DNA from: Flavobacterium terrigena
GTDB taxonomy: Bacteria > Bacteroidota > Bacteroidia > Flavobacteriales > Flavobacteriaceae
Direction of reading: 5' to 3'
NCBI RefSeq assembly: GCF_900108955.1
Contig: NZ_FNYA01000002.1
Span: 620,001 to 684,000, forward strand
Length of the DNA stretch: 64,000 bases
Both the position numbers and the translations under genes were made by a program. Positions 1 through 64,000 of the stretch are shown in pieces (the first letter of the stretch is position 1; every line of letters begins with the position of its first letter). A model generated the notes under the pieces. The model made no database searches. It was not told the origin of the DNA and saw nothing but the letters and a program-made list of their open reading frames with translations.

Positions 1-107
1 AAATTGGTATTAGGAAGGGTTGTGAGTTTCATTATGGTAAACTATTTTTTGAATGGCGAAGTTACGAAGTTTGGTAAAAAGAAGGAATGAAGTTGTATAG
101 ATTTTAT

Positions 108-563
108 TTATTTTAAAATATCTTCAATAATTTTCAAATGATGCTTGGTATGAATCGCTAAGAATTTTTCCGTTTGTTTGGCATTCAAATCACTTAGAAA
201 AGGATGTTTAAAAAAACTATTTTTTGGCAAATTATTTAGTTTTGAAACCTTATTTTTAGCAATTTCAATATTTGATTTTAATTCTTCAACTGTAGCAATA
301 CTTATTGGTGTAACCACTTTTGGCGCTCTAATTTTTCCTCTAGGAATTTTTCCAGTTGTAAAAACAATAAGCTTATTCAAATTAAATTTCGATTTGAATT
401 CTGCTGGATTTGAAATTTCTAATTGACTCATCACTCCATTTATCACCAACAAACAATGATCAATTTGCCAACCAATGGTGCTACTTGAAATTTTTGAATT
501 TGTTTTTTCTAAATTAGGAATATGATTTTCTAATTGAAGAAGTATATTATGAAGTTTGGACAT
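108..563 (-). CDS. DUF1569 (DinB-like) protein
   Basis: This 151-residue soluble protein resembles the DUF1569 branch of the DinB/YfiT four-helix-bundle superfamily. Visible family marks are a Trp-x-x-x-His segment near residue 33-36 (GWQIDH), the middle segment KIPRGKIRAPK, and the C-terminal block HPFLSDLNAKQTEKFLAIHTKHHLK. Its histidines are the likely metal ligands of the fold. It has no signal peptide or membrane segment. It is a single gene with a short AT-rich gap to the OmpA-like gene upstream. The substrate is unknown; some DinB relatives are metal-dependent thiol transferases, but nothing here shows which. Confidence 0.75.
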   Translation of the reverse strand: MSKLHNILLQLENHIPNLEKTNSKISSSTIGWQIDHCLLVINGVMSQLEISNPAEFKSKFNLNKLIVFTTGKIPRGKIRAPKVVTPISIATVEELKSNIEIAKNKVSKLNNLPKNSFFKHPFLSDLNAKQTEKFLAIHTKHHLKIIEDILK

Positions 564-629
564 AATTTTTAGATTTAAAAAAACCTAACAACTAGAAAAT
601 TGTTAGGTTTTAAATGTTTTATTTGAAAA

Positions 630-1595
630 TTAAATTTCGTTTAACAACTTAGACAATTCGTCTAATTTTGGTTCTAAAATAATTTCAATTCTACGATTTT
701 TGGCTTTCCCTTCTGCAGAATCATTGCTTAATAATGGCGCAAATTCACTTCTACCTGCAGCGGTTAAATTCGCTTTATTCACTTTAGGATTCGCAATTAA
801 AATATTTACAATTGAAGTTGCACGTTTTGTAGATAAATCCCAGTTATTTTCGATACCACCAGCTAAAGTTCCTGTAATTTTATCATTATCCGTATGTCCT
901 TCAATTAAAACAGATAAATCCTGATTATCACCTAAAACTTTACCAACTAAATCAACAACTTTTTTACCTTCAGTTCCAACTGTCCAACTTCCAGATTCGA
1001 AAAGTAATTTATTTTCCATAGAAACATAAACTTTACCATCTTTTTCCGTAACAGTTAATCCTTTTCCTTCAAACGCTTTTAACGATTTAGATAAAGTTTC
1101 TTTTAATTTTTTCATAGCTGCTTCTTTATCAGCCATAATTTTTTCTAATTCTGCCAAACGTGTTGAAGATTTTAATAAATCGGCTTTCAATTTGTTTAAC
1201 TTGTCTTGCTCAGCAGCCATCGCTTTTTGCTTCGCTTCTAACTCCGCTAATAATTCACGATTTTTCTTAATATTCGCATCTAAAGCTTCGTTGCTATCTT
1301 TTTCAAGTGCCGCATAAGACGATTTTAAGTTATCTAAACTTTTTTTAGTTGCTGCATAATCAGCGGCTAATTTATCACGTTCAGCTCTTAATTTTTCTGA
1401 TTCCGATTTGTACTTATCTAAATCTGTTTGTAAAGCAGTATTATTGGTTTTTAAACCTTCATTTTCATCTGCTAAAGAGTTACGTTCTTTTTTAAGTTCG
1501 GCGAACTTATTTTCTAAATCTTGATAGATTTTTTTAGAAACACATGAAGTTGTCATGGCTAATACTACTATGGCTAATCCTACTCTTCTTATCAT
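630..1595 (-). CDS. OmpA-family lipoprotein with coiled coil
   Basis: The 321-residue protein starts with a lipoprotein signal (lipobox TTSC, Cys18). A long, charged coiled coil follows (about residues 25-185), rich in Lys, Glu, Leu and Ala. The C-terminal OmpA-like peptidoglycan-binding domain (about 195-310) contains LIEGHTDND, NWDLSTKRA and KNRRIEI, which carry the Asp and Arg used to bind diaminopimelate. It probably sits in the outer membrane, and the coiled coil spans the periplasm to the wall. Family members act in envelope stability. It is not a porin, because no beta-barrel segment is present. The neighbours are not functionally related. Confidence 0.88.
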   Translation of the reverse strand: MIRRVGLAIVVLAMTTSCVSKKIYQDLENKFAELKKERNSLADENEGLKTNNTALQTDLDKYKSESEKLRAERDKLAADYAATKKSLDNLKSSYAALEKDSNEALDANIKKNRELLAELEAKQKAMAAEQDKLNKLKADLLKSSTRLAELEKIMADKEAAMKKLKETLSKSLKAFEGKGLTVTEKDGKVYVSMENKLLFESGSWTVGTEGKKVVDLVGKVLGDNQDLSVLIEGHTDNDKITGTLAGGIENNWDLSTKRATSIVNILIANPKVNKANLTAAGRSEFAPLLSNDSAEGKAKNRRIEIILEPKLDELSKLLNEI

Positions 1596-1657
1596 TATAT
1601 CAGTTTTGTTTTATAATTAGACGTTTGTTTTTTGTATTTGGTTGTATGCTAATTTAT

Positions 1658-2419
1658 TTATTCAATTTCCACCAAAATCGGACAATGATCTGAATGTTTG
1701 GCTTCTGGTAAAATTAAGGCTCTTTTTATATTATCTATTAATTGTTCCGTTACTAAGCAATAATCAATTCTCCAACCTTTATTATTATTTCTAGCATTCG
1801 CTCTATAACTCCACCAAGTGTAATGATGCGGATCCTTGTTTAAATGACGGAAGGTATCAACCATTCCTGTTTTCATAAATCCATCTAGCCAAGAACGTTC
1901 TTCTGGTAAAAATCCAGACGTTTTTTCGTTGCCTTTCGGATTATGAATATCAATCGCTTCGTGGCAAATATTATAATCACCACAGATTACTAAATGCGGA
2001 ATTTCTTGTCGCAGATTTACAATATATTGTTGAATATCGTCCATGTATTTAAACTTATAACCCAATCTGTCATTATTCGTTCCAGATGGTAAATACATGC
2101 TCATCACTGACAAATTATCGTAATCAACACGTAAATTTCTACCTTCAAAATCCATCGATTCTAATCCGGTTCCGAAAACCACATTATTAGGTTCGGTTTT
2201 ACATAAAATAGCAACACCGCTATATCCTTTTTTTTGTGCAGAAAAATAATATTGATACGGATAACCAGCTGCTGCAATTTCTTCCCTAGGAATTTGATCT
2301 TCAGTAGCCTTAATTTCTTGCAAGCAAATTACATCCGGATTAGCACTTTTTAACCATTCGATAAATCCTTTAGTTATCGCAGCTCTGATGCCATTTACAT
2401 TATATGAGATAATCTTCAT
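1658..2419 (-). CDS. xth: exodeoxyribonuclease III
   Basis: The 253-residue protein is a full-length ExoIII/AP endonuclease of the endonuclease-exonuclease-phosphatase fold. Visible motifs are the N-terminal SYNVNGIRAA, metal-binding CLQEIKA (Glu), GDYNICHEAIDI (Asp and Asn of the active site), RIDYCLV and the C-terminal SDHCPI with the catalytic His. It cuts DNA at abasic sites in base excision repair and has 3'-5' exonuclease activity. It is cytoplasmic and monocistronic, and divergent from the acyltransferase gene that begins at 2601. Confidence 0.93.
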   Translation of the reverse strand: MKIISYNVNGIRAAITKGFIEWLKSANPDVICLQEIKATEDQIPREEIAAAGYPYQYYFSAQKKGYSGVAILCKTEPNNVVFGTGLESMDFEGRNLRVDYDNLSVMSMYLPSGTNNDRLGYKFKYMDDIQQYIVNLRQEIPHLVICGDYNICHEAIDIHNPKGNEKTSGFLPEERSWLDGFMKTGMVDTFRHLNKDPHHYTWWSYRANARNNNKGWRIDYCLVTEQLIDNIKRALILPEAKHSDHCPILVEIE

Positions 2420-2569
2420 TTTTGTTTTTTCTAATTCTCAAAAATAGAAAAACTTTTCAATAAATTCTCTTATTGAGCAAGTATTTTATAAAATTTTTAA
2501 TAAACTAAGTTCATTATTAAATTGTTTGTAATTGTGTCTTTTTGATACCTAAAAATTCAATAGAATTGT

Positions 2570-2577
2570 TATCTTTG
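2570..2577 (+). promoter_or_regulatory. -7 promoter box upstream of acyltransferase gene
   Basis: TATCTTTG matches the Bacteroidota -7 consensus TAnnTTTG and lies 24 bp before the ATG at 2601. No good -33 TTTG is seen at the usual distance. An 11-bp inverted repeat (TTGAGCAAGTA at 2473-2483 and TACTTGCTCAA at 2579-2589) brackets the promoter region. Confidence 0.6.
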
Positions 2578-2600
2578 TTACTTGCTCAAAATAAAAATAA

Positions 2601-4406
2601 ATGGGATTAGTTACTGCAAAAGAAGTAGCCAAAGCAATAAATACGGACAAATATGGTTTTTTAGGAACTTTTTCTGGGTGGTTACTCATGAAAGTGCTTA
2701 AAATTTCCACACTTAATAAAATCTATAATCGAAACAAGCATTTAAGTGATTTAGAATTTTTAAATGCCATTTTAGATGAGTTTCAAATTAAATTTGAAAT
2801 TCCTGAAGAAGATTTGAAACGTTTACCAAAAGACGGCGCTTATATTACCATATCCAATCATCCTTTAGGTGGAATTGATGGTATTTTATTATTGAAATTA
2901 ATGCTAGAACGCGAGCCAAATTTCAAAATAATTGCCAACTTCTTATTGCACCGAATTGAACCGATGAAGCCGTATATTATGCCGGTAAATCCGTTTGAAG
3001 ATCATAAAGATGCGAAATCTAGCGTTGTTGGAATTAAAGAAACTTTACGTCATTTAAGCGATGGAAAACCATTAGGAATATTCCCTGCTGGTGAAGTTTC
3101 AACATATAAAGATGGAAAATTAATTGTAGATAAACCTTGGGAAGAAGGTGCCTTAAAAATTATTAAAAAAGCAAAAGTTCCTGTTGTTCCTATTTATTTT
3201 CACGCACAAAACAGTAAATTATTTTATAGTTTATCAAAACTAAACGACACCTTACGTACGGCAAAATTACCAAGTGAATTATTAACTCAGAAGAACCGAG
3301 TGATTAAAGTTCGTATTGGTAAACCGATTCCTGTAAACGAATTAAGTGAATACGAAACGATTCCAGAATTTGGAGAATTTTTAAGAAAGAAAACTTATAT
3401 GCTTTCTAAATCTTTTGAAGAAAAAGAAGAAGAAAACTTCAGATTAACTTTTCCAAAATTTACTAGTAGCCCAAAAGCTGCGAAACAAATTGTAAAACCT
3501 GCCAATCACGAACAAATTATTGAAGAAATTAATTTCTTAAAAGAAGGCGATTATCAATTATTACAAAGTAAAAATTACAGAGTTTTTTTAGTTACAGCTG
3601 AAAAAATCCCTAACATTTTGCACGAAATTGGTCGTTTACGTGAAATTACTTTTAGAGAAGTTGGAGAAGGAACAAACGAAGCCATCGACTTAGACAAATA
3701 CGATCAATATTATCACCATATGTTTTTATGGGATGAAGATGCTCAAATGATTGCTGGAGCCTACAGAATGGGGTTTGGTTCAAAGATATTTCCAAAATAC
3801 GGTTTAGCAGGCTTCTACTTAAATGAACTTTTTAAATTTGAACCGGAATTAAATGATATGATGGCTCAATCTATTGAAATGGGTCGTGCTTTTATTATTT
3901 CGGAATACCAACAAAAACCAATGCCTTTATTCTTATTATGGAAAGGAATTGTACATACCACTTTACATTATCCGGAACATAAATTCTTAATTGGTGGTGT
4001 AAGTATTAGTAATCAGTTTTCAGAATTCTCTAAATCGTTGATGATTGAATTTATGAAATCTAATTATTACGATCCGTATGTAGCGCAATATATTAAGCCA
4101 AAACAAGAATTTAAGGTTAAACTAAAAGACGCTGATAAAGATTTCGTATTTAATGAAGCGGAAGCCGATTTAAATAAGTTCGATAAAATCATTGACGAAA
4201 TTGAACCAGGTTCTTTACGATTACCGGTTTTAATTAAGAAATACATCAAGCAAAATGCGAGAGTTGTTGCATTTAACGTAGATCCAATGTTCAATAACGC
4301 GATTGACGGATTGATGTATATTAAAATTTCTGATATTCCTGAAAGCACAGTAAAACCAGTTATGGAAGAATTTCAAGCAGAATTAGAAAGAAAACATAAA
4401 GGGTAA
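2601..4406 (+). CDS. OlsF-like bifunctional acyltransferase (amino-acid lipid synthesis)
   Basis: The 601-residue protein joins two acyltransferases. The N-terminal half (about 60-290) is a PlsC-like O-acyltransferase with SNHPLGGIDG (His and Asp) and FPAGEVST. The C-terminal half (about 315-520) is an OlsB/FeeM-type N-acyltransferase with EVGEGTNEAIDLDKYD, AGAYRMGFG, SIEMGRAFI and PLFLLWKGI. This order is that of OlsF, known to make ornithine lipids; in Bacteroidota related enzymes make glycine lipids. It therefore probably builds both acyl steps of an aminolipid at the inner membrane. Its stop codon abuts the stop of the convergent DUF2752 gene (TAA then TTA at 4404-4409). The amino acid used cannot be told from sequence. 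Confidence 0.8.
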   Translation: MGLVTAKEVAKAINTDKYGFLGTFSGWLLMKVLKISTLNKIYNRNKHLSDLEFLNAILDEFQIKFEIPEEDLKRLPKDGAYITISNHPLGGIDGILLLKLMLEREPNFKIIANFLLHRIEPMKPYIMPVNPFEDHKDAKSSVVGIKETLRHLSDGKPLGIFPAGEVSTYKDGKLIVDKPWEEGALKIIKKAKVPVVPIYFHAQNSKLFYSLSKLNDTLRTAKLPSELLTQKNRVIKVRIGKPIPVNELSEYETIPEFGEFLRKKTYMLSKSFEEKEEENFRLTFPKFTSSPKAAKQIVKPANHEQIIEEINFLKEGDYQLLQSKNYRVFLVTAEKIPNILHEIGRLREITFREVGEGTNEAIDLDKYDQYYHHMFLWDEDAQMIAGAYRMGFGSKIFPKYGLAGFYLNELFKFEPELNDMMAQSIEMGRAFIISEYQQKPMPLFLLWKGIVHTTLHYPEHKFLIGGVSISNQFSEFSKSLMIEFMKSNYYDPYVAQYIKPKQEFKVKLKDADKDFVFNEAEADLNKFDKIIDEIEPGSLRLPVLIKKYIKQNARVVAFNVDPMFNNAIDGLMYIKISDIPESTVKPVMEEFQAELERKHKG

Positions 4407-4805
4407 TTACCTCCAAATAGACTCCTTTAAAATAGCATCAAAAGAATTATCTTTAATAAAAAATATAATTCTAGTAGTATGATAAACAATCAAAAGTGCG
4501 ACGAAAATATACGTCCACTTTTTTTTGTTGAACGTATTTGCAAAAAATGGTTTTTTGTAATATAATTCTAAACTTAGTTTGATTAAGAAGTAAAACGCTA
4601 AGACCAAAACTACTGGCCCAAATAAGTGAAAAGCGATACTTTTAAGTAAATCTCCTTCGTATAAATACACCAAAGATTTTGTAATTCCACAACCCGGACA
4701 AGGAAATCCTGTTAGCATTTTGAAAGGACAAAAAGATTGTTCGCTCTCTAAATTTCCACTGTTGGTTAGGAGTATAAAAAAAGGAATAATTAGCACGAGT
4801 AACAC
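4407..4805 (-). CDS. DUF2752 membrane protein
   Basis: The 132-residue protein begins with a hydrophobic segment and carries the DUF2752 signature CPFKMLTGFPCPGCGITKSLVYLYEGDLLKS split over residues 26-55. The CPGCGITK cysteines are the conserved mark of the family. Two further transmembrane segments follow (about 58-78 and 90-110). The function of the family is unknown. It lies 37 bp downstream of the DUF4234-like gene on the same strand, and these two families often adjoin in flavobacteria, so they may be co-transcribed. Confidence 0.8.
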   Translation of the reverse strand: MLLVLIIPFFILLTNSGNLESEQSFCPFKMLTGFPCPGCGITKSLVYLYEGDLLKSIAFHLFGPVVLVLAFYFLIKLSLELYYKKPFFANTFNKKKWTYIFVALLIVYHTTRIIFFIKDNSFDAILKESIWR

Positions 4806-4842
4806 ACTAATTATTCCTATAATTCTATATTGAATAAATTTT

Positions 4843-5226
4843 TTAATTGTATAATTTATTTAATTCCGATTGAACAATCATGGCAGCAATCATAGGAAAG
4901 AAAAATCCTAAAACTAACAATAAAACTGAATCGTCTTTTTGTGGCTGACCTGTTAATTGATACACTTTTGGTAAACCATCTCTACCAACTAACCAATAGA
5001 AAAATAAGTTTAATCCACAGCATCCAGTAATTAAAGCAATTGTTGGAGATACTACTTCTTTTTCGTTGGCTGCATTAATTACTTCTGCCGCTTTCACGTT
5101 CCAGTAAATTAAATACAATCCACAAGTTAAAATTCCGAAAATAAGAACCATTACTGGATCTACTTTGAAAAAAGGAATATTTGGTTTTGATTTATTCCAA
5201 TCTTCTTGATGAGTAACTTCATTCAT
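4843..5226 (-). CDS. DUF4234-like small membrane protein
   Basis: The 127-residue protein has a polar N-terminus of about 22 residues and then three hydrophobic segments (about 25-42, 62-80 and 102-118). The segment MVLIFGILTCGLYLIYWNVKAAEVIN looks like the start of the DUF4234 domain. A CC pair occurs in the second segment (TGCCGLNLFFYW). It has no enzymatic motif. It precedes the DUF2752 gene and probably shares its transcript. Family assignment rests on the first segment only. Confidence 0.6.
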   Translation of the reverse strand: MNEVTHQEDWNKSKPNIPFFKVDPVMVLIFGILTCGLYLIYWNVKAAEVINAANEKEVVSPTIALITGCCGLNLFFYWLVGRDGLPKVYQLTGQPQKDDSVLLLVLGFFFPMIAAMIVQSELNKLYN

Positions 5227-5282
5227 AATTTTTATAGTTTTAGTTTCTAGTTATAAAGTTAGTAGTGGATTATTAACATTTG

Positions 5283-6236
5283 TTACACATAGATACTAAT
5301 AATTTTATTTACAATTACTTGAGCTAATTTTTCTTTACTCTCAAATGTCCAACCTGCAATATGTGGCGTTAATAAAACATTATTAGCTTGCAATAAATAT
5401 TCGAAAGCTTCAGGTTTATCACCTTCAAACAATGTTTCAAAAGATAATTTCTCATATTCTAAAACATCTAAACCTGCTCCTAAAATTTTTCCAGATTGCA
5501 ACGCTGCAACTAAATCTGCTGTAACAACGCTTTTTCCTCTAGCGGTATTGATTAACCAAAACGGTTTCGTAAATTGATTGATAAATTCCGAATTGACCAT
5601 TTTATCTGTTTCTGGTGTCCAAGGAATATGCAAACTTAACACATCTGTTTTTTGTTGTAATTCTTGTAAAGAAACTTGTTTAGCGTTTTCATCACCAACG
5701 TTTGGTAAAATATCGTAACATAAAACTTCCACATCAAAACCTCTCAATTTCTTAGCAAAAGATTTTCCCATATTTCCGTAACCGATAATCCCAACTGTTT
5801 TTCCATCCAATTCGAATCCACGATTACTTTCACGGTTCCAATGTCCAGATTTGACTTCTTTATCGGCGTTATTTAGTTTATTAAAAAGCGACAAAATCAT
5901 ACCTAAAGCATGTTCACCAACGGCATTACAATTCCCTTCTGGTGCGGCAATAAGATGGATTTTTTTACTTTCTGCATAATCGCAATCGATACTTTCTAAA
6001 CCAGCACCAACACGAGCAATAAATTGTAAATTTTTGGCTTTATCGATAAAGGTTTTATCAATTTTAAATCGGCTTCTGATGACAATTCCGTGGTAGTTTT
6101 CAATTTTATTTTCTACTTCTTCTTTTGTAGAAATGAAATCCGCTTCGTTAGTGAAACCAGCATTTTCTAATTGTTCCCAAAGTAAGGGATGATTGGAATC
6201 AATATGAAGAATTTTAATTTTTGATAAATTTGACAT
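5283..6236 (-). CDS. D-2-hydroxyacid dehydrogenase (phosphoglycerate dehydrogenase-like)
   Basis: The 317-residue protein is a NAD-dependent D-isomer-specific 2-hydroxyacid dehydrogenase. It shows RVGAGLESID, the dinucleotide-binding loop GYGNMG with the following acidic residue (CYDI), the Arg-containing NTARGKSVV and the catalytic His in LLTPHIAGWT. Such enzymes oxidise or reduce 2-hydroxyacids; closest in look are SerA-type phosphoglycerate dehydrogenases, but it lacks the C-terminal ACT domain of SerA. It is cytoplasmic and the gene stands alone. The true substrate is not visible. Confidence 0.85.
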   Translation of the reverse strand: MSNLSKIKILHIDSNHPLLWEQLENAGFTNEADFISTKEEVENKIENYHGIVIRSRFKIDKTFIDKAKNLQFIARVGAGLESIDCDYAESKKIHLIAAPEGNCNAVGEHALGMILSLFNKLNNADKEVKSGHWNRESNRGFELDGKTVGIIGYGNMGKSFAKKLRGFDVEVLCYDILPNVGDENAKQVSLQELQQKTDVLSLHIPWTPETDKMVNSEFINQFTKPFWLINTARGKSVVTADLVAALQSGKILGAGLDVLEYEKLSFETLFEGDKPEAFEYLLQANNVLLTPHIAGWTFESKEKLAQVIVNKIISIYV

Positions 6237-6345
6237 TGCGCTGTGTTTTAAAACGGAAAGTTAGGGTTTTACACAGAGATTCGCAAAATAAAATTTTTCT
6301 TCCCAACCTTTTTATAGAAAACTACATCTATATAAAATAATACAT

Positions 6346-6353
6346 TATTTTTG
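6346..6353 (+). promoter_or_regulatory. -7 promoter box
   Basis: TATTTTTG fits TAnnTTTG. Transcription would begin near 6360, which favours the ATG at 6369 over the in-frame ATG at 6360 as start of the next gene. Confidence 0.5.
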
Positions 6354-6368
6354 GGTTAATTGATTTAT

Positions 6369-7595
6369 ATGAAACAAAACTTCACTTTTTTATTCCTTTT
6401 ATTTCTTACGACTGTTTTTGGACAAAAAACGGTTAATGATTCTTTAATTTCTATAACTGAAAAGGAATATATTTATCAAATTCAAGGCATTTTAAAACTA
6501 AAAAACTTAAATAAAACAGATGAGAATTTTTACTTCAGAGTAAATAATTATAATATTTCAATCGAATTAATTCAAGATAAAAATGGAATTTTAAACTTAG
6601 AATCCATTCAATATTATATTCAAGGTAAAAACAACAAAGACACTGACACTATAATAAATCGAATAAAACACAATCAAGAAACTGCACTTTGGTTATTTGA
6701 AAACATTAAAAAAGGGAATATTGAAAACATCATTCCTGCAAAGAAAAAAGATTCCGGAAAAGCTGGAATTTTAATGACTGATGATTATTATTTAGAATTT
6801 TCAAATAAGGAAAATTACACAATAAAAGCATTTCATTATTCAAACCTAGATACTATTTCAAAAAATTATACTCTAAAAAACCTAATAGATGATTTATATA
6901 AAAAAATTGATACTGAGAATATAGAAAAAACCTTTAAGAATAATTTACCAAGCGACTTTACTTACAGAAGGTTTCATTATGGCTTTTATAAAATAGCAAA
7001 TTCATCTTTACAATTTGGGTATTACAGTAATGTTAGGCTCCCAATGGGTTTTTCTTTTTATTATAATTTACGAAAAGCTAAAAAGAAATATTTAAATATT
7101 GGTTCAGGGATTATTTTACAAAATAATTTCAAAGACAATATTCATTTTGAAGCTGATTTAACAAAAAGAGGAATATTTAAAGACAGAAAAAACTATACAG
7201 ATTCTTTTAGAATAACATACGAATTCAATAAACTTAATTATATTAAAACCATTTCAAATTTTGAGAATTATAAAATAATTTATGCAGGAACAATTGACAA
7301 ATATTTCAGTTTTGATTTAGGCTATAATCAATTAAAAAATGAAAAAACATCTGATGGTTTTAGTATAGGAATAAGTAAAAATTATGAATCAATTCATTTA
7401 GAACCTTTTTATAAATTAGATTGTTTTCAAAACAAAATAACTAATTATAAAATTGGATTTTATAAATCTTTTCCAATAAAAACTGATAAAAAATCTTTTA
7501 GAATATATACAAGTCTATTTTACGAAAAAACTTTTGATTTTAGAAGTTTGAATTTCTCTTTATATGTACCAATAAAATATTGGACAATTAATTAA
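6369..7595 (+). CDS. secreted protein of unknown function
   Basis: I do not recognise this family. From the ATG at 6369 the protein has 408 residues and begins with a clear signal peptide (MKQNFTFLFLLFLTTVFGQ), with cleavage likely after FG. The first third (about 20-190) is mixed alpha/beta and contains LNLESIQYYIQG and NIIPAKKKDSGKAG. The last half is rich in Tyr, Phe and alternating polar/hydrophobic residues (LNIGSGIILQNN, YFSFDLGYNQLKN, FRIYTSLFYEKTFDF) and could form outer-membrane beta strands. There is no lipobox and no type IX sorting domain. An alternative start at 6360 adds three residues. It is followed by two small hairpin repeats. Confidence 0.7.
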   Translation: MKQNFTFLFLLFLTTVFGQKTVNDSLISITEKEYIYQIQGILKLKNLNKTDENFYFRVNNYNISIELIQDKNGILNLESIQYYIQGKNNKDTDTIINRIKHNQETALWLFENIKKGNIENIIPAKKKDSGKAGILMTDDYYLEFSNKENYTIKAFHYSNLDTISKNYTLKNLIDDLYKKIDTENIEKTFKNNLPSDFTYRRFHYGFYKIANSSLQFGYYSNVRLPMGFSFYYNLRKAKKKYLNIGSGIILQNNFKDNIHFEADLTKRGIFKDRKNYTDSFRITYEFNKLNYIKTISNFENYKIIYAGTIDKYFSFDLGYNQLKNEKTSDGFSIGISKNYESIHLEPFYKLDCFQNKITNYKIGFYKSFPIKTDKKSFRIYTSLFYEKTFDFRSLNFSLYVPIKYWTIN

Positions 7596-7612
7596 ATATA
7601 TAGTTTGCGTGA

Positions 7613-7632
7613 GATCCTTTCAGGATGACAAG
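7613..7632. repeat. intergenic hairpin ending in ATGACAAG
   Basis: ATCCT-TTC-AGGAT forms a short hairpin and is directly followed by GACAAG. It belongs with the similar units at 7656-7680, 12416-12456 and 61786-61810. Confidence 0.55.
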
Positions 7633-7655
7633 TTTGTGGATAATTGAAAAAATAG

Positions 7656-7680
7656 ATGCTGAAACAAGTTCAGCATGACA
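7656..7680. repeat. intergenic hairpin ending in ATGACA
   Basis: ATGCTGAA-ACAAG-TTCAGCAT has 8-bp perfect arms and is followed by GACA. It lies 23 bp after the previous unit, between the secreted protein gene and dusB, which converge. Confidence 0.6.
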
Positions 7681-7697
7681 AAAATTGACTTATTGAC

Positions 7698-8702
7698 TTA
7701 TTGCCCAATTGACGCATTGTCATAATTCGCGTACACTTCTCTAATTTGATTGAATACATCAAATAATTCATTGTGTCCGTCAGTAGTTACTAAACGTTGT
7801 TTGTATTGTTTAAAATCTTGAATACCTTTGAAGTAGTTGGTATAATGACGACGCATTTCTACGATTCCAACGCGTTCACCTTTCCATTCCATAGACCAAA
7901 TTAAGTGGTTTTGAGCCGCTTCTACTCGATCTGCAACAGTTGGTGGCGCTAATTTTTCGCCCGTTTTGAAAAAATGTTTGATTTCGTTGAAAATCCATGG
8001 ATAACCAATCGCAGCACGACCGATCATCATTCCATCTAAACCAAATTTATTTTTATATTCTAAGGCTTTTTCTGGAGAATCGATATCACCATTTCCGAAA
8101 ATTGGCATAGTAATTCGTGGATTGTTTTTGATGCGTTCAATGTGCGTCCAATCGGAATGCCCTTTATACATTTGCGCACGCGTTCTGGCATGAACGGTTA
8201 AAGCTTGCACACCAATATCTTGTAAACGTTCGGCAACTTCATCAATATTGATGGAAGCTTCGTCCCAACCCAAACGGGTTTTTACCGTAACTGGAAGACT
8301 TGTTCCTTTGATAACCGCTTTCGTTAAACGAACCATTAAATCAACATCTTTTAAAACTCCAGCGCCAGCGCCTTTACAAACCACTTTTTTTACTGGGCAA
8401 CCAAAATTAATATCTACTAAATCAGGTTGAACAGTGTCTACAATTTTAGCAGACATTTCCATAGCTTCTTCGTCACCACCAAAAATTTGAATTCCAACTG
8501 GACGTTCGTAATCGAAAATATCCAATTTCATTCGACTTTTCATGGCATCACGAATTAAGCCTTCCGAAGAAATAAATTCAGAATACATCAAATCGGCTCC
8601 GTGCATTTTGCACAAACGGCGAAATGGCGGATCACTCACATCTTCCATTGGAGCAAGAAGCAAGGGATAATCGGGTAAAATGATGTTTCCTATTTTTGGC
8701 AT
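7698..8702 (-). CDS. dusB: tRNA dihydrouridine synthase
   Basis: The 334-residue protein is a FMN-dependent tRNA dihydrouridine synthase of the DusB type. It has LLAPMEDVSDPPFRRLC at the N-terminus, the NFGCPVKKVVCKGAGAG segment with the catalytic Cys, the HARTRAQMYKG motif with phosphate-binding His and Arg, and FGNGDI and GRAAIGYPWIF for FMN binding. It reduces specific uridines in the D-loop of tRNA. It is cytoplasmic and of normal length. Its final codons read into an AT-rich stretch containing ATTGACGCATTGTCATAAT, similar to a dispersed intergenic repeat. Confidence 0.93.
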   Translation of the reverse strand: MPKIGNIILPDYPLLLAPMEDVSDPPFRRLCKMHGADLMYSEFISSEGLIRDAMKSRMKLDIFDYERPVGIQIFGGDEEAMEMSAKIVDTVQPDLVDINFGCPVKKVVCKGAGAGVLKDVDLMVRLTKAVIKGTSLPVTVKTRLGWDEASINIDEVAERLQDIGVQALTVHARTRAQMYKGHSDWTHIERIKNNPRITMPIFGNGDIDSPEKALEYKNKFGLDGMMIGRAAIGYPWIFNEIKHFFKTGEKLAPPTVADRVEAAQNHLIWSMEWKGERVGIVEMRRHYTNYFKGIQDFKQYKQRLVTTDGHNELFDVFNQIREVYANYDNASIGQ

Positions 8703-8810
8703 GTTGTAATTTTGTGCAAAGATAATGAAAGTTTTTGAATGTAATAGGTACGCAGATAAAACTGATTTTACAGCTTTTTATAAATGTCTTCTGAAATGGA
8801 TTGTTGAATT

Positions 8811-8898
8811 ATAGCCCCGATAGGAGCGGTATCTTTTTTAAATTTGTTCCTTTCATTTAAAGGAACAAATTTAAAAAAATATAGCGGATAGCGGGACG
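8811..8898. repeat. long palindromic intergenic element
   Basis: A perfect 20-bp stem (8834-8853 with 8859-8878, loop CATTT) is bracketed by ATAGCCCCGATAGGAGCGG on the left and ATAGCGGATAGCGGGACG on the right. The layout (AGCCCCGATAG...hairpin...AGCGGATAGCGGGA) is that of a hairpin repeat I recall from many flavobacterial genomes; copy number here cannot be tested. It fills most of the gap between dusB and the EnvC-like gene and could act as a terminator or mRNA 3'-end stabiliser for the latter. Confidence 0.7.
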
Positions 8899-8936
8899 TT
8901 TTGTGTTTTGAAAACTAGCGTTCTGCTTCAAAAAAA

Positions 8937-10202
8937 TTATCGAGGTTTTAACCAGCTTTTCGGATTAAGAACAGTAGTATTTTGATTGATTACAAATTTT
9001 AATACCGAATTTCCTTTCGCATTGGTTTTAATTTTACCTAAAGTTTGTTTCGCAGAAACTTTATTTCCAACTGAAACTGAAACGTTACTTAAATTACTAT
9101 AAGCCGTGAAGAAATCTCCGTGACGTACTAGCACAGTATAGGTATTTGTAGTTTGAGACACTTGCACACCAGAAACTTCACCCGCAAAAACGGCTCTTGC
9201 AGAAGAACCAGAATCGGTTGTTATGTCGATTCCACTGTTGTGAATGACGATATTTTTATAATCTGGATGTGGTTGATCTCCATATCCAGTTGAAATATAT
9301 CCTTTTTCAGTTGGCCAAGGCAATTCTCCTTTATTGGCTTTGAAACTATCAGAAGTTAATTTTCCTTCTGGTGTTAGTTCAATTTTTGTTGATGAAACTG
9401 GCGTTGTTTTCACTGGAACTGTTGAACCTGATTTTTTAGCTGCTGCCAATTGTTCTGCTTTTCTTTTCTTGTTTTCTGCAGCAATCGCATCGTTAATCAT
9501 TTTTTTGATTTTCTTATCGATAGCTCTACGCTCTTTATCCATTTTAGCAATTTCTGCTGCAATTTTTTTCTTGTCTTTTTGGATCAGTTTAGCGGTTTTT
9601 TCTTTCTCTTGTTTTAGTTTTTCATGTTCCGCTTTGATTTTTGTTTTTTCAACAATCACCACTTCTTTTTCTTTCTTATTAGTTTGCAAACTAGCAACTG
9701 CAACGCCTAATCGGGTTTGTTTGATTTTAATTTCTTCCGCTTGACGTTTTCTGTAACCTGCGTATTGCTTCATGTATTGCACACGTTTGTAGGCTTGTAA
9801 AAAACTATTTGAAGACAAGACAAACATAATACGACTTTGCTCTGAACGGCTCTTATAAGACTTTACAATCATTTTTGCATAATCTTCTTTCATGATTTTC
9901 AAATCTCTATTTAACTTATTAATTTCTAATTGTGTTAAATAAATATTGTCATCTAAAATTCGAGCTTGCTTGGCAATGGTAGAAATGATTTTTTCAGAAA
10001 TTTTAATTTGCTCTTCTTGTCCAGCAATTTCTTTTAAAACTGATTTTTCCTTTTTCTTTTCGTTTTGAAGTTTGGATTTGGCTTCAGACAATTGTCTCTG
10101 TAATTGTTCTTTTCTTTGTTCTAGCCTTTCTTTCTCATCAATTTGCGCAGAAACGGATAAGGTAAAAAATACAACGAATAGGGTTAAAAGAAATTTGTTC
10201 AT
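8937..10202 (-). CDS. EnvC-like murein hydrolase activator
   Basis: The 421-residue protein has a signal peptide (cleaved near SVSAQ), a long coiled coil (about 22-265) and a C-terminal LytM/M23-type domain (about 295-421). The LytM domain looks catalytically dead: the usual YxHL is YSNL, and the final LHFEIR is LKFVIN, so two zinc or catalytic histidines are missing. This is the pattern of EnvC, which activates periplasmic amidases at the division site rather than cutting the wall itself. The gene lies 22 bp downstream of the DUF4292 gene and follows the TPR gene, so the three may form one operon for envelope biogenesis. Confidence 0.86.
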   Translation of the reverse strand: MNKFLLTLFVVFFTLSVSAQIDEKERLEQRKEQLQRQLSEAKSKLQNEKKKEKSVLKEIAGQEEQIKISEKIISTIAKQARILDDNIYLTQLEINKLNRDLKIMKEDYAKMIVKSYKSRSEQSRIMFVLSSNSFLQAYKRVQYMKQYAGYRKRQAEEIKIKQTRLGVAVASLQTNKKEKEVVIVEKTKIKAEHEKLKQEKEKTAKLIQKDKKKIAAEIAKMDKERRAIDKKIKKMINDAIAAENKKRKAEQLAAAKKSGSTVPVKTTPVSSTKIELTPEGKLTSDSFKANKGELPWPTEKGYISTGYGDQPHPDYKNIVIHNSGIDITTDSGSSARAVFAGEVSGVQVSQTTNTYTVLVRHGDFFTAYSNLSNVSVSVGNKVSAKQTLGKIKTNAKGNSVLKFVINQNTTVLNPKSWLKPR

Positions 10203-10224
10203 GCTAGAATTTTTTTTTGCGAAA

Positions 10225-11004
10225 TTAATCTATTTTTATTTGAGAATAACCATCTGGGATAGAATAAGGATACGATAATGACTCATTAAACGTAATTTTT
10301 TTATATTCTATGTCAATTTTCACTTGATCTTGCTGATTGGCTAAAATAGAAACGCCAGTTGGCAAGAACATGTTTTCTTGATTGAAAAAAGATGGATAAT
10401 TTACCATTACGTTTCTGTTTTTAGAAATTTGATTGATAAATTGTTTCTTTAATAAATAATTTGCGGTTTCAAAACTGAATAATTTTTCGACATCTGTTTT
10501 CCTTTTTGATTTCAATTGAAATAAATTATCGGCAACTTCTGCAATAAAATCTTCTTTAGTTAAATTGTCAATTGGTCTTCCTAATAATAAATTTTGCACT
10601 TTCTGAAAATCTAAATCGGTTCCCAACATTTTAGTTAAAATAGAATAATCTCCGTCAAAATAAGTGTTGTTTGTTTTTTCATAATAACTCACACGAGTTG
10701 GCGTAATTAGAGCTTTTGCCATCGGGATTCCGAGAAACTTAAGGTTAATCCAAATGATTTCATCTTTTTTAATTCTAATATCAGCGCCAATAGAAAGAGA
10801 TTGTTTTTTGTCTGAGTAGTCCGCAGAAGAACGAATAGAAGCAGTATTAAAATTCAAACCATTTAGATAATGTTTTTGAATGACTTCTTTGGCTTTATTA
10901 TCTACAACAGCTTCTTGAGAAACTGTTTGTTCCGCAACTGTTTTTTTAGTTTTACACGAAACGATTACGAATAAAATTAAAGTATATGTGATGTATTTTT
11001 TCAT
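10225..11004 (-). CDS. DUF4292 lipoprotein
   Basis: The protein has 259 residues from the chosen start at 11004 (MKKYITYTLI), which gives a clean lipoprotein signal with lipobox VSCK and only 1 bp to the preceding stop codon at 11006. An in-frame ATG at 11025 would overlap the upstream gene. The body matches DUF4292, a Bacteroidota family with a LolB/LolA-like fold judged by size and strand pattern (ADIRIKKDEIIWINLKFLGIPMAKALITPTRVSYYEK). It probably sits at the outer membrane. Position between the TPR gene and the EnvC-like gene suggests envelope transport or assembly. Confidence 0.8.
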   Translation of the reverse strand: MKKYITYTLILFVIVSCKTKKTVAEQTVSQEAVVDNKAKEVIQKHYLNGLNFNTASIRSSADYSDKKQSLSIGADIRIKKDEIIWINLKFLGIPMAKALITPTRVSYYEKTNNTYFDGDYSILTKMLGTDLDFQKVQNLLLGRPIDNLTKEDFIAEVADNLFQLKSKRKTDVEKLFSFETANYLLKKQFINQISKNRNVMVNYPSFFNQENMFLPTGVSILANQQDQVKIDIEYKKITFNESLSYPYSIPDGYSQIKID

Positions 11005-11005
11005 A

Positions 11006-12319
11006 TTATTTTTTAGATATTCCATCTAATCTTTTTTGATAGGTTTGTTTCATTTTTGCGTCCGATAATCCGTCGGCACAAATTATAAATTGTTTGCAAA
11101 ATCCGGATTCTAATTTGGGATCGTCAATTACGTACTCGATTCCCATTTCTAAAAAGTCTTTTGCTTTTTTAAAGTTTTTTAAATTATTATTTCCTTTTCC
11201 TGCATAATAATACAAATTGGCTTTGGTTGGAAATAAGTCGATAAATTCTTCTGATTTTTTGGCCATTTTTTCAAATTGCTTATTGAAATCGTAAATATTT
11301 AGTTGTAAATCGACCACATCTACATCGTTTGCATTTGATTTTTCGATATATTTTTGTGCTAATTCGAAATTGTTTTGATTATAAAAAAACTTTCCTAATT
11401 CTTTATTGACATCCATTCCTGCATTGTTATCAAAATAGGTTAAGGTATTGTCTATTTCTGTCATTAATTGCGGATTTTTGGTAGCAAAAATCAAATATTC
11501 GTTTAAAACTCGATGTTTGATTTTAAAGTCGATTTTACTGCTCTTGACAACTCTTTTATATGATTCTGTCGCTTTAGGAATATCGTTAGCGTTGATGTAA
11601 AATTTCACTAAACTCACGTGAGCTAAATCGGAATTTGGAATTTCTTTTTCTAACAACAAAGCCGTTTCAAATGCTTTTTCTTCTTGATTAGCTGTGGAAT
11701 AAACATAAATCAAATCGATATAATTTTGTTCCGATTTGGGATTGTTTTTTATCGCAGCTTCTAAATCGGCAACCTTTGGTTTTACACCATTTTGCATACT
11801 TTGAATTTGCATTCGGTACGTTTCCATGGCTTTGGTTAATGTTCCTTTGCTTTCAATATCGTCAATTACTGTTTTCGCTTTATCAAATTGTTGCGTGGTC
11901 ATATATAACGAAACTAAATCTTCTTTCATATTCGCATCGAAAGTCACTAATTTCTCCACAATTGGAATTGATTTATTAAAATCTTTGGTTTGATAATATA
12001 CGTCATATAAACCGTTCCAATACCAACGTTGTTTTGGTTCTAAATCCACTGCTTTTTGAAACGCACTTTCAGCATCTGCATAACTTTTTAAAGCCAGGTA
12101 ATTGACGCCCATTTGAAAATGAACTTCTGGATTATTCGGTTCTTTTTGCAAGCATTTTTCCAATGAAACAATAGCTTTGTCATAATTTTCAATGGCTTTT
12201 TGTTTTAAAGCTTCATAAAAATTATTCTCAAATTCATTGCTCGCAGTTTCTACTTCTTCTGGATTTACTTGTCCGAAAGAAAGTTGAAAAAGGAAAAGAA
12301 AAGCTATTATTTTTTTCAT
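11006..12319 (-). CDS. secreted TPR protein
   Basis: The 437-residue protein has a signal peptide (MKKIIAFLFLFQLSFGQ) and then tetratricopeptide repeats through most of its length. The clearest are near 35-130 (YDKAIVSLEKCLQKEPNNPEVHFQMGVNYLALKSYADAESAFQKAVDLEP) and 365-420. Mature protein should be periplasmic and soluble. TPR proteins act as scaffolds, so the partner is unknown. It starts the probable operon with the DUF4292 and EnvC-like genes. No repeat-specific function can be assigned. Confidence 0.82.
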   Translation of the reverse strand: MKKIIAFLFLFQLSFGQVNPEEVETASNEFENNFYEALKQKAIENYDKAIVSLEKCLQKEPNNPEVHFQMGVNYLALKSYADAESAFQKAVDLEPKQRWYWNGLYDVYYQTKDFNKSIPIVEKLVTFDANMKEDLVSLYMTTQQFDKAKTVIDDIESKGTLTKAMETYRMQIQSMQNGVKPKVADLEAAIKNNPKSEQNYIDLIYVYSTANQEEKAFETALLLEKEIPNSDLAHVSLVKFYINANDIPKATESYKRVVKSSKIDFKIKHRVLNEYLIFATKNPQLMTEIDNTLTYFDNNAGMDVNKELGKFFYNQNNFELAQKYIEKSNANDVDVVDLQLNIYDFNKQFEKMAKKSEEFIDLFPTKANLYYYAGKGNNNLKNFKKAKDFLEMGIEYVIDDPKLESGFCKQFIICADGLSDAKMKQTYQKRLDGISKK

Positions 12320-12415
12320 TTGTTATTTGTGTTATTGGCACGCAGATTTAACTGATGCTTCGCAACGCTGATTTATTGGATTTTATTTTTTATTTTGATT
12401 ATGCTATTGCTTGCG

Positions 12416-12456
12416 TCAGTTCGCTACGTTCATGTGCTCGTTCCTCGCAATGACAA
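12416..12456. repeat. intergenic repeat ending in GCAATGACAAG
   Basis: The segment from GCTTGCGTCAG to CGCAATGACAAG resembles other short repeats of the window by its ATGACAAG end. It has less perfect arms than its relatives at 7.6 kb and 61.8 kb. The rest of the gap between the two genes holds an ACGCAGATTTAACTGATG stretch also seen in degenerate form near 8749. Confidence 0.4.
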
Positions 12457-12466
12457 GTATCAAAAA

Positions 12467-13477
12467 TTATTCCATTGTTGAATAGTCACCTAAACTTACG
12501 CTAGTGAAATCGCCATTATAGTTCACGTGATTTCCAATCATGGCGTTATCTAAATTGGCATTTTTAATATGTGCGTGTGTTTGAATCAAACTATTTTTGA
12601 TTGTACTATCTACAATATGACAACCTTTTCCTAGAGAAACATTTGGACCAACTGTTGCATTGATCAAAACTACATCTTCTCCAATGTAACAAGGTGGAAT
12701 AATCGTAGAATTTTCTAGTTTCACATCATAATCAACTAAATGTTCCCCATCATTATGTAAAAATCCTAACATTCTGTTGTTGGTATCAACGGTTACATCT
12801 TTGTTTCCGCAATCCATCCATTCATCTACTTTTCCTGGAACGAATTTCATTCCTTTAGCCATCATTTGCTTGATACCATCGTTAATTTGGTATTCGCCAC
12901 CGTGAATGATGTTGTTATCTAAAACGGCTTGTAATTCATCTTTTAAAACTGCAATATCTTTGAAATAGTAAATTCCGATTACGGCTAAATCAGATACAAA
13001 CTCTTTTGGTTTTTCAACTAATTCTACAATTTCGTTAGCTTCATTTAAGTTGATAACCCCAAAAGCTTCTGGCTGATCTACTTGTTTTACCCAAATTACA
13101 GAATCGGCAGTCGCATCTAATTCAAAATCGGCACGAATTAACGTATCGGCATAAGCAATAACTGCTGGTCCGCTTAAAGAATTTTTCGCACACATAATCG
13201 CGTGACCCGTTCCTAAAGCTTCGTTTTGATAATAAATAGTTCCTTTTGCGCCAATTTTATTCGCAATTGCAATTAAATCTTTTTCTACTGTTTCACCAAA
13301 ACTTTCGTGAATGATAAAAGCCACTTCATCAATAGGTTGATTGATAACTTTGGCAATATCTTCTACCAAACGGTGTACGATTGGTTTTCCCGCAATTGGA
13401 ATTAATGGTTTTGGAATAGTTAAAGTATGTGGGCGAAGACGTGAACCACGACCAGCCATTGGTACGATTATTTTCAT
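12467..13477 (-). CDS. sugar-phosphate nucleotidyltransferase
   Basis: The 336-residue protein starts with the nucleotidyltransferase signature VPMAGRGSRLRPHTLTIPKPLIPIAGKP in residues 5-32. The catalytic domain includes YADTLI, ELVEKPK and GGEYQINDGI. The C-terminal part (about 245-330) has left-handed beta-helix hexapeptide character (YIGEDVVLINATVGPNVSLGKGCHIVDSTI). It transfers a nucleotide to a sugar 1-phosphate to make NDP-sugar for surface polysaccharide or wall synthesis. RmlA-like or GlmU-like activity is possible; no second acetyltransferase centre is evident. Its start lies 13 bp from one copy of a ~79-bp repeat. Confidence 0.85.
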   Translation of the reverse strand: MKIIVPMAGRGSRLRPHTLTIPKPLIPIAGKPIVHRLVEDIAKVINQPIDEVAFIIHESFGETVEKDLIAIANKIGAKGTIYYQNEALGTGHAIMCAKNSLSGPAVIAYADTLIRADFELDATADSVIWVKQVDQPEAFGVINLNEANEIVELVEKPKEFVSDLAVIGIYYFKDIAVLKDELQAVLDNNIIHGGEYQINDGIKQMMAKGMKFVPGKVDEWMDCGNKDVTVDTNNRMLGFLHNDGEHLVDYDVKLENSTIIPPCYIGEDVVLINATVGPNVSLGKGCHIVDSTIKNSLIQTHAHIKNANLDNAMIGNHVNYNGDFTSVSLGDYSTME

Positions 13478-13490
13478 GTTTTTTATTTCT

Positions 13491-13568
13491 AAATTCGTTA
13501 ATCATAATTGAATATTCAATATTTTTAACTTGGAATATTCAACTTGGTATTTTGAATGTTGAAGTTTT
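13491..13568. repeat. direct repeat copy 1 flanking four-helix-bundle gene
   Basis: This 78-bp copy matches 14002-14081 with four base changes and one 2-bp indel. It starts AAATTCGTTAATCATAATTG, includes the 12-bp palindrome TTGAATATTCAA, and ends TTGAAGTTTT. The two copies lie in the same orientation 511 bp apart, with a single gene between them. Confidence 0.9.
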
Positions 13569-13596
13569 GAAACTTACTAAATATCAACATTCATTT

Positions 13597-13959
13597 TTAT
13601 TTGTTTTTACTTCTTGATGTTTCTATACTTTTAACAAAAATTGATATCAATTCATCATTTTCTTTTATTACTGAATTCATTTCAACCTCTTTTCCTAAAT
13701 ATAATTTTGCTCTAAATATTATTTTTAAGTTAGAATATGTTTCTCTTAATTCTTTCAGAACAATTGACATTTTATGAATAAAATCATTTCTAGATTCTGC
13801 GCTTTGTGCTTCACTGTAATTTAATGACGGTGCTGTTCCAGATCGAACTAGTTGTCCTGATAAATGATTGCCTGCTTTTGATGTTTTTACATTATCAGTT
13901 ATGTTAATTATTTCTACTGCAAAATCAATTAGTCTTTCATGTAAATCAAATTTTTTCAT
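13597..13959 (-). CDS. four-helix-bundle protein (23S rRNA IVS-protein family)
   Basis: The 120-residue protein matches the four-helix-bundle family known from 23S rRNA intervening sequences. The segments KAGNHLSGQLVRSGTAPSLNYSEAQSAESRNDFIHKMSIVLKELRET (residues 31-75) and the N-terminal LHERLIDFAVEII are typical. No rRNA lies nearby, so it is one of the many free-standing members, whose function is unknown. It sits between the nucleotidyltransferase and dut genes and is bracketed by near-identical ~79-bp direct repeats, which suggests it arrived as a small unit or that the unit was formed by duplication of the flank. Confidence 0.85.
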   Translation of the reverse strand: MKKFDLHERLIDFAVEIINITDNVKTSKAGNHLSGQLVRSGTAPSLNYSEAQSAESRNDFIHKMSIVLKELRETYSNLKIIFRAKLYLGKEVEMNSVIKENDELISIFVKSIETSRSKNK

Positions 13960-14001
13960 GGCTTATATATAATTATGGTTTTGTCCCTTTACAATATTTC
14001 A

Positions 14002-14081
14002 AAATTCGTTAATCATAATTGAATATTCAATATTTTTTCAACTTGGAATATCCAACTTGAAATTTTGAATATTGAAGTTTT
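14002..14081. repeat. direct repeat copy 2 flanking four-helix-bundle gene
   Basis: This 80-bp copy of the repeat at 13491-13568 ends exactly at the stop codon of dut (14080-14082). Differences are an extra TC after the T-run and four substitutions. Confidence 0.9.
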
Positions 14082-14514
14082 ACTTAACGCCAGTACTACC
14101 AAATCCGCCTTCACCACGAGAAGTTTCAGTTAATTCGATAGTTTCTTGCCATTCTGCACGTTCGTGTTTGGCGATGATTAGTTGGGCAATTCTTTCTCCG
14201 TTTTCAATTACGAAATCTTCATTGGATAAATTCACTAAAATCACACCAATTTCGCCACGATAATCGGCATCAACCGTTCCTGGAGAATTTAAAACAGTGA
14301 TCCCTTTTTTGAATGCCAAACCACTTCTTGGACGAACTTGTGCTTCGAATCCAATAGGTAATTCAATAAAAAGTCCAGTTTTCACTAACGTTCTTTCTAA
14401 TGGTTTTAGTGTAATTGATTCGGTTAAATTCGCACGTAAATCCATTCCAGCTGAAGCATTGGTTTCATAATTAGGTAATGGATGTTGTGATTTATTGATA
14501 ATTTTTATTTGCAT
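14080..14514 (-). CDS. dut: dUTP diphosphatase
   Basis: The 144-residue protein is a complete trimeric dUTPase with all five motifs: [40 protein letters not shown] and the C-terminal [10 protein letters not shown] arm. It hydrolyses dUTP to dUMP and pyrophosphate, keeping uracil out of DNA and feeding thymidylate synthesis. It is cytoplasmic and of usual length. The gene lies between the flippase gene and a repeat whose last bases overlap its stop codon. Confidence 0.96.
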
Positions 14515-14601
14515 TATTTATGTTTTTTTAACCGCGAAGTCGCGAAGGTTTTTCGCAAAGTTCGCAATATTTTGTTTACTTATTTAAGACCACAAAGCCG
14601 T

Positions 14602-16101
14602 TTATTTTCGTTTAATTATTCTTAAAATGACTTCTTTTTCGTTTTTGTAAATATAATAACTAAACCCAATGATTGCAAGTATTCCGAAAACGAAAGTTTC
14701 TCTTAAAATATCAACATAAAAAGAAATACAAGCTAATGCAATTGAAGCAAAAAGATAGGTTAAAATCTTTTTCATTTCGAAAGGAATTGGATATTTTTCT
14801 CTTCCTAAATAATACGAAATAACCATCATACTTCCATAAGCACAAATAGTTGCAATAGCCGATCCTAAATAGCTCATGTTAAACATTACAATTAAAACAT
14901 AATTTAAACTTAGTGTAATTATCGCTCCAATTGCTGAAATATAGGCTCCGATTATCGTTTTATCAATTAACTTATACCAAACGGACAAACTCGTATAAAT
15001 CCCTAAAAAGAAATTAGCAATGATGATTAACGGTACAATATTCATGGCTTCCCAATATTCTGGTTGCCTTACTAAAAAATATTTCACAACATCAGCAAAC
15101 ACAACTACAACTAATAAAATTAGCGAACCTAAAATCACAAAATATTTAGTAACAGTCGCATAAGTTTGCGGTGCATTTGCATTTCCAGCTTGACTGAAGA
15201 AAAACGGCTCAATTCCCAACGTGTAAGCAGTACGAAATAAAACCATAAACAAACCGATTTTATAACATGCTGAGTAAGCTCCAACCGCTGCTTTTGCTGT
15301 CGCTGGATCTAACCATTCTGACAATAAAATTTTATCTAAATGTTCATTAATTCCGAAGGCTAAACCTGCGAATAATATTGGCCAGCCATATTTAAGCATT
15401 TGTTTCCAAAGCACCTTATTGAACATCCAATTCGGTTGAAAATAATGTGGCATAAATAATAAAAACGTGAACAAACTCGCAATTAAATTCGCTAAGAAAA
15501 CATAACCAATTTGGTAGTCTTCAAAGTAAAAAGTACTCCAAAATCCTTGTGGATTATTGTGTGCTAGTTTTGGTAAAATTGCCAATAAAAATACGTTAAG
15601 TAACATGTTAATAATGACATTTGAAATTTTATAAACCGAATATCTAATTGGTCTTTGATCTGCACGAAGTTTCGAAAAAGGAATTATTACTAAGGCATCA
15701 AAAGCTAAAATCCAAATGGCATAGTTTACATATTCTTTATTTACATTTAATAATCCTGCCAGTGTTTTTTGAAATAAAAGTGCAATACACAAGAACAAAA
15801 TCGTACTCCAAAAAATGGAAACAGTAGCCGTACTAACCACTTCTTTTTTATTTTGCTTGGCCAGTTCGATATCGCTTGTACCTTCTTTATGATAAAACCT
15901 AAAAAAAGCCGTTTCCATTCCGTAAGATAAAATGACATTAAAAAATATCATATATGCTAATAGAATAGTAATTTCACCATAAGCTACTTTTGGCATTAAA
16001 TCGGTGTGTAAACCCACCAATAAAAAACTAATTACACGAGGTAATACGGTAGCAATCCCATAAATAAGGGTTTGTTTGAAAAGGCTTCTGTTTGAACTCA
16101 A
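14602..16101 (-). CDS. polysaccharide flippase (Wzx/MATE-like)
   Basis: The 499-residue integral membrane protein has about 12-14 hydrophobic segments and the look of the oligosaccharide flippase (polysaccharide transport, MOP) superfamily. The N-terminus LFKQTLIYGIATVLPRVISFLLVGLHTDLM and GPWP-like LKYGWPILFAGLAFGINEHLDKILLSEWL are characteristic. It likely moves lipid-linked sugar units across the inner membrane. It is near the nucleotidyltransferase and dut genes, an arrangement I recall in flavobacteria. It precedes no glycosyltransferase cluster here, so its substrate is unknown. Confidence 0.85.
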   Translation of the reverse strand: MSSNRSLFKQTLIYGIATVLPRVISFLLVGLHTDLMPKVAYGEITILLAYMIFFNVILSYGMETAFFRFYHKEGTSDIELAKQNKKEVVSTATVSIFWSTILFLCIALLFQKTLAGLLNVNKEYVNYAIWILAFDALVIIPFSKLRADQRPIRYSVYKISNVIINMLLNVFLLAILPKLAHNNPQGFWSTFYFEDYQIGYVFLANLIASLFTFLLFMPHYFQPNWMFNKVLWKQMLKYGWPILFAGLAFGINEHLDKILLSEWLDPATAKAAVGAYSACYKIGLFMVLFRTAYTLGIEPFFFSQAGNANAPQTYATVTKYFVILGSLILLVVVVFADVVKYFLVRQPEYWEAMNIVPLIIIANFFLGIYTSLSVWYKLIDKTIIGAYISAIGAIITLSLNYVLIVMFNMSYLGSAIATICAYGSMMVISYYLGREKYPIPFEMKKILTYLFASIALACISFYVDILRETFVFGILAIIGFSYYIYKNEKEVILRIIKRK

Positions 16102-16131
16102 CTTTTATTTTTTTTGTTAGAACAAAAATAG

Positions 16132-16575
16132 TTAATTATTTCTTGGTTTTACAGTTGGATAAGCTAACATTGGTAATTCTTTTACATCCTCTAAAATTAT
16201 AAAACTTTCTTTACCGTCAATTTTAAAAAAAACTTTAGCTTGATTGGATTTTAAACCTGTTTTAATTGTTGGAGTTGGAACAGTTTCTTCCCTATTGTCA
16301 AATGTTTTTATAGCTGCTTGATAAGATAAATTATCCGATTTAACTATTTTTCCTTCTCTATCTTGAAATTGAATTTTAACCAATTCCATATTTGATGGTA
16401 AATTTTTTAGTAAAGTAATATTTAAATTGGTTCCGCCACCAGCGCCTTTCATACCGCCAACCCAATTTTGAAAGGTTACTTTTTCAATATATTGTTTTCC
16501 TTCTTGACTTACTTTTTCAGATGAACATGAATTCAGATTGAAAAACGCTACTATAATTAATGCAAAAATCTTCAT
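16132..16575 (-). CDS. small lipoprotein of unknown function
   Basis: The 147-residue protein has a short signal peptide with lipobox NSC (Cys17), so it is a predicted lipoprotein. The mature part is beta-rich and includes a Gly-rich loop GGMKGAGGGTN. No domain is recognised. It lies 2 bp downstream of the GNAT gene and 30 bp before the flippase gene, all on the same strand, so it may be in a transcript with them. Confidence 0.75.
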   Translation of the reverse strand: MKIFALIIVAFFNLNSCSSEKVSQEGKQYIEKVTFQNWVGGMKGAGGGTNLNITLLKNLPSNMELVKIQFQDREGKIVKSDNLSYQAAIKTFDNREETVPTPTIKTGLKSNQAKVFFKIDGKESFIILEDVKELPMLAYPTVKPRNN

Positions 16576-16577
16576 AC

Positions 16578-17003
16578 TTAATGATTTAAAAATTTGACAA
16601 AATGAAATCCTTTTGGCACAAATCCGTGATTGACATAAAATTTACCTGCTGTAAAATTAGTCGTGTAAGCATCTAAACAAATTTGATTTGCTCCTATTTC
16701 TTTCGCTAATTTATTGACTTCTTCAATTAGAATATCGCCAATTTTTCGACCTCTAAAAGCTTCGTGAACTACAAAATTATCAATTTCAACATATTTTCCA
16801 CACCATAATTTCGTACCAATCCAAACGCCAGTTAAGGCAATTGTTTTATTATTTTCTGTGACAATTATTTGTTGGTAATTCCCTTTTAGAATATCGTCTA
16901 AAAGCGTGCCGTATTTTTCAATCGTATAATCAGGATACAACTGTTGCAAAATTTCCAACTGTTGTAACATCCCTTCTTTTTGAGTTAAAATGCGAGTTTC
17001 CAT
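16578..17003 (-). CDS. GNAT-family N-acetyltransferase
   Basis: The 141-residue protein has the GNAT fold with the acetyl-CoA loop FRGRKIGDILIEE in motif A and the C-terminal DAYTTNFTAGKFYVNHGF of motif B. It should transfer an acetyl group from acetyl-CoA to a small molecule or protein amine. The start codon overlaps the stop of the peptidase gene by one base (17003), indicating translational coupling. Substrate unknown. Confidence 0.85.
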   Translation of the reverse strand: METRILTQKEGMLQQLEILQQLYPDYTIEKYGTLLDDILKGNYQQIIVTENNKTIALTGVWIGTKLWCGKYVEIDNFVVHEAFRGRKIGDILIEEVNKLAKEIGANQICLDAYTTNFTAGKFYVNHGFVPKGFHFVKFLNH

Positions 17004-19348
17004 TACTTTTTACCTAATAAAGTTTCATTAAATAATTCTAAAATTCTTCTGTATTCATCTGTCCAAGAATACGACTTTTGAAATCCGTGTGCTTCTACGG
17101 GAAAAACGGCTAAATCCCAATCTTTTTTTCCTAATTCGATAAAACGTTGTGTCATACGAACAATATCTTGAAACTGTACGTTATCATCAACCATTCCGTG
17201 AAGCATTAGCAATTTGTCTTGTAAATTATTCGCAAAATAAATAGGAGAACTTTTTCTGTATGCTTCCACATCTGTTTCAGGGAAATTTAAAATATTTGCC
17301 GTGTAACCTTGATTGTAATGTGCCCAATCGGTAACCGAACGCAAAGCTGCACCAGCTTTAAATTCGCCAGGTTGAGTTAATAAAGCCATCAAAGTGATAA
17401 ATCCACCATACGAACCACCGTAAATTCCGACTTTATTCGCGTCGATACCTAATTTTTCTACTAAATATTTTTTCCCATCTAATTGATCTTGTAAATCTAA
17501 ACCGCCCATATGACGGTAAATTCCGGTACGATAATCGCGTCCGTAACCATCACTTGCTCGGTAATCAATATCTAAAACCGTATAACCTAAATCGGTTAAC
17601 ATGTTATGAAACATATATTCTCTGTGATACGTGCTCCAATATTTGTGTGCATTTTGTAAATATCCTGCGCCATGAACGAAAATTATAGCTGCTTTATTTT
17701 TATTTTCACTTTTCGGATTGTAAACTCTAGCAAAAACATCTGTTCCATCTTTTGCTTTAAACGAAATAACTTCTGGTGTTTTCCAATTGTATTTTTTGAA
17801 TGCATCTGAAGTAGAAAATGTAATTTGTTTTAAAGTTGGATTCAATTTGTTATCAGCAACATACACTTCCCAAGGTTTGTTGATGTAGGAATAGCGTAAC
17901 GCTAATTTGGTTTCATCTGGAGATAATTCAATTTCATAGGCACCATCATTTGTGAGAATTGGAGTTTTTTTACCTGAATTGATATCTAATTTATAAAACG
18001 AACGATTTCCAGGATGCGTTTCTGTAGTTGTAAGGTAAAATGAATTACTCAATTTTGATAAAACCACATCACGAACTTCCCATTTCCCATTTGTTAGTTG
18101 GGTTTTCTTTTTTGTTTCTAAATTGAACGTATACAAATGAGAAAATCCTGTAGCTTCCGATTGGAAATATATGGTTTTATTATCCGCTAAAAAACCTAAT
18201 GTTCCCCCACCAAAATTATAACCTGGAATTCCAGGACCACCAATCCAAGCTTCATCATGTTGATAATCCAATTCTGTAATTACAGCCGTTTCCAAATTTA
18301 ATTGAACAATCCAACGGTCTTTATTATCCAAACTTCTTGCTTCGAAAACAGCCAAAGTTCCAGTGGCATTATAAACTGGCGCTTGCATGGTAATTGCTTT
18401 TTCAACAGGTTCTAAATTCTTTAAATTTTCGTATTCTTGATAATATTTTGGAAAGGTTTTAATTCCTGTTAATTTTGAAAATGAAATTTGAAAAACGGTA
18501 TCTTTCTCAATATTATAAACAAACATTTTGTGTTTACTAATATTATTTATTGAAACCTTTTCACGAGCTGGTTTATTTTTTGTAAAACCATCAGAAGTAA
18601 TGAAATTTTCAACTTTAGTTTCTTTTGAAGTTGGATATTCCGATAATCTGTAGGTTACGAATTTTCCATTTGGATTGATTTTTACAGCTTCTAAAGTATT
18701 CGAATTATAAAAAATCTCTGAAGGAAATTTTAATTCTGCTTCTTCCGATTGTTTTTCGTACCATTTAGTTTTGGCATTTTCTTCATTCACAAATTGGAAC
18801 AATTCCTTTTGTTGTGTGGTTAAAAAATTGTCTTTATTATTATCTGAAGATGCCGAACCACTTTTGAAATTTGTCAGTTGTAACAATTGAAAATTCACTA
18901 CATTCAATTGAAAAACATTTCTATTCTGTTGAAAATAAATGATATTAGGATTCACACTTCTCTGAATCGAATTGATATTTGAAGTCGTTTGATAAATTAT
19001 TTTATTTTCTTTAGTCTTTTTATTGTACGAAAACAAAGCGCCTTGATTCGTATAATAAATTACATCAAATTTTTCTTGACCTTGAAATTGAATATCTGAA
19101 AAATTAAATTCTGATTGTGGTAATATTTTAGGCACTGAAAAACCTTGTTGCCAATAATAGGTTTTATCGCCAATTTCATTTTTTGGATTCCAATCGAAAT
19201 AAATGGTTTTCCCATCTACCGACCAACGTTGATTGGAAGGTTGTTGCCCAATAAATTCATTCCCTTTCATAATTTCTTCTAATTGAAGATTTTGAGAAAA
19301 TAAAGTTGAAGAAAATATAAAAAGAATTGAAGTAAAAATGTTTTTCAT
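17003..19348 (-). CDS. S9-family peptidase (DPP IV-like)
   Basis: The 781-residue protein has a signal peptide (MKNIFTSILFIFSSTLFSQ), an N-terminal beta-propeller region (about 30-510) and a C-terminal alpha/beta-hydrolase domain. The nucleophile is in YGGSYGGF, the acid in HGMVDDNVQF and the histidine in EAHGF. The FVHGAGY oxyanion loop is present. It belongs to prolyl oligopeptidase/dipeptidyl peptidase IV relatives and should cut dipeptides or short oligopeptides in the periplasm. It has no type IX sorting domain. It is separated from atpG by a terminator. Confidence 0.9.
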   Translation of the reverse strand: MKNIFTSILFIFSSTLFSQNLQLEEIMKGNEFIGQQPSNQRWSVDGKTIYFDWNPKNEIGDKTYYWQQGFSVPKILPQSEFNFSDIQFQGQEKFDVIYYTNQGALFSYNKKTKENKIIYQTTSNINSIQRSVNPNIIYFQQNRNVFQLNVVNFQLLQLTNFKSGSASSDNNKDNFLTTQQKELFQFVNEENAKTKWYEKQSEEAELKFPSEIFYNSNTLEAVKINPNGKFVTYRLSEYPTSKETKVENFITSDGFTKNKPAREKVSINNISKHKMFVYNIEKDTVFQISFSKLTGIKTFPKYYQEYENLKNLEPVEKAITMQAPVYNATGTLAVFEARSLDNKDRWIVQLNLETAVITELDYQHDEAWIGGPGIPGYNFGGGTLGFLADNKTIYFQSEATGFSHLYTFNLETKKKTQLTNGKWEVRDVVLSKLSNSFYLTTTETHPGNRSFYKLDINSGKKTPILTNDGAYEIELSPDETKLALRYSYINKPWEVYVADNKLNPTLKQITFSTSDAFKKYNWKTPEVISFKAKDGTDVFARVYNPKSENKNKAAIIFVHGAGYLQNAHKYWSTYHREYMFHNMLTDLGYTVLDIDYRASDGYGRDYRTGIYRHMGGLDLQDQLDGKKYLVEKLGIDANKVGIYGGSYGGFITLMALLTQPGEFKAGAALRSVTDWAHYNQGYTANILNFPETDVEAYRKSSPIYFANNLQDKLLMLHGMVDDNVQFQDIVRMTQRFIELGKKDWDLAVFPVEAHGFQKSYSWTDEYRRILELFNETLLGKK

Positions 19349-19381
19349 GTAAAATTGGTTTACACAAATATATAAAATAAA

Positions 19382-19405
19382 AAAGTCCCAATAAATTGGG
19401 ACTTT
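19382..19405 (-). terminator. terminator of the atp operon
   Basis: AAAGTCCCAAT-AA-ATTGGGACTTT forms an 11-bp perfect stem. On the minus strand the hairpin is followed by TTTATTTTATA, giving a good intrinsic terminator after atpG. Confidence 0.85.
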
Positions 19406-19452
19406 AAGTATTATATAAAAATTAACTTATAATTCGTTTAAGAATTCGTGTT

Positions 19453-20310
19453 TTAGTTATTCAAAGCCTCTGCTCCACCAACGATCTCTAAAATCTCACC
19501 AGTAATTGCAGCTTGACGTGCTTTGTTGTATGTTAATTTCAATTGGTTTCTTAAATCAGTTGCGTTGTCTGTTGCTTTATGCATTGCAGTCATACGCGCA
19601 CCGTGTTCCGCAGCGAAAGAATCTCTTACCGCTTTGTACAATTGAGTTTTTAACGATTTTGGTATTAATTCTAATACAATTTCTTCTTTTGATGGTTCGA
19701 AAATGTAATCAGATGAAATAGCATTACCACCTTTAATTGGTGCTAATGGTAAAAACTGTTCGTTTACAACTATTTGAGTAGCTGCATTTACAAACTGATT
19801 GTACACTAATTCTACTTTATCATACTCACCATCTAAAAACAAATGTGTTAATGATTGTGCAATTTCAGCTGTATTATCAAAAGTTAAATTGTCGAAAATA
19901 TCACTTCTGTTAGCAATTACATAGTTTGTTTTGTGTAAACCATCATTTGCTTTTTTACCAATGGCAAAAATACCAACATTATCGTGACCGTATTTTTCAG
20001 TTAAAATTTTAACTTGTTTTAATACATTAGAATTTAAAGCACCACACAAACCTCTGTTTGATGTAATAGCAACTACTAAAACTTTTTTTACTTCTCTTTG
20101 AGTCGTATAATTAGCAGCAACATCACCTTCTAAAGAAGCACTTAAACTTTGAATTAACTCCGTTAATTTTTCAGAATAAGGTCGCATTGCAGTAATAGCG
20201 TCTTGTGCTTTTTTTAATTTAGCAGCCGAAACCATTTTCATAGCAGAAGTGATTTGCATCGTTGACGATACAGATACAATTCTATTACGTATTTCTTTTA
20301 AGTTTGCCAT
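19453..20310 (-). CDS. atpG: ATP synthase gamma subunit
   Basis: The 285-residue protein is the F1 central-stalk gamma subunit. Helical N-terminus MANLKEIRNRIVSVSSTMQITSAMKMVSAAKLKKAQ and the C-terminal LRNQLKLTYNKARQAAITGEILEIVGGAEAL are the conserved coiled-coil parts; VAITSNRGLCGALN is in the middle domain. It rotates inside the alpha3beta3 head and links it to the c-ring. It is the last gene of the atp operon, 78 bp after atpA. Confidence 0.97.
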   Translation of the reverse strand: MANLKEIRNRIVSVSSTMQITSAMKMVSAAKLKKAQDAITAMRPYSEKLTELIQSLSASLEGDVAANYTTQREVKKVLVVAITSNRGLCGALNSNVLKQVKILTEKYGHDNVGIFAIGKKANDGLHKTNYVIANRSDIFDNLTFDNTAEIAQSLTHLFLDGEYDKVELVYNQFVNAATQIVVNEQFLPLAPIKGGNAISSDYIFEPSKEEIVLELIPKSLKTQLYKAVRDSFAAEHGARMTAMHKATDNATDLRNQLKLTYNKARQAAITGEILEIVGGAEALNN

Positions 20311-20316
20311 TTTATT

Positions 20317-20334
20317 AATGTGTCAATTTGACAA
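20317..20334. repeat. 18-bp dispersed motif in the atpA-atpG gap
   Basis: AATGTGTCAATTTGACAA is found again as its exact reverse complement at 61838-61855, between accB and accC. Both copies lie in AT-rich gaps inside operons. The neighbouring bases (CAATGTGCCAATTAATTG) repeat the theme in degenerate form. Confidence 0.55.
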
Positions 20335-20388
20335 TTATCAATGTGCCAATTAATTGAATAATAGACACATTGGCTAATCGAAAATTAA

Positions 20389-21963
20389 TTAGTATTTTGC
20401 AGAAATTTCTTTTGCAGCAGCTTCTAATACATTTGTGATGTTATCATCAAATTTACCAGCTTTTAATGCATCTAAAACATCTCTATGTTTTAAAGTTAAG
20501 AATTGAATGTAATCTTTTTCGAATTCTTTTACTTTATTAACAGGAACATTTCTTAATAAGTTTTTAGTTCCAGCATAAATAATTGCTACTTGATTTTCAA
20601 CAGCAAACGGATCATTTAAACCTTGTTTTAAGATTTCCACGTTACGTTTACCTTTTTCAATTACATTTAAAGTAACTGCATCTAAGTCAGATCCAAATTT
20701 CGCGAAAGCTTCTAATTCACGGAATTGTGCTTGGTCTAATTTTAAAGTACCAGATACTTTTTTCATTGATTTAATTTGTGCATTACCTCCAACACGAGAT
20801 ACAGAAATACCTACGTTAATTGCAGGACGAACTCCAGAGTTGAATAAATCTCCATCTAAGAAAATCTGTCCGTCAGTAATCGAAATTACGTTTGTTGGGA
20901 TATATGCAGAAACGTCACCCGCTTGCGTTTCGATAATTGGTAAAGCTGTTAATGAACCACCACCTTTAACGATTCCTTTTAATGAATCTGGTAAATCATT
21001 CATGTCTTTAGCGATATTATCATCGTTAATAACTTTACAAGCTCTTTCTAATAAACGAGAGTGTAAGTAGAAAACGTCTCCTGGATAAGCCTCACGACCT
21101 GGAGGTCTTCTTAATAATAAAGATACTTCACGGTAAGCAACTGCTTGCTTAGATAAATCGTCATAAATAATTAAAGCAGGACGACCTGAATCACGGAAAT
21201 ACTCACCAATTGCAGCACCTGCCATAGGAGCATATACTTGCATTGGAGCTGGGTCAGAAGCATTTGCAGCAACAATAACTGTATAAGCCATCGCACCTTT
21301 TTCTTCTAATGTTTTTGCAATACTTGCTACAGTTGAAGCTTTTTGTCCAATTGCAACATATATACAGAATACTGGTTGTCCAGCATCGTAAAATTCTTTT
21401 TGATTTAAGATGGTATCTAAACAAACTGATGATTTACCAGTTTGACGGTCACCAATAACTAACTCACGTTGTCCACGACCAACAGGAATCATCGCATCGA
21501 TAGCTTTGATACCAGTTTGTAATGGTTCTGTTACTGGTTGACGGAAAATAACTCCAGGAGCTTTACGCTCTAAAGGCATTTCATATAATTCACCACCGAT
21601 TGGTCCTTTACCATCAATTGGTTCACCAAGTGTATTAACTACACGACCAACCATTTGTTCACCAACTTTTAAAGAAGCAATTCTGTTAGTTCTTTTTACA
21701 TTAGAACCTTCTTTAATTCCTGTTGATGGTCCTAATAATACAACCCCAACATTGTCTTCTTCTAAGTTCAATACGATAGCTTCTAATCCGTTGTCGAATT
21801 GAACTAACTCACCGTACTGAGCATTTGATAAACCATATACACGAGCAATACCATCACCAACTTGTAGTACAGTACCTACTTCTTCTAACGTAGCACCAGA
21901 TTGAAAATCTGATAATTGTTTCTTTAATATTGCTGAAATTTCAGCTGGTTTAATTTCTGCCAT
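20389..21963 (-). CDS. atpA: ATP synthase alpha subunit
   Basis: The 524-residue protein is the regulatory/non-catalytic alpha subunit of F1. It has the P-loop GDRQTGKSS, the [45 protein letters not shown] segment (key Arg in the [11 protein letters not shown] loop and the arginine finger region [17 protein letters not shown]) and normal length. It acts at the cytoplasmic face of the inner membrane. It lies between atpH and atpG, as in most bacteria. atpD and atpC are absent from the window, which is usual in Bacteroidota. Confidence 0.98.
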
Positions 21964-21988
21964 TTTATATATATTTAATGGTATTTAT

Positions 21989-22516
21989 TTAATATGTAAA
22001 TTCTCTTTTTAACTGTTGTAATTTATTTGCAACAGATGCATTGTATTGTTTATCTCCGATTCTTAAAACAAAACCTCCAATAATTGAAGCATCAACTACG
22101 TTAGTAATCGAAATTGTGTTTGAAGAAAACTCTTTCAATTTATTTTTAACTAAGACTTCCAACTCAGCAGTTAATGGAACAGCCGTTGTAACAACCGCTT
22201 GCTCAATACCACTTGCTATATCGAATAACTTATTGAATTGTGTTGCAATAGCAGACAAAATTTCAAATCTTTTATTTGCTAATAACAATTGAAACAAACC
22301 TTTAGTTTCAGCTTGCAAAGATGGGAAAATTTCGCTTAACGCACTCATTTTTACCACACCATTAACAATTGGGTTAGATAAAAAGTCATTTAACTCTTCA
22401 CTTTCTTTAATTGCTGAAACAATAGTTTTCATATCGTTATTTACAGCAGTAGTATTATTACTTTCTGTAGCGATATCTAAAATTGCTTTTGCGTATCTAA
22501 TCGCAGCTCTTGACAT
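21989..22516 (-). CDS. atpH: ATP synthase delta subunit
   Basis: The 175-residue protein is the OSCP/delta subunit that joins the peripheral stalk to the top of F1. Its N-terminal helical domain (SRAAIRYAKAILDIA) and C-terminal IGGFVLRIGDKQYNASVANKLQQLKREF motif are typical. It overlaps nothing; 9 bp separate it from atpF and 25 bp from atpA. Confidence 0.95.
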   Translation of the reverse strand: MSRAAIRYAKAILDIATESNNTTAVNNDMKTIVSAIKESEELNDFLSNPIVNGVVKMSALSEIFPSLQAETKGLFQLLLANKRFEILSAIATQFNKLFDIASGIEQAVVTTAVPLTAELEVLVKNKLKEFSSNTISITNVVDASIIGGFVLRIGDKQYNASVANKLQQLKREFTY

Positions 22517-22525
22517 AACTTTGGA

Positions 22526-23026
22526 TTAGTTTAATTTAACATCAGCTAACATTTTCTCAACTAATTTAGTTTGAGAATCTTTGTTAGATAATTCTTCTTT
22601 TAATAATTTTTCAGCGATTTCTAAAGATAATGAAGACACTTGATTTTTGATTTCAGCAACTGCATTATTTTTTTCGCTTTCGATTGTAGCTTTCGCTTGT
22701 TCAATCATTTTTGCACCTTGAGTTTGCGCTTCAGATTTAGCATCAGCAATCATTTTTTCTTTGATAGCAGTTGCTTCTTTAATCATCGTATCTCTTTCAG
22801 CACGAGCTTCGTCTAATAATTTTTGGTTATCAGATTTCAAAGCCATCATTTCTTTTTTCGCATTTTCAGCAGATAATAAAGCATCTTTGATACCTTCTTC
22901 ACGCTCATTTACCGCATCTAAAATAGGTTTCCAAGCAAACTTCTTCAATAAAAGGATTAGTCCTACAAATAAAACAATTTGTAAAATAAACAAACCTAAT
23001 GAAAATTGACCTAATAATTGTTCCAT
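22526..23026 (-). CDS. atpF: ATP synthase b subunit
   Basis: The 166-residue protein has one N-terminal transmembrane segment (about 8-28) followed by a long charged helix, as in the b subunit of the peripheral stalk. The segment KKFAWKPILDAVNEREEGIKDAL is the standard junction. It dimerises and holds F1 against Fo. Confidence 0.96.
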   Translation of the reverse strand: MEQLLGQFSLGLFILQIVLFVGLILLLKKFAWKPILDAVNEREEGIKDALLSAENAKKEMMALKSDNQKLLDEARAERDTMIKEATAIKEKMIADAKSEAQTQGAKMIEQAKATIESEKNNAVAEIKNQVSSLSLEIAEKLLKEELSNKDSQTKLVEKMLADVKLN

Positions 23027-23112
23027 TATATATTTCTTAATTTATTAATCTAATTTTTTATTAATTAAACAATTGTTGCAACCAACCGTCACAACAATTG
23101 TTTTAAAAAATA

Positions 23113-23310
23113 TTATTTACCCATAAAGAATGCGGCAAAACCAATACCTTCAATTAATGCAGCTGCAATAAGCATTGCAGTTTGAATTTTTCCAGAAGCT
23201 TCTGGTTGACGTGCAATTGCGTCCATTGCTGAACCACCAATTTTACCGATACCTAAACCAGCACCGATAACGATTAAACCTGCTCCTACTAAATTTGGAA
23301 TAGTTGTCAT
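23113..23310 (-). CDS. atpE: ATP synthase c subunit
   Basis: The 65-residue protein forms two membrane helices with a polar loop ARQPEASGK. The ion-binding carboxylate is the Glu of LIEGIGF. The Na+-type Gln/Ser/Thr ligands are not seen, so it is probably a proton-driven ring. Length is slightly below the usual 70-80 residues but typical for Bacteroidota. Confidence 0.96.
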   Translation of the reverse strand: MTTIPNLVGAGLIVIGAGLGIGKIGGSAMDAIARQPEASGKIQTAMLIAAALIEGIGFAAFFMGK

Positions 23311-23345
23311 AATGTATATATATTAAAAATTAAACATTCAATTTA

Positions 23346-24515
23346 TTAATGATGAGCTTCCTCATCATGGTGATGTTCTTCATTTGCCGAACCAAAGTAA
23401 AGCGCTGTTAACATCGTGAAAATATAAGCTTGTAATCCAGCTACTAAAATTTCTAAAATAGAAAGTACAAATGCCAAAATAAATGAAAAACCACTTCCTG
23501 CAACATTATTAAATGTATACATCATAGCGATAATACTCATTAAAACAATGTGACCAGCAACCATATTTGCATACAAACGTATTGTTAATGAAAATGGCTT
23601 AATAATTGTTCCTAACAATTCAATTGGCGCTAACACTATTCTCATTAATGGTGGTACACCTGGCATCCAGAAAATGTGACCCCAATAATTTTTATTAGCT
23701 GTAAAAGTTGTGATTAAGTAAGTAATAATTGCTAAAGCAGCAGTAATTGCGATATTTCCAGTAACGTTAACTCCAAGTGGTGTTAAACCAAACATATTTA
23801 AGAACCAAATAAAGAAAAATACTGTCAATAAATGACTCATGTATTTTTTATAGTGTTTTTCTCCAATGTTAGGAATTGCAATTTCATCTCTAACATACAA
23901 AATAATTGGCTCAAAAAATCTACCAGCACCAGTAGCAATACCTCCGTTTTTACCGTAAGATTTACCAAGATTTCTAAACATTACAAACATTAATAAAGCT
24001 ACAAATAAAATCATAACTATATTTTTAGTAATAGATAAATCTAAAGGCTTTGTATTTGTAGTATGATGCTTTTCATCAACATTGAAAGTTCCTTTTGCAT
24101 CTGTGTTATAAACCATACCATCGTGGTGGTTTATAGCAAAATATTTTCCGTTTGATTCTGCAACTGCCTCACCATGGTGAAATTCAGATGACATAAAGAA
24201 ATGCAATCCATCTTCCCATAAAATTACCGGCAATGGAAAACCAACATGTTTTTCATGACCTGATTCTTTTCCATAAGAGAATAAATGAAAATCGTGAGAA
24301 TCTAATAAGTGATGTTGAATAAATTCAGCTCTTTCTTCTTGAGCTTTAACTTCTTCCGAAACTACTTCTTTAGGCGCATCACCTTCATGATTTACAACTT
24401 CTGCGTGAGCAGCTTTTGCAACGTGAGTAGTATCTGCATTAGCGAAAGTAAAAACTGGTAAAACAGCAAAAACTGTAGCGATAAATAACTGAATTGTTTT
24501 TCTTGAAATCAACAT
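23346..24515 (-). CDS. atpB: ATP synthase a subunit with His-rich N-terminal extension
   Basis: The 389-residue protein is the a subunit of Fo. The C-terminal ~230 residues are the membrane domain, with the essential Arg in LTIRLYANMVAGH and the APIELLGTIIKPFSL segment. The N-terminus has a signal peptide (to about ATVFANA, residue 27) and then about 135 periplasmic residues rich in His and Glu (HVAKAAHAEVVNHEG, EFHHGEAV, INHHDG, EKHHTT). The C-terminus ends EEHHHDEEAHH. Extended N-termini are known for Bacteroidota AtpB; the metal-binding look is noted, not proven. It starts the main atp transcript. Confidence 0.95.
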   Translation of the reverse strand: MLISRKTIQLFIATVFAVLPVFTFANADTTHVAKAAHAEVVNHEGDAPKEVVSEEVKAQEERAEFIQHHLLDSHDFHLFSYGKESGHEKHVGFPLPVILWEDGLHFFMSSEFHHGEAVAESNGKYFAINHHDGMVYNTDAKGTFNVDEKHHTTNTKPLDLSITKNIVMILFVALLMFVMFRNLGKSYGKNGGIATGAGRFFEPIILYVRDEIAIPNIGEKHYKKYMSHLLTVFFFIWFLNMFGLTPLGVNVTGNIAITAALAIITYLITTFTANKNYWGHIFWMPGVPPLMRIVLAPIELLGTIIKPFSLTIRLYANMVAGHIVLMSIIAMMYTFNNVAGSGFSFILAFVLSILEILVAGLQAYIFTMLTALYFGSANEEHHHDEEAHH

Positions 24516-24556
24516 AATGATATATATTCTAAAAAATATTGTCCTTAAAATTTTTG

Positions 24557-24585
24557 CAAAGGTATATTTTTTCTTTAAATTACAA
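24557..24585 (-). promoter_or_regulatory. promoter of atpBEFHAG
   Basis: Read on the minus strand, TATTG (complement of 24582-24586) is followed 18 bp later by TACCTTTG (complement of 24557-24564), a full match to TAnnTTTG. Transcription would start near 24550, 35 bp before the atpB ATG. Confidence 0.7.
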
Positions 24586-24632
24586 TAGCACTAATTTACT
24601 TTTTTTATCAAATTATATAAAATAACATTTGT

Positions 24633-25022
24633 TTATTGTTTTTTGTTCAATATTCGCACTGTTATGATGGTTTCGATTAATAAAAAACAAATAAAAATGA
24701 AAAAAACATTTAATTTTTCGATTTGATTGTGCTCAGAATCCAAAATTGGCTTAATAATGAAATAAACAATTCCAGTTTTAACAAACGTTGCCAACATAAA
24801 AACCATTCCTGTGTTATCAAAACTTTTTTCAGAAACCTTTTTCACTATAAAAAGTATCGTTTTCGAAAAAATAAAAAACAACACATATAAAACAGTAATG
24901 GAAAGATAAAAATTTTCTTGAGCAGCGTTTAAACTTGGCAATAGAAAAACCAAACTATGTATGATGTATAATGGAAAAGCAAAAAAGAAAAGTTCTTTAA
25001 AAAACAATAGGTAATTTTTCAT
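24633..25022 (-). CDS. small membrane protein of the atp locus
   Basis: The 129-residue protein has four hydrophobic segments (about 8-28, 38-58, 73-93 and 103-122) and few loops. By position between the AtpZ/AtpI-like gene and atpB it corresponds to the ATP synthase I-like protein that helps c-ring assembly, but sequence similarity is weak to the eye. The start ATG overlaps the upstream stop by one base, so translation is coupled. Confidence 0.65.
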   Translation of the reverse strand: MKNYLLFFKELFFFAFPLYIIHSLVFLLPSLNAAQENFYLSITVLYVLFFIFSKTILFIVKKVSEKSFDNTGMVFMLATFVKTGIVYFIIKPILDSEHNQIEKLNVFFIFICFLLIETIITVRILNKKQ

Positions 25023-25237
25023 TATTTATCATCTTTATTCAATTGATTGACTTGACGAATAACATTATACATCGCTAAAAATACTCCGACAACAGTAAAA
25101 ATTTTCACATAGTTTTCAGACTCGTATTTTTCATCCAAATATTGCCCTAAATAGGCAAACAAAAAGATAACTATTCCCATTTGCGCAGGAATACTTATAA
25201 GTTGTAGCCATTTGTTTGCTTTTTTTGGAATTGGCAT
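25022..25237 (-). CDS. AtpZ/AtpI-like protein
   Basis: The 71-residue protein has two transmembrane helices (about 12-30 and 44-60) with a polar loop YLDEKYESENY. This matches the F0F1 ATPase-associated AtpZ/AtpI family, which is thought to help c-ring assembly or Mg2+/Ca2+ handling. It overlaps the next gene by one base and follows the hydrolase gene by 4 bp. Confidence 0.78.
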   Translation of the reverse strand: MPIPKKANKWLQLISIPAQMGIVIFLFAYLGQYLDEKYESENYVKIFTVVGVFLAMYNVIRQVNQLNKDDK

Positions 25238-25241
25238 ATTT

Positions 25242-26468
25242 TTATTGTTTTGAAAATGTAATAATATCTTGAATTACTTTTTTATCTACTTCTCCTTTAA
25301 CGCCATATTCTTCTGGACTTGGCGTGCCTTCACCAGCTATAAATAAATGGTTTAATTTTGGATAACTAATAAATTGAGCTTTCGTTTTCACTAAAGTCTT
25401 TTTCCATAAATTAAACTCTTTCATTGTCACTTGATAATCGCGTTCTCCGTTTAGAATTAATAACGGAATAGTCACTTTCTTAACTTCTACCAAAGGTTTA
25501 TAATTTAATAAAGCTTGCCAATATTTAGCAGACAAACCCAATGGCAATTGATCATTTGTTGCTTTTAAATCAAATGCTTTTGAACGTAAAAAATTTACTT
25601 TTTTGGTCATGTTTTTTATTTCTTCAGCCATTTCTTCAGATGGGTTTAAAGAATTAAAATACGCATATTGATCCAAAATAACTTCATCTAAACCTCGTGC
25701 GTTACCAGCCATCATTACTGCTTTTTCTACTTTAACCAAACTCAGTATTCTGGGCATTAAATAAGCACTTAAACTATGACTTATTAAAATTATTTTATGA
25801 TTTTTATATTTTTCATTTATTCTAAAATGCGCCACAATATTTACAACATCATTTGTAACTTCATCTTCAAAAGTACTTTCATTTGTAAAAGTTTCCGAGT
25901 TAGATTTTGTTCTTTTATCAAAACGATACGAAGCAATTCCTTCTTTTTGAAAAGCTTCAGCCATATCTTTAAAAGGTTTGTTTTGCAATACAGTTTCATC
26001 TCTGTCACTTGGACCAGAACCGTGTAAAAAAACTACTAAAACATTAGAATTTTCAACTTCTAACAAAGTTCCTTTTAAGTCAATTGTTCCGCTTTTAATT
26101 TTATAATCGTTTGCATTTGCTTCTTGGTGTTGTTTTAAAAAGAAACCTACAATTTTATCTTTTTCAAAGCTTATATCAAAATCTAAAGCCATGTTTTTAA
26201 ATTGTGTATAATATGATAAAATATCGCCTTTATTAGTAACAGAAATTGTATTCTGATATGCTCCCAATTGTGCATCTAATTGTGTTGAAGTTTTAGATAA
26301 TAAATCAACAGTAATTTGGTCTTTTATAGAATCGTCTAAAAAGGTTACAGCTTTTTCAAAGTTCTTTTCTTTTAATAAAGTTTCCACAAATTTTTGACCG
26401 ATTTCTTGGTTTTGAGAAAAAGAGAATAAAGTAAATAGTAGTAATAATGCAGATAATGTTTGTTTCAT
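25242..26468 (-). CDS. secreted alpha/beta hydrolase with DUF3887 domain
   Basis: The 408-residue protein has a signal peptide (MKQTLSALLLLFTLFSFSQ), an N-terminal DUF3887 domain (about 25-115) and a C-terminal alpha/beta hydrolase domain with VVFLHGSGPSDRD, the nucleophile elbow ISHSLSAYL, the acid in LNGERDYQVT and the histidine in KLNHLF. The elbow is SHSLS rather than the usual GHSLG. It should be a periplasmic esterase or acyl hydrolase of unknown substrate. It sits between bactofilin and the AtpZ-like gene and its stop lies only 4 bp from the latter, so it may be transcribed with part of the atp locus. Confidence 0.82.
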   Translation of the reverse strand: MKQTLSALLLLFTLFSFSQNQEIGQKFVETLLKEKNFEKAVTFLDDSIKDQITVDLLSKTSTQLDAQLGAYQNTISVTNKGDILSYYTQFKNMALDFDISFEKDKIVGFFLKQHQEANANDYKIKSGTIDLKGTLLEVENSNVLVVFLHGSGPSDRDETVLQNKPFKDMAEAFQKEGIASYRFDKRTKSNSETFTNESTFEDEVTNDVVNIVAHFRINEKYKNHKIILISHSLSAYLMPRILSLVKVEKAVMMAGNARGLDEVILDQYAYFNSLNPSEEMAEEIKNMTKKVNFLRSKAFDLKATNDQLPLGLSAKYWQALLNYKPLVEVKKVTIPLLILNGERDYQVTMKEFNLWKKTLVKTKAQFISYPKLNHLFIAGEGTPSPEEYGVKGEVDKKVIQDIITFSKQ

Positions 26469-26590
26469 TTTGGTTTGATTATTTTGATAAACCCAAGGGT
26501 TTTCGCTTGATTCTTTTAACTTAACTCTTATTTAGATTTCATCTAACTCAACTTTAATATTGTTTTTTTTTGGATTCGTTGAATTCGAAA

Positions 26591-26947
26591 TTATGAATTT
26601 CTCATTTCACAACTAGCTTCAAAAATGGCTCCAGGTTCGATGGCCAATTTTCCAACCGTAACTTCTCCAGAAATTTTAGCTGTTTTTTTAATTCCTAGTA
26701 ATTCTTCTACCACTAATTTTCCGTTAAATTTCCCTTCAATATCTATATTTTTACATATAATATTGCCTTCAACTTTACTTTTCGGACCTAATACAATTTT
26801 TCCTTTGCAAGTAATATCGCCAATTAATTCTCCATCTAAGCGTAAATCGGCAGCGCAAACTATATTTCCAGTGATTGTGGTTTGTTCTACAATTCGGTTT
26901 GTTTTACCTAATAAATCGTAGTCGGCTTTTTGTTTTTTATCTAACAT
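26591..26947 (-). CDS. bactofilin
   Basis: The 118-residue protein is a bactofilin (polymer-forming cytoskeletal protein). Its central region repeats short beta-helix turns (NIVCAADLRLDGELIGDITCKGKIVLGPKSKVEGNIICKNIDIEGKFNGKLVVEELLGIKKTAKISGEVTVG). Such proteins self-assemble into filaments without nucleotides and take part in shape or surface machinery. It begins 4 bp after the stop of the SprE-like gene, so the two are co-transcribed. Confidence 0.93.
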   Translation of the reverse strand: MLDKKQKADYDLLGKTNRIVEQTTITGNIVCAADLRLDGELIGDITCKGKIVLGPKSKVEGNIICKNIDIEGKFNGKLVVEELLGIKKTAKISGEVTVGKLAIEPGAIFEASCEMRNS

Positions 26948-26951
26948 GTTT

Positions 26952-29630
26952 TTATTTGATTTTCGCCAAATATTCTTCTAAGTTTTTCTTGACTTGAACC
27001 ACTTTATAATCTTCATTTGAGATAATAATTGGTGTGTCTTTTAGTCTATAATCTTTGTGTTCTTTCAGATAATTATAAACTGATTCTGCAGTAATTTTAT
27101 TTAAAATTCCGTGTAAAACAATCATGTTTTTGTCAACATTATAAATATCATTCGACACTTTTATTTTAGTATCCCCCGATTCTTTAGCATATTTATTTAA
27201 TCTTTCAATTAAGTTTTTATGCGAAGTTTCGTTTGGATAATTGCTTACAAAAACCAAATTAAATGTTCTTGGAGTTGCGCCAAAATCTAACTTTTCTAAA
27301 ACTGGAATATCTGTAGCTAAAATCGATTCAATTTTTTTAGTTTCTACTCCTTTAGGATAATTTTTTACAATTTTTTGCAACGCTGTTTTATAAGCTGAAA
27401 GTCCAAATAATCTTGCCGAAATTTTTGCTTTTAACACATCAAATTTAGCGTTTAACTCGTCTCCATCATATTTTTTCAGCAAGGCATCAATTTCGGCATT
27501 CGCTTCTCGATACAAACCTTTTTCAACCTTAGCATATAAGTTATTAAATTCAGAATCTGCTGTGATATCGGCATTTATTGCAGTGTTATTGAACGCAGAT
27601 GCATATCTACTATCTGGATATTCTGAAAGAATTTTTTGTTTATAAGCCATTGCTTTCTCAGGATTCTCAGAATCATATAATTGGTACAAATTATAATATG
27701 TTGGCAAAATCAATTTGCTTTCTGGTTTGTTTACTAAAATATCTTCAAAAGAAGTTATCGCTAATTTATTTTCTTTTAGTTTTTCTTTAAAAATAGAACC
27801 CAACTGAAAACGCGCATGATTAGCTTCGGTATTTAAACTATCTAAAACTTTTTCTTCTTTTGGTAATTTATCAATATAAAATGCGGTAGTATATTTTGGA
27901 ACAACACTACTTTTCGTTTTTTCATCTGGAGTTATTTCTTCAATTACTTCATCTGGATTAGTTGTATCTATCTGATTTTGATTGGAAGTTGCAACTGTTT
28001 TCCAATTGTCTCCTAATTTTCTATCCCCCCATTTTTTCTTGAAATTTAATTTTCCTTGTGCCACAGTAGCAGGATTATAAAAGTAAAAACTACTTTGCAA
28101 ACCACCCGTATTTATTGGAAAATCCGTCGATTGTTTTTTATCAAATGAAGCCTCAGCTAAAGGGTTTTTAGCAGATCCCGTATTAACTGGACTTAAACCA
28201 CCAGCACCAGGTGGCAATAACATGTTTTCGTCTGATTTACCAGAAGGCATCATGTCCGATTTCGGATTTTGATTTAAAGCATTACCACTTTCTGCTAGTT
28301 TTTTTGCTGTAATTGAATCTGAAATTTTTAATTTATCGATATAATCTTGATAATATTTAATTTTATCAGTTGGAGACATTTTTGAAACTTTAATAACACT
28401 ATCAGCCTGGCTGATAATGTCTTGATATTTCACAACATCTGCCAAGATTTCTAACTTCTTTTTTAACGGTTTAAATTCACTGTTTTTATCCGTCAAATGA
28501 ACTAATGTCGAATCTAAATATATTTTTGAAGAATGAAAATTTTTCTCTCTATAATAGATATTTGAAATGTTTTTATAGTTCGAAGCTGCTAAATATCTGT
28601 CGGTTGACATATTTCTTAGCGATTTATTATAGTTTAAAATCGCCAATTTATTATTTCCTTTTTTGTCGTAAAAAACCGCTCTTTGATGATGAATTGCATC
28701 TCTGAACTTTTTGTTTTCGATGTTTTCTAACAATTTATCAATTTTCTTATGGAAAGCAATGGTATCACCAGTTTCAAAATCGAATTGTGTAGTCTGTTTC
28801 AAATGTGCGTAAATAGTATAGTTACGAGGCGATTTACGTTTCATATCAATTACTTCCTGATACGCTACAAAAGCACTGTCTTTGTAATCTAATTTTTCGT
28901 ATAATTGTGCTAAAATAAAAGTATAACGTGCTTTTTCTTCTTTTAGTTTTGTTTCTTTTTTCGAAATTTTAACCGCTGCAATAGCACTATCTAACTTATT
29001 TGTTGTAATATAAGCTTGCGCTAAAACTGCATTTATATCTGCTAAATCTTGACTCTTTATTTTTTTCTGTCCATTTAGAGTTCTATTAAGATTTTTAATC
29101 GCTAATTGCTCGTTCTCTAATTTTAAGTTTACTTTTTCTCTCCAAACTTGTGCTTGATACACATTGTTACTATTTGGATATTTGTACAAAATATAATTAA
29201 AAGCTTCCATTGCTGGTAAATACCTGTGTTCGTAGTATCTTGATTTACCTAACATTAAATACGATTCGTCAATTTGATTGTTTTTTTCGAAACCACCAAT
29301 ATTCATTGAATGTTTCTGAATTGCTTTTGTAGCTTTGGTTTCGGCACGTTCAAAATTAGGATTTTTAGTATCACCTGGCTTTTGTTCTTCTTCGGTAATT
29401 TGCATTCTTTCTAACGGAAGCACTTCCCAAAAATTATCAGAATAAGTTGCTTTTACATCTTCAATTCCTTTTTGTAAAGCCACATCACCATTATAAAGAG
29501 TATTATATTCGGTATTAACAGAATGCCATTTTCTATTTACGAAATTGTCTTTTTTAGTAGAACAAGCCAAAAGAATGGTAATAATACCAAAGGAAAGTAT
29601 ATATTTTAATTGTATAGTTTTCAATGTCAT
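26952..29630 (-). CDS. sprE: type IX secretion/gliding lipoprotein SprE (PorW)
   Basis: The 892-residue protein has a lipoprotein signal (lipobox LLACS, Cys23) followed by tetratricopeptide repeats over most of its length. The mature start CSTKKDNFVNRKWHSVNTEYNTLYNGDVALQKGIEDVK is the pattern I know from SprE of Flavobacterium johnsoniae and PorW of Porphyromonas gingivalis. SprE is required for type IX protein secretion and gliding. It is outer-membrane anchored and faces the periplasm. The window also encodes a T9SS cargo protein at 56328-57596. The gene is 4 bp upstream of bactofilin. Confidence 0.88.
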   Translation of the reverse strand: MTLKTIQLKYILSFGIITILLACSTKKDNFVNRKWHSVNTEYNTLYNGDVALQKGIEDVKATYSDNFWEVLPLERMQITEEEQKPGDTKNPNFERAETKATKAIQKHSMNIGGFEKNNQIDESYLMLGKSRYYEHRYLPAMEAFNYILYKYPNSNNVYQAQVWREKVNLKLENEQLAIKNLNRTLNGQKKIKSQDLADINAVLAQAYITTNKLDSAIAAVKISKKETKLKEEKARYTFILAQLYEKLDYKDSAFVAYQEVIDMKRKSPRNYTIYAHLKQTTQFDFETGDTIAFHKKIDKLLENIENKKFRDAIHHQRAVFYDKKGNNKLAILNYNKSLRNMSTDRYLAASNYKNISNIYYREKNFHSSKIYLDSTLVHLTDKNSEFKPLKKKLEILADVVKYQDIISQADSVIKVSKMSPTDKIKYYQDYIDKLKISDSITAKKLAESGNALNQNPKSDMMPSGKSDENMLLPPGAGGLSPVNTGSAKNPLAEASFDKKQSTDFPINTGGLQSSFYFYNPATVAQGKLNFKKKWGDRKLGDNWKTVATSNQNQIDTTNPDEVIEEITPDEKTKSSVVPKYTTAFYIDKLPKEEKVLDSLNTEANHARFQLGSIFKEKLKENKLAITSFEDILVNKPESKLILPTYYNLYQLYDSENPEKAMAYKQKILSEYPDSRYASAFNNTAINADITADSEFNNLYAKVEKGLYREANAEIDALLKKYDGDELNAKFDVLKAKISARLFGLSAYKTALQKIVKNYPKGVETKKIESILATDIPVLEKLDFGATPRTFNLVFVSNYPNETSHKNLIERLNKYAKESGDTKIKVSNDIYNVDKNMIVLHGILNKITAESVYNYLKEHKDYRLKDTPIIISNEDYKVVQVKKNLEEYLAKIK

Positions 29631-29721
29631 AATTTTTATAAATAACTATAAATTTGGTTATTTAGTATGCTAACGTGTAAAAATAAGTTTTTTTTTTGAA
29701 AGATTTCACAACTTTTAAAGA

Positions 29722-32700
29722 TTATATCATTTCAATTAATTCCAACGCTTTGTTGATGCTTTTTACATTTTCAAAAGTAATTAAAAGTCTTAGTCCGTTT
29801 TTGGTTTCTTTCTCTTTCACTTTGCATAAATTTCCGTTTTGTTGTGCGAATTTCATCACTTTCATAAAACGGTTACTTTGGTAAAAATTAGATTGCTGAT
29901 CACCAATAAAATAACCTACCATTTTGTTTTGTTTCAGAATCAATCTTTCTAAACCAATTTGTTTCGCTTTCCATTTGATTCGAACACTGTTTAATAACGA
30001 AACTGCTTCTTTTGGTAAAGGTCCAAATCGGTCAATTAGTCGTTTTTCGTAAGCTTCTAATTCTGAAATATTTTTTACCGAACCTAATTCGCTATACAAA
30101 CTCAAACGTTCCGAAATATTATTGATATATTCATCTGGAAACAACAATTCGAAATCGGTATCAATTTGGAATTCTTTTACAAATTCTTTTGTTTCGATAT
30201 CGTTTTCTTCTTGATATAAATTAGCGAATTCATTTTCTTTTAATTCGTCAATAGCTTCGTTCATGATTTTTTGATACGTATCGAAACCAATTTCGTTGAT
30301 GAAACCACTTTGTTCACCACCTAATAAATCTCCAGCACCACGAATTTCTAAATCTTTCATCGCAATATTGAAACCGCTTCCTAAATCAGAAAATTGTACC
30401 AAAGCATTGATTCTTTTTCTAGCATCATCTGTCATCACAGAATCTGGTGGCGTGATGTAATAACAAAAAGCTTTTTTATTACTACGACCAACACGACCAC
30501 GCATTTGATGTAAATCGGAAAGTCCGAAATTGTTCGCATTATTGATGAAAATCGTATTTGCATTTGGTACATCTAAACCGCTTTCAATAATTGTGGTTGC
30601 CACCAAGACATCAAATTCACCTTCAATAAAAGCCAACATTAATTCTTCCAGTTTTTTTCCATCCATTTGTCCGTGACCAATTCCAACTTTCGCATTTGGC
30701 ACCAAACGCTGAATCATTCCAGCAACTTCCTTAATATTTTCGATTCGATTATTGATAAAAAACACTTGTCCGCCACGTTCAATTTCATACGAAATCGCAT
30801 CACGAATGGTTTCTTCACTAAAACGAATGACGTTGGTTTCAATTGGATATCTATTTGGCGGCGGCGTTGTAATTACAGATAAATCTCGCGCAGCCATTAA
30901 CGAAAACTGCAACGTTCTCGGGATTGGAGTTGCCGTTAAAGTAAGCGTATCAATATTTGCGGCAATCGTTTTTAATTTGTCTTTTACGTTCACACCAAAT
31001 TTTTGTTCTTCATCTACAATTAGCAAACCTAAATCGCGGAATTTTACGTTTTTATTCACCAATTGATGTGTTCCAATCACGATATCAACTTTTCCTTCTT
31101 CTAATCCTTTTAACGTATCTGCTTTTTGTTTTGCGGAACGGAATCGGTTCAAATAACTAACCGTAACTGGCATGTCTTTCAGCCTTTCCGTAAATGTTCG
31201 ATAATGTTGGTACGCTAAGATGGTTGTTGGCACTAAAATCGCTACTTGTTTTCCGTTATCAACCGCTTTAAATGCGGCACGAATCGCGACTTCTGTTTTT
31301 CCGAAACCAACATCGCCACAAACCAAACGGTCCATTGGACGATCGTTTTCCATGTCCATTTTTACATCTTGTGTCGCCGTAATTTGGTCTGGCGTATCTT
31401 CGTAAATAAAAGAACTTTCCAACTCTTTTTGCATGTAAGAATCTGGTCCGAAAGCATAACCTTTATCCAAACGACGTTTCGCATACAATTGAATTAAATT
31501 GAACGCAATATGTTTAACTCGAGCTTTGGTTTTTTGTTTTAGGGCTTTCCAAACACCACTTCCTAATTTGTAAATTTTTGGTGGCGCGCCATCTTTTCCA
31601 GTGTATTTTGAAATTTTATGAAGTGAATGAATACTTACATAAACAATATCATTATCAGCATAAACTAACTTAATAGCTTCTTGCGTTTTACCTTCGACTT
31701 GAATTTTTTGCAAACCTCCGAATTTCCCAATTCCGTGATCGATGTGTGTGACATAATCACCTATTGACAAAGCGGTTAATTCTTTTAAAGTCACCGTTTG
31801 CTTTTTCGAAGCGTTATTTTTGATGGAAAATTTATGATAACGTTCAAAGATTTGATGATCGGTATAACATGCAATTTGCAATTCTTCATCAATGAAACCT
31901 GAAAATAAAGGAAAAACAATATTGTCGTATTTGTCTTTTACATTTTTAGCCGCATCTTCATCGATATCTTTAAAAATTTCTTTGAATCTTTTGGCTTGAT
32001 TTTCGTTCGAAGAAAACAGGAAATTCTTAATTCCGTTATGATAATTATCGTTTAAATTATTCATCAACAAATCGAATTGTTTATTGAACGAAGGTTGTGG
32101 TTGTGTGTGAAATTGAAATGTTTTTTCCGATTTAAAAACTGGACTTTTATCTAATTCGATCACCGAAAAATCTAACGCTCTTTTTAAAAATGTTTCCTGG
32201 TTGACGAATAATTCTTCAGGTTTAGAATGATTTATAGTAAGCGTTAATTTCGAATAGGCTTCTTTTGCTTTTTCGTATAATCGGTCTAATTTACTTCCTA
32301 AGGAATCCGTATTTTGAAGAACAATGACTGTTTTTTCTGAAATATAATCTAAGAAATTTTCGCGTTTTTCTTGTAAAACTTTATTTTCTACATTGGGAAT
32401 AATCGCAATTTTAGTCACTTTTTCTTTAGACAATTGCGTTTCAATATCGAATGTTCTGATACTATCAACTTCATCCCCAAAAAATTCAATTCTGTACGGA
32501 ATATCATTTGAAAAAGAAAACACATCAATAATTCCACCACGAACCGAAAACTCTCCAGGTTCTGAAACAAAATCGACACGTTTAAAATTGTACTCAAACA
32601 ACGTTTCATTAATAAAATCGATAGATAATTTATCGTTTACATGAACTTTTAAGGTGTTTTTATCTAATTCTTTTCGGGTAACCACTTTTTCGAAAATCGC

Positions 32701-33075
32701 ATCCGTATAAGAAACAATTATGGCTGGTTTTTTTCTAGAATTGATTCGGTTTAAAACTTCAGCACGAAGCAAAACATTGGCGTTATCGGTTTCTTCAATT
32801 TGATATGGTCGACGGAAAGAACCCGGATAAAACAACACATCTTGGTCGTTTATCAACGTTTCTAAATCGTTTAAATAATAGGCAGCTTCTTCCTTATCAT
32901 TGAATAATAATAAAAAAGGCAATTCCGATTTTTTAAACAAGGCATCAACAACAAATGATAGCGAAGAACCCACTAATCCAGTGGCATTTATTTTTTTACG
33001 AGACGCAAAAAATTCAGCAATTTGTCCAATTTTTGGATTTTGCTGATATTTTTGAATGATTTCTGATTTACTCAA
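29722..33075 (-). CDS. mfd: transcription-repair coupling factor
   Basis: The 1117-residue protein is a full-length Mfd. The UvrB-like N-terminal part (about 1-330), the RNA-polymerase-interaction region (IGDYVTHIDHGIGKF, about 420-480), and the helicase core with GDVGFGKTEVAIRAAF, DEEQKFGV, TATPIPRTL and QMRGRVGRS are all visible, followed by the TRCF C-terminal domain. It moves stalled RNA polymerase off DNA lesions and recruits UvrA. Cytoplasmic. It lies downstream of a lipoprotein gene and upstream of sprE without clear functional linkage. Confidence 0.97.
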   Translation of the reverse strand: MSKSEIIQKYQQNPKIGQIAEFFASRKKINATGLVGSSLSFVVDALFKKSELPFLLLFNDKEEAAYYLNDLETLINDQDVLFYPGSFRRPYQIEETDNANVLLRAEVLNRINSRKKPAIIVSYTDAIFEKVVTRKELDKNTLKVHVNDKLSIDFINETLFEYNFKRVDFVSEPGEFSVRGGIIDVFSFSNDIPYRIEFFGDEVDSIRTFDIETQLSKEKVTKIAIIPNVENKVLQEKRENFLDYISEKTVIVLQNTDSLGSKLDRLYEKAKEAYSKLTLTINHSKPEELFVNQETFLKRALDFSVIELDKSPVFKSEKTFQFHTQPQPSFNKQFDLLMNNLNDNYHNGIKNFLFSSNENQAKRFKEIFKDIDEDAAKNVKDKYDNIVFPLFSGFIDEELQIACYTDHQIFERYHKFSIKNNASKKQTVTLKELTALSIGDYVTHIDHGIGKFGGLQKIQVEGKTQEAIKLVYADNDIVYVSIHSLHKISKYTGKDGAPPKIYKLGSGVWKALKQKTKARVKHIAFNLIQLYAKRRLDKGYAFGPDSYMQKELESSFIYEDTPDQITATQDVKMDMENDRPMDRLVCGDVGFGKTEVAIRAAFKAVDNGKQVAILVPTTILAYQHYRTFTERLKDMPVTVSYLNRFRSAKQKADTLKGLEEGKVDIVIGTHQLVNKNVKFRDLGLLIVDEEQKFGVNVKDKLKTIAANIDTLTLTATPIPRTLQFSLMAARDLSVITTPPPNRYPIETNVIRFSEETIRDAISYEIERGGQVFFINNRIENIKEVAGMIQRLVPNAKVGIGHGQMDGKKLEELMLAFIEGEFDVLVATTIIESGLDVPNANTIFINNANNFGLSDLHQMRGRVGRSNKKAFCYYITPPDSVMTDDARKRINALVQFSDLGSGFNIAMKDLEIRGAGDLLGGEQSGFINEIGFDTYQKIMNEAIDELKENEFANLYQEENDIETKEFVKEFQIDTDFELLFPDEYINNISERLSLYSELGSVKNISELEAYEKRLIDRFGPLPKEAVSLLNSVRIKWKAKQIGLERLILKQNKMVGYFIGDQQSNFYQSNRFMKVMKFAQQNGNLCKVKEKETKNGLRLLITFENVKSINKALELIEMI

Positions 33076-33108
33076 AGTGTTTTATTTTGTAAACCGGAAT
33101 TAAAAAAA

Positions 33109-33756
33109 TTAATTATTAGGCTTTTTTAAAACGGTTTTTTTATCTTTTTCTAATATTTCTTTCTGCTCTAAATCGTCGAAATTTATAGCTTTCGCATTTC
33201 GAGTTGTATCGCTTACGCTGATAATTCTTGGTTCACCAATTTCTGTTGGGATTCTACTTTTCACTACAATTTCTTCACATTGCATGTAAAAAGCAGTCAT
33301 TTCTTTATTTATGGCTTTAATCAAATCTTCCACTTTTTCGTGAGGCACAATGTCCAAAGAAAAATAGGTATCTAAAGCTAAAATTTTAGTTTGTAAGGCC
33401 ACAATTCTGCTTCGTACTTGAGGTTTATTAAATCTTGATGGCACACTTAAATGTAAACTATCCGATTTTGAAACCAAATTTAAAACCTTCTGTTTGAAAG
33501 CACTAATAGATGATTTTGGTTTTTGCTTGATTTCTTGTTCAAAACTTTGCCATTCTTTCCATTGGTTTAAAACCGAACTCACTTCGACACTTGCATTTGG
33601 AATATTTAACAACCAAGCTTTATTGATTTGATCAAAAGATTCTCTGTTTTTTTTCTCCATTTTTTGGACTAGTAGAAGTTGTTCCTCATTATCTTTACAA
33701 GAAAAAAACAAAAAACCGCTAAAAACAGAAAGTATAAGTATTTTAAAAAAATTCAT
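33109..33756 (-). CDS. lipoprotein of unknown function
   Basis: The start at 33756 (MNFFKILILSVFSGFLFFSC) gives a standard lipoprotein signal; an in-frame ATG at 33780 would add eight polar residues. The mature protein of about 195 residues is mostly helical and charged (AFKQKVLNLVSKSDSLH, RSRIVALQTKILALDTYFSLD). No domain is recognised. It lies 33 bp upstream of mfd on the same strand. Confidence 0.72.
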   Translation of the reverse strand: MNFFKILILSVFSGFLFFSCKDNEEQLLLVQKMEKKNRESFDQINKAWLLNIPNASVEVSSVLNQWKEWQSFEQEIKQKPKSSISAFKQKVLNLVSKSDSLHLSVPSRFNKPQVRSRIVALQTKILALDTYFSLDIVPHEKVEDLIKAINKEMTAFYMQCEEIVVKSRIPTEIGEPRIISVSDTTRNAKAINFDDLEQKEILEKDKKTVLKKPNN

Positions 33757-33905
33757 TTCCTTTAGAATTATGAACTGCAAATTTACAAATGTTTATAGGA
33801 TTATTTAAAAAATTGCGTTAAATATATAATTAATAATTCGAAAGGGTATTTTTCATAAAAATCAAAAAAAAAGTTCAAAAAAAAGAGTTATTATTGTCAA
33901 TATTT

Positions 33906-33913
33906 TATCTTTG
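33906..33913 (+). promoter_or_regulatory. -7 promoter box of threonine dehydrogenase gene
   Basis: TATCTTTG matches TAnnTTTG and lies 19 bp before the ATG at 33933. This position excludes the in-frame ATG at 33894 as the normal start, since it would precede the transcription start. Confidence 0.65.
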
Positions 33914-33932
33914 TGATTCAAAACATACAACT

Positions 33933-34886
33933 ATGCAAACCAAAATATTAATCATTGGCGCTTGTGGACAAATAGGCACCGAACTTACAGCAAAACTACG
34001 TGAAACCTATGGTGTTGAGAACGTGGTTGCTTCAGATATTAGAAAATTAGAAAATGACGTTGTAAACAATGGAATTTTTGAGGTTGTAAACGCTTTAGAT
34101 TACAATCAAATTGAGCAATTAATTGAAAAATATCAGATTACTGATGTGTATTTAATGGCTGCTTTATTATCTGCAACTGCTGAAAAAAATCCAGCATTTG
34201 CTTGGGATTTGAACATGAATTCATTATTTCATGTTTTAAATTTAGCGAAAGCAGGAAAAATTAAAAAAATATTTTGGCCTTCAAGTATTGCGGTTTTCGG
34301 ACCAACAACTCCAAGAGAAAACACACCACAATATACGGTTATGGAACCAAGTACGGTTTACGGAATTTCAAAACAAACTGGTGAGCGTTGGGCAGAATAT
34401 TACAACAAACAATATGGTGTAGATATTAGAAGCATCAGATATCCAGGTTTAATTAGCTGGAGTACAGAAGCTGGTGGTGGAACTACAGATTACGCGGTTG
34501 ATATTTATCACAAAGCGATAACTGATGGGAAATTTACAAGTTTTTTATCTGAAAATTCTGCTTTACCGATGATGTATATGGACGATGCAATAAAAGCTAC
34601 GATTAGTATTATGCAAGCGGATGCTGAGGATATCAAAATTCGTTCTTCGTACAATTTATCTGGAATGAGTTTTACTCCGAAACAATTAGCAGAAGAAATC
34701 ACGAAACATTATCCAAATTTCACCATTAATTACGAACCTGATTTCCGTCAGAAAATTGCCGACAGTTGGCCAGCTAGTATTGACGATAGTTCAGCAAGAG
34801 AAGATTGGGGTTGGAAAAATGATTTCAACATTGAAAACATGACGGTTGACATGTTTAAGAATTTAAAAGAAACAATTTACAAATAA
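33933..34886 (+). CDS. L-threonine dehydrogenase (SDR type)
   Basis: The protein has 317 residues from the start at 33933 (MQTKILIIGACGQIGTEL). It is an extended short-chain dehydrogenase with the NAD loop GACGQIG, the Ser in FWPSSIAVFG and the YGISK catalytic pair, plus YPGLISW and DSWPASIDDSSAREDWGW. These features are those of epimerase-like L-threonine 3-dehydrogenase, known from Flavobacterium frigidimaris. It oxidises threonine to 2-amino-3-ketobutyrate. It is cytoplasmic and monocistronic, with its own promoter and terminator. Confidence 0.87.
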   Translation: MQTKILIIGACGQIGTELTAKLRETYGVENVVASDIRKLENDVVNNGIFEVVNALDYNQIEQLIEKYQITDVYLMAALLSATAEKNPAFAWDLNMNSLFHVLNLAKAGKIKKIFWPSSIAVFGPTTPRENTPQYTVMEPSTVYGISKQTGERWAEYYNKQYGVDIRSIRYPGLISWSTEAGGGTTDYAVDIYHKAITDGKFTSFLSENSALPMMYMDDAIKATISIMQADAEDIKIRSSYNLSGMSFTPKQLAEEITKHYPNFTINYEPDFRQKIADSWPASIDDSSAREDWGWKNDFNIENMTVDMFKNLKETIYK

Positions 34887-34914
34887 AAAAAAGGCGATTT
34901 ATTCGCCTTTTTTT
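34885..34914. terminator. bidirectional terminator between convergent genes
   Basis: AAAAAAAGGCGA-TTTAT-TCGCCTTTTTTT can form a hairpin on either strand. The stop codon of the minus-strand lipoprotein gene (34899-34901) lies in its loop, and the plus-strand stop (34884-34886) overlaps its left edge. Confidence 0.85.
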
Positions 34915-35414
34915 AGTTTTTCTATTTCCTTATCCTCGATAAGAGATTTTATTTTTACGACTTCATCCGTATTGTCATTTGGAATAGTCATGGATAATAC
35001 ATAATGTCTTATTTTCCAATTTCCGTTAGCATCAGCAACTAAAACACCGCTACCACGACAAATTTTCATTTGCGTATTGAGTAATTCATCAAACCAAACC
35101 GTTTTCATATCCAAAGAAAAATAAATATTTCTTTCTAAAGCGGTAAAATTCCAGGCTCTACCTCTATCGAAATATGGTTTCGAAAATTTTATAAATTCTT
35201 GTTTGTTCCAGTTTTCTGTAGGATCCGTTCCAATGTAAATGGCATCTTCCGTCAACACGTCAAAATAAGCATTGAAATTAGCTTGACCTGCTGCTTTGTG
35301 CCAATTATCTAAAATTAAATTAATTTCAGATTTCACGTTTTCACTACTTTTTGGTTGAGCCGATTTACATCCAATAAAAACCAATCCTAATAATACAACT
35401 ATAACTTTTCTCAT
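34899..35414 (-). CDS. NTF2/SnoaL-like lipoprotein
   Basis: The 171-residue protein has a lipoprotein signal (lipobox FIGC, Cys16) followed by a nuclear-transport-factor-2/SnoaL-like domain (LDNWHKAAGQANFNAYFDVLTEDAIYIGTDPTENW...WKIRHYVLSM). This cone-shaped fold binds small ligands or acts as an isomerase, but no specific catalytic residues are visible. Its ATG overlaps the stop of the permease gene by 4 bp, indicating coupling. Confidence 0.83.
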   Translation of the reverse strand: MRKVIVVLLGLVFIGCKSAQPKSSENVKSEINLILDNWHKAAGQANFNAYFDVLTEDAIYIGTDPTENWNKQEFIKFSKPYFDRGRAWNFTALERNIYFSLDMKTVWFDELLNTQMKICRGSGVLVADANGNWKIRHYVLSMTIPNDNTDEVVKIKSLIEDKEIEKLKKGE

Positions 35415-36610
35415 TCTAATAATTTTTTAGATACCGTACTACTCGCAATTTTAGAAGCTATAAATCCTAAAATTACAATCGTGAACAATACAATTAAAAT
35501 ATTTTTTGTTTCGAAAACAACTGGATATGCTAATGATGGCGTGATCATGATTAATTCAAATTGTTGTTGAGCTAAAACGACAACAATTCCTAAAACCAAA
35601 CCTAATATTCCACCAAATATGGAAATGATATTTCCTTGAAATAAGAAAATATTTTTCAAGTATTTCATTTCAATTCCTAAATTATATAAGGTTTTCAAAT
35701 TGCTTTTCTTTTCGATAATCATCATAATAATCGCACCAATTAAATTGAATAAAGCAATTATGATAACTAAAGTAAAAATAAGATAAACGGCAATGTTTTC
35801 AGTATTTAGCATTTTATACAAAGCGTCATTTAATTGCGCTCTGTTTTTTACTTTTACCTGATTTGGAAAAATCTTATTTATGGTTTCAATCGCATCAGAT
35901 TCTGAAACGTTTGGCGCCATTTTAAAGTCAATATAGGTTAACTGATTCGGTTTGTAATTCAGTAAATCTTGCGCTAATGGAATTGAAGAAAAAATATATT
36001 TCTCATCAATATCTTCGCTAACCTGAAAAATTCCAGAAGTTTGTAATGGTGCTTTATTAAAATCATCTTCAGGGTTTTCAATCATTCCCGAACCTGGTTT
36101 CGGTACATAAACTTCTAAAACATTATTAAAGTCGAAAAGTCCTAAAGCTAATTTTCTAGAAATTCCAGAACCAACAACAACTTGATTCGTATTTGGTTCT
36201 AACCAATCTCCAGCATATAAAAATTTATTGAAACCGTTTACAGCTATGAAATTATTATCGACACCTTTTAAATAGGCCACATGTTCCTTATTATTATAGT
36301 AGAACAAAGCGCGTTCTTCTACAATTTTAGTATACTTAGCAAATTCTTTAGCTGATTTTAATTTGTTTTCTTGAACTTCGGAAATGAAGAATGTTTTTCC
36401 TTTTAGGGTTTCAATACGTAAATCGGGATCAGTGGCATTTGTGAAACTTAAACTGAAATCGCGCAAGCCACTAAAAACAGAAAGCACTACAAAAAGTGCC
36501 ATAGCGCCAACTATAATTCCGAAAGAAGCAATAAAAGTAATTACGTTTATAGCGGTAGTTTTAGACAAACTAAAAGCATATCTTTTGGCTATGTAAAACG
36601 GAAAATTCAA
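35411..36610 (-). CDS. FtsX/LolC-type ABC permease
   Basis: The 399-residue protein has the four-helix FtsX/MacB topology: one N-terminal membrane segment (about 20-45), a large periplasmic domain (about 50-265) and three segments at the C-terminus (about 275-300, 320-350, 365-390). The opening NFPFYIAKRYAFSLSKTTAINVITFIASFGIIVGAMALFVVLSVFSGLR is the LolC/LolE signature. It probably releases lipoproteins from the inner membrane with a LolD ATPase encoded elsewhere. It is 1 bp downstream of rbfA. Confidence 0.87.
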   Translation of the reverse strand: MNFPFYIAKRYAFSLSKTTAINVITFIASFGIIVGAMALFVVLSVFSGLRDFSLSFTNATDPDLRIETLKGKTFFISEVQENKLKSAKEFAKYTKIVEERALFYYNNKEHVAYLKGVDNNFIAVNGFNKFLYAGDWLEPNTNQVVVGSGISRKLALGLFDFNNVLEVYVPKPGSGMIENPEDDFNKAPLQTSGIFQVSEDIDEKYIFSSIPLAQDLLNYKPNQLTYIDFKMAPNVSESDAIETINKIFPNQVKVKNRAQLNDALYKMLNTENIAVYLIFTLVIIIALFNLIGAIIMMIIEKKSNLKTLYNLGIEMKYLKNIFLFQGNIISIFGGILGLVLGIVVVLAQQQFELIMITPSLAYPVVFETKNILIVLFTIVILGFIASKIASSTVSKKLLE

Positions 36611-36611
36611 T

Positions 36612-37004
36612 TTACGATCTTTTTCTTTTTTCTAATAAATCTGGATTTTCAATTGGATTTTCTTTTCCTGAAAGCGCGTTGTCAATTTTTTCAATATAAT
36701 CCAAACTATCATCAATGAAGAAAATTAAATTTGGCACTCGTCTTAATTGTAATTTTACACGTTGAGATAAATCGTGTTTAATTAAAGGTGCATTACTTTT
36801 AATAGCAGCTAATAATTCTGGTCCTTTTTCTGAAGGAAATACACTTAAATAAACCTTCGCTATTGATAAATCTGACGTAACATTTACTTTTGATACTGAA
36901 ATAATTAAGTTAGAAATAGAATTTTTTCTAATCTCACCTTGTAAAATATCAACCAAGTCTGTTTGCAATAATGCGCCAATTTTTTTTTGTCTATTTGTTT
37001 CCAT
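36612..37004 (-). CDS. rbfA: ribosome-binding factor A
   Basis: The start at 37004 (METNRQKKIGALLQTDLVDIL) gives the usual RbfA N-terminus; an ATG at 37019 would add five residues. The 130-residue protein has the KH-like core SNLIISVSKVNVTSDLSIAKVYLSVFPSEKGPELLAAI and PNLIFFIDDSLDYIEKIDNAL. It helps 30S maturation and 16S rRNA 5'-end processing. It leads a short operon with the permease and the SnoaL-like lipoprotein, and diverges from mce. Confidence 0.93.
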   Translation of the reverse strand: METNRQKKIGALLQTDLVDILQGEIRKNSISNLIISVSKVNVTSDLSIAKVYLSVFPSEKGPELLAAIKSNAPLIKHDLSQRVKLQLRRVPNLIFFIDDSLDYIEKIDNALSGKENPIENPDLLEKRKRS

Positions 37005-37060
37005 GCTGCAAAAATACAATTTTTACAAACAAAATAAGCAGATTTAAAATTTTGAATGAT

Positions 37061-37068
37061 TATTTTTG
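37061..37068 (+). promoter_or_regulatory. -7 promoter box of mce
   Basis: TATTTTTG matches TAnnTTTG and lies 19 bp before the ATG at 37088. Confidence 0.55.
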
Positions 37069-37087
37069 CATATTAATACGTAAACAA

Positions 37088-37495
37088 ATGAGAAAAATAG
37101 AACATATTGGTATTGCAGTTCATGATTTAGAAAATTCAAATGAATTGTTTTCGAAACTTTTTGGACAACCGGCATACAAGACAGAAGAAGTAGAAAGTGA
37201 AGGCGTAAAAACTTCTTTTTTTATGTGTGGTCCAAATAAAATTGAATTATTAGAAGCTACGAATGAAAATAGTCCAATTGCTAAATTTTTAGAAAAAAAA
37301 GGCGAAGGAATTCACCATATCGCGTTTGACGTTGAAAATATTTACACAGAAATAGAAAGACTTAAAGGTGAAGGATTTACTGTTTTAAACGAAACTCCAA
37401 AAAAAGGTGCCGATAATAAGCTAGTTGCTTTTTTACATCCGAAAAGCACAAACGGCGTTTTAATAGAATTATGCCAAGAAAACCCTGATTTATAA
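37088..37495 (+). CDS. mce: methylmalonyl-CoA epimerase
   Basis: The protein has 135 residues from MRKIEHIGIAVHDLENS, placed after the -7 box. It is a glyoxalase/VOC-fold epimerase with metal ligands in EHIG, HHIA and the Glu residues in IELLEAT and VLIELCQE. It interconverts (R)- and (S)-methylmalonyl-CoA in propionate metabolism. It is full length. It is the last core gene before the tRNA that carries the element. Confidence 0.93.
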   Translation: MRKIEHIGIAVHDLENSNELFSKLFGQPAYKTEEVESEGVKTSFFMCGPNKIELLEATNENSPIAKFLEKKGEGIHHIAFDVENIYTEIERLKGEGFTVLNETPKKGADNKLVAFLHPKSTNGVLIELCQENPDL

Positions 37496-37533
37496 CAAAT
37501 TAACGTTAACTTTTGAAATAGTTTTAAAAAAAA

Positions 37534-37565
37534 TTTGCACCTAATATAAATTAGCCCTAATATTG
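37534..37565 (+). promoter_or_regulatory. promoter of the tRNA gene
   Basis: TTTG at 37534-37537 and TAATATTG at 37558-37565, with 20 bp between them, form a near-consensus Bacteroidota promoter just before the tRNA at 37579. Confidence 0.65.
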
Positions 37566-37578
37566 CACTCTCAAAACT

Positions 37579-37652
37579 GGTCCTATAGCTCAGTTGGTTA
37601 GAGCACCTGACTCATAATCAGGTGGTCCCTGGTTCGAGCCCAGGTGGGACCA
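37579..37652 (+). tRNA. tRNA with CAT anticodon (Ile2 type likely)
   Basis: The 74-nt gene folds into a cloverleaf: acceptor GGTCCTA with TGGGACC plus discriminator A, D-arm GCTCAGTTGGTTAGAGC, anticodon arm CCTGACTCATAATCAGG and T-arm CCTGGTTCGAGCCCAGG. CCA is not encoded. The GACTCATAATC loop region resembles tRNA-Ile2, whose CAT anticodon is modified to lysidine, more than elongator tRNA-Met, but a Met identity cannot be excluded without comparison. The element is inserted at its 3' end and restores the tRNA sequence. Confidence 0.92.
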
Positions 37653-37654
37653 CT
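37609..37654. repeat. attL (46-bp direct repeat, tRNA 3' end)
   Basis: From GACTCATAATCAGG to GGGACCACT this segment is identical to 55949-55994. It covers the anticodon, variable, T and acceptor regions of the tRNA plus two flanking bases. Confidence 0.95.
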
Positions 37655-37660
37655 AGTAGA

Positions 37661-37700
37661 ATAAAGCCTTCCAAGATAATTGGGAGGCTTTATTTTTTTT
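37661..37700 (+). terminator. terminator after the tRNA, supplied by the element
   Basis: ATAAAGCCTTCCA-AGATAAT-TGGGAGGCTTTAT has a 13-bp stem with one G-T pair and is followed by a T-run. It lies directly inside the element's left end. Confidence 0.85.
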
Positions 37701-37701
37701 A

Positions 37702-37724
37702 GGTCAAACATAGGTCAAACATTT
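37702..37724 (+). repeat. left inner tandem motif (possible integrase arm sites)
   Basis: Two GGTCAAACAT units separated by one A, plus TT, are identical to 55816-55838 in the same orientation. They lie 47 bp inside attL. Such paired sites inside both ends fit arm-type binding sites of a tyrosine recombinase. Confidence 0.6.
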
Positions 37725-37761
37725 ATTTTAATTATTATTTTGCAGTCTTAAATAGACAAGT

Positions 37762-39060
37762 ATGTTACCAAACCTGTTAAGTAATCCTCTTCATTTTTTT
37801 CATCTTTTGTACTTTGAAGATTTCTTAAATAATCTAAAAAATGACTACAATTCACAAAGAGTTTATTTAGGAGAATTATTATCTAACTCAGATGATAAAA
37901 ACATTTCAAATGAGAGCCAGTATATTAAAATTATTTTTAAGGAAATAAGAAAATTAATAGTTAATAATATTCTTAAAGAAGTTTCAAGTTTAAATGAATT
38001 TGAAATTGAGGATTATATTTATAAGCTAAACGACAAGATTAATAATTATAAAGAAAAAAACAATCAATTAATAGCAGAAGAAGAGTATAGTAAGATAGCA
38101 CTTAATGAAATTGAATACATAATAGAGTTTATCCAAGTAAATTATAAAGAAGTTCTTGAAAACATAGAGATTAAAAAAAATACAACTCTTTATTTTAGTA
38201 ATGGTGATGATTTAGTCCCTTTTAAATTTATAGATGATTTATTATTTAGTGATGGGTTTTACAGATTAAGAAACTCTTATGAGTTTAAAACTATCCATAC
38301 AAAAGACTACAAATATATTTTCCACACAGATGAAAAAATATTTTTTGAATCTTGGGTAATGAAAAATGATTTGAGCATCCAAATGGATTTTCCTAAGTAT
38401 AGCTCTATAGTCATTAATTTTTATGCTTATGCAGGTTTAGACATAATAAACAAAAATTCTTCTAATGCTGATTTTAAGAGTTTTCTAATTAAGCAACTTG
38501 ATACATTATACAACTATTACACAAAACTAGAAGATTTAAAATCCTCTGAATTTGAATTAATAAACAACTCCATAAATAGTATAACATCTACACTTTATTC
38601 GAAATATAAATCATTAAATGTGAATCACAAATTATATAGAATAATAATAGAAGGAACAAATAATAGATCAGATTTTAAACCTAAGAATAATTTAAAAGCA
38701 GACTTATTTATTGACTTATATGAAATGTCTGAAAAACTTGAAATGTTTGATATAGAAGATTTATCTGAAGAAGATTTTTTGAATATCTTAGTTTTTAAAG
38801 ATACCTCAGATGTCAAGAAATTAAAATTTACTAAACCAAACCCCTATGTTGCTTATTACTTAAAATCATTAGAATTGTTTTTTGACAATTTGACCCCATT
38901 AGCAATTGAAAAAAGTGAGTTGTTTTTAAATAAACAAAATAAATTAATAAAATCATCAGATTTATATACCGCATTATCAAGAGGAAAAATTGACAATTCA
39001 AGAATGAAAATTGACATTGATTCATTAATAGAATACCTAACCAAAAAATATATAGAATAA
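37762..39060 (+). CDS. unknown protein at the left end of the element
   Basis: I do not recognise this 432-residue protein. It is soluble, charged and mostly helical, rich in Lys, Asn, Ile and Leu, with no signal peptide. A long helical part (about 60-150) is followed by a mixed region with FKFIDDLLFSDGFYRLRNSYEFKT. The C-terminus has VAYYLKSLELFFDNLTPLAIEKSELFLNKQNKLIKSSDLYTALSRGKID, which may be a separate small domain. It stands between attL and the recombination genes, has its own strong terminator (39093-39126), and in the circular form would come to lie downstream of the right-end promoter at 55743-55772. It could be cargo or a mobility factor. Confidence 0.75.
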   Translation: MLPNLLSNPLHFFHLLYFEDFLNNLKNDYNSQRVYLGELLSNSDDKNISNESQYIKIIFKEIRKLIVNNILKEVSSLNEFEIEDYIYKLNDKINNYKEKNNQLIAEEEYSKIALNEIEYIIEFIQVNYKEVLENIEIKKNTTLYFSNGDDLVPFKFIDDLLFSDGFYRLRNSYEFKTIHTKDYKYIFHTDEKIFFESWVMKNDLSIQMDFPKYSSIVINFYAYAGLDIINKNSSNADFKSFLIKQLDTLYNYYTKLEDLKSSEFELINNSINSITSTLYSKYKSLNVNHKLYRIIIEGTNNRSDFKPKNNLKADLFIDLYEMSEKLEMFDIEDLSEEDFLNILVFKDTSDVKKLKFTKPNPYVAYYLKSLELFFDNLTPLAIEKSELFLNKQNKLIKSSDLYTALSRGKIDNSRMKIDIDSLIEYLTKKYIE

Positions 39061-39065
39061 AGCCT

Positions 39066-39137
39066 TACACTTTATCTTACACTTTGACTTACACCCTTAT
39101 TACACTTTTGGAATAAGGGTTTTTTTGTACACTTTAT
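39066..39137. repeat. iteron-like TACACTTT repeats
   Basis: Units beginning TACAC occur at 39066, 39078, 39090, 39101 and 39128. The first and last are identical for ten bases (TACACTTTAT). The first four are spaced 12, 12 and 11 bp, about one helical turn. They precede the HTH and initiator-like genes and could be replication iterons or regulator binding sites. Confidence 0.5.
39093..39126 (+). terminator. terminator after the left-end gene
   Basis: ACCCTTATT and AATAAGGGT form a 9-bp perfect stem with a 10-base loop, followed by six T. Confidence 0.88.
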
Positions 39138-39152
39138 TTGCACATATAAATC

Positions 39153-39186
39153 GGATGTGCACATCCATAATTTTTAAAAATTATGG
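39153..39186. promoter_or_regulatory. two overlapping palindromes at the HTH gene start
   Basis: GGATGTGCACATCC (39153-39166) is a perfect 14-bp palindrome. It shares its last two bases with a perfect 22-bp palindrome centred on TTTTTAAAAA (39165-39186). The start codon of the HTH gene (39183) lies in the right arm of the second. This could be an operator or a hairpin that hides the start codon. Confidence 0.7.
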
Positions 39187-39482
39187 AATTATTCCAACAA
39201 AAATTAGATAAAATTGAAGCATTATTAAAAAGACAATATGCTTTAAGCAAAGAGATATTAACTCTTGAAGAGGGAGCAGATTTTTTAAATCTGTCTAAGT
39301 CTGCATTGTATAAAATGACCAGCAAAAAGGAAATTCCCTTCTACAATCCTGGTGGCAAAAAAATTTATTTCAAAAAGTCTGAACTTGAAAGCTGGGTACT
39401 TAATAGCAAAGTTTATTCTTCTTTTGAAATTGAAGAAAACTTAGATACTTATTTAAGTAGAACTCAAAAATCTAAGTTATGA
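39183..39482 (+). CDS. AlpA/excisionase-like helix-turn-helix protein
   Basis: The 99-residue protein has a coiled N-terminus (ELFQQKLDKIEALLKRQ) and a MerR/AlpA-type helix-turn-helix domain (about 30-80): LTLEEGADFLNLSKSALYKMTSKKEIPFYNPGGKKIYFKKSELESWV. Proteins of this kind act as excisionases or activators of integrase genes in mobile elements. The start codon lies inside a perfect palindrome. Its stop overlaps the next start by 4 bp, so it is translationally coupled to the initiator-like gene. Confidence 0.87.
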   Translation: MELFQQKLDKIEALLKRQYALSKEILTLEEGADFLNLSKSALYKMTSKKEIPFYNPGGKKIYFKKSELESWVLNSKVYSSFEIEENLDTYLSRTQKSKL

Positions 39483-40372
39483 TAGATTTTATAAGAGTAC
39501 ACTACCGAGACAAAAACAAACTTGAATCTTTTGTTATGAATCAAGAGAACTTCAATAGAGCTTATACTGTTTTTGAATATCATTCTAAAGAGGTCCTATA
39601 CCCATATAAAGTTAATCTTGAAAATATGGAATTAGTTGTTAATGAGAAAAATGGGTATGTAAAGAATTCAATCCATAAGTTAAATAATTTATTAATAGAG
39701 GGAGATGAACATAATCACAATGATTTTACATACTCTCAACTTTGTTCAACTATTGATTATTTAGGAAGTAACATTATTGATGTAACCAACCAAAAATTAA
39801 CTCAACTTGAATTTGGATTAAACATTAATATTCCAATCACTGCTAAAGAATTGATTTCTAAAAGTGTTTTGATGCACAAATTTGATAGACATACTACTAT
39901 CAATAAATTTAAGAGCAATGGCTATCTGATGGCTTTTGAACATTGCAATTATATCATAAAAATTTATGATAAGGCTAAACAATATAAACTTAAAGACCAA
40001 AACATCTTAAGATTTGAAATTAAGTTTTTAAGCCCTAAAGAATTTAATCCTCTTGGGGTTTATAATTTAAGTGATTTGAAAAACAAAGACATATTGAAAA
40101 GCCTTTTTGAATATTTATTAAATCGATTTAATGAATTATTAATTGTGGATAATTTTTCAGAGGAGTCAATTTCAAAAGAAGACTTTGAAAAATTAAACAT
40201 GTATTCAAGTTTTACTTTTTGGGACAAACTTAACAACACCAATAAAAGACAAGTTAAGTCAAATCACAAAAAGAAGTACATCTCACTATTAGAAGAATAC
40301 AAACTTTTGAAAGTAAAAACATATTTAAGAAATCAATTAATTGAAAAATTTACTCAATTATTAAATAATTAA
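39479..40372 (+). CDS. replication-initiator-like protein
   Basis: The 297-residue protein has segments that recall phage gpII or Rep_trans rolling-circle initiators: KLTQLEFGLNINIPI (about 104-118), a Phe-Glu-His core MAFEHCNYIIKIYDKAKQYKL (about 149-171) and LRFEIKFLSPKEF (about 176-190). The catalytic Tyr cannot be assigned with certainty; YDKAKQY holds two. If correct, the element may replicate when excised. It lies between the HTH and integrase genes and is followed by a 13-bp-arm inverted repeat. A less specific alternative is a DNA-binding mobility protein. Confidence 0.5.
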   Translation: MIDFIRVHYRDKNKLESFVMNQENFNRAYTVFEYHSKEVLYPYKVNLENMELVVNEKNGYVKNSIHKLNNLLIEGDEHNHNDFTYSQLCSTIDYLGSNIIDVTNQKLTQLEFGLNINIPITAKELISKSVLMHKFDRHTTINKFKSNGYLMAFEHCNYIIKIYDKAKQYKLKDQNILRFEIKFLSPKEFNPLGVYNLSDLKNKDILKSLFEYLLNRFNELLIVDNFSEESISKEDFEKLNMYSSFTFWDKLNNTNKRQVKSNHKKKYISLLEEYKLLKVKTYLRNQLIEKFTQLLNN

Positions 40373-40375
40373 AAC

Positions 40376-40416
40376 ATTGACAAATTCCATACTTCCTATT
40401 GTTGGAATTTGTCAAT
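40376..40416. repeat. inverted repeat between initiator-like and integrase genes
   Basis: ATTGACAAATTCC (40376-40388) and GGAATTTGTCAAT (40404-40416) form a perfect 13-bp stem with a 15-base loop (ATACTTCCTATTGTT). No T-run follows, so it is not a clear terminator. It may be a replication/nicking origin or an operator of the integrase gene. Confidence 0.6.
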
Positions 40417-40433
40417 ATTAATCAAAAATCATT

Positions 40434-41663
40434 ATGGCAAGTATAAAAATAGTATTAAGAGATAAAACTACTAATGATGGGTTATATCCTGTTATTTTAA
40501 GAATAACTAATAAAAGAAAATCTAAAATAATATCCTTGAATCTAAAATGCTCATTATCTGATTGGGATGATACTAATAATCAATTTAAAAAATCATTCCC
40601 AAATCACACTCAAAGTAATTTAGTATTAGCAAAGAAAAGAGAGTTGGCTTTTAAAATCATTAATCAGTTTGAACTAGATGAAGTTGATTTTAGTTTAGAA
40701 CAATTTGAAGAGAAGTTTAGAGGAATTGAACCTAATAAAACTACTGTATTAGAGTTTTGGGAAGAAGTTATTTCAGATTTAAATAAATCAGGAAAGGCTG
40801 GAAATGCTATAGCTTTAAAAGAAACTAAAAATTCATTTTTTACTTTTTGTAAAAAGAAAAACTTAATGTTTAAGGAAATAAACCCTTATTTATTAGATAA
40901 GTATGAAGTATTTCTGAGAGAAAATAAAAATGCTGATGGAGGTGTTGCTTTTAAAATGAGAGAACTTCGTTCTCTTTTCAACAAAGCAATTAAGAAAGGT
41001 GTAGTTGAAGAAAAACATTATCCTTTTAAGATATATAAAGTTTCAAAACTAAAAATAGGAAATATAAAAAAAGCATTAACAAGAGATGAAGTAAGATTGA
41101 TTGAGAATTTTGATGAAACATTATACCCAAATCTTGCAGAAGCAAAAAGATTATTTTTATTCTCTTACTATTGTAGAGGTATCAACTTCTTTGATATTAT
41201 GCAATTGGAATGGTCTAACATTTCTGGTGGAAGAATAACATATATCAGGTCAAAGACAAAAGGAAAATTTAACATTGGTATTCTTAAACCAGCACAAAAT
41301 ATATTAGATTATTATAAGAATGTTTTTTCTAAAACTAAATATGTCTTTCCAATTTTACTAAGTGAAAACATGACACCTACCCAAATACAAAACAGGAAAC
41401 ACAAGAAACTTAAAAAATTTAATAGTGATTTAAAAAAAATTGCTGTGATTGTTGGAATTGACAAACCCTTAAGCAGTTATGTTGCTAGACATAGTTATGC
41501 AACAAATTTAAAACAATTAGGTGTTTCTACTGATATTGTTAGTCAATCAATGGGACATCAAAATGTAGCAATTACTTCTGCCTATCTTAAGGACTTTGAA
41601 GATGATGTAATTGACAAAGAAAATGAAAAACTTCTCAATGAACCATTAGAATTGTATTTCTAA
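40434..41663 (+). CDS. tyrosine recombinase (integrase) of the element
   Basis: The 409-residue protein has an N-terminal arm-binding domain (about 1-95), a SAM-like core-binding domain (about 100-205) and a C-terminal catalytic domain. Catalytic residues visible are Arg248 (CRGINF), Lys276 (KTKGKF), Arg352 (YVARHS), His375 (MGHQ) and Tyr384 (SAYLKDF). The first His of the HxxR pair is Tyr349, a change often seen in Bacteroidota integrases. It should recombine the 46-bp tRNA core. The gene lies 2.8 kb from attL rather than at the end, which is unusual. It has its own terminator at 41674-41710. Confidence 0.95.
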   Translation: MASIKIVLRDKTTNDGLYPVILRITNKRKSKIISLNLKCSLSDWDDTNNQFKKSFPNHTQSNLVLAKKRELAFKIINQFELDEVDFSLEQFEEKFRGIEPNKTTVLEFWEEVISDLNKSGKAGNAIALKETKNSFFTFCKKKNLMFKEINPYLLDKYEVFLRENKNADGGVAFKMRELRSLFNKAIKKGVVEEKHYPFKIYKVSKLKIGNIKKALTRDEVRLIENFDETLYPNLAEAKRLFLFSYYCRGINFFDIMQLEWSNISGGRITYIRSKTKGKFNIGILKPAQNILDYYKNVFSKTKYVFPILLSENMTPTQIQNRKHKKLKKFNSDLKKIAVIVGIDKPLSSYVARHSYATNLKQLGVSTDIVSQSMGHQNVAITSAYLKDFEDDVIDKENEKLLNEPLELYF

Positions 41664-41673
41664 CATTAACCCT

Positions 41674-41710
41674 AAGCCTACTAATCTAATCATTAAGTAG
41701 GCTTTTATTT
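41674..41710 (+). terminator. terminator of the integrase gene
   Basis: AAGCCTACT and AGTAGGCTT form a 9-bp perfect stem followed by TTATTTT. Confidence 0.82.
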
Positions 41711-41719
41711 TAACTAATT

Positions 41720-42565
41720 ATGGAATTAAAAAAATCAGAAAGAAGTAAAACCAAGATAAAAATGGCTTTACAAGGACCTAGTGGTAGTGGAAAAACTACA
41801 AGTGCAATTCTAATAGCACAAGGATTAACAAATGGAAACCTAAGTAAGGTTGCCATTATTGACACAGAGAATGGTAGTTCAAACTTATATTCTCATTTAG
41901 GAAAATACAATGTTCTTTCATTGGATAATCCACATTCACCTGAAAGATATATAGAAGCTATTGAGGTGTGTGAAAAAGCTGGAATGGAAGTAATAATTTT
42001 AGACAGCATATCACATTGTTGGCATTTTTTACTTGATTATCATTCTTCCCTTGCTGGTAATACATTTACTAACTGGAATAAGGTAACTCCAAGACAAAAA
42101 GCATTTATTGATAAAATACTTCAAAGCAATGTGCATATTATTTGCACAATGCGTGTAAAGCAAGATTATGTTTTAAATGAAAAGAATGGTAAAATAGTTC
42201 CTGAAAAGGTTGGTTTAAAAGCAATTCAAAGAGATGAAATTAGTTATGATTTTACTATTCTATTTGAATTGGATAATAAACACTATGCTTCTGTATCAAA
42301 AGACAGAACTAGTCTATTTGAAGGGAAACCTCAATTTGTAATAACTGCTCAAACAGGCAAGAAAATACTTAATTGGAGTAATAGTACTATGACAAAAGGA
42401 GAACTTCAAATAAAGGTCTCTGAATGTAACACAATGAAAGAACTTACTACACTATACAATGAGAACATTGATTTATCTAAGACAATTGAACAAGATTTTG
42501 TAAACAAACAAAAACTACTTATTGAACTAACTTCTAACTTAACACAAAATAGAAATGGAGCTTGA
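41720..42565 (+). CDS. phage-type AAA ATPase (Sak4/AAA_24-like)
   Basis: The 281-residue protein has a P-loop GPSGSGKTT (about 19-27) and a Walker B VIILDSISH (about 92-100). The ordered segments IDTENGSSNLYSHLGKYNVLSLDNPHSPERYIEAIEVCEKAGMEV and NWNKVTPRQKAFIDKILQSNVHIICTMRVKQDY are those of a RecA-like ATPase found in prophages and integrative elements of Bacteroidota, related to Sak4 single-strand annealing proteins. It may help recombination or replication of the element. A 33-codon reading frame begins 11 bp before its stop. Confidence 0.85.
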   Translation: MELKKSERSKTKIKMALQGPSGSGKTTSAILIAQGLTNGNLSKVAIIDTENGSSNLYSHLGKYNVLSLDNPHSPERYIEAIEVCEKAGMEVIILDSISHCWHFLLDYHSSLAGNTFTNWNKVTPRQKAFIDKILQSNVHIICTMRVKQDYVLNEKNGKIVPEKVGLKAIQRDEISYDFTILFELDNKHYASVSKDRTSLFEGKPQFVITAQTGKKILNWSNSTMTKGELQIKVSECNTMKELTTLYNENIDLSKTIEQDFVNKQKLLIELTSNLTQNRNGA

Positions 42566-42656
42566 AATAATTAAACCCAGCTATGATTCACCAGCAGAAA
42601 ATGATAATCTTTCCTTTGCTGGTATGGAGCAGCCTTTTTCAGAGTTGAGTAATTGA
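42555..42656 (+). CDS. small overlapping reading frame, 33 residues
   Basis: ATG at 42555 overlaps the end of the AAA ATPase gene by 11 bp. The product, MELEIIKPSYDSPAENDNLSFAGMEQPF plus SELSN, is acidic and has no known domain. Its PAEND part resembles the tail LPAEKND of the protein at 53403-53978. The DNA under it forms the inverted repeat of site A (42590-42623). It may be a real small gene or a chance frame; overlap and coupling favour the former only mildly. Confidence 0.35.
   Translation: MELEIIKPSYDSPAENDNLSFAGMEQPFSELSN
42590..42623. repeat. dispersed inverted repeat, site A (ACCAGCA...TGCTGGT)
   Basis: ACCAGCA at 42590-42596 and TGCTGGT at 42617-42623 enclose 20 bases. A similar site lies at 44373-44405 and the similarity extends downstream (GCTGGTATnGAnnAnCCTTTTT). 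Further relatives are at 52244-52294 and, as a half site, 53918-53930. Confidence 0.6.
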
Positions 42657-42783
42657 AACAAATAATTTATTCTATTTAAAACACATTCCTTAAAAGAGGA
42701 AAAAACACCTTTTGTTTTGCCATAGGTGTATTAAAAGTACTAAGTAATAGTATTACCAGCTATTCTTGGTTTTGAGTTAAAAA

Positions 42784-42806
42784 AAACCCAGCTAAAGGCT
42801 GGGTTT
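42784..42806 (-). terminator. terminator of the Ntn-hydrolase operon
   Basis: AAACCCAGC-TAAAG-GCTGGGTTT is a 9-bp perfect stem. On the minus strand it is followed by five more T and lies 3 bp after the stop of the 61-residue gene, which supports that small gene as real. Confidence 0.88.
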
Positions 42807-42809
42807 ATA

Positions 42810-42995
42810 TTATTTTTTTTCAAATTGTTGTTTAACAACATTTATAAGATGGTCAGAAACTACAGAAGAGATTTGCTTTGGAGACATCCCTGCAATTATT
42901 TTATCCTTAGCAATGCTCTTAACAGGCTTTGCTAGTGAACAAGTAGTTACTGGCTTTAATGTGTTAAACTGTGAGTCTAAAGTTAGGTTATTCAT
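42810..42995 (-). CDS. 61-residue partner of the Ntn hydrolase
   Basis: The protein MNNLTLDSQFNTLKPVTTCS... has 61 residues, a basic helical C-terminus (ISSVVSDHLINVVKQQFEKK) and no recognised domain. It starts 6 bp after the stop of the Ntn-hydrolase gene and ends 3 bp before a strong terminator, so the two are one operon. Pro/Thr/Ser/Lys composition in the middle and a helical tail could suit a regulator, adaptor or substrate of the hydrolase. That idea is inference from position only. Confidence 0.6.
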   Translation of the reverse strand: MNNLTLDSQFNTLKPVTTCSLAKPVKSIAKDKIIAGMSPKQISSVVSDHLINVVKQQFEKK

Positions 42996-43001
42996 AATTG
43001 A

Positions 43002-44291
43002 TTAATTAAAATAATTGTCAAAAAAGGATTTATTTAATTCAGGTTTAAAATAGTGTTTGCGTTTTATCCAAATAAATCCATCACCTTTGGAAATTATTGC
43101 AACATCTACGGGTCCACCTACACTTTCTTCTGCAAATGTAATTCTTCTTTTTAAATATGTCAAATAAATTAGACTTTCTGCCATTTCTGCTAAATCTTCT
43201 TTTGAAAGATTATTTACTGCATTCATTAAAGGCTGAATATAATTTAATGTTTTTGTTTCATCAATTTTAACTTGATGCTCTCTAGTTAAAAAGTCATAAT
43301 CAAAATTACGCAATTTTTCTGATAATTCTGTATTCGTGTCCCCTAATTCTTCTAAAATCAATGTGTTGTATTTAGTTAAAGTCTCTTTTAGATTTTCTTT
43401 ATATGTGTAATCTAATGTAGGGTCTATACCTGTTAATATTGTATCTATAACATCAGTCTGGGCAAAAGGACAAATTGCCCCTGCATTAAAATGATTTATT
43501 CTTGCAGTATTTCTTTCATCATCATAATACCTTAATTTATCTTTAAAAACTAAAGAAACATTAATTGGGAATAATTGCGGATAGAGTTCATCTTCACCAT
43601 ATCCAACAAAAATCAAGCCAGTGTAATTATTATATTTTTCAGGTGTCTTAAAAACTAAATAAAAATATCTAAATAATTTTTCTTGAAGTTCAGCACTAAT
43701 AGTATAGCCGTTTTCTGTAAAAACAGTATCATGATGATGCTGAAATTCAATTGCAAGAAACTCTCTGAACTCTTCTAAAGTAATATCCTTAAGCTCTGGA
43801 CATATATCAGTTCTATCACCAAGTTGAGTTATAGACTCATCTATTGTTAATTCTATCAATCTAATTATTTCAGCTTTATTTTCATCAGAAATTATATTCA
43901 ACAATTCTTTTCTTTCAGAAAGTGCAACATTTAACAACTTATCAAATGTTGTTCTAAAAAAAGATTCCAAATATATTTTTTGAATTCCATCTTCTGTAAA
44001 ATACGATTTAGAATTCAAATATCTAATGAAATCCATTTTGTAATCTTCTACTCTTGGAAATGAGTTGCTCCCCAATTGCTTTCTATACATTTTTATAATT
44101 ACTTCCCAAGGTGTTGACAAAAAAGACGCTGAATTATAAAGCATAATACCTACAGGATGTTTTTTTGATAATGTAAAAACCTTATTGGCTCTATTAAAAA
44201 TTTTATTCCCATTAGAGCCACCTATTGTAACAGCACTATCTGCTGCAATTGCTACAGCTTGTTTATTTAAAATCCCAACTACTGCTGTCAT
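43002..44291 (-). CDS. proteasome/HslV-like Ntn hydrolase, extended
   Basis: After removal of Met1 the 429-residue protein begins TAVVGILNKQAVAIAADSAVTIGG. This aligns by eye with HslV and proteasome beta subunits: Thr1, Asp17 in AADS, Gly23, and a Lys (Lys36 in RANKVF, three residues late; HslV has Lys33), followed by HPVGIMLYNSASF in place of the HslV GFAGG strand. The protein is over twice as long as HslV (about 175) and continues with helical segments (about 60-220) and a beta segment (NYTGLIFVGYGEDELYPQLFPINVSLVFKD) of unknown type. It should be a cytoplasmic threonine peptidase or amidohydrolase. No HslU-like ATPase is adjacent. Divergent from the DUF262 pair. Confidence 0.72.
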   Translation of the reverse strand: MTAVVGILNKQAVAIAADSAVTIGGSNGNKIFNRANKVFTLSKKHPVGIMLYNSASFLSTPWEVIIKMYRKQLGSNSFPRVEDYKMDFIRYLNSKSYFTEDGIQKIYLESFFRTTFDKLLNVALSERKELLNIISDENKAEIIRLIELTIDESITQLGDRTDICPELKDITLEEFREFLAIEFQHHHDTVFTENGYTISAELQEKLFRYFYLVFKTPEKYNNYTGLIFVGYGEDELYPQLFPINVSLVFKDKLRYYDDERNTARINHFNAGAICPFAQTDVIDTILTGIDPTLDYTYKENLKETLTKYNTLILEELGDTNTELSEKLRNFDYDFLTREHQVKIDETKTLNYIQPLMNAVNNLSKEDLAEMAESLIYLTYLKRRITFAEESVGGPVDVAIISKGDGFIWIKRKHYFKPELNKSFFDNYFN

Positions 44292-44372
44292 TCTTTAAAT
44301 TTTAATTACTATTTTTTATAAATATAGTAACTATTTTTAATAAAAAAAATTTATACTCAATACTGACTTAAC

Positions 44373-44405
44373 ACCAGCAAAAAATGTATTATTCCTTCTG
44401 CTGGT
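44373..44405. repeat. dispersed inverted repeat, site B
   Basis: ACCAGCA (44373-44379) and TGCTGGT (44399-44405) enclose 19 bases. This site and about 60 bp downstream look like a diverged copy of the site A region. It lies in the promoter gap between the Ntn-hydrolase gene and the DUF262 pair. Confidence 0.6.
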
Positions 44406-44473
44406 ATCGAAAATCCTTTTTGAATTGAAAACTTACAATTTAAACAAATTCCTTTACTAAGAAATAGTATTTT

Positions 44474-44481
44474 TAGCTTTG
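44474..44481 (+). promoter_or_regulatory. -7 promoter box of the DUF262 pair
   Basis: TAGCTTTG matches TAnnTTTG and lies 61 bp before the ATG at 44542. The 250-bp gap 44292-44541 otherwise holds site B and AT-rich sequence with the divergent promoter for the Ntn-hydrolase gene not resolved. Confidence 0.5.
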
Positions 44482-44541
44482 TATCTGATGAAATATCCCA
44501 TTTAATTATATTAATGATATATTTGTTACTTAATTTTATTT

Positions 44542-46218
44542 ATGATAAATCCAGAAGAATCTTTACAATCAATAAATGACTTAATTGGCGAAAAATTTCA
44601 CATTCCTAATTATCAGAGAGGTTATAGATGGGGTAAAACTCAAGTTGAAGAATTGTTAAATGATATATGGGACTTTACCCAAGATAGAACAAAAGATGAG
44701 ATATATTGCCTTCAACCAATTGTAATTAAAAAGAATGATGATACTTGGGAATTAATTGATGGTCAACAAAGAATGACAACTATTTTTTTAATTCTAAAGC
44801 ATTTAAAACATTTAATAGATGGAGACATTAACAACATTGAGATTGTCTATCAAACCAGAAAAGGGAGTGAAGATTTTTTATCAAATATTAATGAAAAAGA
44901 CAAAGAAGTAAATATAGATTTTTTTCACATTTTTAATGCTAATGATTATATAGAAAAATGGTTTGCAAGTAAGGCAAATAATGGCATAAGAAATGTAAAA
45001 ACTATATTTATTAATCCATTTTTAGACAACACAAAAGTGATATGGTATGAGGTTGAAAAACATGCTAATTCAATTGACATATTCACTAAATTAAATATTG
45101 GAAAAATTCCTCTTACAAATGCTGAATTAATCAAAGCTCTATTTTTGAGCAATTCAAACAATAGCATAAATGAAGAAAAACAATTTGAAATTTCTAATGA
45201 CTGGGACAATATAGAATACAAATTAAGTAATGAAAACTTTTGGTACTTTTTAAATCAAAATCTTAATGATATAAATCCAAGAATAGATTTTTTGTTTGAC
45301 ATAATTAATACTGATGTAAGTTATAGTTCTTATTCATCATTTCATTTTTACAATGAAAAAATTAAAGATGAAGGTACATCTGTGGTAAGTTTGTGGAATG
45401 ATGTTAAAACATTGTTTTTAACCCTTGAAGAATGGTATAATGATAGAGAAATTTTTCATCTGATAGGTTTTTTAATCAATGAAGGTGAGAATATTGAAAG
45501 TATTCTAAAAAACTTCAAATCAAAAAAGAAAAAAGATTTTATTAATTATTTAAAATCAAAGGTTTTAAAACTAATGATAGAAATTGATTTTTCAGAAATA
45601 TCATATGGTAAAAAAGATTACTCACAAATAAAAAGAACACTTCTTCTATTTAACATAATAACTATTGTTAAAAATAAAGAATCAAATATCAAGTTTCAAT
45701 TCGATAGATATAAAAAAGAAAAATGGGACATTGAACATATACATTCTACAAAAGAAAATATGCCTAGCACTTCAGATGTTCAAAAAGATTGGTTAAAATC
45801 CCTTTCTGAATATTTAGAGAGTAAAGAAGATTTTAAATTACTTTTTGATGAAATTTCAGGTTTTGATTTTTTAGAAAAAACACCAGAAGAATTTGAACTG
45901 TTGTATAACAAAGTTATTTCCATTTTTACAGATGAGGGAGATAATGAATACAACAAAAATGGTTTATCAAATCTAACATTACTTGATGCAAATACAAATA
46001 GGAGTTATAAAAATGCAATTTTTCCAATCAAGAGAAACACCATCATCAAGAAAGATTTAGAAGGTGTATTTATACCAACATGTACAAAAAATGTTTTTTT
46101 AAAATATTACAGTACCAATGTTAGTCAAATGAATTTTTGGGGAGGTAATGATCGAAAAGATTATTTCACAAACATAGTAAATACAATAACTGATTATATA
46201 GGCATCAATGAATCATAA
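44542..46218 (+). CDS. DUF262/DUF1524 protein (GmrSD-type)
   Basis: The 558-residue protein has an N-terminal DUF262 domain of the ParB/Srx fold with IPNYQRGYRWGKTQVEELLNDIW (about 21-43) and the key LIDGQQRMTTIFLILKHL (about 73-90). The C-terminal DUF1524 region has WDIEHIHS (about 394-401) and GLSNLTLLDANTNRSYKNAIFPIKR (about 473-497), the HNH-like nuclease part. GmrSD enzymes cut modified phage DNA and use NTP at the DGQQR site. Both domains look intact. It overlaps the second DUF262 gene by 11 bp. Confidence 0.9.
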   Translation: MINPEESLQSINDLIGEKFHIPNYQRGYRWGKTQVEELLNDIWDFTQDRTKDEIYCLQPIVIKKNDDTWELIDGQQRMTTIFLILKHLKHLIDGDINNIEIVYQTRKGSEDFLSNINEKDKEVNIDFFHIFNANDYIEKWFASKANNGIRNVKTIFINPFLDNTKVIWYEVEKHANSIDIFTKLNIGKIPLTNAELIKALFLSNSNNSINEEKQFEISNDWDNIEYKLSNENFWYFLNQNLNDINPRIDFLFDIINTDVSYSSYSSFHFYNEKIKDEGTSVVSLWNDVKTLFLTLEEWYNDREIFHLIGFLINEGENIESILKNFKSKKKKDFINYLKSKVLKLMIEIDFSEISYGKKDYSQIKRTLLLFNIITIVKNKESNIKFQFDRYKKEKWDIEHIHSTKENMPSTSDVQKDWLKSLSEYLESKEDFKLLFDEISGFDFLEKTPEEFELLYNKVISIFTDEGDNEYNKNGLSNLTLLDANTNRSYKNAIFPIKRNTIIKKDLEGVFIPTCTKNVFLKYYSTNVSQMNFWGGNDRKDYFTNIVNTITDYIGINES

Positions 46219-48400
46219 AATATCATATTTAGCACTAATTAAGAATTTTAAAATTGAAATTCCTATTATTCAGAGAGATTATGCTCAAGGCAGAAAAGAC
46301 AACAAAATTGATGAAATTAGAAACTCTTTCATTGATGATATTTTTGAAGCTTTAGTAGTAAAAAAAGAGCCTATTGACTTTGATTTTATTTATGGCTATA
46401 TAAAAAAAGACACTAATAATAGTGACGTTTTTATTCCTTTAGATGGACAGCAAAGAATTACAACTCTATTTTTACTATACATATTTATAGCAAATAAAGA
46501 AGATAGATTAGAAGAAATAAAAACTCATTTACTAAACTTCACATATAAAACACGATATACTTCCAGAGACTTTTGTGTTGAATTAGTAAAAAATGGTATT
46601 GACTTTTCTGATTATGATGAAAATGAAAAAGTGTCAAATATTATTTTAGATTCTTCATGGTTCTTTTTGTCATGGAAAAATGACCCTACAATAAAATCAA
46701 TGCTTGTAATGCTTGATACAATTCAATCAAAATTTTCGATTAATGATGAAGTGTTTTCTTTATTAATTGATGAACAAAATCCACCTTTTATATTTCAATA
46801 TATTGAATTAAAAGACTTTGGTCTTACTGATGACTTATACATTAAAATGAATGCAAGAGGGAAAATTTTGACTGATTTTGAAAATTTCAAAGCTCGTTTA
46901 GAACAACATATTGAGAAAGAACATTCGACACTTCTACCAGAATTTAATAGAAACATAGATAACTCTTGGACTGACTTTTTTTGGGAGTTCAGAGATAGCA
47001 AAAATAGTATTGATACACAATTCTATAATTTCTTTAAAAACATAGCTCTAAATAATTACGCATCAAAATATAATTCTGAAACTAAATATTATGATTATTT
47101 AGAAAATCTGAATGTGTTATCAAGTAATTACAATGTGAATTTTGGAATTTATAAAAAATTAGACTGTTTTGATGCTGATACTATTTTAAGAATTATAAAA
47201 ATATTAAATGTTATAAAAGCCAACAACAAAGAGTATGTTGCATTATTAAATCCTTCAATATTGAGTGATGCAGGACTTTTTAAAACTTTATTTTCAAGAA
47301 GCTTAACAAGAGAGGAACGACTTTATTTTTATGCTTATACAATGTATATAAGTGAAAACGATAATATTGATGGTCTTGAAAATTGGATGAGGGTTATTAG
47401 AAATTTAATTGAAAGTACTTTTTATAATCGTGATGATGATTTTAGAAAATCAATAGTATCAATTAAAAAAATGTTACCCTTTTCAGGTGACATACTTAAT
47501 TACATTATCAATAATGAAATTACAGGTTTCTTAAATGAACAAGTAGAAGAGGAAGTTATAAAAGCCAAACTAATTTTAATAAATGAAGATTGGGAAAGAG
47601 AAATTAAACAAATAGAAAATCAAGGTTACTTCAAAGGTCAAATTAGCTTTTTACTTAAATTTTCTGGTATTAAAGAGTTACATGATAATTCAGGTGAAAA
47701 TTTCAAAAGTGAATTAACTAATGATTTTTTTGATAGTTTTTTAAACTACAAGAATAAGACAGAATTGTTTTTTAATAGTTATGGATTAATTCCATTAAAA
47801 GACAACCTTATAGAAAGAGCCATACTAACTTATGGTGATTATACTATTGATAAAGGGAGAAATAGCAGTTTTCTAAAAAACGATGACAGGGATATTAGTT
47901 GGAGAAGATTTTTGAGAAATGATAGCAAAAACAGTTTTCTAAAAGAATTAATGAACAATGTTACATTAGAAAATTATGAAGCTGATTTAAAATTTATTAT
48001 CAATAGCTTCAAGAATGAAAACAGTTGGAGGTATTATTTTATAAAACATTCAGAACTAATAAATGCTTGCGGTAAGAATAGATTTTTTAGATGGGGATAT
48101 GAAGGCAAATCAATTTTACTTTTAGAAAACAACACAACTTTTGGCTATCACTATGAATACTATTCTTATGCATTATGCTTAGAATTAATAAAAACATTCA
48201 AAGTTGATGTAAAATATGAAATGAATAAGTCTGTAGATTATATGAAGTATATATCGAAAATCAAAGATGAAAAAATTGACATTTCTTATGATACATATTC
48301 AGGTGAATTTCAATATTTAGTTGAGTATAAGAATAGAAGTTTTGAAATTAAAACCCAAAAAGAAGTAATCAATTATTTAAAACAAGAAAATATTATTTAA
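46208..48400 (+). CDS. second DUF262 protein of the pair
   Basis: The 730-residue protein has an N-terminal DUF262 domain (IPIIQRDYAQGRKD near 18-31, FIPLDGQQRITTLFLLYIF near 75-93) and MNARGKILTDFENFKARL, a motif following the DUF262 core. No HNH/DUF1524 signature is evident, so the C-terminal half (about 330-730) is of unknown type. It overlaps its partner by 11 bp and is surely co-translated. A likely reading is a two-component restriction system where this subunit recognises or regulates and the other cleaves. Confidence 0.85.
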   Translation: MNHKISYLALIKNFKIEIPIIQRDYAQGRKDNKIDEIRNSFIDDIFEALVVKKEPIDFDFIYGYIKKDTNNSDVFIPLDGQQRITTLFLLYIFIANKEDRLEEIKTHLLNFTYKTRYTSRDFCVELVKNGIDFSDYDENEKVSNIILDSSWFFLSWKNDPTIKSMLVMLDTIQSKFSINDEVFSLLIDEQNPPFIFQYIELKDFGLTDDLYIKMNARGKILTDFENFKARLEQHIEKEHSTLLPEFNRNIDNSWTDFFWEFRDSKNSIDTQFYNFFKNIALNNYASKYNSETKYYDYLENLNVLSSNYNVNFGIYKKLDCFDADTILRIIKILNVIKANNKEYVALLNPSILSDAGLFKTLFSRSLTREERLYFYAYTMYISENDNIDGLENWMRVIRNLIESTFYNRDDDFRKSIVSIKKMLPFSGDILNYIINNEITGFLNEQVEEEVIKAKLILINEDWEREIKQIENQGYFKGQISFLLKFSGIKELHDNSGENFKSELTNDFFDSFLNYKNKTELFFNSYGLIPLKDNLIERAILTYGDYTIDKGRNSSFLKNDDRDISWRRFLRNDSKNSFLKELMNNVTLENYEADLKFIINSFKNENSWRYYFIKHSELINACGKNRFFRWGYEGKSILLLENNTTFGYHYEYYSYALCLELIKTFKVDVKYEMNKSVDYMKYISKIKDEKIDISYDTYSGEFQYLVEYKNRSFEIKTQKEVINYLKQENII

Positions 48401-48493
48401 AAATAGTGTGTTGTTTTATATTACTTACTCTAAACCTTTATAGCTATTTTGGTTTAAAACCCATTACTTGTATAAGATAAATTGAGATATCCT

Positions 48494-49174
48494 TTAGCTA
48501 AAAAAGATTATGATTTTTTTGAAAAACAAATAATTGAATTTTACACTATCACCATAAAAAGTGTTTTTCTTAAAATTTTTTTCAGTTTTGATATTAACAA
48601 AAAAAGGAGTTTTACAAAAAATGTATAATGAAACTAAATTATGATGAAATTTGTATAATGAGAAACTTAACTCATTCATAGCTTCTTTATTACAAAGTGG
48701 AGACAATACATATCCCCTTACTTTATTGTCACCTCTTCTCCTTAATTCATTTGTCCTGTGGTTTCCATCAATCACAATATAAGTTTCTATTGGTTTATAG
48801 TATGAAACATATATTGGCTTAAAACTCAATTCATTTTTGTCTTTATAAAAACTTAACTTTTGTGGATTAAGATTTAGTTCATCAGAATATATCCTGTCAA
48901 TATCAATATCGATTAAAGGTAAATTATTTATTGAGATTATATTCTCAATCTTTCTAATTGACCATGAAATTTCATAAAAATCTCCTCCAATTCCTGTTTC
49001 TATTATTTGAGAATATCTTTGGATAAAGTCATAATGAAGATTTGTTTTTTTTGAATCATTAACTATTTGATTATATTGAAATAGTAACTCTTCTTTAAGA
49101 TTTGGAAAAAGTAGAAATAATTTTTTCTTTTCAAAAAATGAAAAATAGAAATCAAAAGTGTTTTTTATCTCCAT
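48494..49174 (-). CDS. ParB/Srx-like protein
   Basis: The 226-residue protein has the short signature IVIDGNHRTNELRRRG at about 133-148, the DGNHR form of the ParB/sulfiredoxin fold, preceded by the PIYVSYYKPIETY strand pair. Relatives bind NTP or act as nucleases, but no complete motif set is visible. It is the last gene of a three-gene operon, overlapping the CoiA-like gene by 10 bp. The C-terminus is Phe/Lys/Ile-rich and uncommon. Confidence 0.55.
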   Translation of the reverse strand: MEIKNTFDFYFSFFEKKKLFLLFPNLKEELLFQYNQIVNDSKKTNLHYDFIQRYSQIIETGIGGDFYEISWSIRKIENIISINNLPLIDIDIDRIYSDELNLNPQKLSFYKDKNELSFKPIYVSYYKPIETYIVIDGNHRTNELRRRGDNKVRGYVLSPLCNKEAMNELSFSLYKFHHNLVSLYIFCKTPFFVNIKTEKNFKKNTFYGDSVKFNYLFFKKIIIFFS

Positions 49175-50874
49175 AATAAATTATTTAATTGACCTATTTC
49201 AGGATATAAAGCTCCAAATAAATAATCTATACTGTAATTAGTTTTAACAACTTTGGAATAATGTAAATACAGCTTTTTTTGAAAGGATTCTTTCAAATCT
49301 AGCTCAATTAGTTTATCATACAATCCAAACTCTTTAAAAGCTAATTCTATATATTCCCAATATTCAGGATAGTATTCAATTACATTATTAGCAAAATCTA
49401 TCCATTTATCTGCTTTATATTTATAACCAATTATTCTATTTTGTTTGGCACTTTCTATTATGCAAATTACTCTTTCAAAGTTAAATAAATATTGAACAAA
49501 ATTATGGTTTTCAAAACCATTTGCTAAATATGAAATGGTAATTAAGCTATCAGCTTTATGAGTCTCATTAGGAAAAGAATCAACTATATATTTTTCATCT
49601 TCTTTTGTAAACTTGTATCCTTTTTTAAGTATTAATTTGAATAAAGACACAAAATGTAAATTTTTATTATTGAATAAATAGTTAAGGACATTATTTCCAT
49701 TATTGTCCTTCATTAAATTAACATTAAATTCAATGTAACTTGATTCTAAAATAAATTTTATAAAATGAGAATCATATTTAGTAGCTTTAGTAATCCATTC
49801 AAATAACTTATGATTTTTATCTAAATTTAATCTTGAGTTAAATGCAATTAGCTCATTTTCATTAAAATTCATTAATTCCTCTGTAACACTATTATATACT
49901 ACAATTTGGCTATCTTTTAATCTTTTAATCTCATTAAGTATATCATCTATTTTTATTACTAATCTTCTTTTTGCTACTAACTCTTCATCTAGTTTTTTTT
50001 GTTCTTCTGCTTGTTTTAATTTTAATGTTTTCTCTTTATTTATTTTTTCCTCATTTCTCTTTTGCAACTCAATTATTGTGTCTTTTTCTTTTCCAAAATC
50101 ATAAAAATAAACCTCATAGTTATCTTTGTCAAATTTTAATTTTTCTATTGAAATATTTACCTCATTCCATTTGTCTCTAAATTCATTTTCATTTGATAGA
50201 AAAGTAAATTTGTATGTACAGGTTAAACTAAAATTTTCTTGTTCCTCATTCAGTTTAAAAAAATTCTGATGTTTAGATAAATACTTTATGTCTTTTTCCA
50301 TTTGAGACTGACCTTTAACATCAAAATCATCTAAAATCCAAATTAAGTATATTCCTTTAGCTTTATAAAAATCATATCTACTTAGTATGTACCTTTGAGA
50401 TAAATTAGAGAGTTGAATTTCAAACACAATCTCTTTGTCATAATACTTACAATAAACATCTGGTTTTCTTTTTTCTTTACCATTAAGAATAAATTTATTG
50501 TCAATATTGACTTCACTAATTCCCTCAATCTTTGAAGCTGAATTACCTATTCTATTCTTTAAATATTTATGCCTTTCTGATTCTTTAGATTTATATATTT
50601 CATAATATTCTTCTTTTACTTTTGGACTTAAATTTTCATCTTTTAAAATGCAATATTCATCATTTGGAAAGTGTTTAAAGTAAAGCCTATCATAAATACT
50701 TGTAGATACAGAGTATTGATTTTCACATTCTAAACAGATAGGGTCAATCTCATCTCTATTGTACTTTTTTCTTATTTCAAATCCAGTTAATCTGTCATCA
50801 AATAATTCTTCTGCATCTATTATTTTGCCTGATTTTTTATCGAATGCATATCTAATTGCTCTTTCTACTCCCAT
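49165..50874 (-). CDS. CoiA-like (DUF6035-type) nuclease protein
   Basis: The 569-residue protein begins with a Zn-ribbon-like part (Cys47-x-x-Cys50, His68, Cys75) as in CoiA. A PD-(D/E)xK-type nuclease core follows: Glu100 with RHKYLKN, RKPDV (Asp139) and IVFEIQLS (Glu152, Gln154), then RYILSRYDFYKAKGIYLIWILDD. A coiled coil (about 255-310) and a helical part with ankyrin-like NNGNNVLNYLFNNKN complete it. It recalls DUF6035 of Bacteroidota. It probably acts on DNA, either in defence or uptake. It starts 1 bp after the peptidase fusion gene stop and overlaps the ParB-like gene, so all three form one operon. Confidence 0.72.
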   Translation of the reverse strand: MGVERAIRYAFDKKSGKIIDAEELFDDRLTGFEIRKKYNRDEIDPICLECENQYSVSTSIYDRLYFKHFPNDEYCILKDENLSPKVKEEYYEIYKSKESERHKYLKNRIGNSASKIEGISEVNIDNKFILNGKEKRKPDVYCKYYDKEIVFEIQLSNLSQRYILSRYDFYKAKGIYLIWILDDFDVKGQSQMEKDIKYLSKHQNFFKLNEEQENFSLTCTYKFTFLSNENEFRDKWNEVNISIEKLKFDKDNYEVYFYDFGKEKDTIIELQKRNEEKINKEKTLKLKQAEEQKKLDEELVAKRRLVIKIDDILNEIKRLKDSQIVVYNSVTEELMNFNENELIAFNSRLNLDKNHKLFEWITKATKYDSHFIKFILESSYIEFNVNLMKDNNGNNVLNYLFNNKNLHFVSLFKLILKKGYKFTKEDEKYIVDSFPNETHKADSLITISYLANGFENHNFVQYLFNFERVICIIESAKQNRIIGYKYKADKWIDFANNVIEYYPEYWEYIELAFKEFGLYDKLIELDLKESFQKKLYLHYSKVVKTNYSIDYLFGALYPEIGQLNNLLWR

Positions 50875-50875
50875 A

Positions 50876-52102
50876 TTACCAATTCCTTTTTGAGCCCAAA
50901 ATAGAAAGTCTTCTTAATAACTCTTTTTCATTTTCTGCATTGGAATTATATATAGGTTTCTCAATTAATTTTAAACTATTCAACCTATATTCAACACTTA
51001 TCTTTGAAACATTAAAATGAGTGGCTAATCTCTTAATTACCTCGTCAAAATCAGACTTATTACATTCTTGCTCGTCTAAAAAAATCCTCCCCGCATTTCT
51101 AATCCCTAACTCTTTTTGTGTTAAAATTAAAATTGCTCTAATACTATGCTCTGGCATTAGTAAACTTGAAGCGAAACAATTTGCTTGCCATTCAATCCAA
51201 TTTTTAGGATTTCTCAAAACATAACTTTGCTCAAAAAAACTAAAACTGGTGTCTTTAAAGTTATTATATATTGATTTGTTTACTTTCAAATTCTTATGTA
51301 AAACAAAATGACCAATTTCGTGAGCCAAAATGAAAGGTTCTCTAGAGGTATCTTTTATTGAAGAATTCACAATAATTTCATTTTTTTCTGAATCAAAGTA
51401 ACCTAATACTTCATTTTTTAATTCATCTTCTATACTTGAATATTTAAACTCTAATTCGTATTTACTTTTTAGATATTCAAGTAAATCATATAGAGGTATT
51501 GATAGTGCATGATTTAAGATATATGGCTTAAACTCATTTATGAGATTTGTAGCAATATTGTCAATTTGTTTTGTAGATAGTTTTTTTAATCCTTCGATTT
51601 TTGTTGGAAGTAAAGCTTCTTGAATTGCATTTAAAATAATTTTATCAAAGTCATCTTCCTTGTTTGTGTTTTTCTCGCTTTTATGATAAACAATATTATA
51701 ATTTTCTTCATCTACTTCAATTAACATCATTCCATGTGAAATCACTTCTTCAGTAGCACCACTTTGTAACTTGCTATTCGTAACAAAAACACCTTTAATT
51801 GCATAATCTTGAATTTCACTAATATATTGAGCAAATAGAGCAACATCATCTACTGGAATTGATGATGAATAATTTTTACATTCAATTAAATAAAGCAAAG
51901 TAGGCTTATTAGCATTTGGAGGTGTCAATTCAATAGATAAATCAAAAATAATATCCTTTTTTCTTCTTGTAGAATAATACCCCTTCTTTTTATAAATCTT
52001 ACAATACTCAGGTATTAAGCCTAGTTCCTTATTAGTTAATGCACTTTCAATAATTGCATATGACTTTTCCTCAAAATCATTTCCTATTTTTACTGTATTC
52101 AT
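50876..52102 (-). CDS. Mrr-like nuclease fused to ImmA/IrrE peptidase
   Basis: The 408-residue protein joins two domains. Residues about 1-135 form a PD-(D/E)xK restriction-type core with Asp50/Asp54 (KKDIIFDLSIEL), Glu74-Cys-Lys76 (LIECKNYSS) and GVFVTNSKLQSGATEEVISHGMMLIEV, as in Mrr-type proteins. Residues about 200-330 are an ImmA/IrrE zinc peptidase with HEIGH (261-265) and Glu304 (WIEWQANCFASSLLMPE), and a 'SLLMP' segment. ImmA/IrrE proteins cleave XRE-type repressors in mobile elements and in the DNA damage response. Fusion to a nuclease domain makes a sensor/effector unit plausible. It leads the operon with the CoiA-like and ParB-like genes. Confidence 0.82.
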   Translation of the reverse strand: MNTVKIGNDFEEKSYAIIESALTNKELGLIPEYCKIYKKKGYYSTRRKKDIIFDLSIELTPPNANKPTLLYLIECKNYSSSIPVDDVALFAQYISEIQDYAIKGVFVTNSKLQSGATEEVISHGMMLIEVDEENYNIVYHKSEKNTNKEDDFDKIILNAIQEALLPTKIEGLKKLSTKQIDNIATNLINEFKPYILNHALSIPLYDLLEYLKSKYELEFKYSSIEDELKNEVLGYFDSEKNEIIVNSSIKDTSREPFILAHEIGHFVLHKNLKVNKSIYNNFKDTSFSFFEQSYVLRNPKNWIEWQANCFASSLLMPEHSIRAILILTQKELGIRNAGRIFLDEQECNKSDFDEVIKRLATHFNVSKISVEYRLNSLKLIEKPIYNSNAENEKELLRRLSILGSKRNW

Positions 52103-52343
52103 TTAATATTGTGTCTTTTACAAAGCTAATTTTTTTTAAGAAAAAATCCAAGTTAACTTATTCACAAAGTACCCTCTAAAAAAATAGGCACCCCCTTATA
52201 ATCAACTCAATACCCCCACCCATTTATAGGAAAACTAAAATTATACCAGCAGAAAATAATATCATATTGATTTATAGATATTTTACTGCTGGTACTTTTT
52301 AATGGTTTTAAAAATATTAATTCAACTCAAAAATTATTAAAAA
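52103..52343. other. 241-bp divergent gap with C-rich patch
   Basis: The gap separates the minus-strand nuclease operon from the plus-strand small gene at 52344. It holds C-runs of three to five (52172-52174, 52191-52195, 52213-52217, 52219-52221) that are rare in this AT-rich element, and site C of the dispersed repeats. No clear TAnnTTTG box was found. It could be an origin or a promoter-control region. Confidence 0.5.
52244..52294. repeat. dispersed inverted repeat, site C
   Basis: TACCAGCAG (52244-52252) and CTGCTGGTA (52286-52294) form a perfect 9-bp stem around 33 bases. The left arm with following GAAAAT matches sites A and D (53918-53930). Confidence 0.65.
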
Positions 52344-52763
52344 ATGGTAAGAATTGTTAACTATCAAAAGAGAACTACAGAGGAAGGAAAAGATTTCTTT
52401 GTGTTAGAGATTCAATCAGGAATTTCAATGGTAAAATCAAAAGAAACAGGTAAGTTTTATGCAACAGCAAATAAGGCTTCAATTTCATCAACTTTTGATG
52501 AATTAACCTGTCAAGCATTAATTGGCACAGAATTGCCAGGCAAAGTAGAAAAGGTTAATTGTGAACCTTATAATTATACAATTAAAGATACAGGTGAAGT
52601 CATAACACTTACTCATAGATTTGAGTATGTTGATGAAGCTGAAAATCAAGAAAAAGCTATTACACAAAAAGTAGAAAGAAGTAGTACTACAATTGATGAA
52701 TTTGTTAGTAGTATGACTGATGAAAATTCATTCTCAACAAAAGAAGAGTTAGAACATGCTTAA
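52344..52763 (+). CDS. conserved small protein of Bacteroidota elements
   Basis: The 139-residue protein has a conserved-looking segment MVRIVNYQKRTTEEGKDFFVLEIQSGISMVKSKETGKFYATANKASISSTFDELTCQALIGTELPGKVEKVNCEPYNYTIKDTGEVITL within residues 1-90, followed by an acidic, low-complexity tail. It is beta-rich and could be an OB-fold-like ssDNA-binding protein, by analogy with neighbours, but this is inference. No membrane segment. It has a strong terminator and leads to the RadC-like gene. Confidence 0.6.
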   Translation: MVRIVNYQKRTTEEGKDFFVLEIQSGISMVKSKETGKFYATANKASISSTFDELTCQALIGTELPGKVEKVNCEPYNYTIKDTGEVITLTHRFEYVDEAENQEKAITQKVERSSTTIDEFVSSMTDENSFSTKEELEHA

Positions 52764-52783
52764 CAGCTTTTAGTATTAATTTG

Positions 52784-52825
52784 TGTCTGAAATTTAATTA
52801 AATATTTATTTCAGACACTTTTTTA
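52784..52825 (+). terminator. terminator after the small conserved gene
   Basis: GTGTCTGAAAT and ATTTCAGACAC form an 11-bp perfect stem around a 14-base AT-rich loop and are followed by TTTTTTA. Confidence 0.85.
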
Positions 52826-52836
52826 TTTTTTTAGAT

Positions 52837-53277
52837 ATGGAAAACTTATTAGCAGAAATACAGGTTAGCTATAATACAAACAGTAGTATAAAACCAAAAA
52901 TTGAATCAAGTCATAATGCCTACGAAATATTACTTGCTTCTTGGTTTGCTGGTACTATAGAATTACAAGAAGAATTTAAAGTTTTGCTTTTAAATAGAGC
53001 AAATCAAGTTTTAGGAATATACAACCTTTCAAAAGGTGGTACTGCTGGAACTGTTGTTGATATTAAAATATTATTTGCTGTAGCTTTAAAATGTAATGCT
53101 ACAGCAATAATTGTTGCTCACAATCACCCAAGTGGAAGATTGAAGCCAAGTCTTCAAGACATAGAAATTACCAAGAAAATTAAAGGTGCTTCTGAACTTT
53201 TAGATATTAAACTTTTAGACCATCTAATTATTTCAAAAAATGGTTATTATAGTTTCACTAATGAATCAACTTGCTAA
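52837..53277 (+). CDS. radC: RadC-like JAB-domain protein
   Basis: The 146-residue protein is a short RadC/JAMM protein. The metal-binding motif is AHNHPSGRLKPSLQDIEITKK (His, His, Ser, Asp), and LLLNRANQVLGIYNLSKGGTAGTVVD precedes it. It lacks the N-terminal helix-hairpin-helix part of chromosomal RadC, as in most element-borne copies. Such proteins are common in integrative elements and may help recombination or DNA protection, though the role of RadC is debated. Confidence 0.9.
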   Translation: MENLLAEIQVSYNTNSSIKPKIESSHNAYEILLASWFAGTIELQEEFKVLLLNRANQVLGIYNLSKGGTAGTVVDIKILFAVALKCNATAIIVAHNHPSGRLKPSLQDIEITKKIKGASELLDIKLLDHLIISKNGYYSFTNESTC

Positions 53278-53376
53278 ATTTATGTATGTGTGAACTACAC
53301 TAAAAGACCCCTTTAAACAGGTAAATTAAAAATTGTAACAAAATGCAGATTAATATTAATAGCGTTTTCTTAATTT

Positions 53377-53390
53377 TATCTTTTATGATA
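53377..53390. promoter_or_regulatory. operator-like palindrome 3
   Basis: TATCTTTTATGATA differs at two of 14 bases from the perfect palindrome TATCTTATAAGATA at 54195-54208. It lies 12 bp before the ATG at 53403 and could bind the XRE regulator. Confidence 0.5.
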
Positions 53391-53402
53391 ACTTAATTAA
53401 AT

Positions 53403-53978
53403 ATGATACAGAAAAATCTGAATGAATATCCACTTGAATATCAATCACAAATTTTAAAAGAAATTTTGTTCTTAGAATTTCCTTTTGAACTTCAGGATAT
53501 GATTGATTATGAAAGCAATATTGATTTCAAGGTTTTATCTAAAAATCATCAGGTACATTGGTCAATTGAAATATTAGAACACTATAGAAACAAATGGGAT
53601 TGGAATGCAATTCAGACCAATCCTTTTGTTTATTCATATTGTAATATAGGTCTGTTTTTTAAAGAACTTGTAAATGTAAAACCAATAAAATGTAGGTGTA
53701 AATTAAGATTAGAATATTGTAATAAAGACCAATTGTGTACTCCTAATTATAATTACATCTTATTAAGACCAACTAATATTAACCCTTTACACGAAAAGTT
53801 TACTAATTGGGTTAAGTTTTTAATTGAAGAGAAATTTTTCAATAAGACTTCAATTGGTATTTTCTTTTTGTATGATACAGTGATTGATGATGTAAATAAT
53901 TATGATGAGCTTCAATTACCAGCAGAAAAAAATGATTATGTGGATAATGATTTCGACGAAGATGAAGTGCCTTTTTAA
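53403..53978 (+). CDS. unknown protein with WS-E-Y-KWDW motif and acidic tail
   Basis: The 191-residue protein carries one copy of the motif VHWSIEILEHYRNKWDWNAIQTNPFV (about 43-68), a repeat unit seen in many Bacteroidota hypothetical proteins. The C-terminus LPAEKNDYVDNDFDEDEVPF resembles the acidic tail of SSB proteins, which ends DDDIPF and binds partner enzymes. The two ideas fit a role in DNA metabolism of the element. The Cys residues CRCKLRLEYCNKDQLC may bind metal. An operator-like site lies 12 bp upstream, so it is probably regulated by the XRE protein, whose convergent gene overlaps it by 4 bp. Confidence 0.65.
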   Translation: MIQKNLNEYPLEYQSQILKEILFLEFPFELQDMIDYESNIDFKVLSKNHQVHWSIEILEHYRNKWDWNAIQTNPFVYSYCNIGLFFKELVNVKPIKCRCKLRLEYCNKDQLCTPNYNYILLRPTNINPLHEKFTNWVKFLIEEKFFNKTSIGIFFLYDTVIDDVNNYDELQLPAEKNDYVDNDFDEDEVPF

Positions 53979-54190
53979 AAGCGAAATAATTCTATTGGTT
54001 CTATCCCAAGATTTTTAGATACTATTTCAATAGTTGCTAAAGTTGCATTAGCTCTACCAGCCTCTAGTCTTGACATATTACTAGGTTCAATACCGCATAG
54101 GTCAGCAAGTTCCTGCTGAGAAATATTCTTCTCAACACGAATTTCTTTTATTCTTTTACCTACTCTTTTTTGCAACAAATTTTCCAACAC
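53975..54190 (-). CDS. XRE-family helix-turn-helix regulator
   Basis: The 71-residue protein is little more than an XRE helix-turn-helix domain: GKRIKEIRVEKNISQQELADLCGIEPSNMSRLEAGRANATLATIEIVSKNLGIEPIELF. The length and fold are those of Cro/CI-type regulators. A perfect 14-bp palindrome lies 5 bp upstream of its ATG and two near copies lie at 54244-54257 and 53377-53390, so it probably regulates itself, the divergent gene and the gene at 53403. It is a candidate target of the ImmA/IrrE-like peptidase at 50876-52102. Confidence 0.9.
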   Translation of the reverse strand: MLENLLQKRVGKRIKEIRVEKNISQQELADLCGIEPSNMSRLEAGRANATLATIEIVSKNLGIEPIELFRF

Positions 54191-54194
54191 TTAT

Positions 54195-54208
54195 TATCTT
54201 ATAAGATA
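54195..54208. promoter_or_regulatory. operator-like palindrome 1
   Basis: TATCTTATAAGATA is a perfect 14-bp palindrome. It overlaps the expected -33 region of the rightward promoter whose -7 box is at 54225-54232, and lies just upstream of the XRE start codon. Confidence 0.75.
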
Positions 54209-54224
54209 TATTCAAAATTTGTTC

Positions 54225-54232
54225 TATTTTTG
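54225..54232 (+). promoter_or_regulatory. -7 promoter box of the divergent cargo genes
   Basis: TATTTTTG matches TAnnTTTG. Transcription would start near 54239, between operator-like palindromes 1 and 2. Confidence 0.55.
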
Positions 54233-54243
54233 TTAAATCCACA

Positions 54244-54257
54244 TATCGTAAAAGATA
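54244..54257. promoter_or_regulatory. operator-like palindrome 2
   Basis: TATCGTAAAAGATA differs from palindrome 1 at two of 14 bases. It lies just after the predicted start of the rightward transcript, where a bound repressor would block transcription. Confidence 0.65.
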
Positions 54258-54281
54258 AGAATTGATTTAAAAAACAACTGT

Positions 54282-54593
54282 ATGAATAAAATTCAGATAT
54301 TATTTGCAAGTGTATTTACAATGATTATAAGCCTGATAGTTTCTTGCTTTGTTTATACAGAAGAAATAAGGAAAGTTATATCTAATAAGTACTACTTAAT
54401 TATATCATTTTTGGCATTAATCATTATCATAAATATTTATTACTCAGAATTTAGTGATAGAGATTTAGAACAAAAAAAAGATTTAAAATACTTTGGAAGT
54501 ATTTCAATTTCACTTTTTACAATAGCTGGAATTGTGTTTACCATGCACATACTATTATTTGTAGCAGAATGGATTAAATTACTTTTTAATTAA
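54282..54593 (+). CDS. small membrane protein (cargo)
   Basis: The 103-residue protein has three hydrophobic segments (about 5-25, 37-54 and 72-95) and polar turns such as EEIRKVISNKYY and SEFSDRDLEQKKDLKY. No family is recognised. It starts a rightward set of three cargo genes with close spacing (12 and 2 bp gaps), under the operator-like sites of the XRE regulator. It might form an inner membrane partner of the two exported proteins after it. Confidence 0.68.
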   Translation: MNKIQILFASVFTMIISLIVSCFVYTEEIRKVISNKYYLIISFLALIIIINIYYSEFSDRDLEQKKDLKYFGSISISLFTIAGIVFTMHILLFVAEWIKLLFN

Positions 54594-54604
54594 AATAAAA
54601 CAAC

Positions 54605-54799
54605 ATGAAAAAAATTTTGCTTTTGGCTGTTGTATCAGCCTGTTTGATTTCTTGCAACAAAGAAGAAGATTGTGTTTGTAAAAAATACAGAGTAACATCA
54701 AATGGAAATTTGCTCCCAGATGGGGAAACAAGTATGCAAAATTGTGATGGAGTAAATCCATCACCACTATTAGTAACTTATAAAAAAGAATGTAACTAA
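54605..54799 (+). CDS. small lipoprotein (cargo)
   Basis: The 64-residue protein has a clear lipoprotein signal (lipobox LISC, Cys17 from MKKILLLAVVSACLISC). The mature part has 48 residues with four Cys (DCVCKK, QNCDG, KECN) and no known domain. It is 2 bp before the next gene. Confidence 0.7.
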   Translation: MKKILLLAVVSACLISCNKEEDCVCKKYRVTSNGNLLPDGETSMQNCDGVNPSPLLVTYKKECN

Positions 54800-54800
54800 A

Positions 54801-55607
54801 ATGAAGAAGTTAATATTACTATTTATCCTATTAGGATTAACAAAATTGTATTCTCAAAACGACTATGCTATTGTAAATATTTACAGACCTAAAATGATGT
54901 TAGGTTCTGCTGTAACACACAAAATAAACTTCAATGGTAAAAAGGTTTGTGATATAGACAATGGAGGGCATTTAGAATACAAAGCATTTGCATTAACCAA
55001 TGTACACATTACTATGGATGGCAAAGAAGATGTCAAAAGAAAAGATGGATTAAAGATTAGTTTAGAAAAAGGTAAAGTTTACAATTTTAAGCTAACTCCA
55101 GTATTTGGAAAAATGAAAATTGAACAAATAAAAGATACTATTTCAAAAGAAGAGTTAAAGAGTAAGTATTTTGTATCGCTTAATGATATTGGAATTGATG
55201 ATAATTCCAACATTACATCAAATTCTAATTGGACTAGAGAAAAACTGAAAGAACATTGGAAAAACAATGGAATTTCAGAATTAGAAGGTATCTATGAAGT
55301 TGTAGGTGGTAGTATTCAATATGAATTGGCTGTAGTCAGTCAAAATGATGAATTCACTATAATTTACCTTGCTGGTGCTAATGGTTCAGCATGGAAAAGT
55401 GGAGATATTAAAGCTACTCTTAAAAAGAGTGCTTCATTTGGGGTATTTAAATCTAAATGGATAATGCTTAACAAATCTCAAAATAAAGATATATTGATAA
55501 CATTTAAAGATTCATCTTTTTCTGCACCTTCTGAAACTGATGATGCAAATGTTAACTACATAAAGACTTTTCCTAATTATGAGAATAACATTAAAAAGAA
55601 GGATTAA
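54801..55607 (+). CDS. secreted protein with DUF2846-like domain
   Basis: The 268-residue protein has a signal peptide (MKKLILLFILLGLTKLYSQ). The following part (about 20-110) resembles DUF2846: YAIVNIYRPKMMLGSAVTHKINFNGKKVCDIDNGGHLEYKAF, with a beta-sandwich look. Residues 130-268 are of unknown type with a WTREKLKEHWKNNGISELEGIYEVVGG segment. It probably acts in the periplasm. It ends the cargo set at the right end of the element. Confidence 0.65.
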   Translation: MKKLILLFILLGLTKLYSQNDYAIVNIYRPKMMLGSAVTHKINFNGKKVCDIDNGGHLEYKAFALTNVHITMDGKEDVKRKDGLKISLEKGKVYNFKLTPVFGKMKIEQIKDTISKEELKSKYFVSLNDIGIDDNSNITSNSNWTREKLKEHWKNNGISELEGIYEVVGGSIQYELAVVSQNDEFTIIYLAGANGSAWKSGDIKATLKKSASFGVFKSKWIMLNKSQNKDILITFKDSSFSAPSETDDANVNYIKTFPNYENNIKKKD

Positions 55608-55742
55608 AAATAATGAAGTTTAGCTATTTATAATTAATAACATAAATTCTTCACAAAAAGTAAAGTCTCCTTAATTTAAGGTTAAGAGAAGTTTAAAAAT
55701 TGATAGTATTTTAAAATACTTGGCGAATTTTAAAAAATAAGT

Positions 55743-55772
55743 TTTGAGAATAAGATATTTAGAATATATTTG
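55743..55772 (+). promoter_or_regulatory. outward promoter at the right end
   Basis: TTTG (55743-55746) and TATATTTG (55765-55772) with 18 bp between them match the Bacteroidota promoter consensus. In the integrated form it reads into attR and the host flank. In a circular form it would read through the joined attachment site toward the left-end gene at 37762. Confidence 0.6.
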
Positions 55773-55815
55773 CACCTCGAAATAAATATTCTTTTTTAAA
55801 GACTATTAGAATTTG

Positions 55816-55838
55816 GGTCAAACATAGGTCAAACATTT
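55816..55838 (+). repeat. right inner tandem motif
   Basis: This is an exact copy of 37702-37724 (two GGTCAAACAT units), in the same orientation, 110 bp inside attR. Confidence 0.6.
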
Positions 55839-55907
55839 TTGCTAAAAAAGGCAAAAATTTGAAAACAAAAGAAAATACAAAAATTTGATTTACCTTTGTT
55901 TTCAATC

Positions 55908-55927
55908 ACTTGCAAATAAGTGCAAGT
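55908..55927. repeat. inverted repeat near attR
   Basis: ACTTGCA and TGCAAGT form a 7-bp stem around six bases, 21 bp before attR. It may bind integrase or excisionase. Confidence 0.45.
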
Positions 55928-55948
55928 AAATGAATAACTTATGACACA

Positions 55949-55994
55949 GACTCATAATCAGGTGGTCCCTGGTTCGAGCCCAGGTGGGACCACT
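55949..55994. repeat. attR (isolated tRNA 3' fragment)
   Basis: The 46 bp are identical to 37609-37654. Bases before it do not continue the tRNA, so it is not a gene. Confidence 0.95.
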
Positions 55995-56084
55995 TTTTTT
56001 TAAAAAAAAGTAAAAAATAATTGCATTTAACATTTTATTTTATATTTTCGTAAAATCAATTGTTAAAAAAAACAAAAAAATAAC

Positions 56085-56297
56085 ATGAAAAATAATTTCG
56101 CCCAAATCTTTTTTCTTTTAGTTTCGGCTTTAAGTTCTGTGCAAATGTTCGCTGCAGATCCACCGCAACCACCGCCACCTGCACCGCCACCTATTGGTGT
56201 ACCAATAGATAGTGGAGTTGTTGTGTTATTTTTTATTGCACTAATAACAGGATACTTTATTACACAAAAAATATATAACAAGAAAACTCCTAATTAG
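56085..56297 (+). CDS. small proline-rich membrane protein
   Basis: The 70-residue protein has a signal peptide (to FAA, about 24), a proline-rich stretch DPPQPPPPAPPPIGVP (about 25-40) and a C-terminal membrane segment (about 45-62) ending in KIYNKKTPN. It looks like a one-membrane-segment exported peptide facing the periplasm. Its function is unknown. Its stop lies inside the terminator palindrome 56283-56304. It was probably the first gene after the tRNA before insertion of the element. Confidence 0.72.
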   Translation: MKNNFAQIFFLLVSALSSVQMFAADPPQPPPPAPPPIGVPIDSGVVVLFFIALITGYFITQKIYNKKTPN

Positions 56298-56310
56298 GAG
56301 TTTTTTTTTG
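56283..56310 (+). terminator. terminator after the proline-rich gene
   Basis: A perfect 22-bp palindrome centred on TAATTA (arms AAAACTCC and GGAGTTTT) is followed by T. The stop codon TAG at 56295-56297 lies within it. Confidence 0.8.
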
Positions 56311-56327
56311 CATTAAACCATATTGTC

Positions 56328-57596
56328 ATGAAAAAAGCAGCTTTACTATTCCTACTCATTTCAAATTTTTTGTCATCACAAACATGGCAACCCTTAACTT
56401 CTATTCCAAGCAATACAGTTGGAGGTAATCAACGTTTTGATGATGTCTTTTTCTTAAATGAGAATTTAGGATGGGCTGCTAATGGAGGTTTTGCAGAAGT
56501 TTTCAAAACTACTGATGGTGGTGCAACTTGGACTTCACAAATCACTTGGCAGTTACTTGGCAGTTACCATTATTTTAGAAATATAGAATTTTTAGATGAA
56601 AATATTGGTTTTTTAGGCACATTAAATCAGAAATTTTATAAAACTATTGACGGCGGAACGACTTGGAGCCTAGTTACAAACATTACCCCAAATCCAGTTG
56701 CCATTTGCGGTTTAGATTGTGTTGGAACATCAACTGTTTATGGATGTGGTACTTATTACGGTCCTCCTCTAATTATTAAATCAACAGACAGCGGAAATAC
56801 TTGGCAATATATTGACATGTCTGCTTATGCAAATGCTTTAGTAGATATTAATTTTATAAATGAAAATATCGGTTTCGTAACAGGAAATAACGCAACTGGC
56901 GGAGTTGTTTTAAAAACTATTGATGGAGGAACTACTTGGACACAATTATTAAATACAGGCACTAATGGAGATTTTGTTTGGAAATTACAAGTTTTAAGTT
57001 CTAATAACAATGTACTTTTTGGCTCAGTTGAAGCTGCTTCACCAAACATTGGAAGATTAGCCAAAAGTATTGATGGTGGACTAACTTGGACCTTACAAAA
57101 TGCGCCGGAAAGCGAGATACAAGCAGTTGGTTTTTTAGATGAAAATCACGGATGGATGGGCGGACATACCACCGGATTTTATGAAACTATAGACGGCGGT
57201 GCAAGCTGGACAAACACTGGTGTTGGCAGTAATTTAAATAGAATATTTTTCATAGGTAACACAGCTTACGCAAGTGGAAGAACTATATATAAAATGAGTA
57301 GTCTTTTATCTAATCCCGATTTTGAAGAGCACAACAGGGTTAATTTAAACGTTAAAGTTTCGCCTAATCCAGTGGTAGATAAACTAAACATTGAAATTGA
57401 TTTCCCAGCAGAAGATCATATCATAATTGACTTATATGATAGCACTGGAAAATTAGCAAAAAAACTTGTTAAGGATGACATTAATACAGTTGGTATAAAA
57501 AAATATTCATTTGACTTCCCTTATCCAACAGGAACATATTTTATCAACTTTCACTCTAACACTGGAAGACAATCTACAAAAATCATAAAAAATTAA
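56328..57596 (+). CDS. secreted BNR-repeat protein with type A sorting domain
   Basis: The 422-residue protein has a signal peptide (MKKAALLFLLISNFLSSQ). The body is a beta-propeller of Asp-box/Ycf48-like repeats: TTDGGATWT, TIDGGTTWS, STDSGNTWQ, TIDGGTTWT, SIDGGLTWT and TIDGGASWT. The C-terminus (about 335-422; VKVSPNPVVDKLNIEI...TGKLAKKL...PTGTYFI) is a type A type IX sorting domain. It should be secreted by the SprE-dependent system and anchored or released at the cell surface. It is not a sialidase, since catalytic residues are not evident. Its stop abuts the ribE stop (TAA then TTA). Confidence 0.9.
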   Translation: MKKAALLFLLISNFLSSQTWQPLTSIPSNTVGGNQRFDDVFFLNENLGWAANGGFAEVFKTTDGGATWTSQITWQLLGSYHYFRNIEFLDENIGFLGTLNQKFYKTIDGGTTWSLVTNITPNPVAICGLDCVGTSTVYGCGTYYGPPLIIKSTDSGNTWQYIDMSAYANALVDINFINENIGFVTGNNATGGVVLKTIDGGTTWTQLLNTGTNGDFVWKLQVLSSNNNVLFGSVEAASPNIGRLAKSIDGGLTWTLQNAPESEIQAVGFLDENHGWMGGHTTGFYETIDGGASWTNTGVGSNLNRIFFIGNTAYASGRTIYKMSSLLSNPDFEEHNRVNLNVKVSPNPVVDKLNIEIDFPAEDHIIIDLYDSTGKLAKKLVKDDINTVGIKKYSFDFPYPTGTYFINFHSNTGRQSTKIIKN

Positions 57597-58187
57597 TTAT
57601 TTCTGAAGTTCGTACATTCTCGCAATATACTTTCCAACGACATCAAATTCTAAATTTACTTTTGTACCAATTTCAAAAGTATGAAAAATGGTATTTTCGA
57701 ATGTATATGGAATAATTGCTACGCTAAAACTGTCTTTTTTAGAATTCACAACCGTTAAACTTGTACCGTTTATAGTAATAGAACCTTTTTCGATCGTAAT
57801 ATTATTTAAAGCGGTATCATATTCAAAAGTAAATTCCCAACTACCTTCTTTATCTTGAATGTTTGTACAAATTGCCGTTTGATCCACATGTCCTTGTACA
57901 ATATGTCCGTCCAATCTGTCACCTAATTTCATGGCTCTTTCAATATTGACTTTATCACCAATTTGCCATAAACCTAAAGTCGTTTTATCAATCGTTTCTT
58001 TTATTGCAGTTACCACATGTTTATCGTCAAATAAATTCACAACTGTCAAACACACACCATTATGTGCCACACTTTGATCAATTTTCAATTCATTCGTAAT
58101 ATTTGTTTGAATTGTTAAGTGTATATTTTCCTGATCTTTTTTAATATCTGAAATTATTCCAAGAGTTTCTACGATACCTGTAAACAT
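57597..58187 (-). CDS. ribE: riboflavin synthase
   Basis: The 196-residue protein has two lumazine-binding repeats: MFTGIVETLG...HNGVCLTVV and LDGHIVQGHVDQ...GSITINGTSLTVV. The GxVxxxG features and the C-terminal KVNLEFDVVGKYIARM complete the fold. It converts two 6,7-dimethyl-8-ribityllumazine molecules to riboflavin. Divergent from pdxA. Confidence 0.96.
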   Translation of the reverse strand: MFTGIVETLGIISDIKKDQENIHLTIQTNITNELKIDQSVAHNGVCLTVVNLFDDKHVVTAIKETIDKTTLGLWQIGDKVNIERAMKLGDRLDGHIVQGHVDQTAICTNIQDKEGSWEFTFEYDTALNNITIEKGSITINGTSLTVVNSKKDSFSVAIIPYTFENTIFHTFEIGTKVNLEFDVVGKYIARMYELQK

Positions 58188-58204
58188 ATGACGGTTTATT
58201 TTTA

Positions 58205-58212
58205 TAAATTTG
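58205..58212 (+). promoter_or_regulatory. -7 promoter box of pdxA
   Basis: TAAATTTG matches TAnnTTTG and lies 21 bp before the ATG at 58234. Confidence 0.5.
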
Positions 58213-58233
58213 CATCAAAATTAAGAAATAAAA

Positions 58234-59283
58234 ATGGTAAAACATTCCGAAAATATAATTGTTGGTGTTTCTATTGGAGACATGAACGGCATTGGACCAG
58301 AAGTAATATTAAAAACGTTTGAAGATACTCGAATGTTAGAAATATGTACGCCTGTTATTTTTGCCAATGCTAAAATTGTTTCGTTTTTAAAGAAATCGTA
58401 CAATTTAAACGCATTCATTCAAGGAATTGACAAATTAGACCAAATCGTTTTAGGGAAAATAAACGTTTTAAATGTATGGCGTGAAGGCGTTAATTTAGAA
58501 AACGGAAAACTTGACGAAGAAATTGGAAAATACGCTATAAAATCTTTTCAAGCAGCTACATTGGCTTTGAAAAACAATCAAATTGATGTTTTAGTTACGG
58601 CGCCAATCAACAAATACAACATTCAAGCAGAGGATTATAAATTCGCTGGTCATACTGATTATTTAAACGAACAATTAGAAGGTGATGCGTTAATGTTTAT
58701 GATTCATGAAGACATTAAAGTTGGTTTAATTACGGATCATGTGCCAATTGCAGATTTACCAAAACATATCAATTCGAAATTAATTGAGAAAAAAATTACC
58801 ACGATAAACAAAAGTTTAGTTGCCGATTTCAAAATCAACAAACCAAGAATTGCAGTTTTAGGATTAAATCCACATAGCGGTGATAATGGTGTGATTGGAA
58901 AAGAAGACGATGAAATTGTAAAACCAAGTTTGGAGAAAATTTTCAAAAGTGGAATTCAAGTTTTTGGCCCGTTTTCGGCAGATAGTTTTTTTGGTTCGAA
59001 CCAATATAAAAATTACGATGCTGTTGTAGCGATGTATCACGATCAAGGATTAATACCTTTTAAAACCCTTTCTTTTGGCGAAGGAGTGAATTTTACAGCA
59101 GGGTTAAATAAGGTAAGAACATCACCAGATCATGGAACTGGTTTTGATATTGCTGGTAAAAATATAGCGGATGAAGGTTCGTTCAGAGAAGCTGTTTATA
59201 GTGCTATTGACATCTATAAAAACAGAATCGAATATAATGAACTAACCAACAATCCATTAAAAAAGGCATCTGGAAAAGTTTAA
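58234..59283 (+). CDS. pdxA: 4-hydroxythreonine-4-phosphate dehydrogenase
   Basis: The 349-residue protein is PdxA: GVSIGDMNGIGPEVIL, the metal ligand in FAGHTDYL, VLGLNPHSGDNG, MYHDQGLIPFK and RTSPDHGTGFDIAGK with the remaining zinc histidines. It oxidises 4-phosphohydroxy-L-threonine in pyridoxal phosphate synthesis. It is full length and cytoplasmic, and divergent from ribE. It precedes the DUF177 gene by 84 bp. Confidence 0.95.
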   Translation: MVKHSENIIVGVSIGDMNGIGPEVILKTFEDTRMLEICTPVIFANAKIVSFLKKSYNLNAFIQGIDKLDQIVLGKINVLNVWREGVNLENGKLDEEIGKYAIKSFQAATLALKNNQIDVLVTAPINKYNIQAEDYKFAGHTDYLNEQLEGDALMFMIHEDIKVGLITDHVPIADLPKHINSKLIEKKITTINKSLVADFKINKPRIAVLGLNPHSGDNGVIGKEDDEIVKPSLEKIFKSGIQVFGPFSADSFFGSNQYKNYDAVVAMYHDQGLIPFKTLSFGEGVNFTAGLNKVRTSPDHGTGFDIAGKNIADEGSFREAVYSAIDIYKNRIEYNELTNNPLKKASGKV

Positions 59284-59327
59284 TTTAAAAAAAAGCAAAG
59301 AAAATTATTGTAATTCCAATATTTTTG

Positions 59328-59335
59328 TATCTTTG
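59328..59335 (+). promoter_or_regulatory. -7 promoter box of the DUF177-rpmF operon
   Basis: TATCTTTG matches TAnnTTTG, with ATTG 17 bp upstream at 59307-59310 as a possible -33 element. It lies 32 bp before the ATG at 59368. Confidence 0.65.
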
Positions 59336-59367
59336 CACACCCTTATAAAAAGGGTAAAACTGATGTT

Positions 59368-59907
59368 ATGGACATATTAAAAGAATTTTTAATCCCATTT
59401 TCAGGATTAAAACTGGGTAAACACCAGTTTGAGTTTCAAGTAAACAATACGTTCTTTACTCATTTTGGCTATGATGAATTTAACAGTTCGGACATCAAAA
59501 TGAAAGTCATATTAGAGAAAAAAAGCAATATGCTTGAATTAAATTTTTCACATAGTGGAACTGTAAATGTTCCATGTGATTTAACCAATGAAGATTTTGA
59601 TTTACCTATTAAAGGGAAAATGAAGTTGATAGTTAGATTTGGAGAAGAATTTAATGATGAGAATGATGAGTTTATCATCTTACCTCATGATGAATTTCAA
59701 GTAAATGTTGCCCAGTACATTTATGAAATGATTGTGTTATCTGTTCCAACAAAAAGAATTCATACCGGCATAAAAGACGGAACATTACAAACAGAAGCAT
59801 TACAAAATTTGGAAAAATTTTCTCCTACTGAAACAAAAGCAAAAGAGATTAAAGAAATAGACCCAAGATGGGAAGGTTTAAAGAAACTATTAACGGATAA
59901 AAAATAG
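59368..59907 (+). CDS. DUF177 (YceD-like) protein
   Basis: The 179-residue protein belongs to the DUF177/YceD family, encoded beside rpmF in most bacteria. Visible are the beta-rich N-terminus (FLIPFSGLKLGKHQFEFQVNNTFF), FSHSGTVNVPCDLTNEDFDLPIKGKMKLIVRFG and the C-terminal DPRWEGLKKL. It is thought to act in 23S rRNA or ribosome assembly. It is cytoplasmic and 6 bp before rpmF. Confidence 0.9.
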   Translation: MDILKEFLIPFSGLKLGKHQFEFQVNNTFFTHFGYDEFNSSDIKMKVILEKKSNMLELNFSHSGTVNVPCDLTNEDFDLPIKGKMKLIVRFGEEFNDENDEFIILPHDEFQVNVAQYIYEMIVLSVPTKRIHTGIKDGTLQTEALQNLEKFSPTETKAKEIKEIDPRWEGLKKLLTDKK

Positions 59908-59913
59908 AGTAAA

Positions 59914-60108
59914 ATGGCACATCCTAAACGTAGACAGTCATCGACTAGAAGAGACAAAAGAAGAACACACTACAAAGCATCTGCACAACAAATTGCAACT
60001 TGCGTAGTAACTGGTGAAGCTCACTTATACCACAGAGCTTACTGGCATGAAGGTAAAATGTATTACAGAGGTCAAGTTGTTATCGACAAGACTGAAGCAA
60101 TGGCATAA
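59914..60108 (+). CDS. rpmF: 50S ribosomal protein L32
   Basis: The 64-residue protein is L32: [20 protein letters not shown] and [15 protein letters not shown]. It lacks the CxxC-CxxC zinc knuckle (only one Cys is present), so it is the zinc-free form. It is followed by a terminator and fabH. Confidence 0.96.
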
Positions 60109-60127
60109 TTACATTAAAATAAATGAG

Positions 60128-60157
60128 AAACTCTCACTCACGTGAGAGTTTTTTTAT
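60128..60157 (+). terminator. terminator after rpmF
   Basis: AACTCTCAC-TCAC-GTGAGAGTT has a 9-bp perfect stem and is followed by a T-run. Confidence 0.88.
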
Positions 60158-60230
60158 TTTAAGTAAAATTATATAATAGTATTTTAAGAAAATTCCGAAA
60201 TATTTCGTAATTTTCGCCTCTTTACGCACA

Positions 60231-60238
60231 TAAATTTG
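60231..60238 (+). promoter_or_regulatory. -7 promoter box of fabH
   Basis: TAAATTTG matches TAnnTTTG and lies 19 bp before the ATG at 60258. Confidence 0.55.
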
Positions 60239-60257
60239 CAAAGAAAATTATTTATTT

Positions 60258-61247
60258 ATGAATAAAATTACTGCCGCAATTACTGCAATTGGCTCGTATG
60301 TACCAGAATACGTATTATCAAATCAAGTTTTAGAAACTTTGGTTGATACTAATGATGAATGGATAACATCTAGAACCGGAATAAAAGAGAGAAGGCTTTT
60401 AAAAGAAGAAGGCGAAGGAACATCTTACCTTGCCATAAAAGCTGCTCAAAATCTCTTAGAAAAAGCAAAACTAGACCCGAAAGAAATAGACTTGGTGATC
60501 ATGGCGACTACCACTCCGGATATGCCTGTGGCAGCAACTGGTGTGTATGTAGCTACACAAATTGGCGCAACGAATGCTTTTGCATACGATTTGCAAGCAG
60601 CTTGTTCAAGTTTTCTTTTCGGAATGTCAACTGCTGCTGCTTTTATTCAGTCTGGAAAATATAAAAAAGTATTATTAATTGGAGCCGATAAAATGTCTTC
60701 AATTATAGATTATACCGACAGAGCAACATGTATTATCTTTGGAGATGGTGCTGGTTGTGCTTTGTTTGAACCCAACTACGAAGGTTTAGGACTACAAGAT
60801 GAAATTCTTAAATCAGACGGAATTGGTAGAGAGTTTTTAAAAATCGATGCTGGTGGTTCTATTTTACCTGCATCTGAAGAAACAGTTAAAAACAAACAAC
60901 ATTTTGTATTCCAGGATGGAAAAACGGTTTTCAAACATGCCGTATCTGGAATGGCTGATGTGAGCGAAAAAATTATGGAACGCAATAACTTATCTCACGA
61001 TGATGTTAATTGGTTAATCGCACATCAAGCAAACAAAAGAATTATTGACGCAACTGCGAACAGAATGAATGTTGATGAATCTAAGGTATTAGTAAATATC
61101 CACAGATACGGAAACACAACTTCTGCAACTTTACCATTACTTTTAGCAGATTTCGAAGATAAATTTAAAAAAGGAGATAATTTAATTTTTGCCGCTTTTG
61201 GTGGTGGATTCACATGGGGATCTATCTACTTAAAATGGGCATATTAA
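60258..61247 (+). CDS. fabH: 3-oxoacyl-ACP synthase III
   Basis: The 329-residue protein is FabH. The catalytic Cys is in DLQAACSSFLFG, the His in IAHQANKRII and the Asn in YGNTTSATLPLLL; DEWITSRTGIKERR is the N-terminal signature. It joins acetyl-CoA and malonyl-ACP to start fatty acid synthesis. It is followed within 32 bp by accB and then accC. Confidence 0.96.
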   Translation: MNKITAAITAIGSYVPEYVLSNQVLETLVDTNDEWITSRTGIKERRLLKEEGEGTSYLAIKAAQNLLEKAKLDPKEIDLVIMATTTPDMPVAATGVYVATQIGATNAFAYDLQAACSSFLFGMSTAAAFIQSGKYKKVLLIGADKMSSIIDYTDRATCIIFGDGAGCALFEPNYEGLGLQDEILKSDGIGREFLKIDAGGSILPASEETVKNKQHFVFQDGKTVFKHAVSGMADVSEKIMERNNLSHDDVNWLIAHQANKRIIDATANRMNVDESKVLVNIHRYGNTTSATLPLLLADFEDKFKKGDNLIFAAFGGGFTWGSIYLKWAY

Positions 61248-61279
61248 CAATAACAAACTATAACTAAAACAGCTTAATT

Positions 61280-61768
61280 ATGGATTTAAAAGAAATTCAA
61301 AACCTAATCAAATTTGTATCTAATTCTGGAGTAGCAGAAGTGAAATTAGAAACTGGTGATGTAAAAATTACTATTAGAACTACTTTAGAAGGTAATTCTC
61401 CTGAAATCACATATGTACAACAAGCGCCAATGCAACAAGCTATTCAAGCTGCACCAGTAGCTCCGGCTGCAGTTGCACCAGTTGCTGCAACGCCTGCTGC
61501 AGATACAACAGCAGAAGATAATTCAAAATACATTACTATAAAGTCACCAATGATTGGTACTTTATACAGAAAACCAGCTCCAGACAAACCAATGTTTGTT
61601 GAAGTAGGTACAACAATCAACAAAGGAGATGTAGTTTGTGTAGTTGAAGCTATGAAATTATTCAACGAAATTGAATCTGAAATTTCAGGTAAAATTGTAA
61701 AAGTTTTAGTTGACGATTCTTCTCCAGTTGAATTTGACCAACCATTATTTTTAGTTGACCCATCATAA
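61280..61768 (+). CDS. accB: acetyl-CoA carboxylase biotin carrier protein
   Basis: The 162-residue protein is BCCP: an N-terminal part, an Ala/Pro-rich linker (AAPVAPAAVAPVAATPAADT), and a C-terminal biotinyl domain with VEAMKLFNE. The Lys in EAMKL carries biotin. With AccC it carboxylates acetyl-CoA. It is separated from accC by 111 bp containing two repeats. Confidence 0.96.
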   Translation: MDLKEIQNLIKFVSNSGVAEVKLETGDVKITIRTTLEGNSPEITYVQQAPMQQAIQAAPVAPAAVAPVAATPAADTTAEDNSKYITIKSPMIGTLYRKPAPDKPMFVEVGTTINKGDVVCVVEAMKLFNEIESEISGKIVKVLVDDSSPVEFDQPLFLVDPS

Positions 61769-61785
61769 AAAGTTAGAAGTTAGCC

Positions 61786-61810
61786 CTTCGACGAAGCTCA
61801 GGATGACAAG
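61786..61810. repeat. intergenic hairpin ending in GGATGACAAG
   Basis: CTTCG-A-CGAAG (61786-61796) is a perfect hairpin and GCTCAGGATGACAAG follows. It resembles the units at 7613-7632 and 7656-7680. AGTTAGAAG bases flank it on both sides. Confidence 0.6.
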
Positions 61811-61837
61811 AAGTTAGAAGTTTTTAGTACTTCTTAT

Positions 61838-61855
61838 TTGTCAAATTGACACATT
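61838..61855. repeat. 18-bp dispersed motif in the accB-accC gap
   Basis: This is the exact reverse complement of 20317-20334 (AATGTGTCAATTTGACAA). Confidence 0.6.
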
Positions 61856-61879
61856 GTCTAATTATCTAATTATAAAAAT

Positions 61880-63232
61880 ATGTTTAAAAAAATATTAGTT
61901 GCCAATAGAGGTGAAATTGCTTTGCGTATTATTCGTACGTGTAAAGAAATGGGAATTAAAACAGTTGCCGTTTATTCTACTGCAGACGCCGAAAGTTTAC
62001 ACGTAAAATTTGCTGACGAAGCAGTTTGTATCGGACCTCCACCAAGTAATTTATCTTACTTGAAAATGTCTAACATTATTGCTGCAGCAGAAATCACAAA
62101 TGCAGATGCCATTCACCCAGGTTATGGTTTCTTATCTGAAAATGCAAAATTTTCTAAAATTTGTCAGGAACACAACATCAAATTTATTGGTGCTTCACCT
62201 GAAATGATTGACAGAATGGGAGATAAAGCTTCGGCAAAATCTACCATGATTGAAGCTGGTGTGCCTTGTGTACCAGGTTCTGTTGGGATTTTAGAATCAT
62301 ACGAACAAGCAGAACAATTAGCTGCTGAATTCGGATATCCAGTAATGCTGAAAGCAACTGCTGGTGGTGGTGGAAAAGGAATGCGTGCTGTTTGGAAACA
62401 AGAAGATTTATTAAAAGCTTGGGAAGGTGCTCGTCAAGAGTCAGCTGCCGCTTTTGGTAATGACGGTATGTATTTAGAAAAATTAATTGAAGAACCAAGA
62501 CATATTGAAATTCAAATTGTTGGTGATTCATTTGGTAAAGCTTGTCACCTTTCTGAAAGAGATTGTTCAGTTCAAAGACGTCACCAAAAATTAACAGAAG
62601 AAACTCCTTCTCCATTCATGACAGATGAATTAAGAGATAAAATGGGATTAGCTGCTGTTAAAGCTGCTGAATTCATTAAATATGAAGGTGCTGGAACAGT
62701 TGAGTTTTTAGTAGACAAACATAGAAATTTCTACTTCATGGAAATGAATACTCGTATCCAAGTAGAACACCCAATTACAGAACAAGTAATTGATTACGAT
62801 TTAATTCGTGAACAAATTATGGTAGCAGCAGGTATTCCAATTTCTGGGAAAAACTATTTACCACAATTACACTCAATCGAATGTCGTATTAATGCTGAAG
62901 ATCCTTACAACGACTTCAGGCCTTCACCAGGAAAAATTACGGTTTTACATTCGCCAGGCGGACACGGTGTTCGTTTAGACACACACGTTTATGCTGGTTA
63001 TACAATTCCACCAAATTACGATTCAATGATTGCAAAGTTGATTACAACAGCGCAAACAAGACAAGAGGCTATCAATAAAATGAAGCGTGCTTTAGATGAG
63101 TTTCATATTGAAGGAATTAAAACAACTATTCCATTCCACAGACAATTGATGGATCATCCTGATTATGTTGCTGGAAATTACACAACTGCCTTTATGGACA
63201 CTTGGGTAATGGATGCTAAAAAAGAAGAATAA
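61880..63232 (+). CDS. accC: acetyl-CoA carboxylase biotin carboxylase
   Basis: The 450-residue protein is a full-length biotin carboxylase: [17 protein letters not shown], the ATP-grasp Gly loop [35 protein letters not shown] and [14 protein letters not shown]. It carboxylates biotin on AccB using ATP and bicarbonate. Convergent with the ACT-domain gene across a 48-bp palindrome. Confidence 0.97.
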
Positions 63233-63240
63233 TTATTCTT

Positions 63241-63288
63241 TAGATATAAAAAAAGCTGATAAAATTTTATCAGCTTTTTTTATATCTA
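63241..63288. terminator. 48-bp perfect palindrome, bidirectional terminator
   Basis: The sequence from TAGATATAAAAAAAGCTG to CAGCTTTTTTTATATCTA pairs over 24 bp per arm with centre AAAATTTT. It lies between the ends of accC and the convergent gene and would serve both. Confidence 0.9.
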
Positions 63289-63297
63289 TGTTTTTTT

Positions 63298-63954
63298 TTA
63301 TTTTTTCAAGTCTTTTATCACACTGAAAGCAACATCAATCTGATTTTCATTTACAATAATTGTAAATTCATTACTTGTTGAAATTACTTCATCAATTGTA
63401 ATACCTTCCCAAGCTAACGATTGGAAAATGTAATAATATACTCCAGGAACTGAAACGTTCTCATGAGGTAATTTTACTGTTATTGAAGATAAATTTTCGT
63501 TTTTACTTAAAAGTTTTTCCGATTTTAAACATTCTTCAACAATTGAATTTACTTCAGAACTTACTACAATGTTCGTTTCGTTTACTCCACGAGAAGAAGT
63601 GTAAAATAAGTTTTTATTCGTCTTAATTTCGAACATTAATTTAGATTGATTTTCTAATAATGTTTCTGAAATCTCATACGTATAATCTGTTAGCGAAGAA
63701 CGAACCGTAATTTCACCTAAATTTTGCAATACTTTCGCAACTCGGTGACTAATTTTAAAATCTAATTCCTCAGAAATTCTTTTTAAAGCCATTACAACAG
63801 CACCTTGCTTAATATCTTTACCTAAATGCATTTCAATTTCAGGCATGATAATTCTTGCTAATGATGTTAAATTTATTATCCCTTCAGATAAAGAACTTAA
63901 TAAAAACGGCTTTGTTTTTAAATATTTTTCAACTACTGATGCAACTGTTTTCAT
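63298..63954 (-). CDS. ACT-domain protein (aspartate-kinase-like regulator)
   Basis: The 218-residue protein has a helical N-terminal half (KTVASVVEKYLKTKPFLLSSLSEGIINLTSLARIIMPEIEMHLGKDIKQGAVVMALKRISEELD) and a C-terminal ACT-like domain (about 148-215: LSSITVKLPHENVSVPGVYYYIFQSLAWEGITIDEVISTSNEFTIIV). Databases often name such Bacteroidota proteins aspartate kinase, but no kinase domain is present. It may sense an amino acid. It is soluble. The final ~45 bp of the window are upstream sequence. Confidence 0.75.
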   Translation of the reverse strand: MKTVASVVEKYLKTKPFLLSSLSEGIINLTSLARIIMPEIEMHLGKDIKQGAVVMALKRISEELDFKISHRVAKVLQNLGEITVRSSLTDYTYEISETLLENQSKLMFEIKTNKNLFYTSSRGVNETNIVVSSEVNSIVEECLKSEKLLSKNENLSSITVKLPHENVSVPGVYYYIFQSLAWEGITIDEVISTSNEFTIIVNENQIDVAFSVIKDLKK

Positions 63955-64000
63955 ATTTGTTTGTGTGTTTGTGTGTTTTGTGTATGTGTTTCGTTTGCAA

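Follow-up and report, generated by a model that had tools for sequence, protein, structure and literature searches.

What does a 429-residue protein with an HslV-like N-terminus do on a mobile element of Flavobacterium terrigena, and does it act alone? The window, that is the whole stretch of 64,000 nucleotides analysed (contig NZ_FNYA01000002.1, positions 620,001 to 684,000), had been described in an earlier note as carrying an extended HslV-like Ntn hydrolase within a defence-like cargo block, a threonine peptidase that could act on a phage or host protein. The gene and its putative active-site residues are located as follows.

43002..44291, minus strand: Ntn hydrolase of 429 residues, predicted proteasome-beta fold, PMI-4-like (open reading frame, fold model and phrog_5990)
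44286-44288, minus strand: nucleophile Thr2 (Thr1 once the methionine is removed)
44238-44240, minus strand: Asp18 of the hydrolase
44181-44183, minus strand: Lys37 of the hydrolase

The reading frame is unbroken, with its ATG immediately 5' of the Thr codon, and the source genome contains a single copy of the gene. The family phrog_5990, of unknown function, covers the protein from end to end (E 4e-109, 1-427/427), and no Pfam or NCBIfam match was obtained at E<=10. PF00227 (proteasome/HslV) was not detected in the source genome at E<=0.001; it is present in 89 of the 118 genomes sampled from the phylum and matched 14 of the 74 aligned hydrolase family members weakly (best E 0.0033). This 74-row alignment was prepared after omission of 7 of the 80 genome loci, which were truncated or frame-broken. 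When it was compared by hhalign with three HslV rows, residues 2-41 of the hydrolase matched residues 2-38 of HslV with an E of 0.0035, versus 0.27-0.79 in five column-shuffled controls, and with a probability of only 9%. The N-terminal likeness to HslV previously proposed is thus supported. In this register, set by three HslV rows only, the alignment begins at Thr1, and Asp18 and Lys37 correspond to Asp17 and Lys33 of HslV.

The predicted threonine nucleophile also proved to be conserved: residue 2 is Thr in 72 and Ser in 2 of the 74 rows. Residues D18, K30 and K37 are invariant, and the catalytic residues Thr/Ser1, Asp17 and Lys33 expected of PMI-4 are found in all 74 rows. At residue 53, the estimated position of the oxyanion-hole Gly47, Gly occurs in 46 rows and Asn in 25, the window protein having Asn; a near-invariant stretch from W408 to F415 closes the core. 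The start codon lies directly 5' of the Thr/Ser codon in 77 of the 78 loci whose match includes the N-terminus (Ser replaces Thr in loci L014 and L015), the exception being L003, in which the nearest start is 12 nt upstream; an additional in-frame start is present within 60 nt upstream in 13 of the 77. This adjacency, together with the lack of propeptides reported for such homologs (PMC8665760), suggests that removal of the initiator methionine would expose Thr1.

An AlphaFold2 model built with the 74 rows (pLDDT 86.9, pTM 0.85) confidently predicts a proteasome-beta fold. The best PDB matches recovered by Foldseek were Anbu and 20S beta subunits (E 1.4e-4) and the best viral match (E 1.7e-4) was a phage protein annotated as proteasome beta. 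Alignment to the A. fulgidus 20S beta subunit by VIA-align gave a Z of 16.7 over 184 residues (rmsd 3.4 A), with residue 2 of the model superposed on residue 1 of the 20S beta chain. These results are in agreement with the Ntn fold assigned earlier. The Foldseek TM-score over the whole query is only ~0.26 because of two insertions, the limits of which are approximate.

43626..44009, minus strand: insertion 1, ~residues 95-222, helical and poorly conserved, after the first core helix pair (model secondary structure)
43206..43343, minus strand: insertion 2, ~residues 317-362, between the long helices of the second helix pair (model)

In the model, the helices of insertion 1 extend over residues 101-215, flanked by helix 81-94 and strand 224-230, and the segment 317-362 is flanked by helices 291-316 and 364-385. 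Mean conservation is 0.21 (residues 74-222) and 0.23 (residues 291-360) in the insertions, below the mean column scores of the three core stretches (0.64, 0.41 and 0.69). The ~250 residues that the earlier note counted as extra do not form a domain after residue 60: an additional C-terminal domain of that size was rejected, the model placing the extra length in two insertions within the fold. Cullin matches of the family profile (best full-sequence E 0.002, confined to the helical insert) were attributed to chance, and single weak Pfam matches of the hydrolases were dismissed likewise.

Such an architecture has already been published. Fuchs, Alva and Lupas (2021; PMC8665760) described 22 new subfamilies of proteasome homologs, the largest of which in their Table 1 is PMI-4 (proteasome homolog with multiple insertions 4), with 501 sequences at 90% identity from Proteobacteria, Firmicutes, Actinobacteria, Bacteroidetes, PVC, Cyanobacteria, Euryarchaeota and phages. 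Both PMI-3 and PMI-4 have insertions after H1/H2 and between H3/H4, sites at which insertions are expected to disturb ring stacking, and the range of PMI-3 in the same table includes neither Bacteroidetes nor phages (PMC8665760). In the secondary structure of our model the insertions are found after H1/H2 and between H3/H4, and relatives were retrieved from many bacterial phyla, archaea and phages. Judged by insertion sites, architecture and distribution rather than by sequence clustering, the window hydrolase and its relatives match PMI-4, with which they share the core carrying Thr1, Asp17 and Lys33, both insertion sites, the occurrence in many bacterial phyla, Euryarchaeota and phages, and the lack of a propeptide. 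The hydrolase family itself is consequently already known. The fold, the nucleophile and the element seen by the earlier note stand; the hydrolase cannot count as new, since its architecture and distribution match those already published. Among the matches listed in open-licence PMC, only PMC8665760 deals with the family; PMC10936438, an article on ESCRT, contains its DOI and PMC10154401 makes use of connectase.

By tblastn, the hydrolase was found in 10 plasmids and in 13 phage records, of which nine are genomes of Streptococcus phages or satellites. Pattern scans gave 224 relatives on genome contigs, with copies widespread in uncultured bacteria and archaea, and 105 on viral contigs; the loci analysed are the best 80 of the 224 and the best 80 of the 105, so distant copies are under-sampled. 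At E<=0.001 the hydrolase was detected in 3 of the 101 genomes sampled from the genus (one partial, one doubtful) and in 10 of the 395 from the phylum, six of these ten being full length; at E<=1e-20 it was detected in 4 of the 397 from the family. The source genome is counted each time. In a quick tree of 121 hydrolases, viral and cellular copies interleave: well supported branches force at least seven changes, L170 (a prophage-like stretch of a plasmid) being scored as viral, and the archaeal copies need at least three. The branching of these sequences implies transfer of the gene between viruses and cells, and probably also between domains.

The immediate settings are diverse. The hydrolase gene adjoins the lysis genes of Stenotrophomonas phage BUCT708, in opposite orientation to the flanking genes; it lies between antiterminator Q and holin in a Providencia phage, is the last gene of phage Javan85, and is located within the head-tail gene block of a Porphyromonas phage. 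Five marine Flavobacteriaceae loci have it in a common chromosomal neighbourhood, with a HemB-like gene of 329 residues upstream in four of the five and a CNNM-like gene downstream in all five; these names were given partly by eye, Pfam ALAD and CNNM matches being found among the scanned neighbours.

In F. terrigena, the gene is carried by an element of ~18.3 kb inserted at a tRNA-Met gene and bounded by 46-bp repeats.

37579..37653, plus strand: tRNA-Met (CAT), integration site
37609..37654, plus strand: left attachment repeat, 46 bp, in the 3' part of the tRNA
55949..55994, plus strand: right attachment repeat, 46 bp
40434..41663, plus strand: tyrosine integrase (Pfam Phage_int_SAM_5, Phage_integrase, Arm-DNA-bind_5)
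44542..46218, plus strand: GmrSD_N protein (Pfam), divergent neighbour of the hydrolase, restriction-like cargo outside the two-gene module proposed below
46208..48400, plus strand: second GmrSD_N protein (Pfam), cargo

The mobile nature of the locus, already recognised from the sequence, is confirmed by the repeats, the integrase and an empty site in the relative G012, where the tRNA runs directly into the right flank (at this junction, in L185, the left-flank match extends to 2262 and a ribE homolog begins at 2696). A 50-bp repeat ~16 kb beyond the same tRNA in the relative G006 suggests that a different element occupies the site there. The element also encodes an HTH_17 protein, an AAA_24 ATPase on the strand opposite to the hydrolase, a CoiA-nuclease/DUF6035 protein and an Mrr_cat-M78 protein. 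The protein at 44542..46218 additionally has a weak GmrSD_C match below the cut-off and is matched by PADLOC HEC-06 and other models. The description of the surroundings as a defence-like cargo block holds in that the GmrSD_N pair, the CoiA nuclease and Mrr_cat are restriction-like neighbours. The absence of HslU next door holds as well, the Pfam matches of the adjoining genes being AAA_24 and GmrSD_N, with no HslU or ClpX model.

On the other side of the hydrolase lies a small reading frame which does not appear in the earlier note and is the most informative feature of the locus.

42810..42995, minus strand: small partner protein, 61 residues (open reading frame 6 nt downstream of the hydrolase stop)
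42784..42806, minus strand: intrinsic-terminator-like hairpin directly after the partner stop (terminator-like on the plus strand too)

This partner has no second copy in the source genome. Terminator-like sites in the region number 3 versus 0.6 +/- 0.9 expected, and promoter-like sites show no excess (15 versus 12.9 +/- 3.5 in shuffles). When the neighbours of 173 hydrolase loci (132 independent) were clustered, three clusters of small reading frames (6, 6 and 4 members) were obtained, always at the first position downstream. The other fixed-place clusters reported were flavobacterial, namely the HemB-like gene directly upstream in 4 loci and a third gene at the second downstream position in 3; inspection by eye of the 40 most frequent neighbour clusters revealed no ATPase at a fixed adjacent place.

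The frequency of the partner was measured by a rule requiring a same-strand reading frame of 45-90 residues that starts between -60 and +30 of the stop codon. It was satisfied by 116 of the 121 independent hydrolases with enough downstream DNA, versus 164 of 801 controls (other genes of at least 200 residues from the same loci, called simply as longest reading frames; p 8e-62). A strict rule (ATG only, tighter limits) gave 110 of 121 versus 67 of 801 (Fisher p 3e-81). Shuffled downstream DNA passed the two rules in 12.8% and 6.2% of cases, respectively. Among the five failures, the partner overlaps a longer hydrolase tail in L096 and L173, L170 has a reading frame of 35 residues, and only L052 and L122 showed no partner on inspection (2 of 121). 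Locus L143 passes by means of an 81-residue TTG frame, its likelier partner having 37 residues. The median gap is 3 nt, the partner starting near the hydrolase stop or overlapping it. In later loci, which had not been used in finding the pattern, the partner was present in 7 of the 7 with a hydrolase C-terminus, L083 and L225 being excluded from scoring for lack of one; four of the seven (L175, L176, L179 and L224) have partner sequences not seen before, and two of these four start at +33 and +56, outside the limits of the rule. The satellites Javan421 and Javan468 carry the partner, and the records of satellite Javan198 and phage Javan85 end at the hydrolase stop, so that a partner cannot be seen there. 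The pN/pS of the partner is between 0.09 and 0.71 in all 71 computable pairs of 72 (overlapping, non-independent pairs, from which L002, L004, L012, L018 and L165 were excluded); by this measure the partner evolves under purifying selection, as a protein-coding gene does. A conserved partner beside almost every copy examined is a gene context for PMI-4-like hydrolases.

The partners were compared after removal of L002, whose hydrolase is truncated, and L082, which represents the window itself; this reduced 125 rows to 123. By phmmer, 91 of these fall into one cluster, with 657 links in all, versus a largest cluster of 3 and no more than 11 links in any of five trials with shuffled partners; 93 control reading frames gave no links. 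From these similarities the partners are, for the most part, one family. The 32 partners outside the cluster (30 after profile extension) could include unrelated ones. Searches of Pfam, PHROGs and the PDB with 44 of the 123 gave no reproducible match: no Pfam or PHROG family was matched by more than two of the 44, and the single weak Pfam matches were dismissed as chance. PDB matches of the partner profile were discarded too (best E 3e-4; no stretch passes alone, and the matches are mostly repeat or designed helical proteins).

Aligned partners begin with polar residues and end, at the C-terminus, in a stretch that resembles a helix; no shared C-terminal conjugation motif was found among them. 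The part in between reads like SMxEFexxFFPKSF in the archaeal copies and in many of the bacterial ones. An F-[FN]-x-P-like motif, chosen after the sequences had been viewed, occurs in 49 of 121 partners versus 7.7 +/- 2.5 when shuffled; it is absent from the window's own partner. Whole-partner amphipathicity modestly exceeds that of shuffles (mean z 0.9; z >2 in 23 of 119). When the window pair was modelled as one read-through chain, the first ~37 partner residues were predicted mostly disordered (pLDDT ~30-40, rising to 66) and residues ~39-59 formed a C-terminal helix (pLDDT ~85); the model contains no added strand and does not by itself show docking. Partner divergence correlates with that of the hydrolase core (rho 0.41) no less than with that of the inserts (0.36 and 0.33).

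It is likely that hydrolase and partner form a physical and functional pair, in a sense divided between inhibitor or regulator on the one hand and substrate on the other. We give somewhat better than an even chance to a two-gene module in which a PMI-4-type hydrolase is combined with a dedicated regulator or client that docks by its helix, the module acting only on a trigger. Methionine aminopeptidase would remove Met1 and expose Thr1 without the autocleaved propeptide that HslV and proteasome beta subunits have. An enzyme exposed in this way would need another control, which the small protein may supply as a dedicated regulator, unless it is the client. The C-terminal helix of the partner would dock on the hydrolase, and its disordered middle, F-[FN]-x-P-like in many copies (the window's excepted), would lie in or near the active-site cleft as inhibitor or substrate; the module would act only once a trigger removes, competes for or completes the partner. 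The hydrolase would more likely be a selective endopeptidase or a transpeptidase, closer in its working to connectase than to HslV. An HslUV-type shredder is probably not formed, since no ATPase was noticed at a fixed adjacent place and the insertions are expected to disturb ring stacking (PMC8665760). The module would travel as accessory cargo of prophages, phage satellites, plasmids and integrative elements, and would settle in some chromosomes.

The proposed module can be set against known proteasome-type systems. The Pup-proteasome of actinobacteria offers the same arrangement of a disordered protein of ~60 residues encoded beside a proteasome-type subunit. The C-terminal motif of Pup is GGQ or GGE; the partners described here lack it, and no ligase or ring ATPase is found at a fixed place nearby. 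HslV belongs to the same fold class and its N-terminal 40 residues align from Thr1, but it has ~175 residues versus 429 here and lacks the two helical insertions; moreover, no HslU adjoins the window hydrolase and the source genome is without an HslV match. An HslUV-like pair was rejected on the grounds that the neighbours contain no HslU or ClpX model and the genome no PF00227. Anbu and 20S proteasome beta subunits, the best structural matches of the model, have ~8-20% identity to it and lack its insertions; the hydrolase has a small co-encoded partner in place of alpha subunits. Connectase of methanogenic archaea is likewise a monomeric proteasome homolog with a helical insertion and no propeptide (PMC8665760), but that insertion lies between strands 3 and 4 and those described here after residues 94 and 316; the portions of PMC8665760 on which we draw mention no co-encoded substrate for it. 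For PMI-4 itself, the same portions report that the gene context of the new homologs gave nothing suggestive of function, whereas a small downstream partner is found here at almost every copy examined. What appears to be new is the co-encoded partner and hence the two-gene module, the kind of hydrolase being already known; they are treated as new because no description of either was found among the matches listed in open-licence PMC.

Within the module, the hydrolase may cleave or ligate its own disordered partner of ~60 residues, which would serve as a regulator, signal or tag; such a two-component enzyme/modifier system, common to phages, satellites, bacteria and archaea, is a tentative reading to which we give a low probability. 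It would be the proteasome-family counterpart of a peptide-gated or modifier-based switch, none of which is described for PMI proteins among the matches listed in open-licence PMC. A connectase-like ligase, whose acyl-enzyme with the partner would pass part of the small protein on to a putative target as in a modifier system, seems quite improbable. The common fold class with connectase, a monomeric ligating proteasome homolog (PMC8665760), and the dedicated, mostly disordered co-encoded protein are in its favour, but the partners have no common C-terminal conjugation motif.

Defence, element stabilisation and housekeeping compete as biological purposes of the module. Carriage of the hydrolase by phages, satellites and plasmids, its typical cargo positions in BUCT708, the Providencia phage and Javan85, its patchiness (four of 397 family genomes at E<=1e-20, own included) and the GmrSD, CoiA-nuclease and Mrr neighbours in the window are what would be expected of an abortive antiphage effector, a protease inhibited by its partner, freed on infection and carried by temperate phages, satellites and islands. 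We regard this as possible, though on the unlikely side: neither hydrolase nor partner gave a PADLOC match at E<=1, and no PADLOC family occurs in more than three of the 142 scanned neighbours of cellular copies (142 of 322 proteins, 145 having been drawn at random and 3 touching contig ends omitted; a count made without a control set). In addition, the Porphyromonas phage copy sits among head-tail genes, and a common chromosomal neighbourhood, as seen in marine Flavobacteriaceae, is not what a defence gene usually has. That same neighbourhood, with the HemB-like gene in 4 of 5 loci and the CNNM-like gene in 5 of 5, and the wide occurrence in uncultured bacteria and archaea argue for housekeeping or stress-related proteolysis in which the small protein serves as adaptor or assembly factor and mobility is incidental. 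This purpose is unlikely, as most sampled genomes lack the hydrolase (at E<=0.001 it was detected in 3 of the 101 from the genus and 10 of the 395 from the phylum) and the tree requires at least seven viral/cellular and at least three archaeal changes. A toxin-antitoxin-type pair stabilising the element, with the hydrolase as toxin and the short, partly disordered partner as antitoxin, would account for two adjacent genes separated by a median of 3 nt, the second starting near or overlapping the stop of the first, and for their presence on elements and plasmids. It is nevertheless doubtful, and less probable than housekeeping: copies without a visible partner exist (L052, L122), and the lack of a reproducible Pfam match in 44 partners speaks against a known DNA-binding domain. 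The copy of R. leguminosarum, in which the hydrolase frame seems to be interrupted (tblastn gave two pieces) and the partner frame is intact, does not discriminate on the toxin-antitoxin reading.

The two-gene module of hydrolase and regulator or client, on which we continue to put most weight, changes how PMI-4 can be approached: with the partner, this subfamily, which is also carried by phages, can be tested directly as a system of two proteins. Should the partner prove to be a substrate or an inhibitor, it would give a handle on what stand-alone proteasome homologs do outside the ring-shaped shredders, and it might yield a new protease or ligase tool with peptide specificity.

In the hydrolase encoded in the window, a 429-residue proteasome-beta-fold PMI-4-like protein, residues 408-415 read W-I-K-R-K-H-Y-F and are placed after the last core strand. 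This stretch is invariant across the alignment of 74 full-length family sequences, which covers archaea and bacteria, and almost invariant in the viral copies, whereas the rest of the C-terminus is not so conserved.

The neighbouring cargo genes of the window are the following:

44542-48400, divergent from the hydrolase gene: two overlapping GmrSD_N (DUF262) proteins of 558 and 730 residues
48494-52102: three co-directional genes, encoding a protein judged ParB/sulfiredoxin-like solely by eye, a CoiA-nuclease/DUF6035/DUF7829 protein, as well as a fusion of Mrr_cat with an M78 peptidase

The first GmrSD_N protein (558 residues) is matched by the PADLOC model HEC-06 and by other models. The three-gene block is possibly a separate defence system. 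In two genomes of relatives, the tRNA-Met used as integration site by the element seems to be occupied by other elements, because the tRNA end is repeated about 16 kb downstream in G006 (C10:19848-36115) and about 21 kb downstream in G112 (C1:98634-120140).

In five loci of marine Flavobacteriaceae (L022-L026), the hydrolase and its partner, the small ORF directly downstream, are kept in one common neighbourhood, with a HemB-like gene upstream (4/5) and a CNNM-like gene downstream (5/5). On a plasmid of Rhizobium leguminosarum (L227) and on a Hyphomicrobiales plasmid (H15), the hydrolase frame is apparently broken, each giving two tblastn pieces; despite this, the partner ORF of L227 is intact.

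Six rhizobial plasmids were matched and four were opened (L171, L226 and L227 from Rhizobium, L173 from Mesorhizobium); all four carry a multiubiquitin-ThiF cluster at most about 1.5 kb from the hydrolase. Two kinds of layout were observed: three of the clusters are related, with 78% identity between their ThiF proteins, and the fourth cluster is differently placed and only 33-41% identical. No such cluster was found near the hydrolase at the other loci fetched up to that point. In the four plasmids, a proteasome homolog lies next to a bacterial ubiquitin-like cluster.
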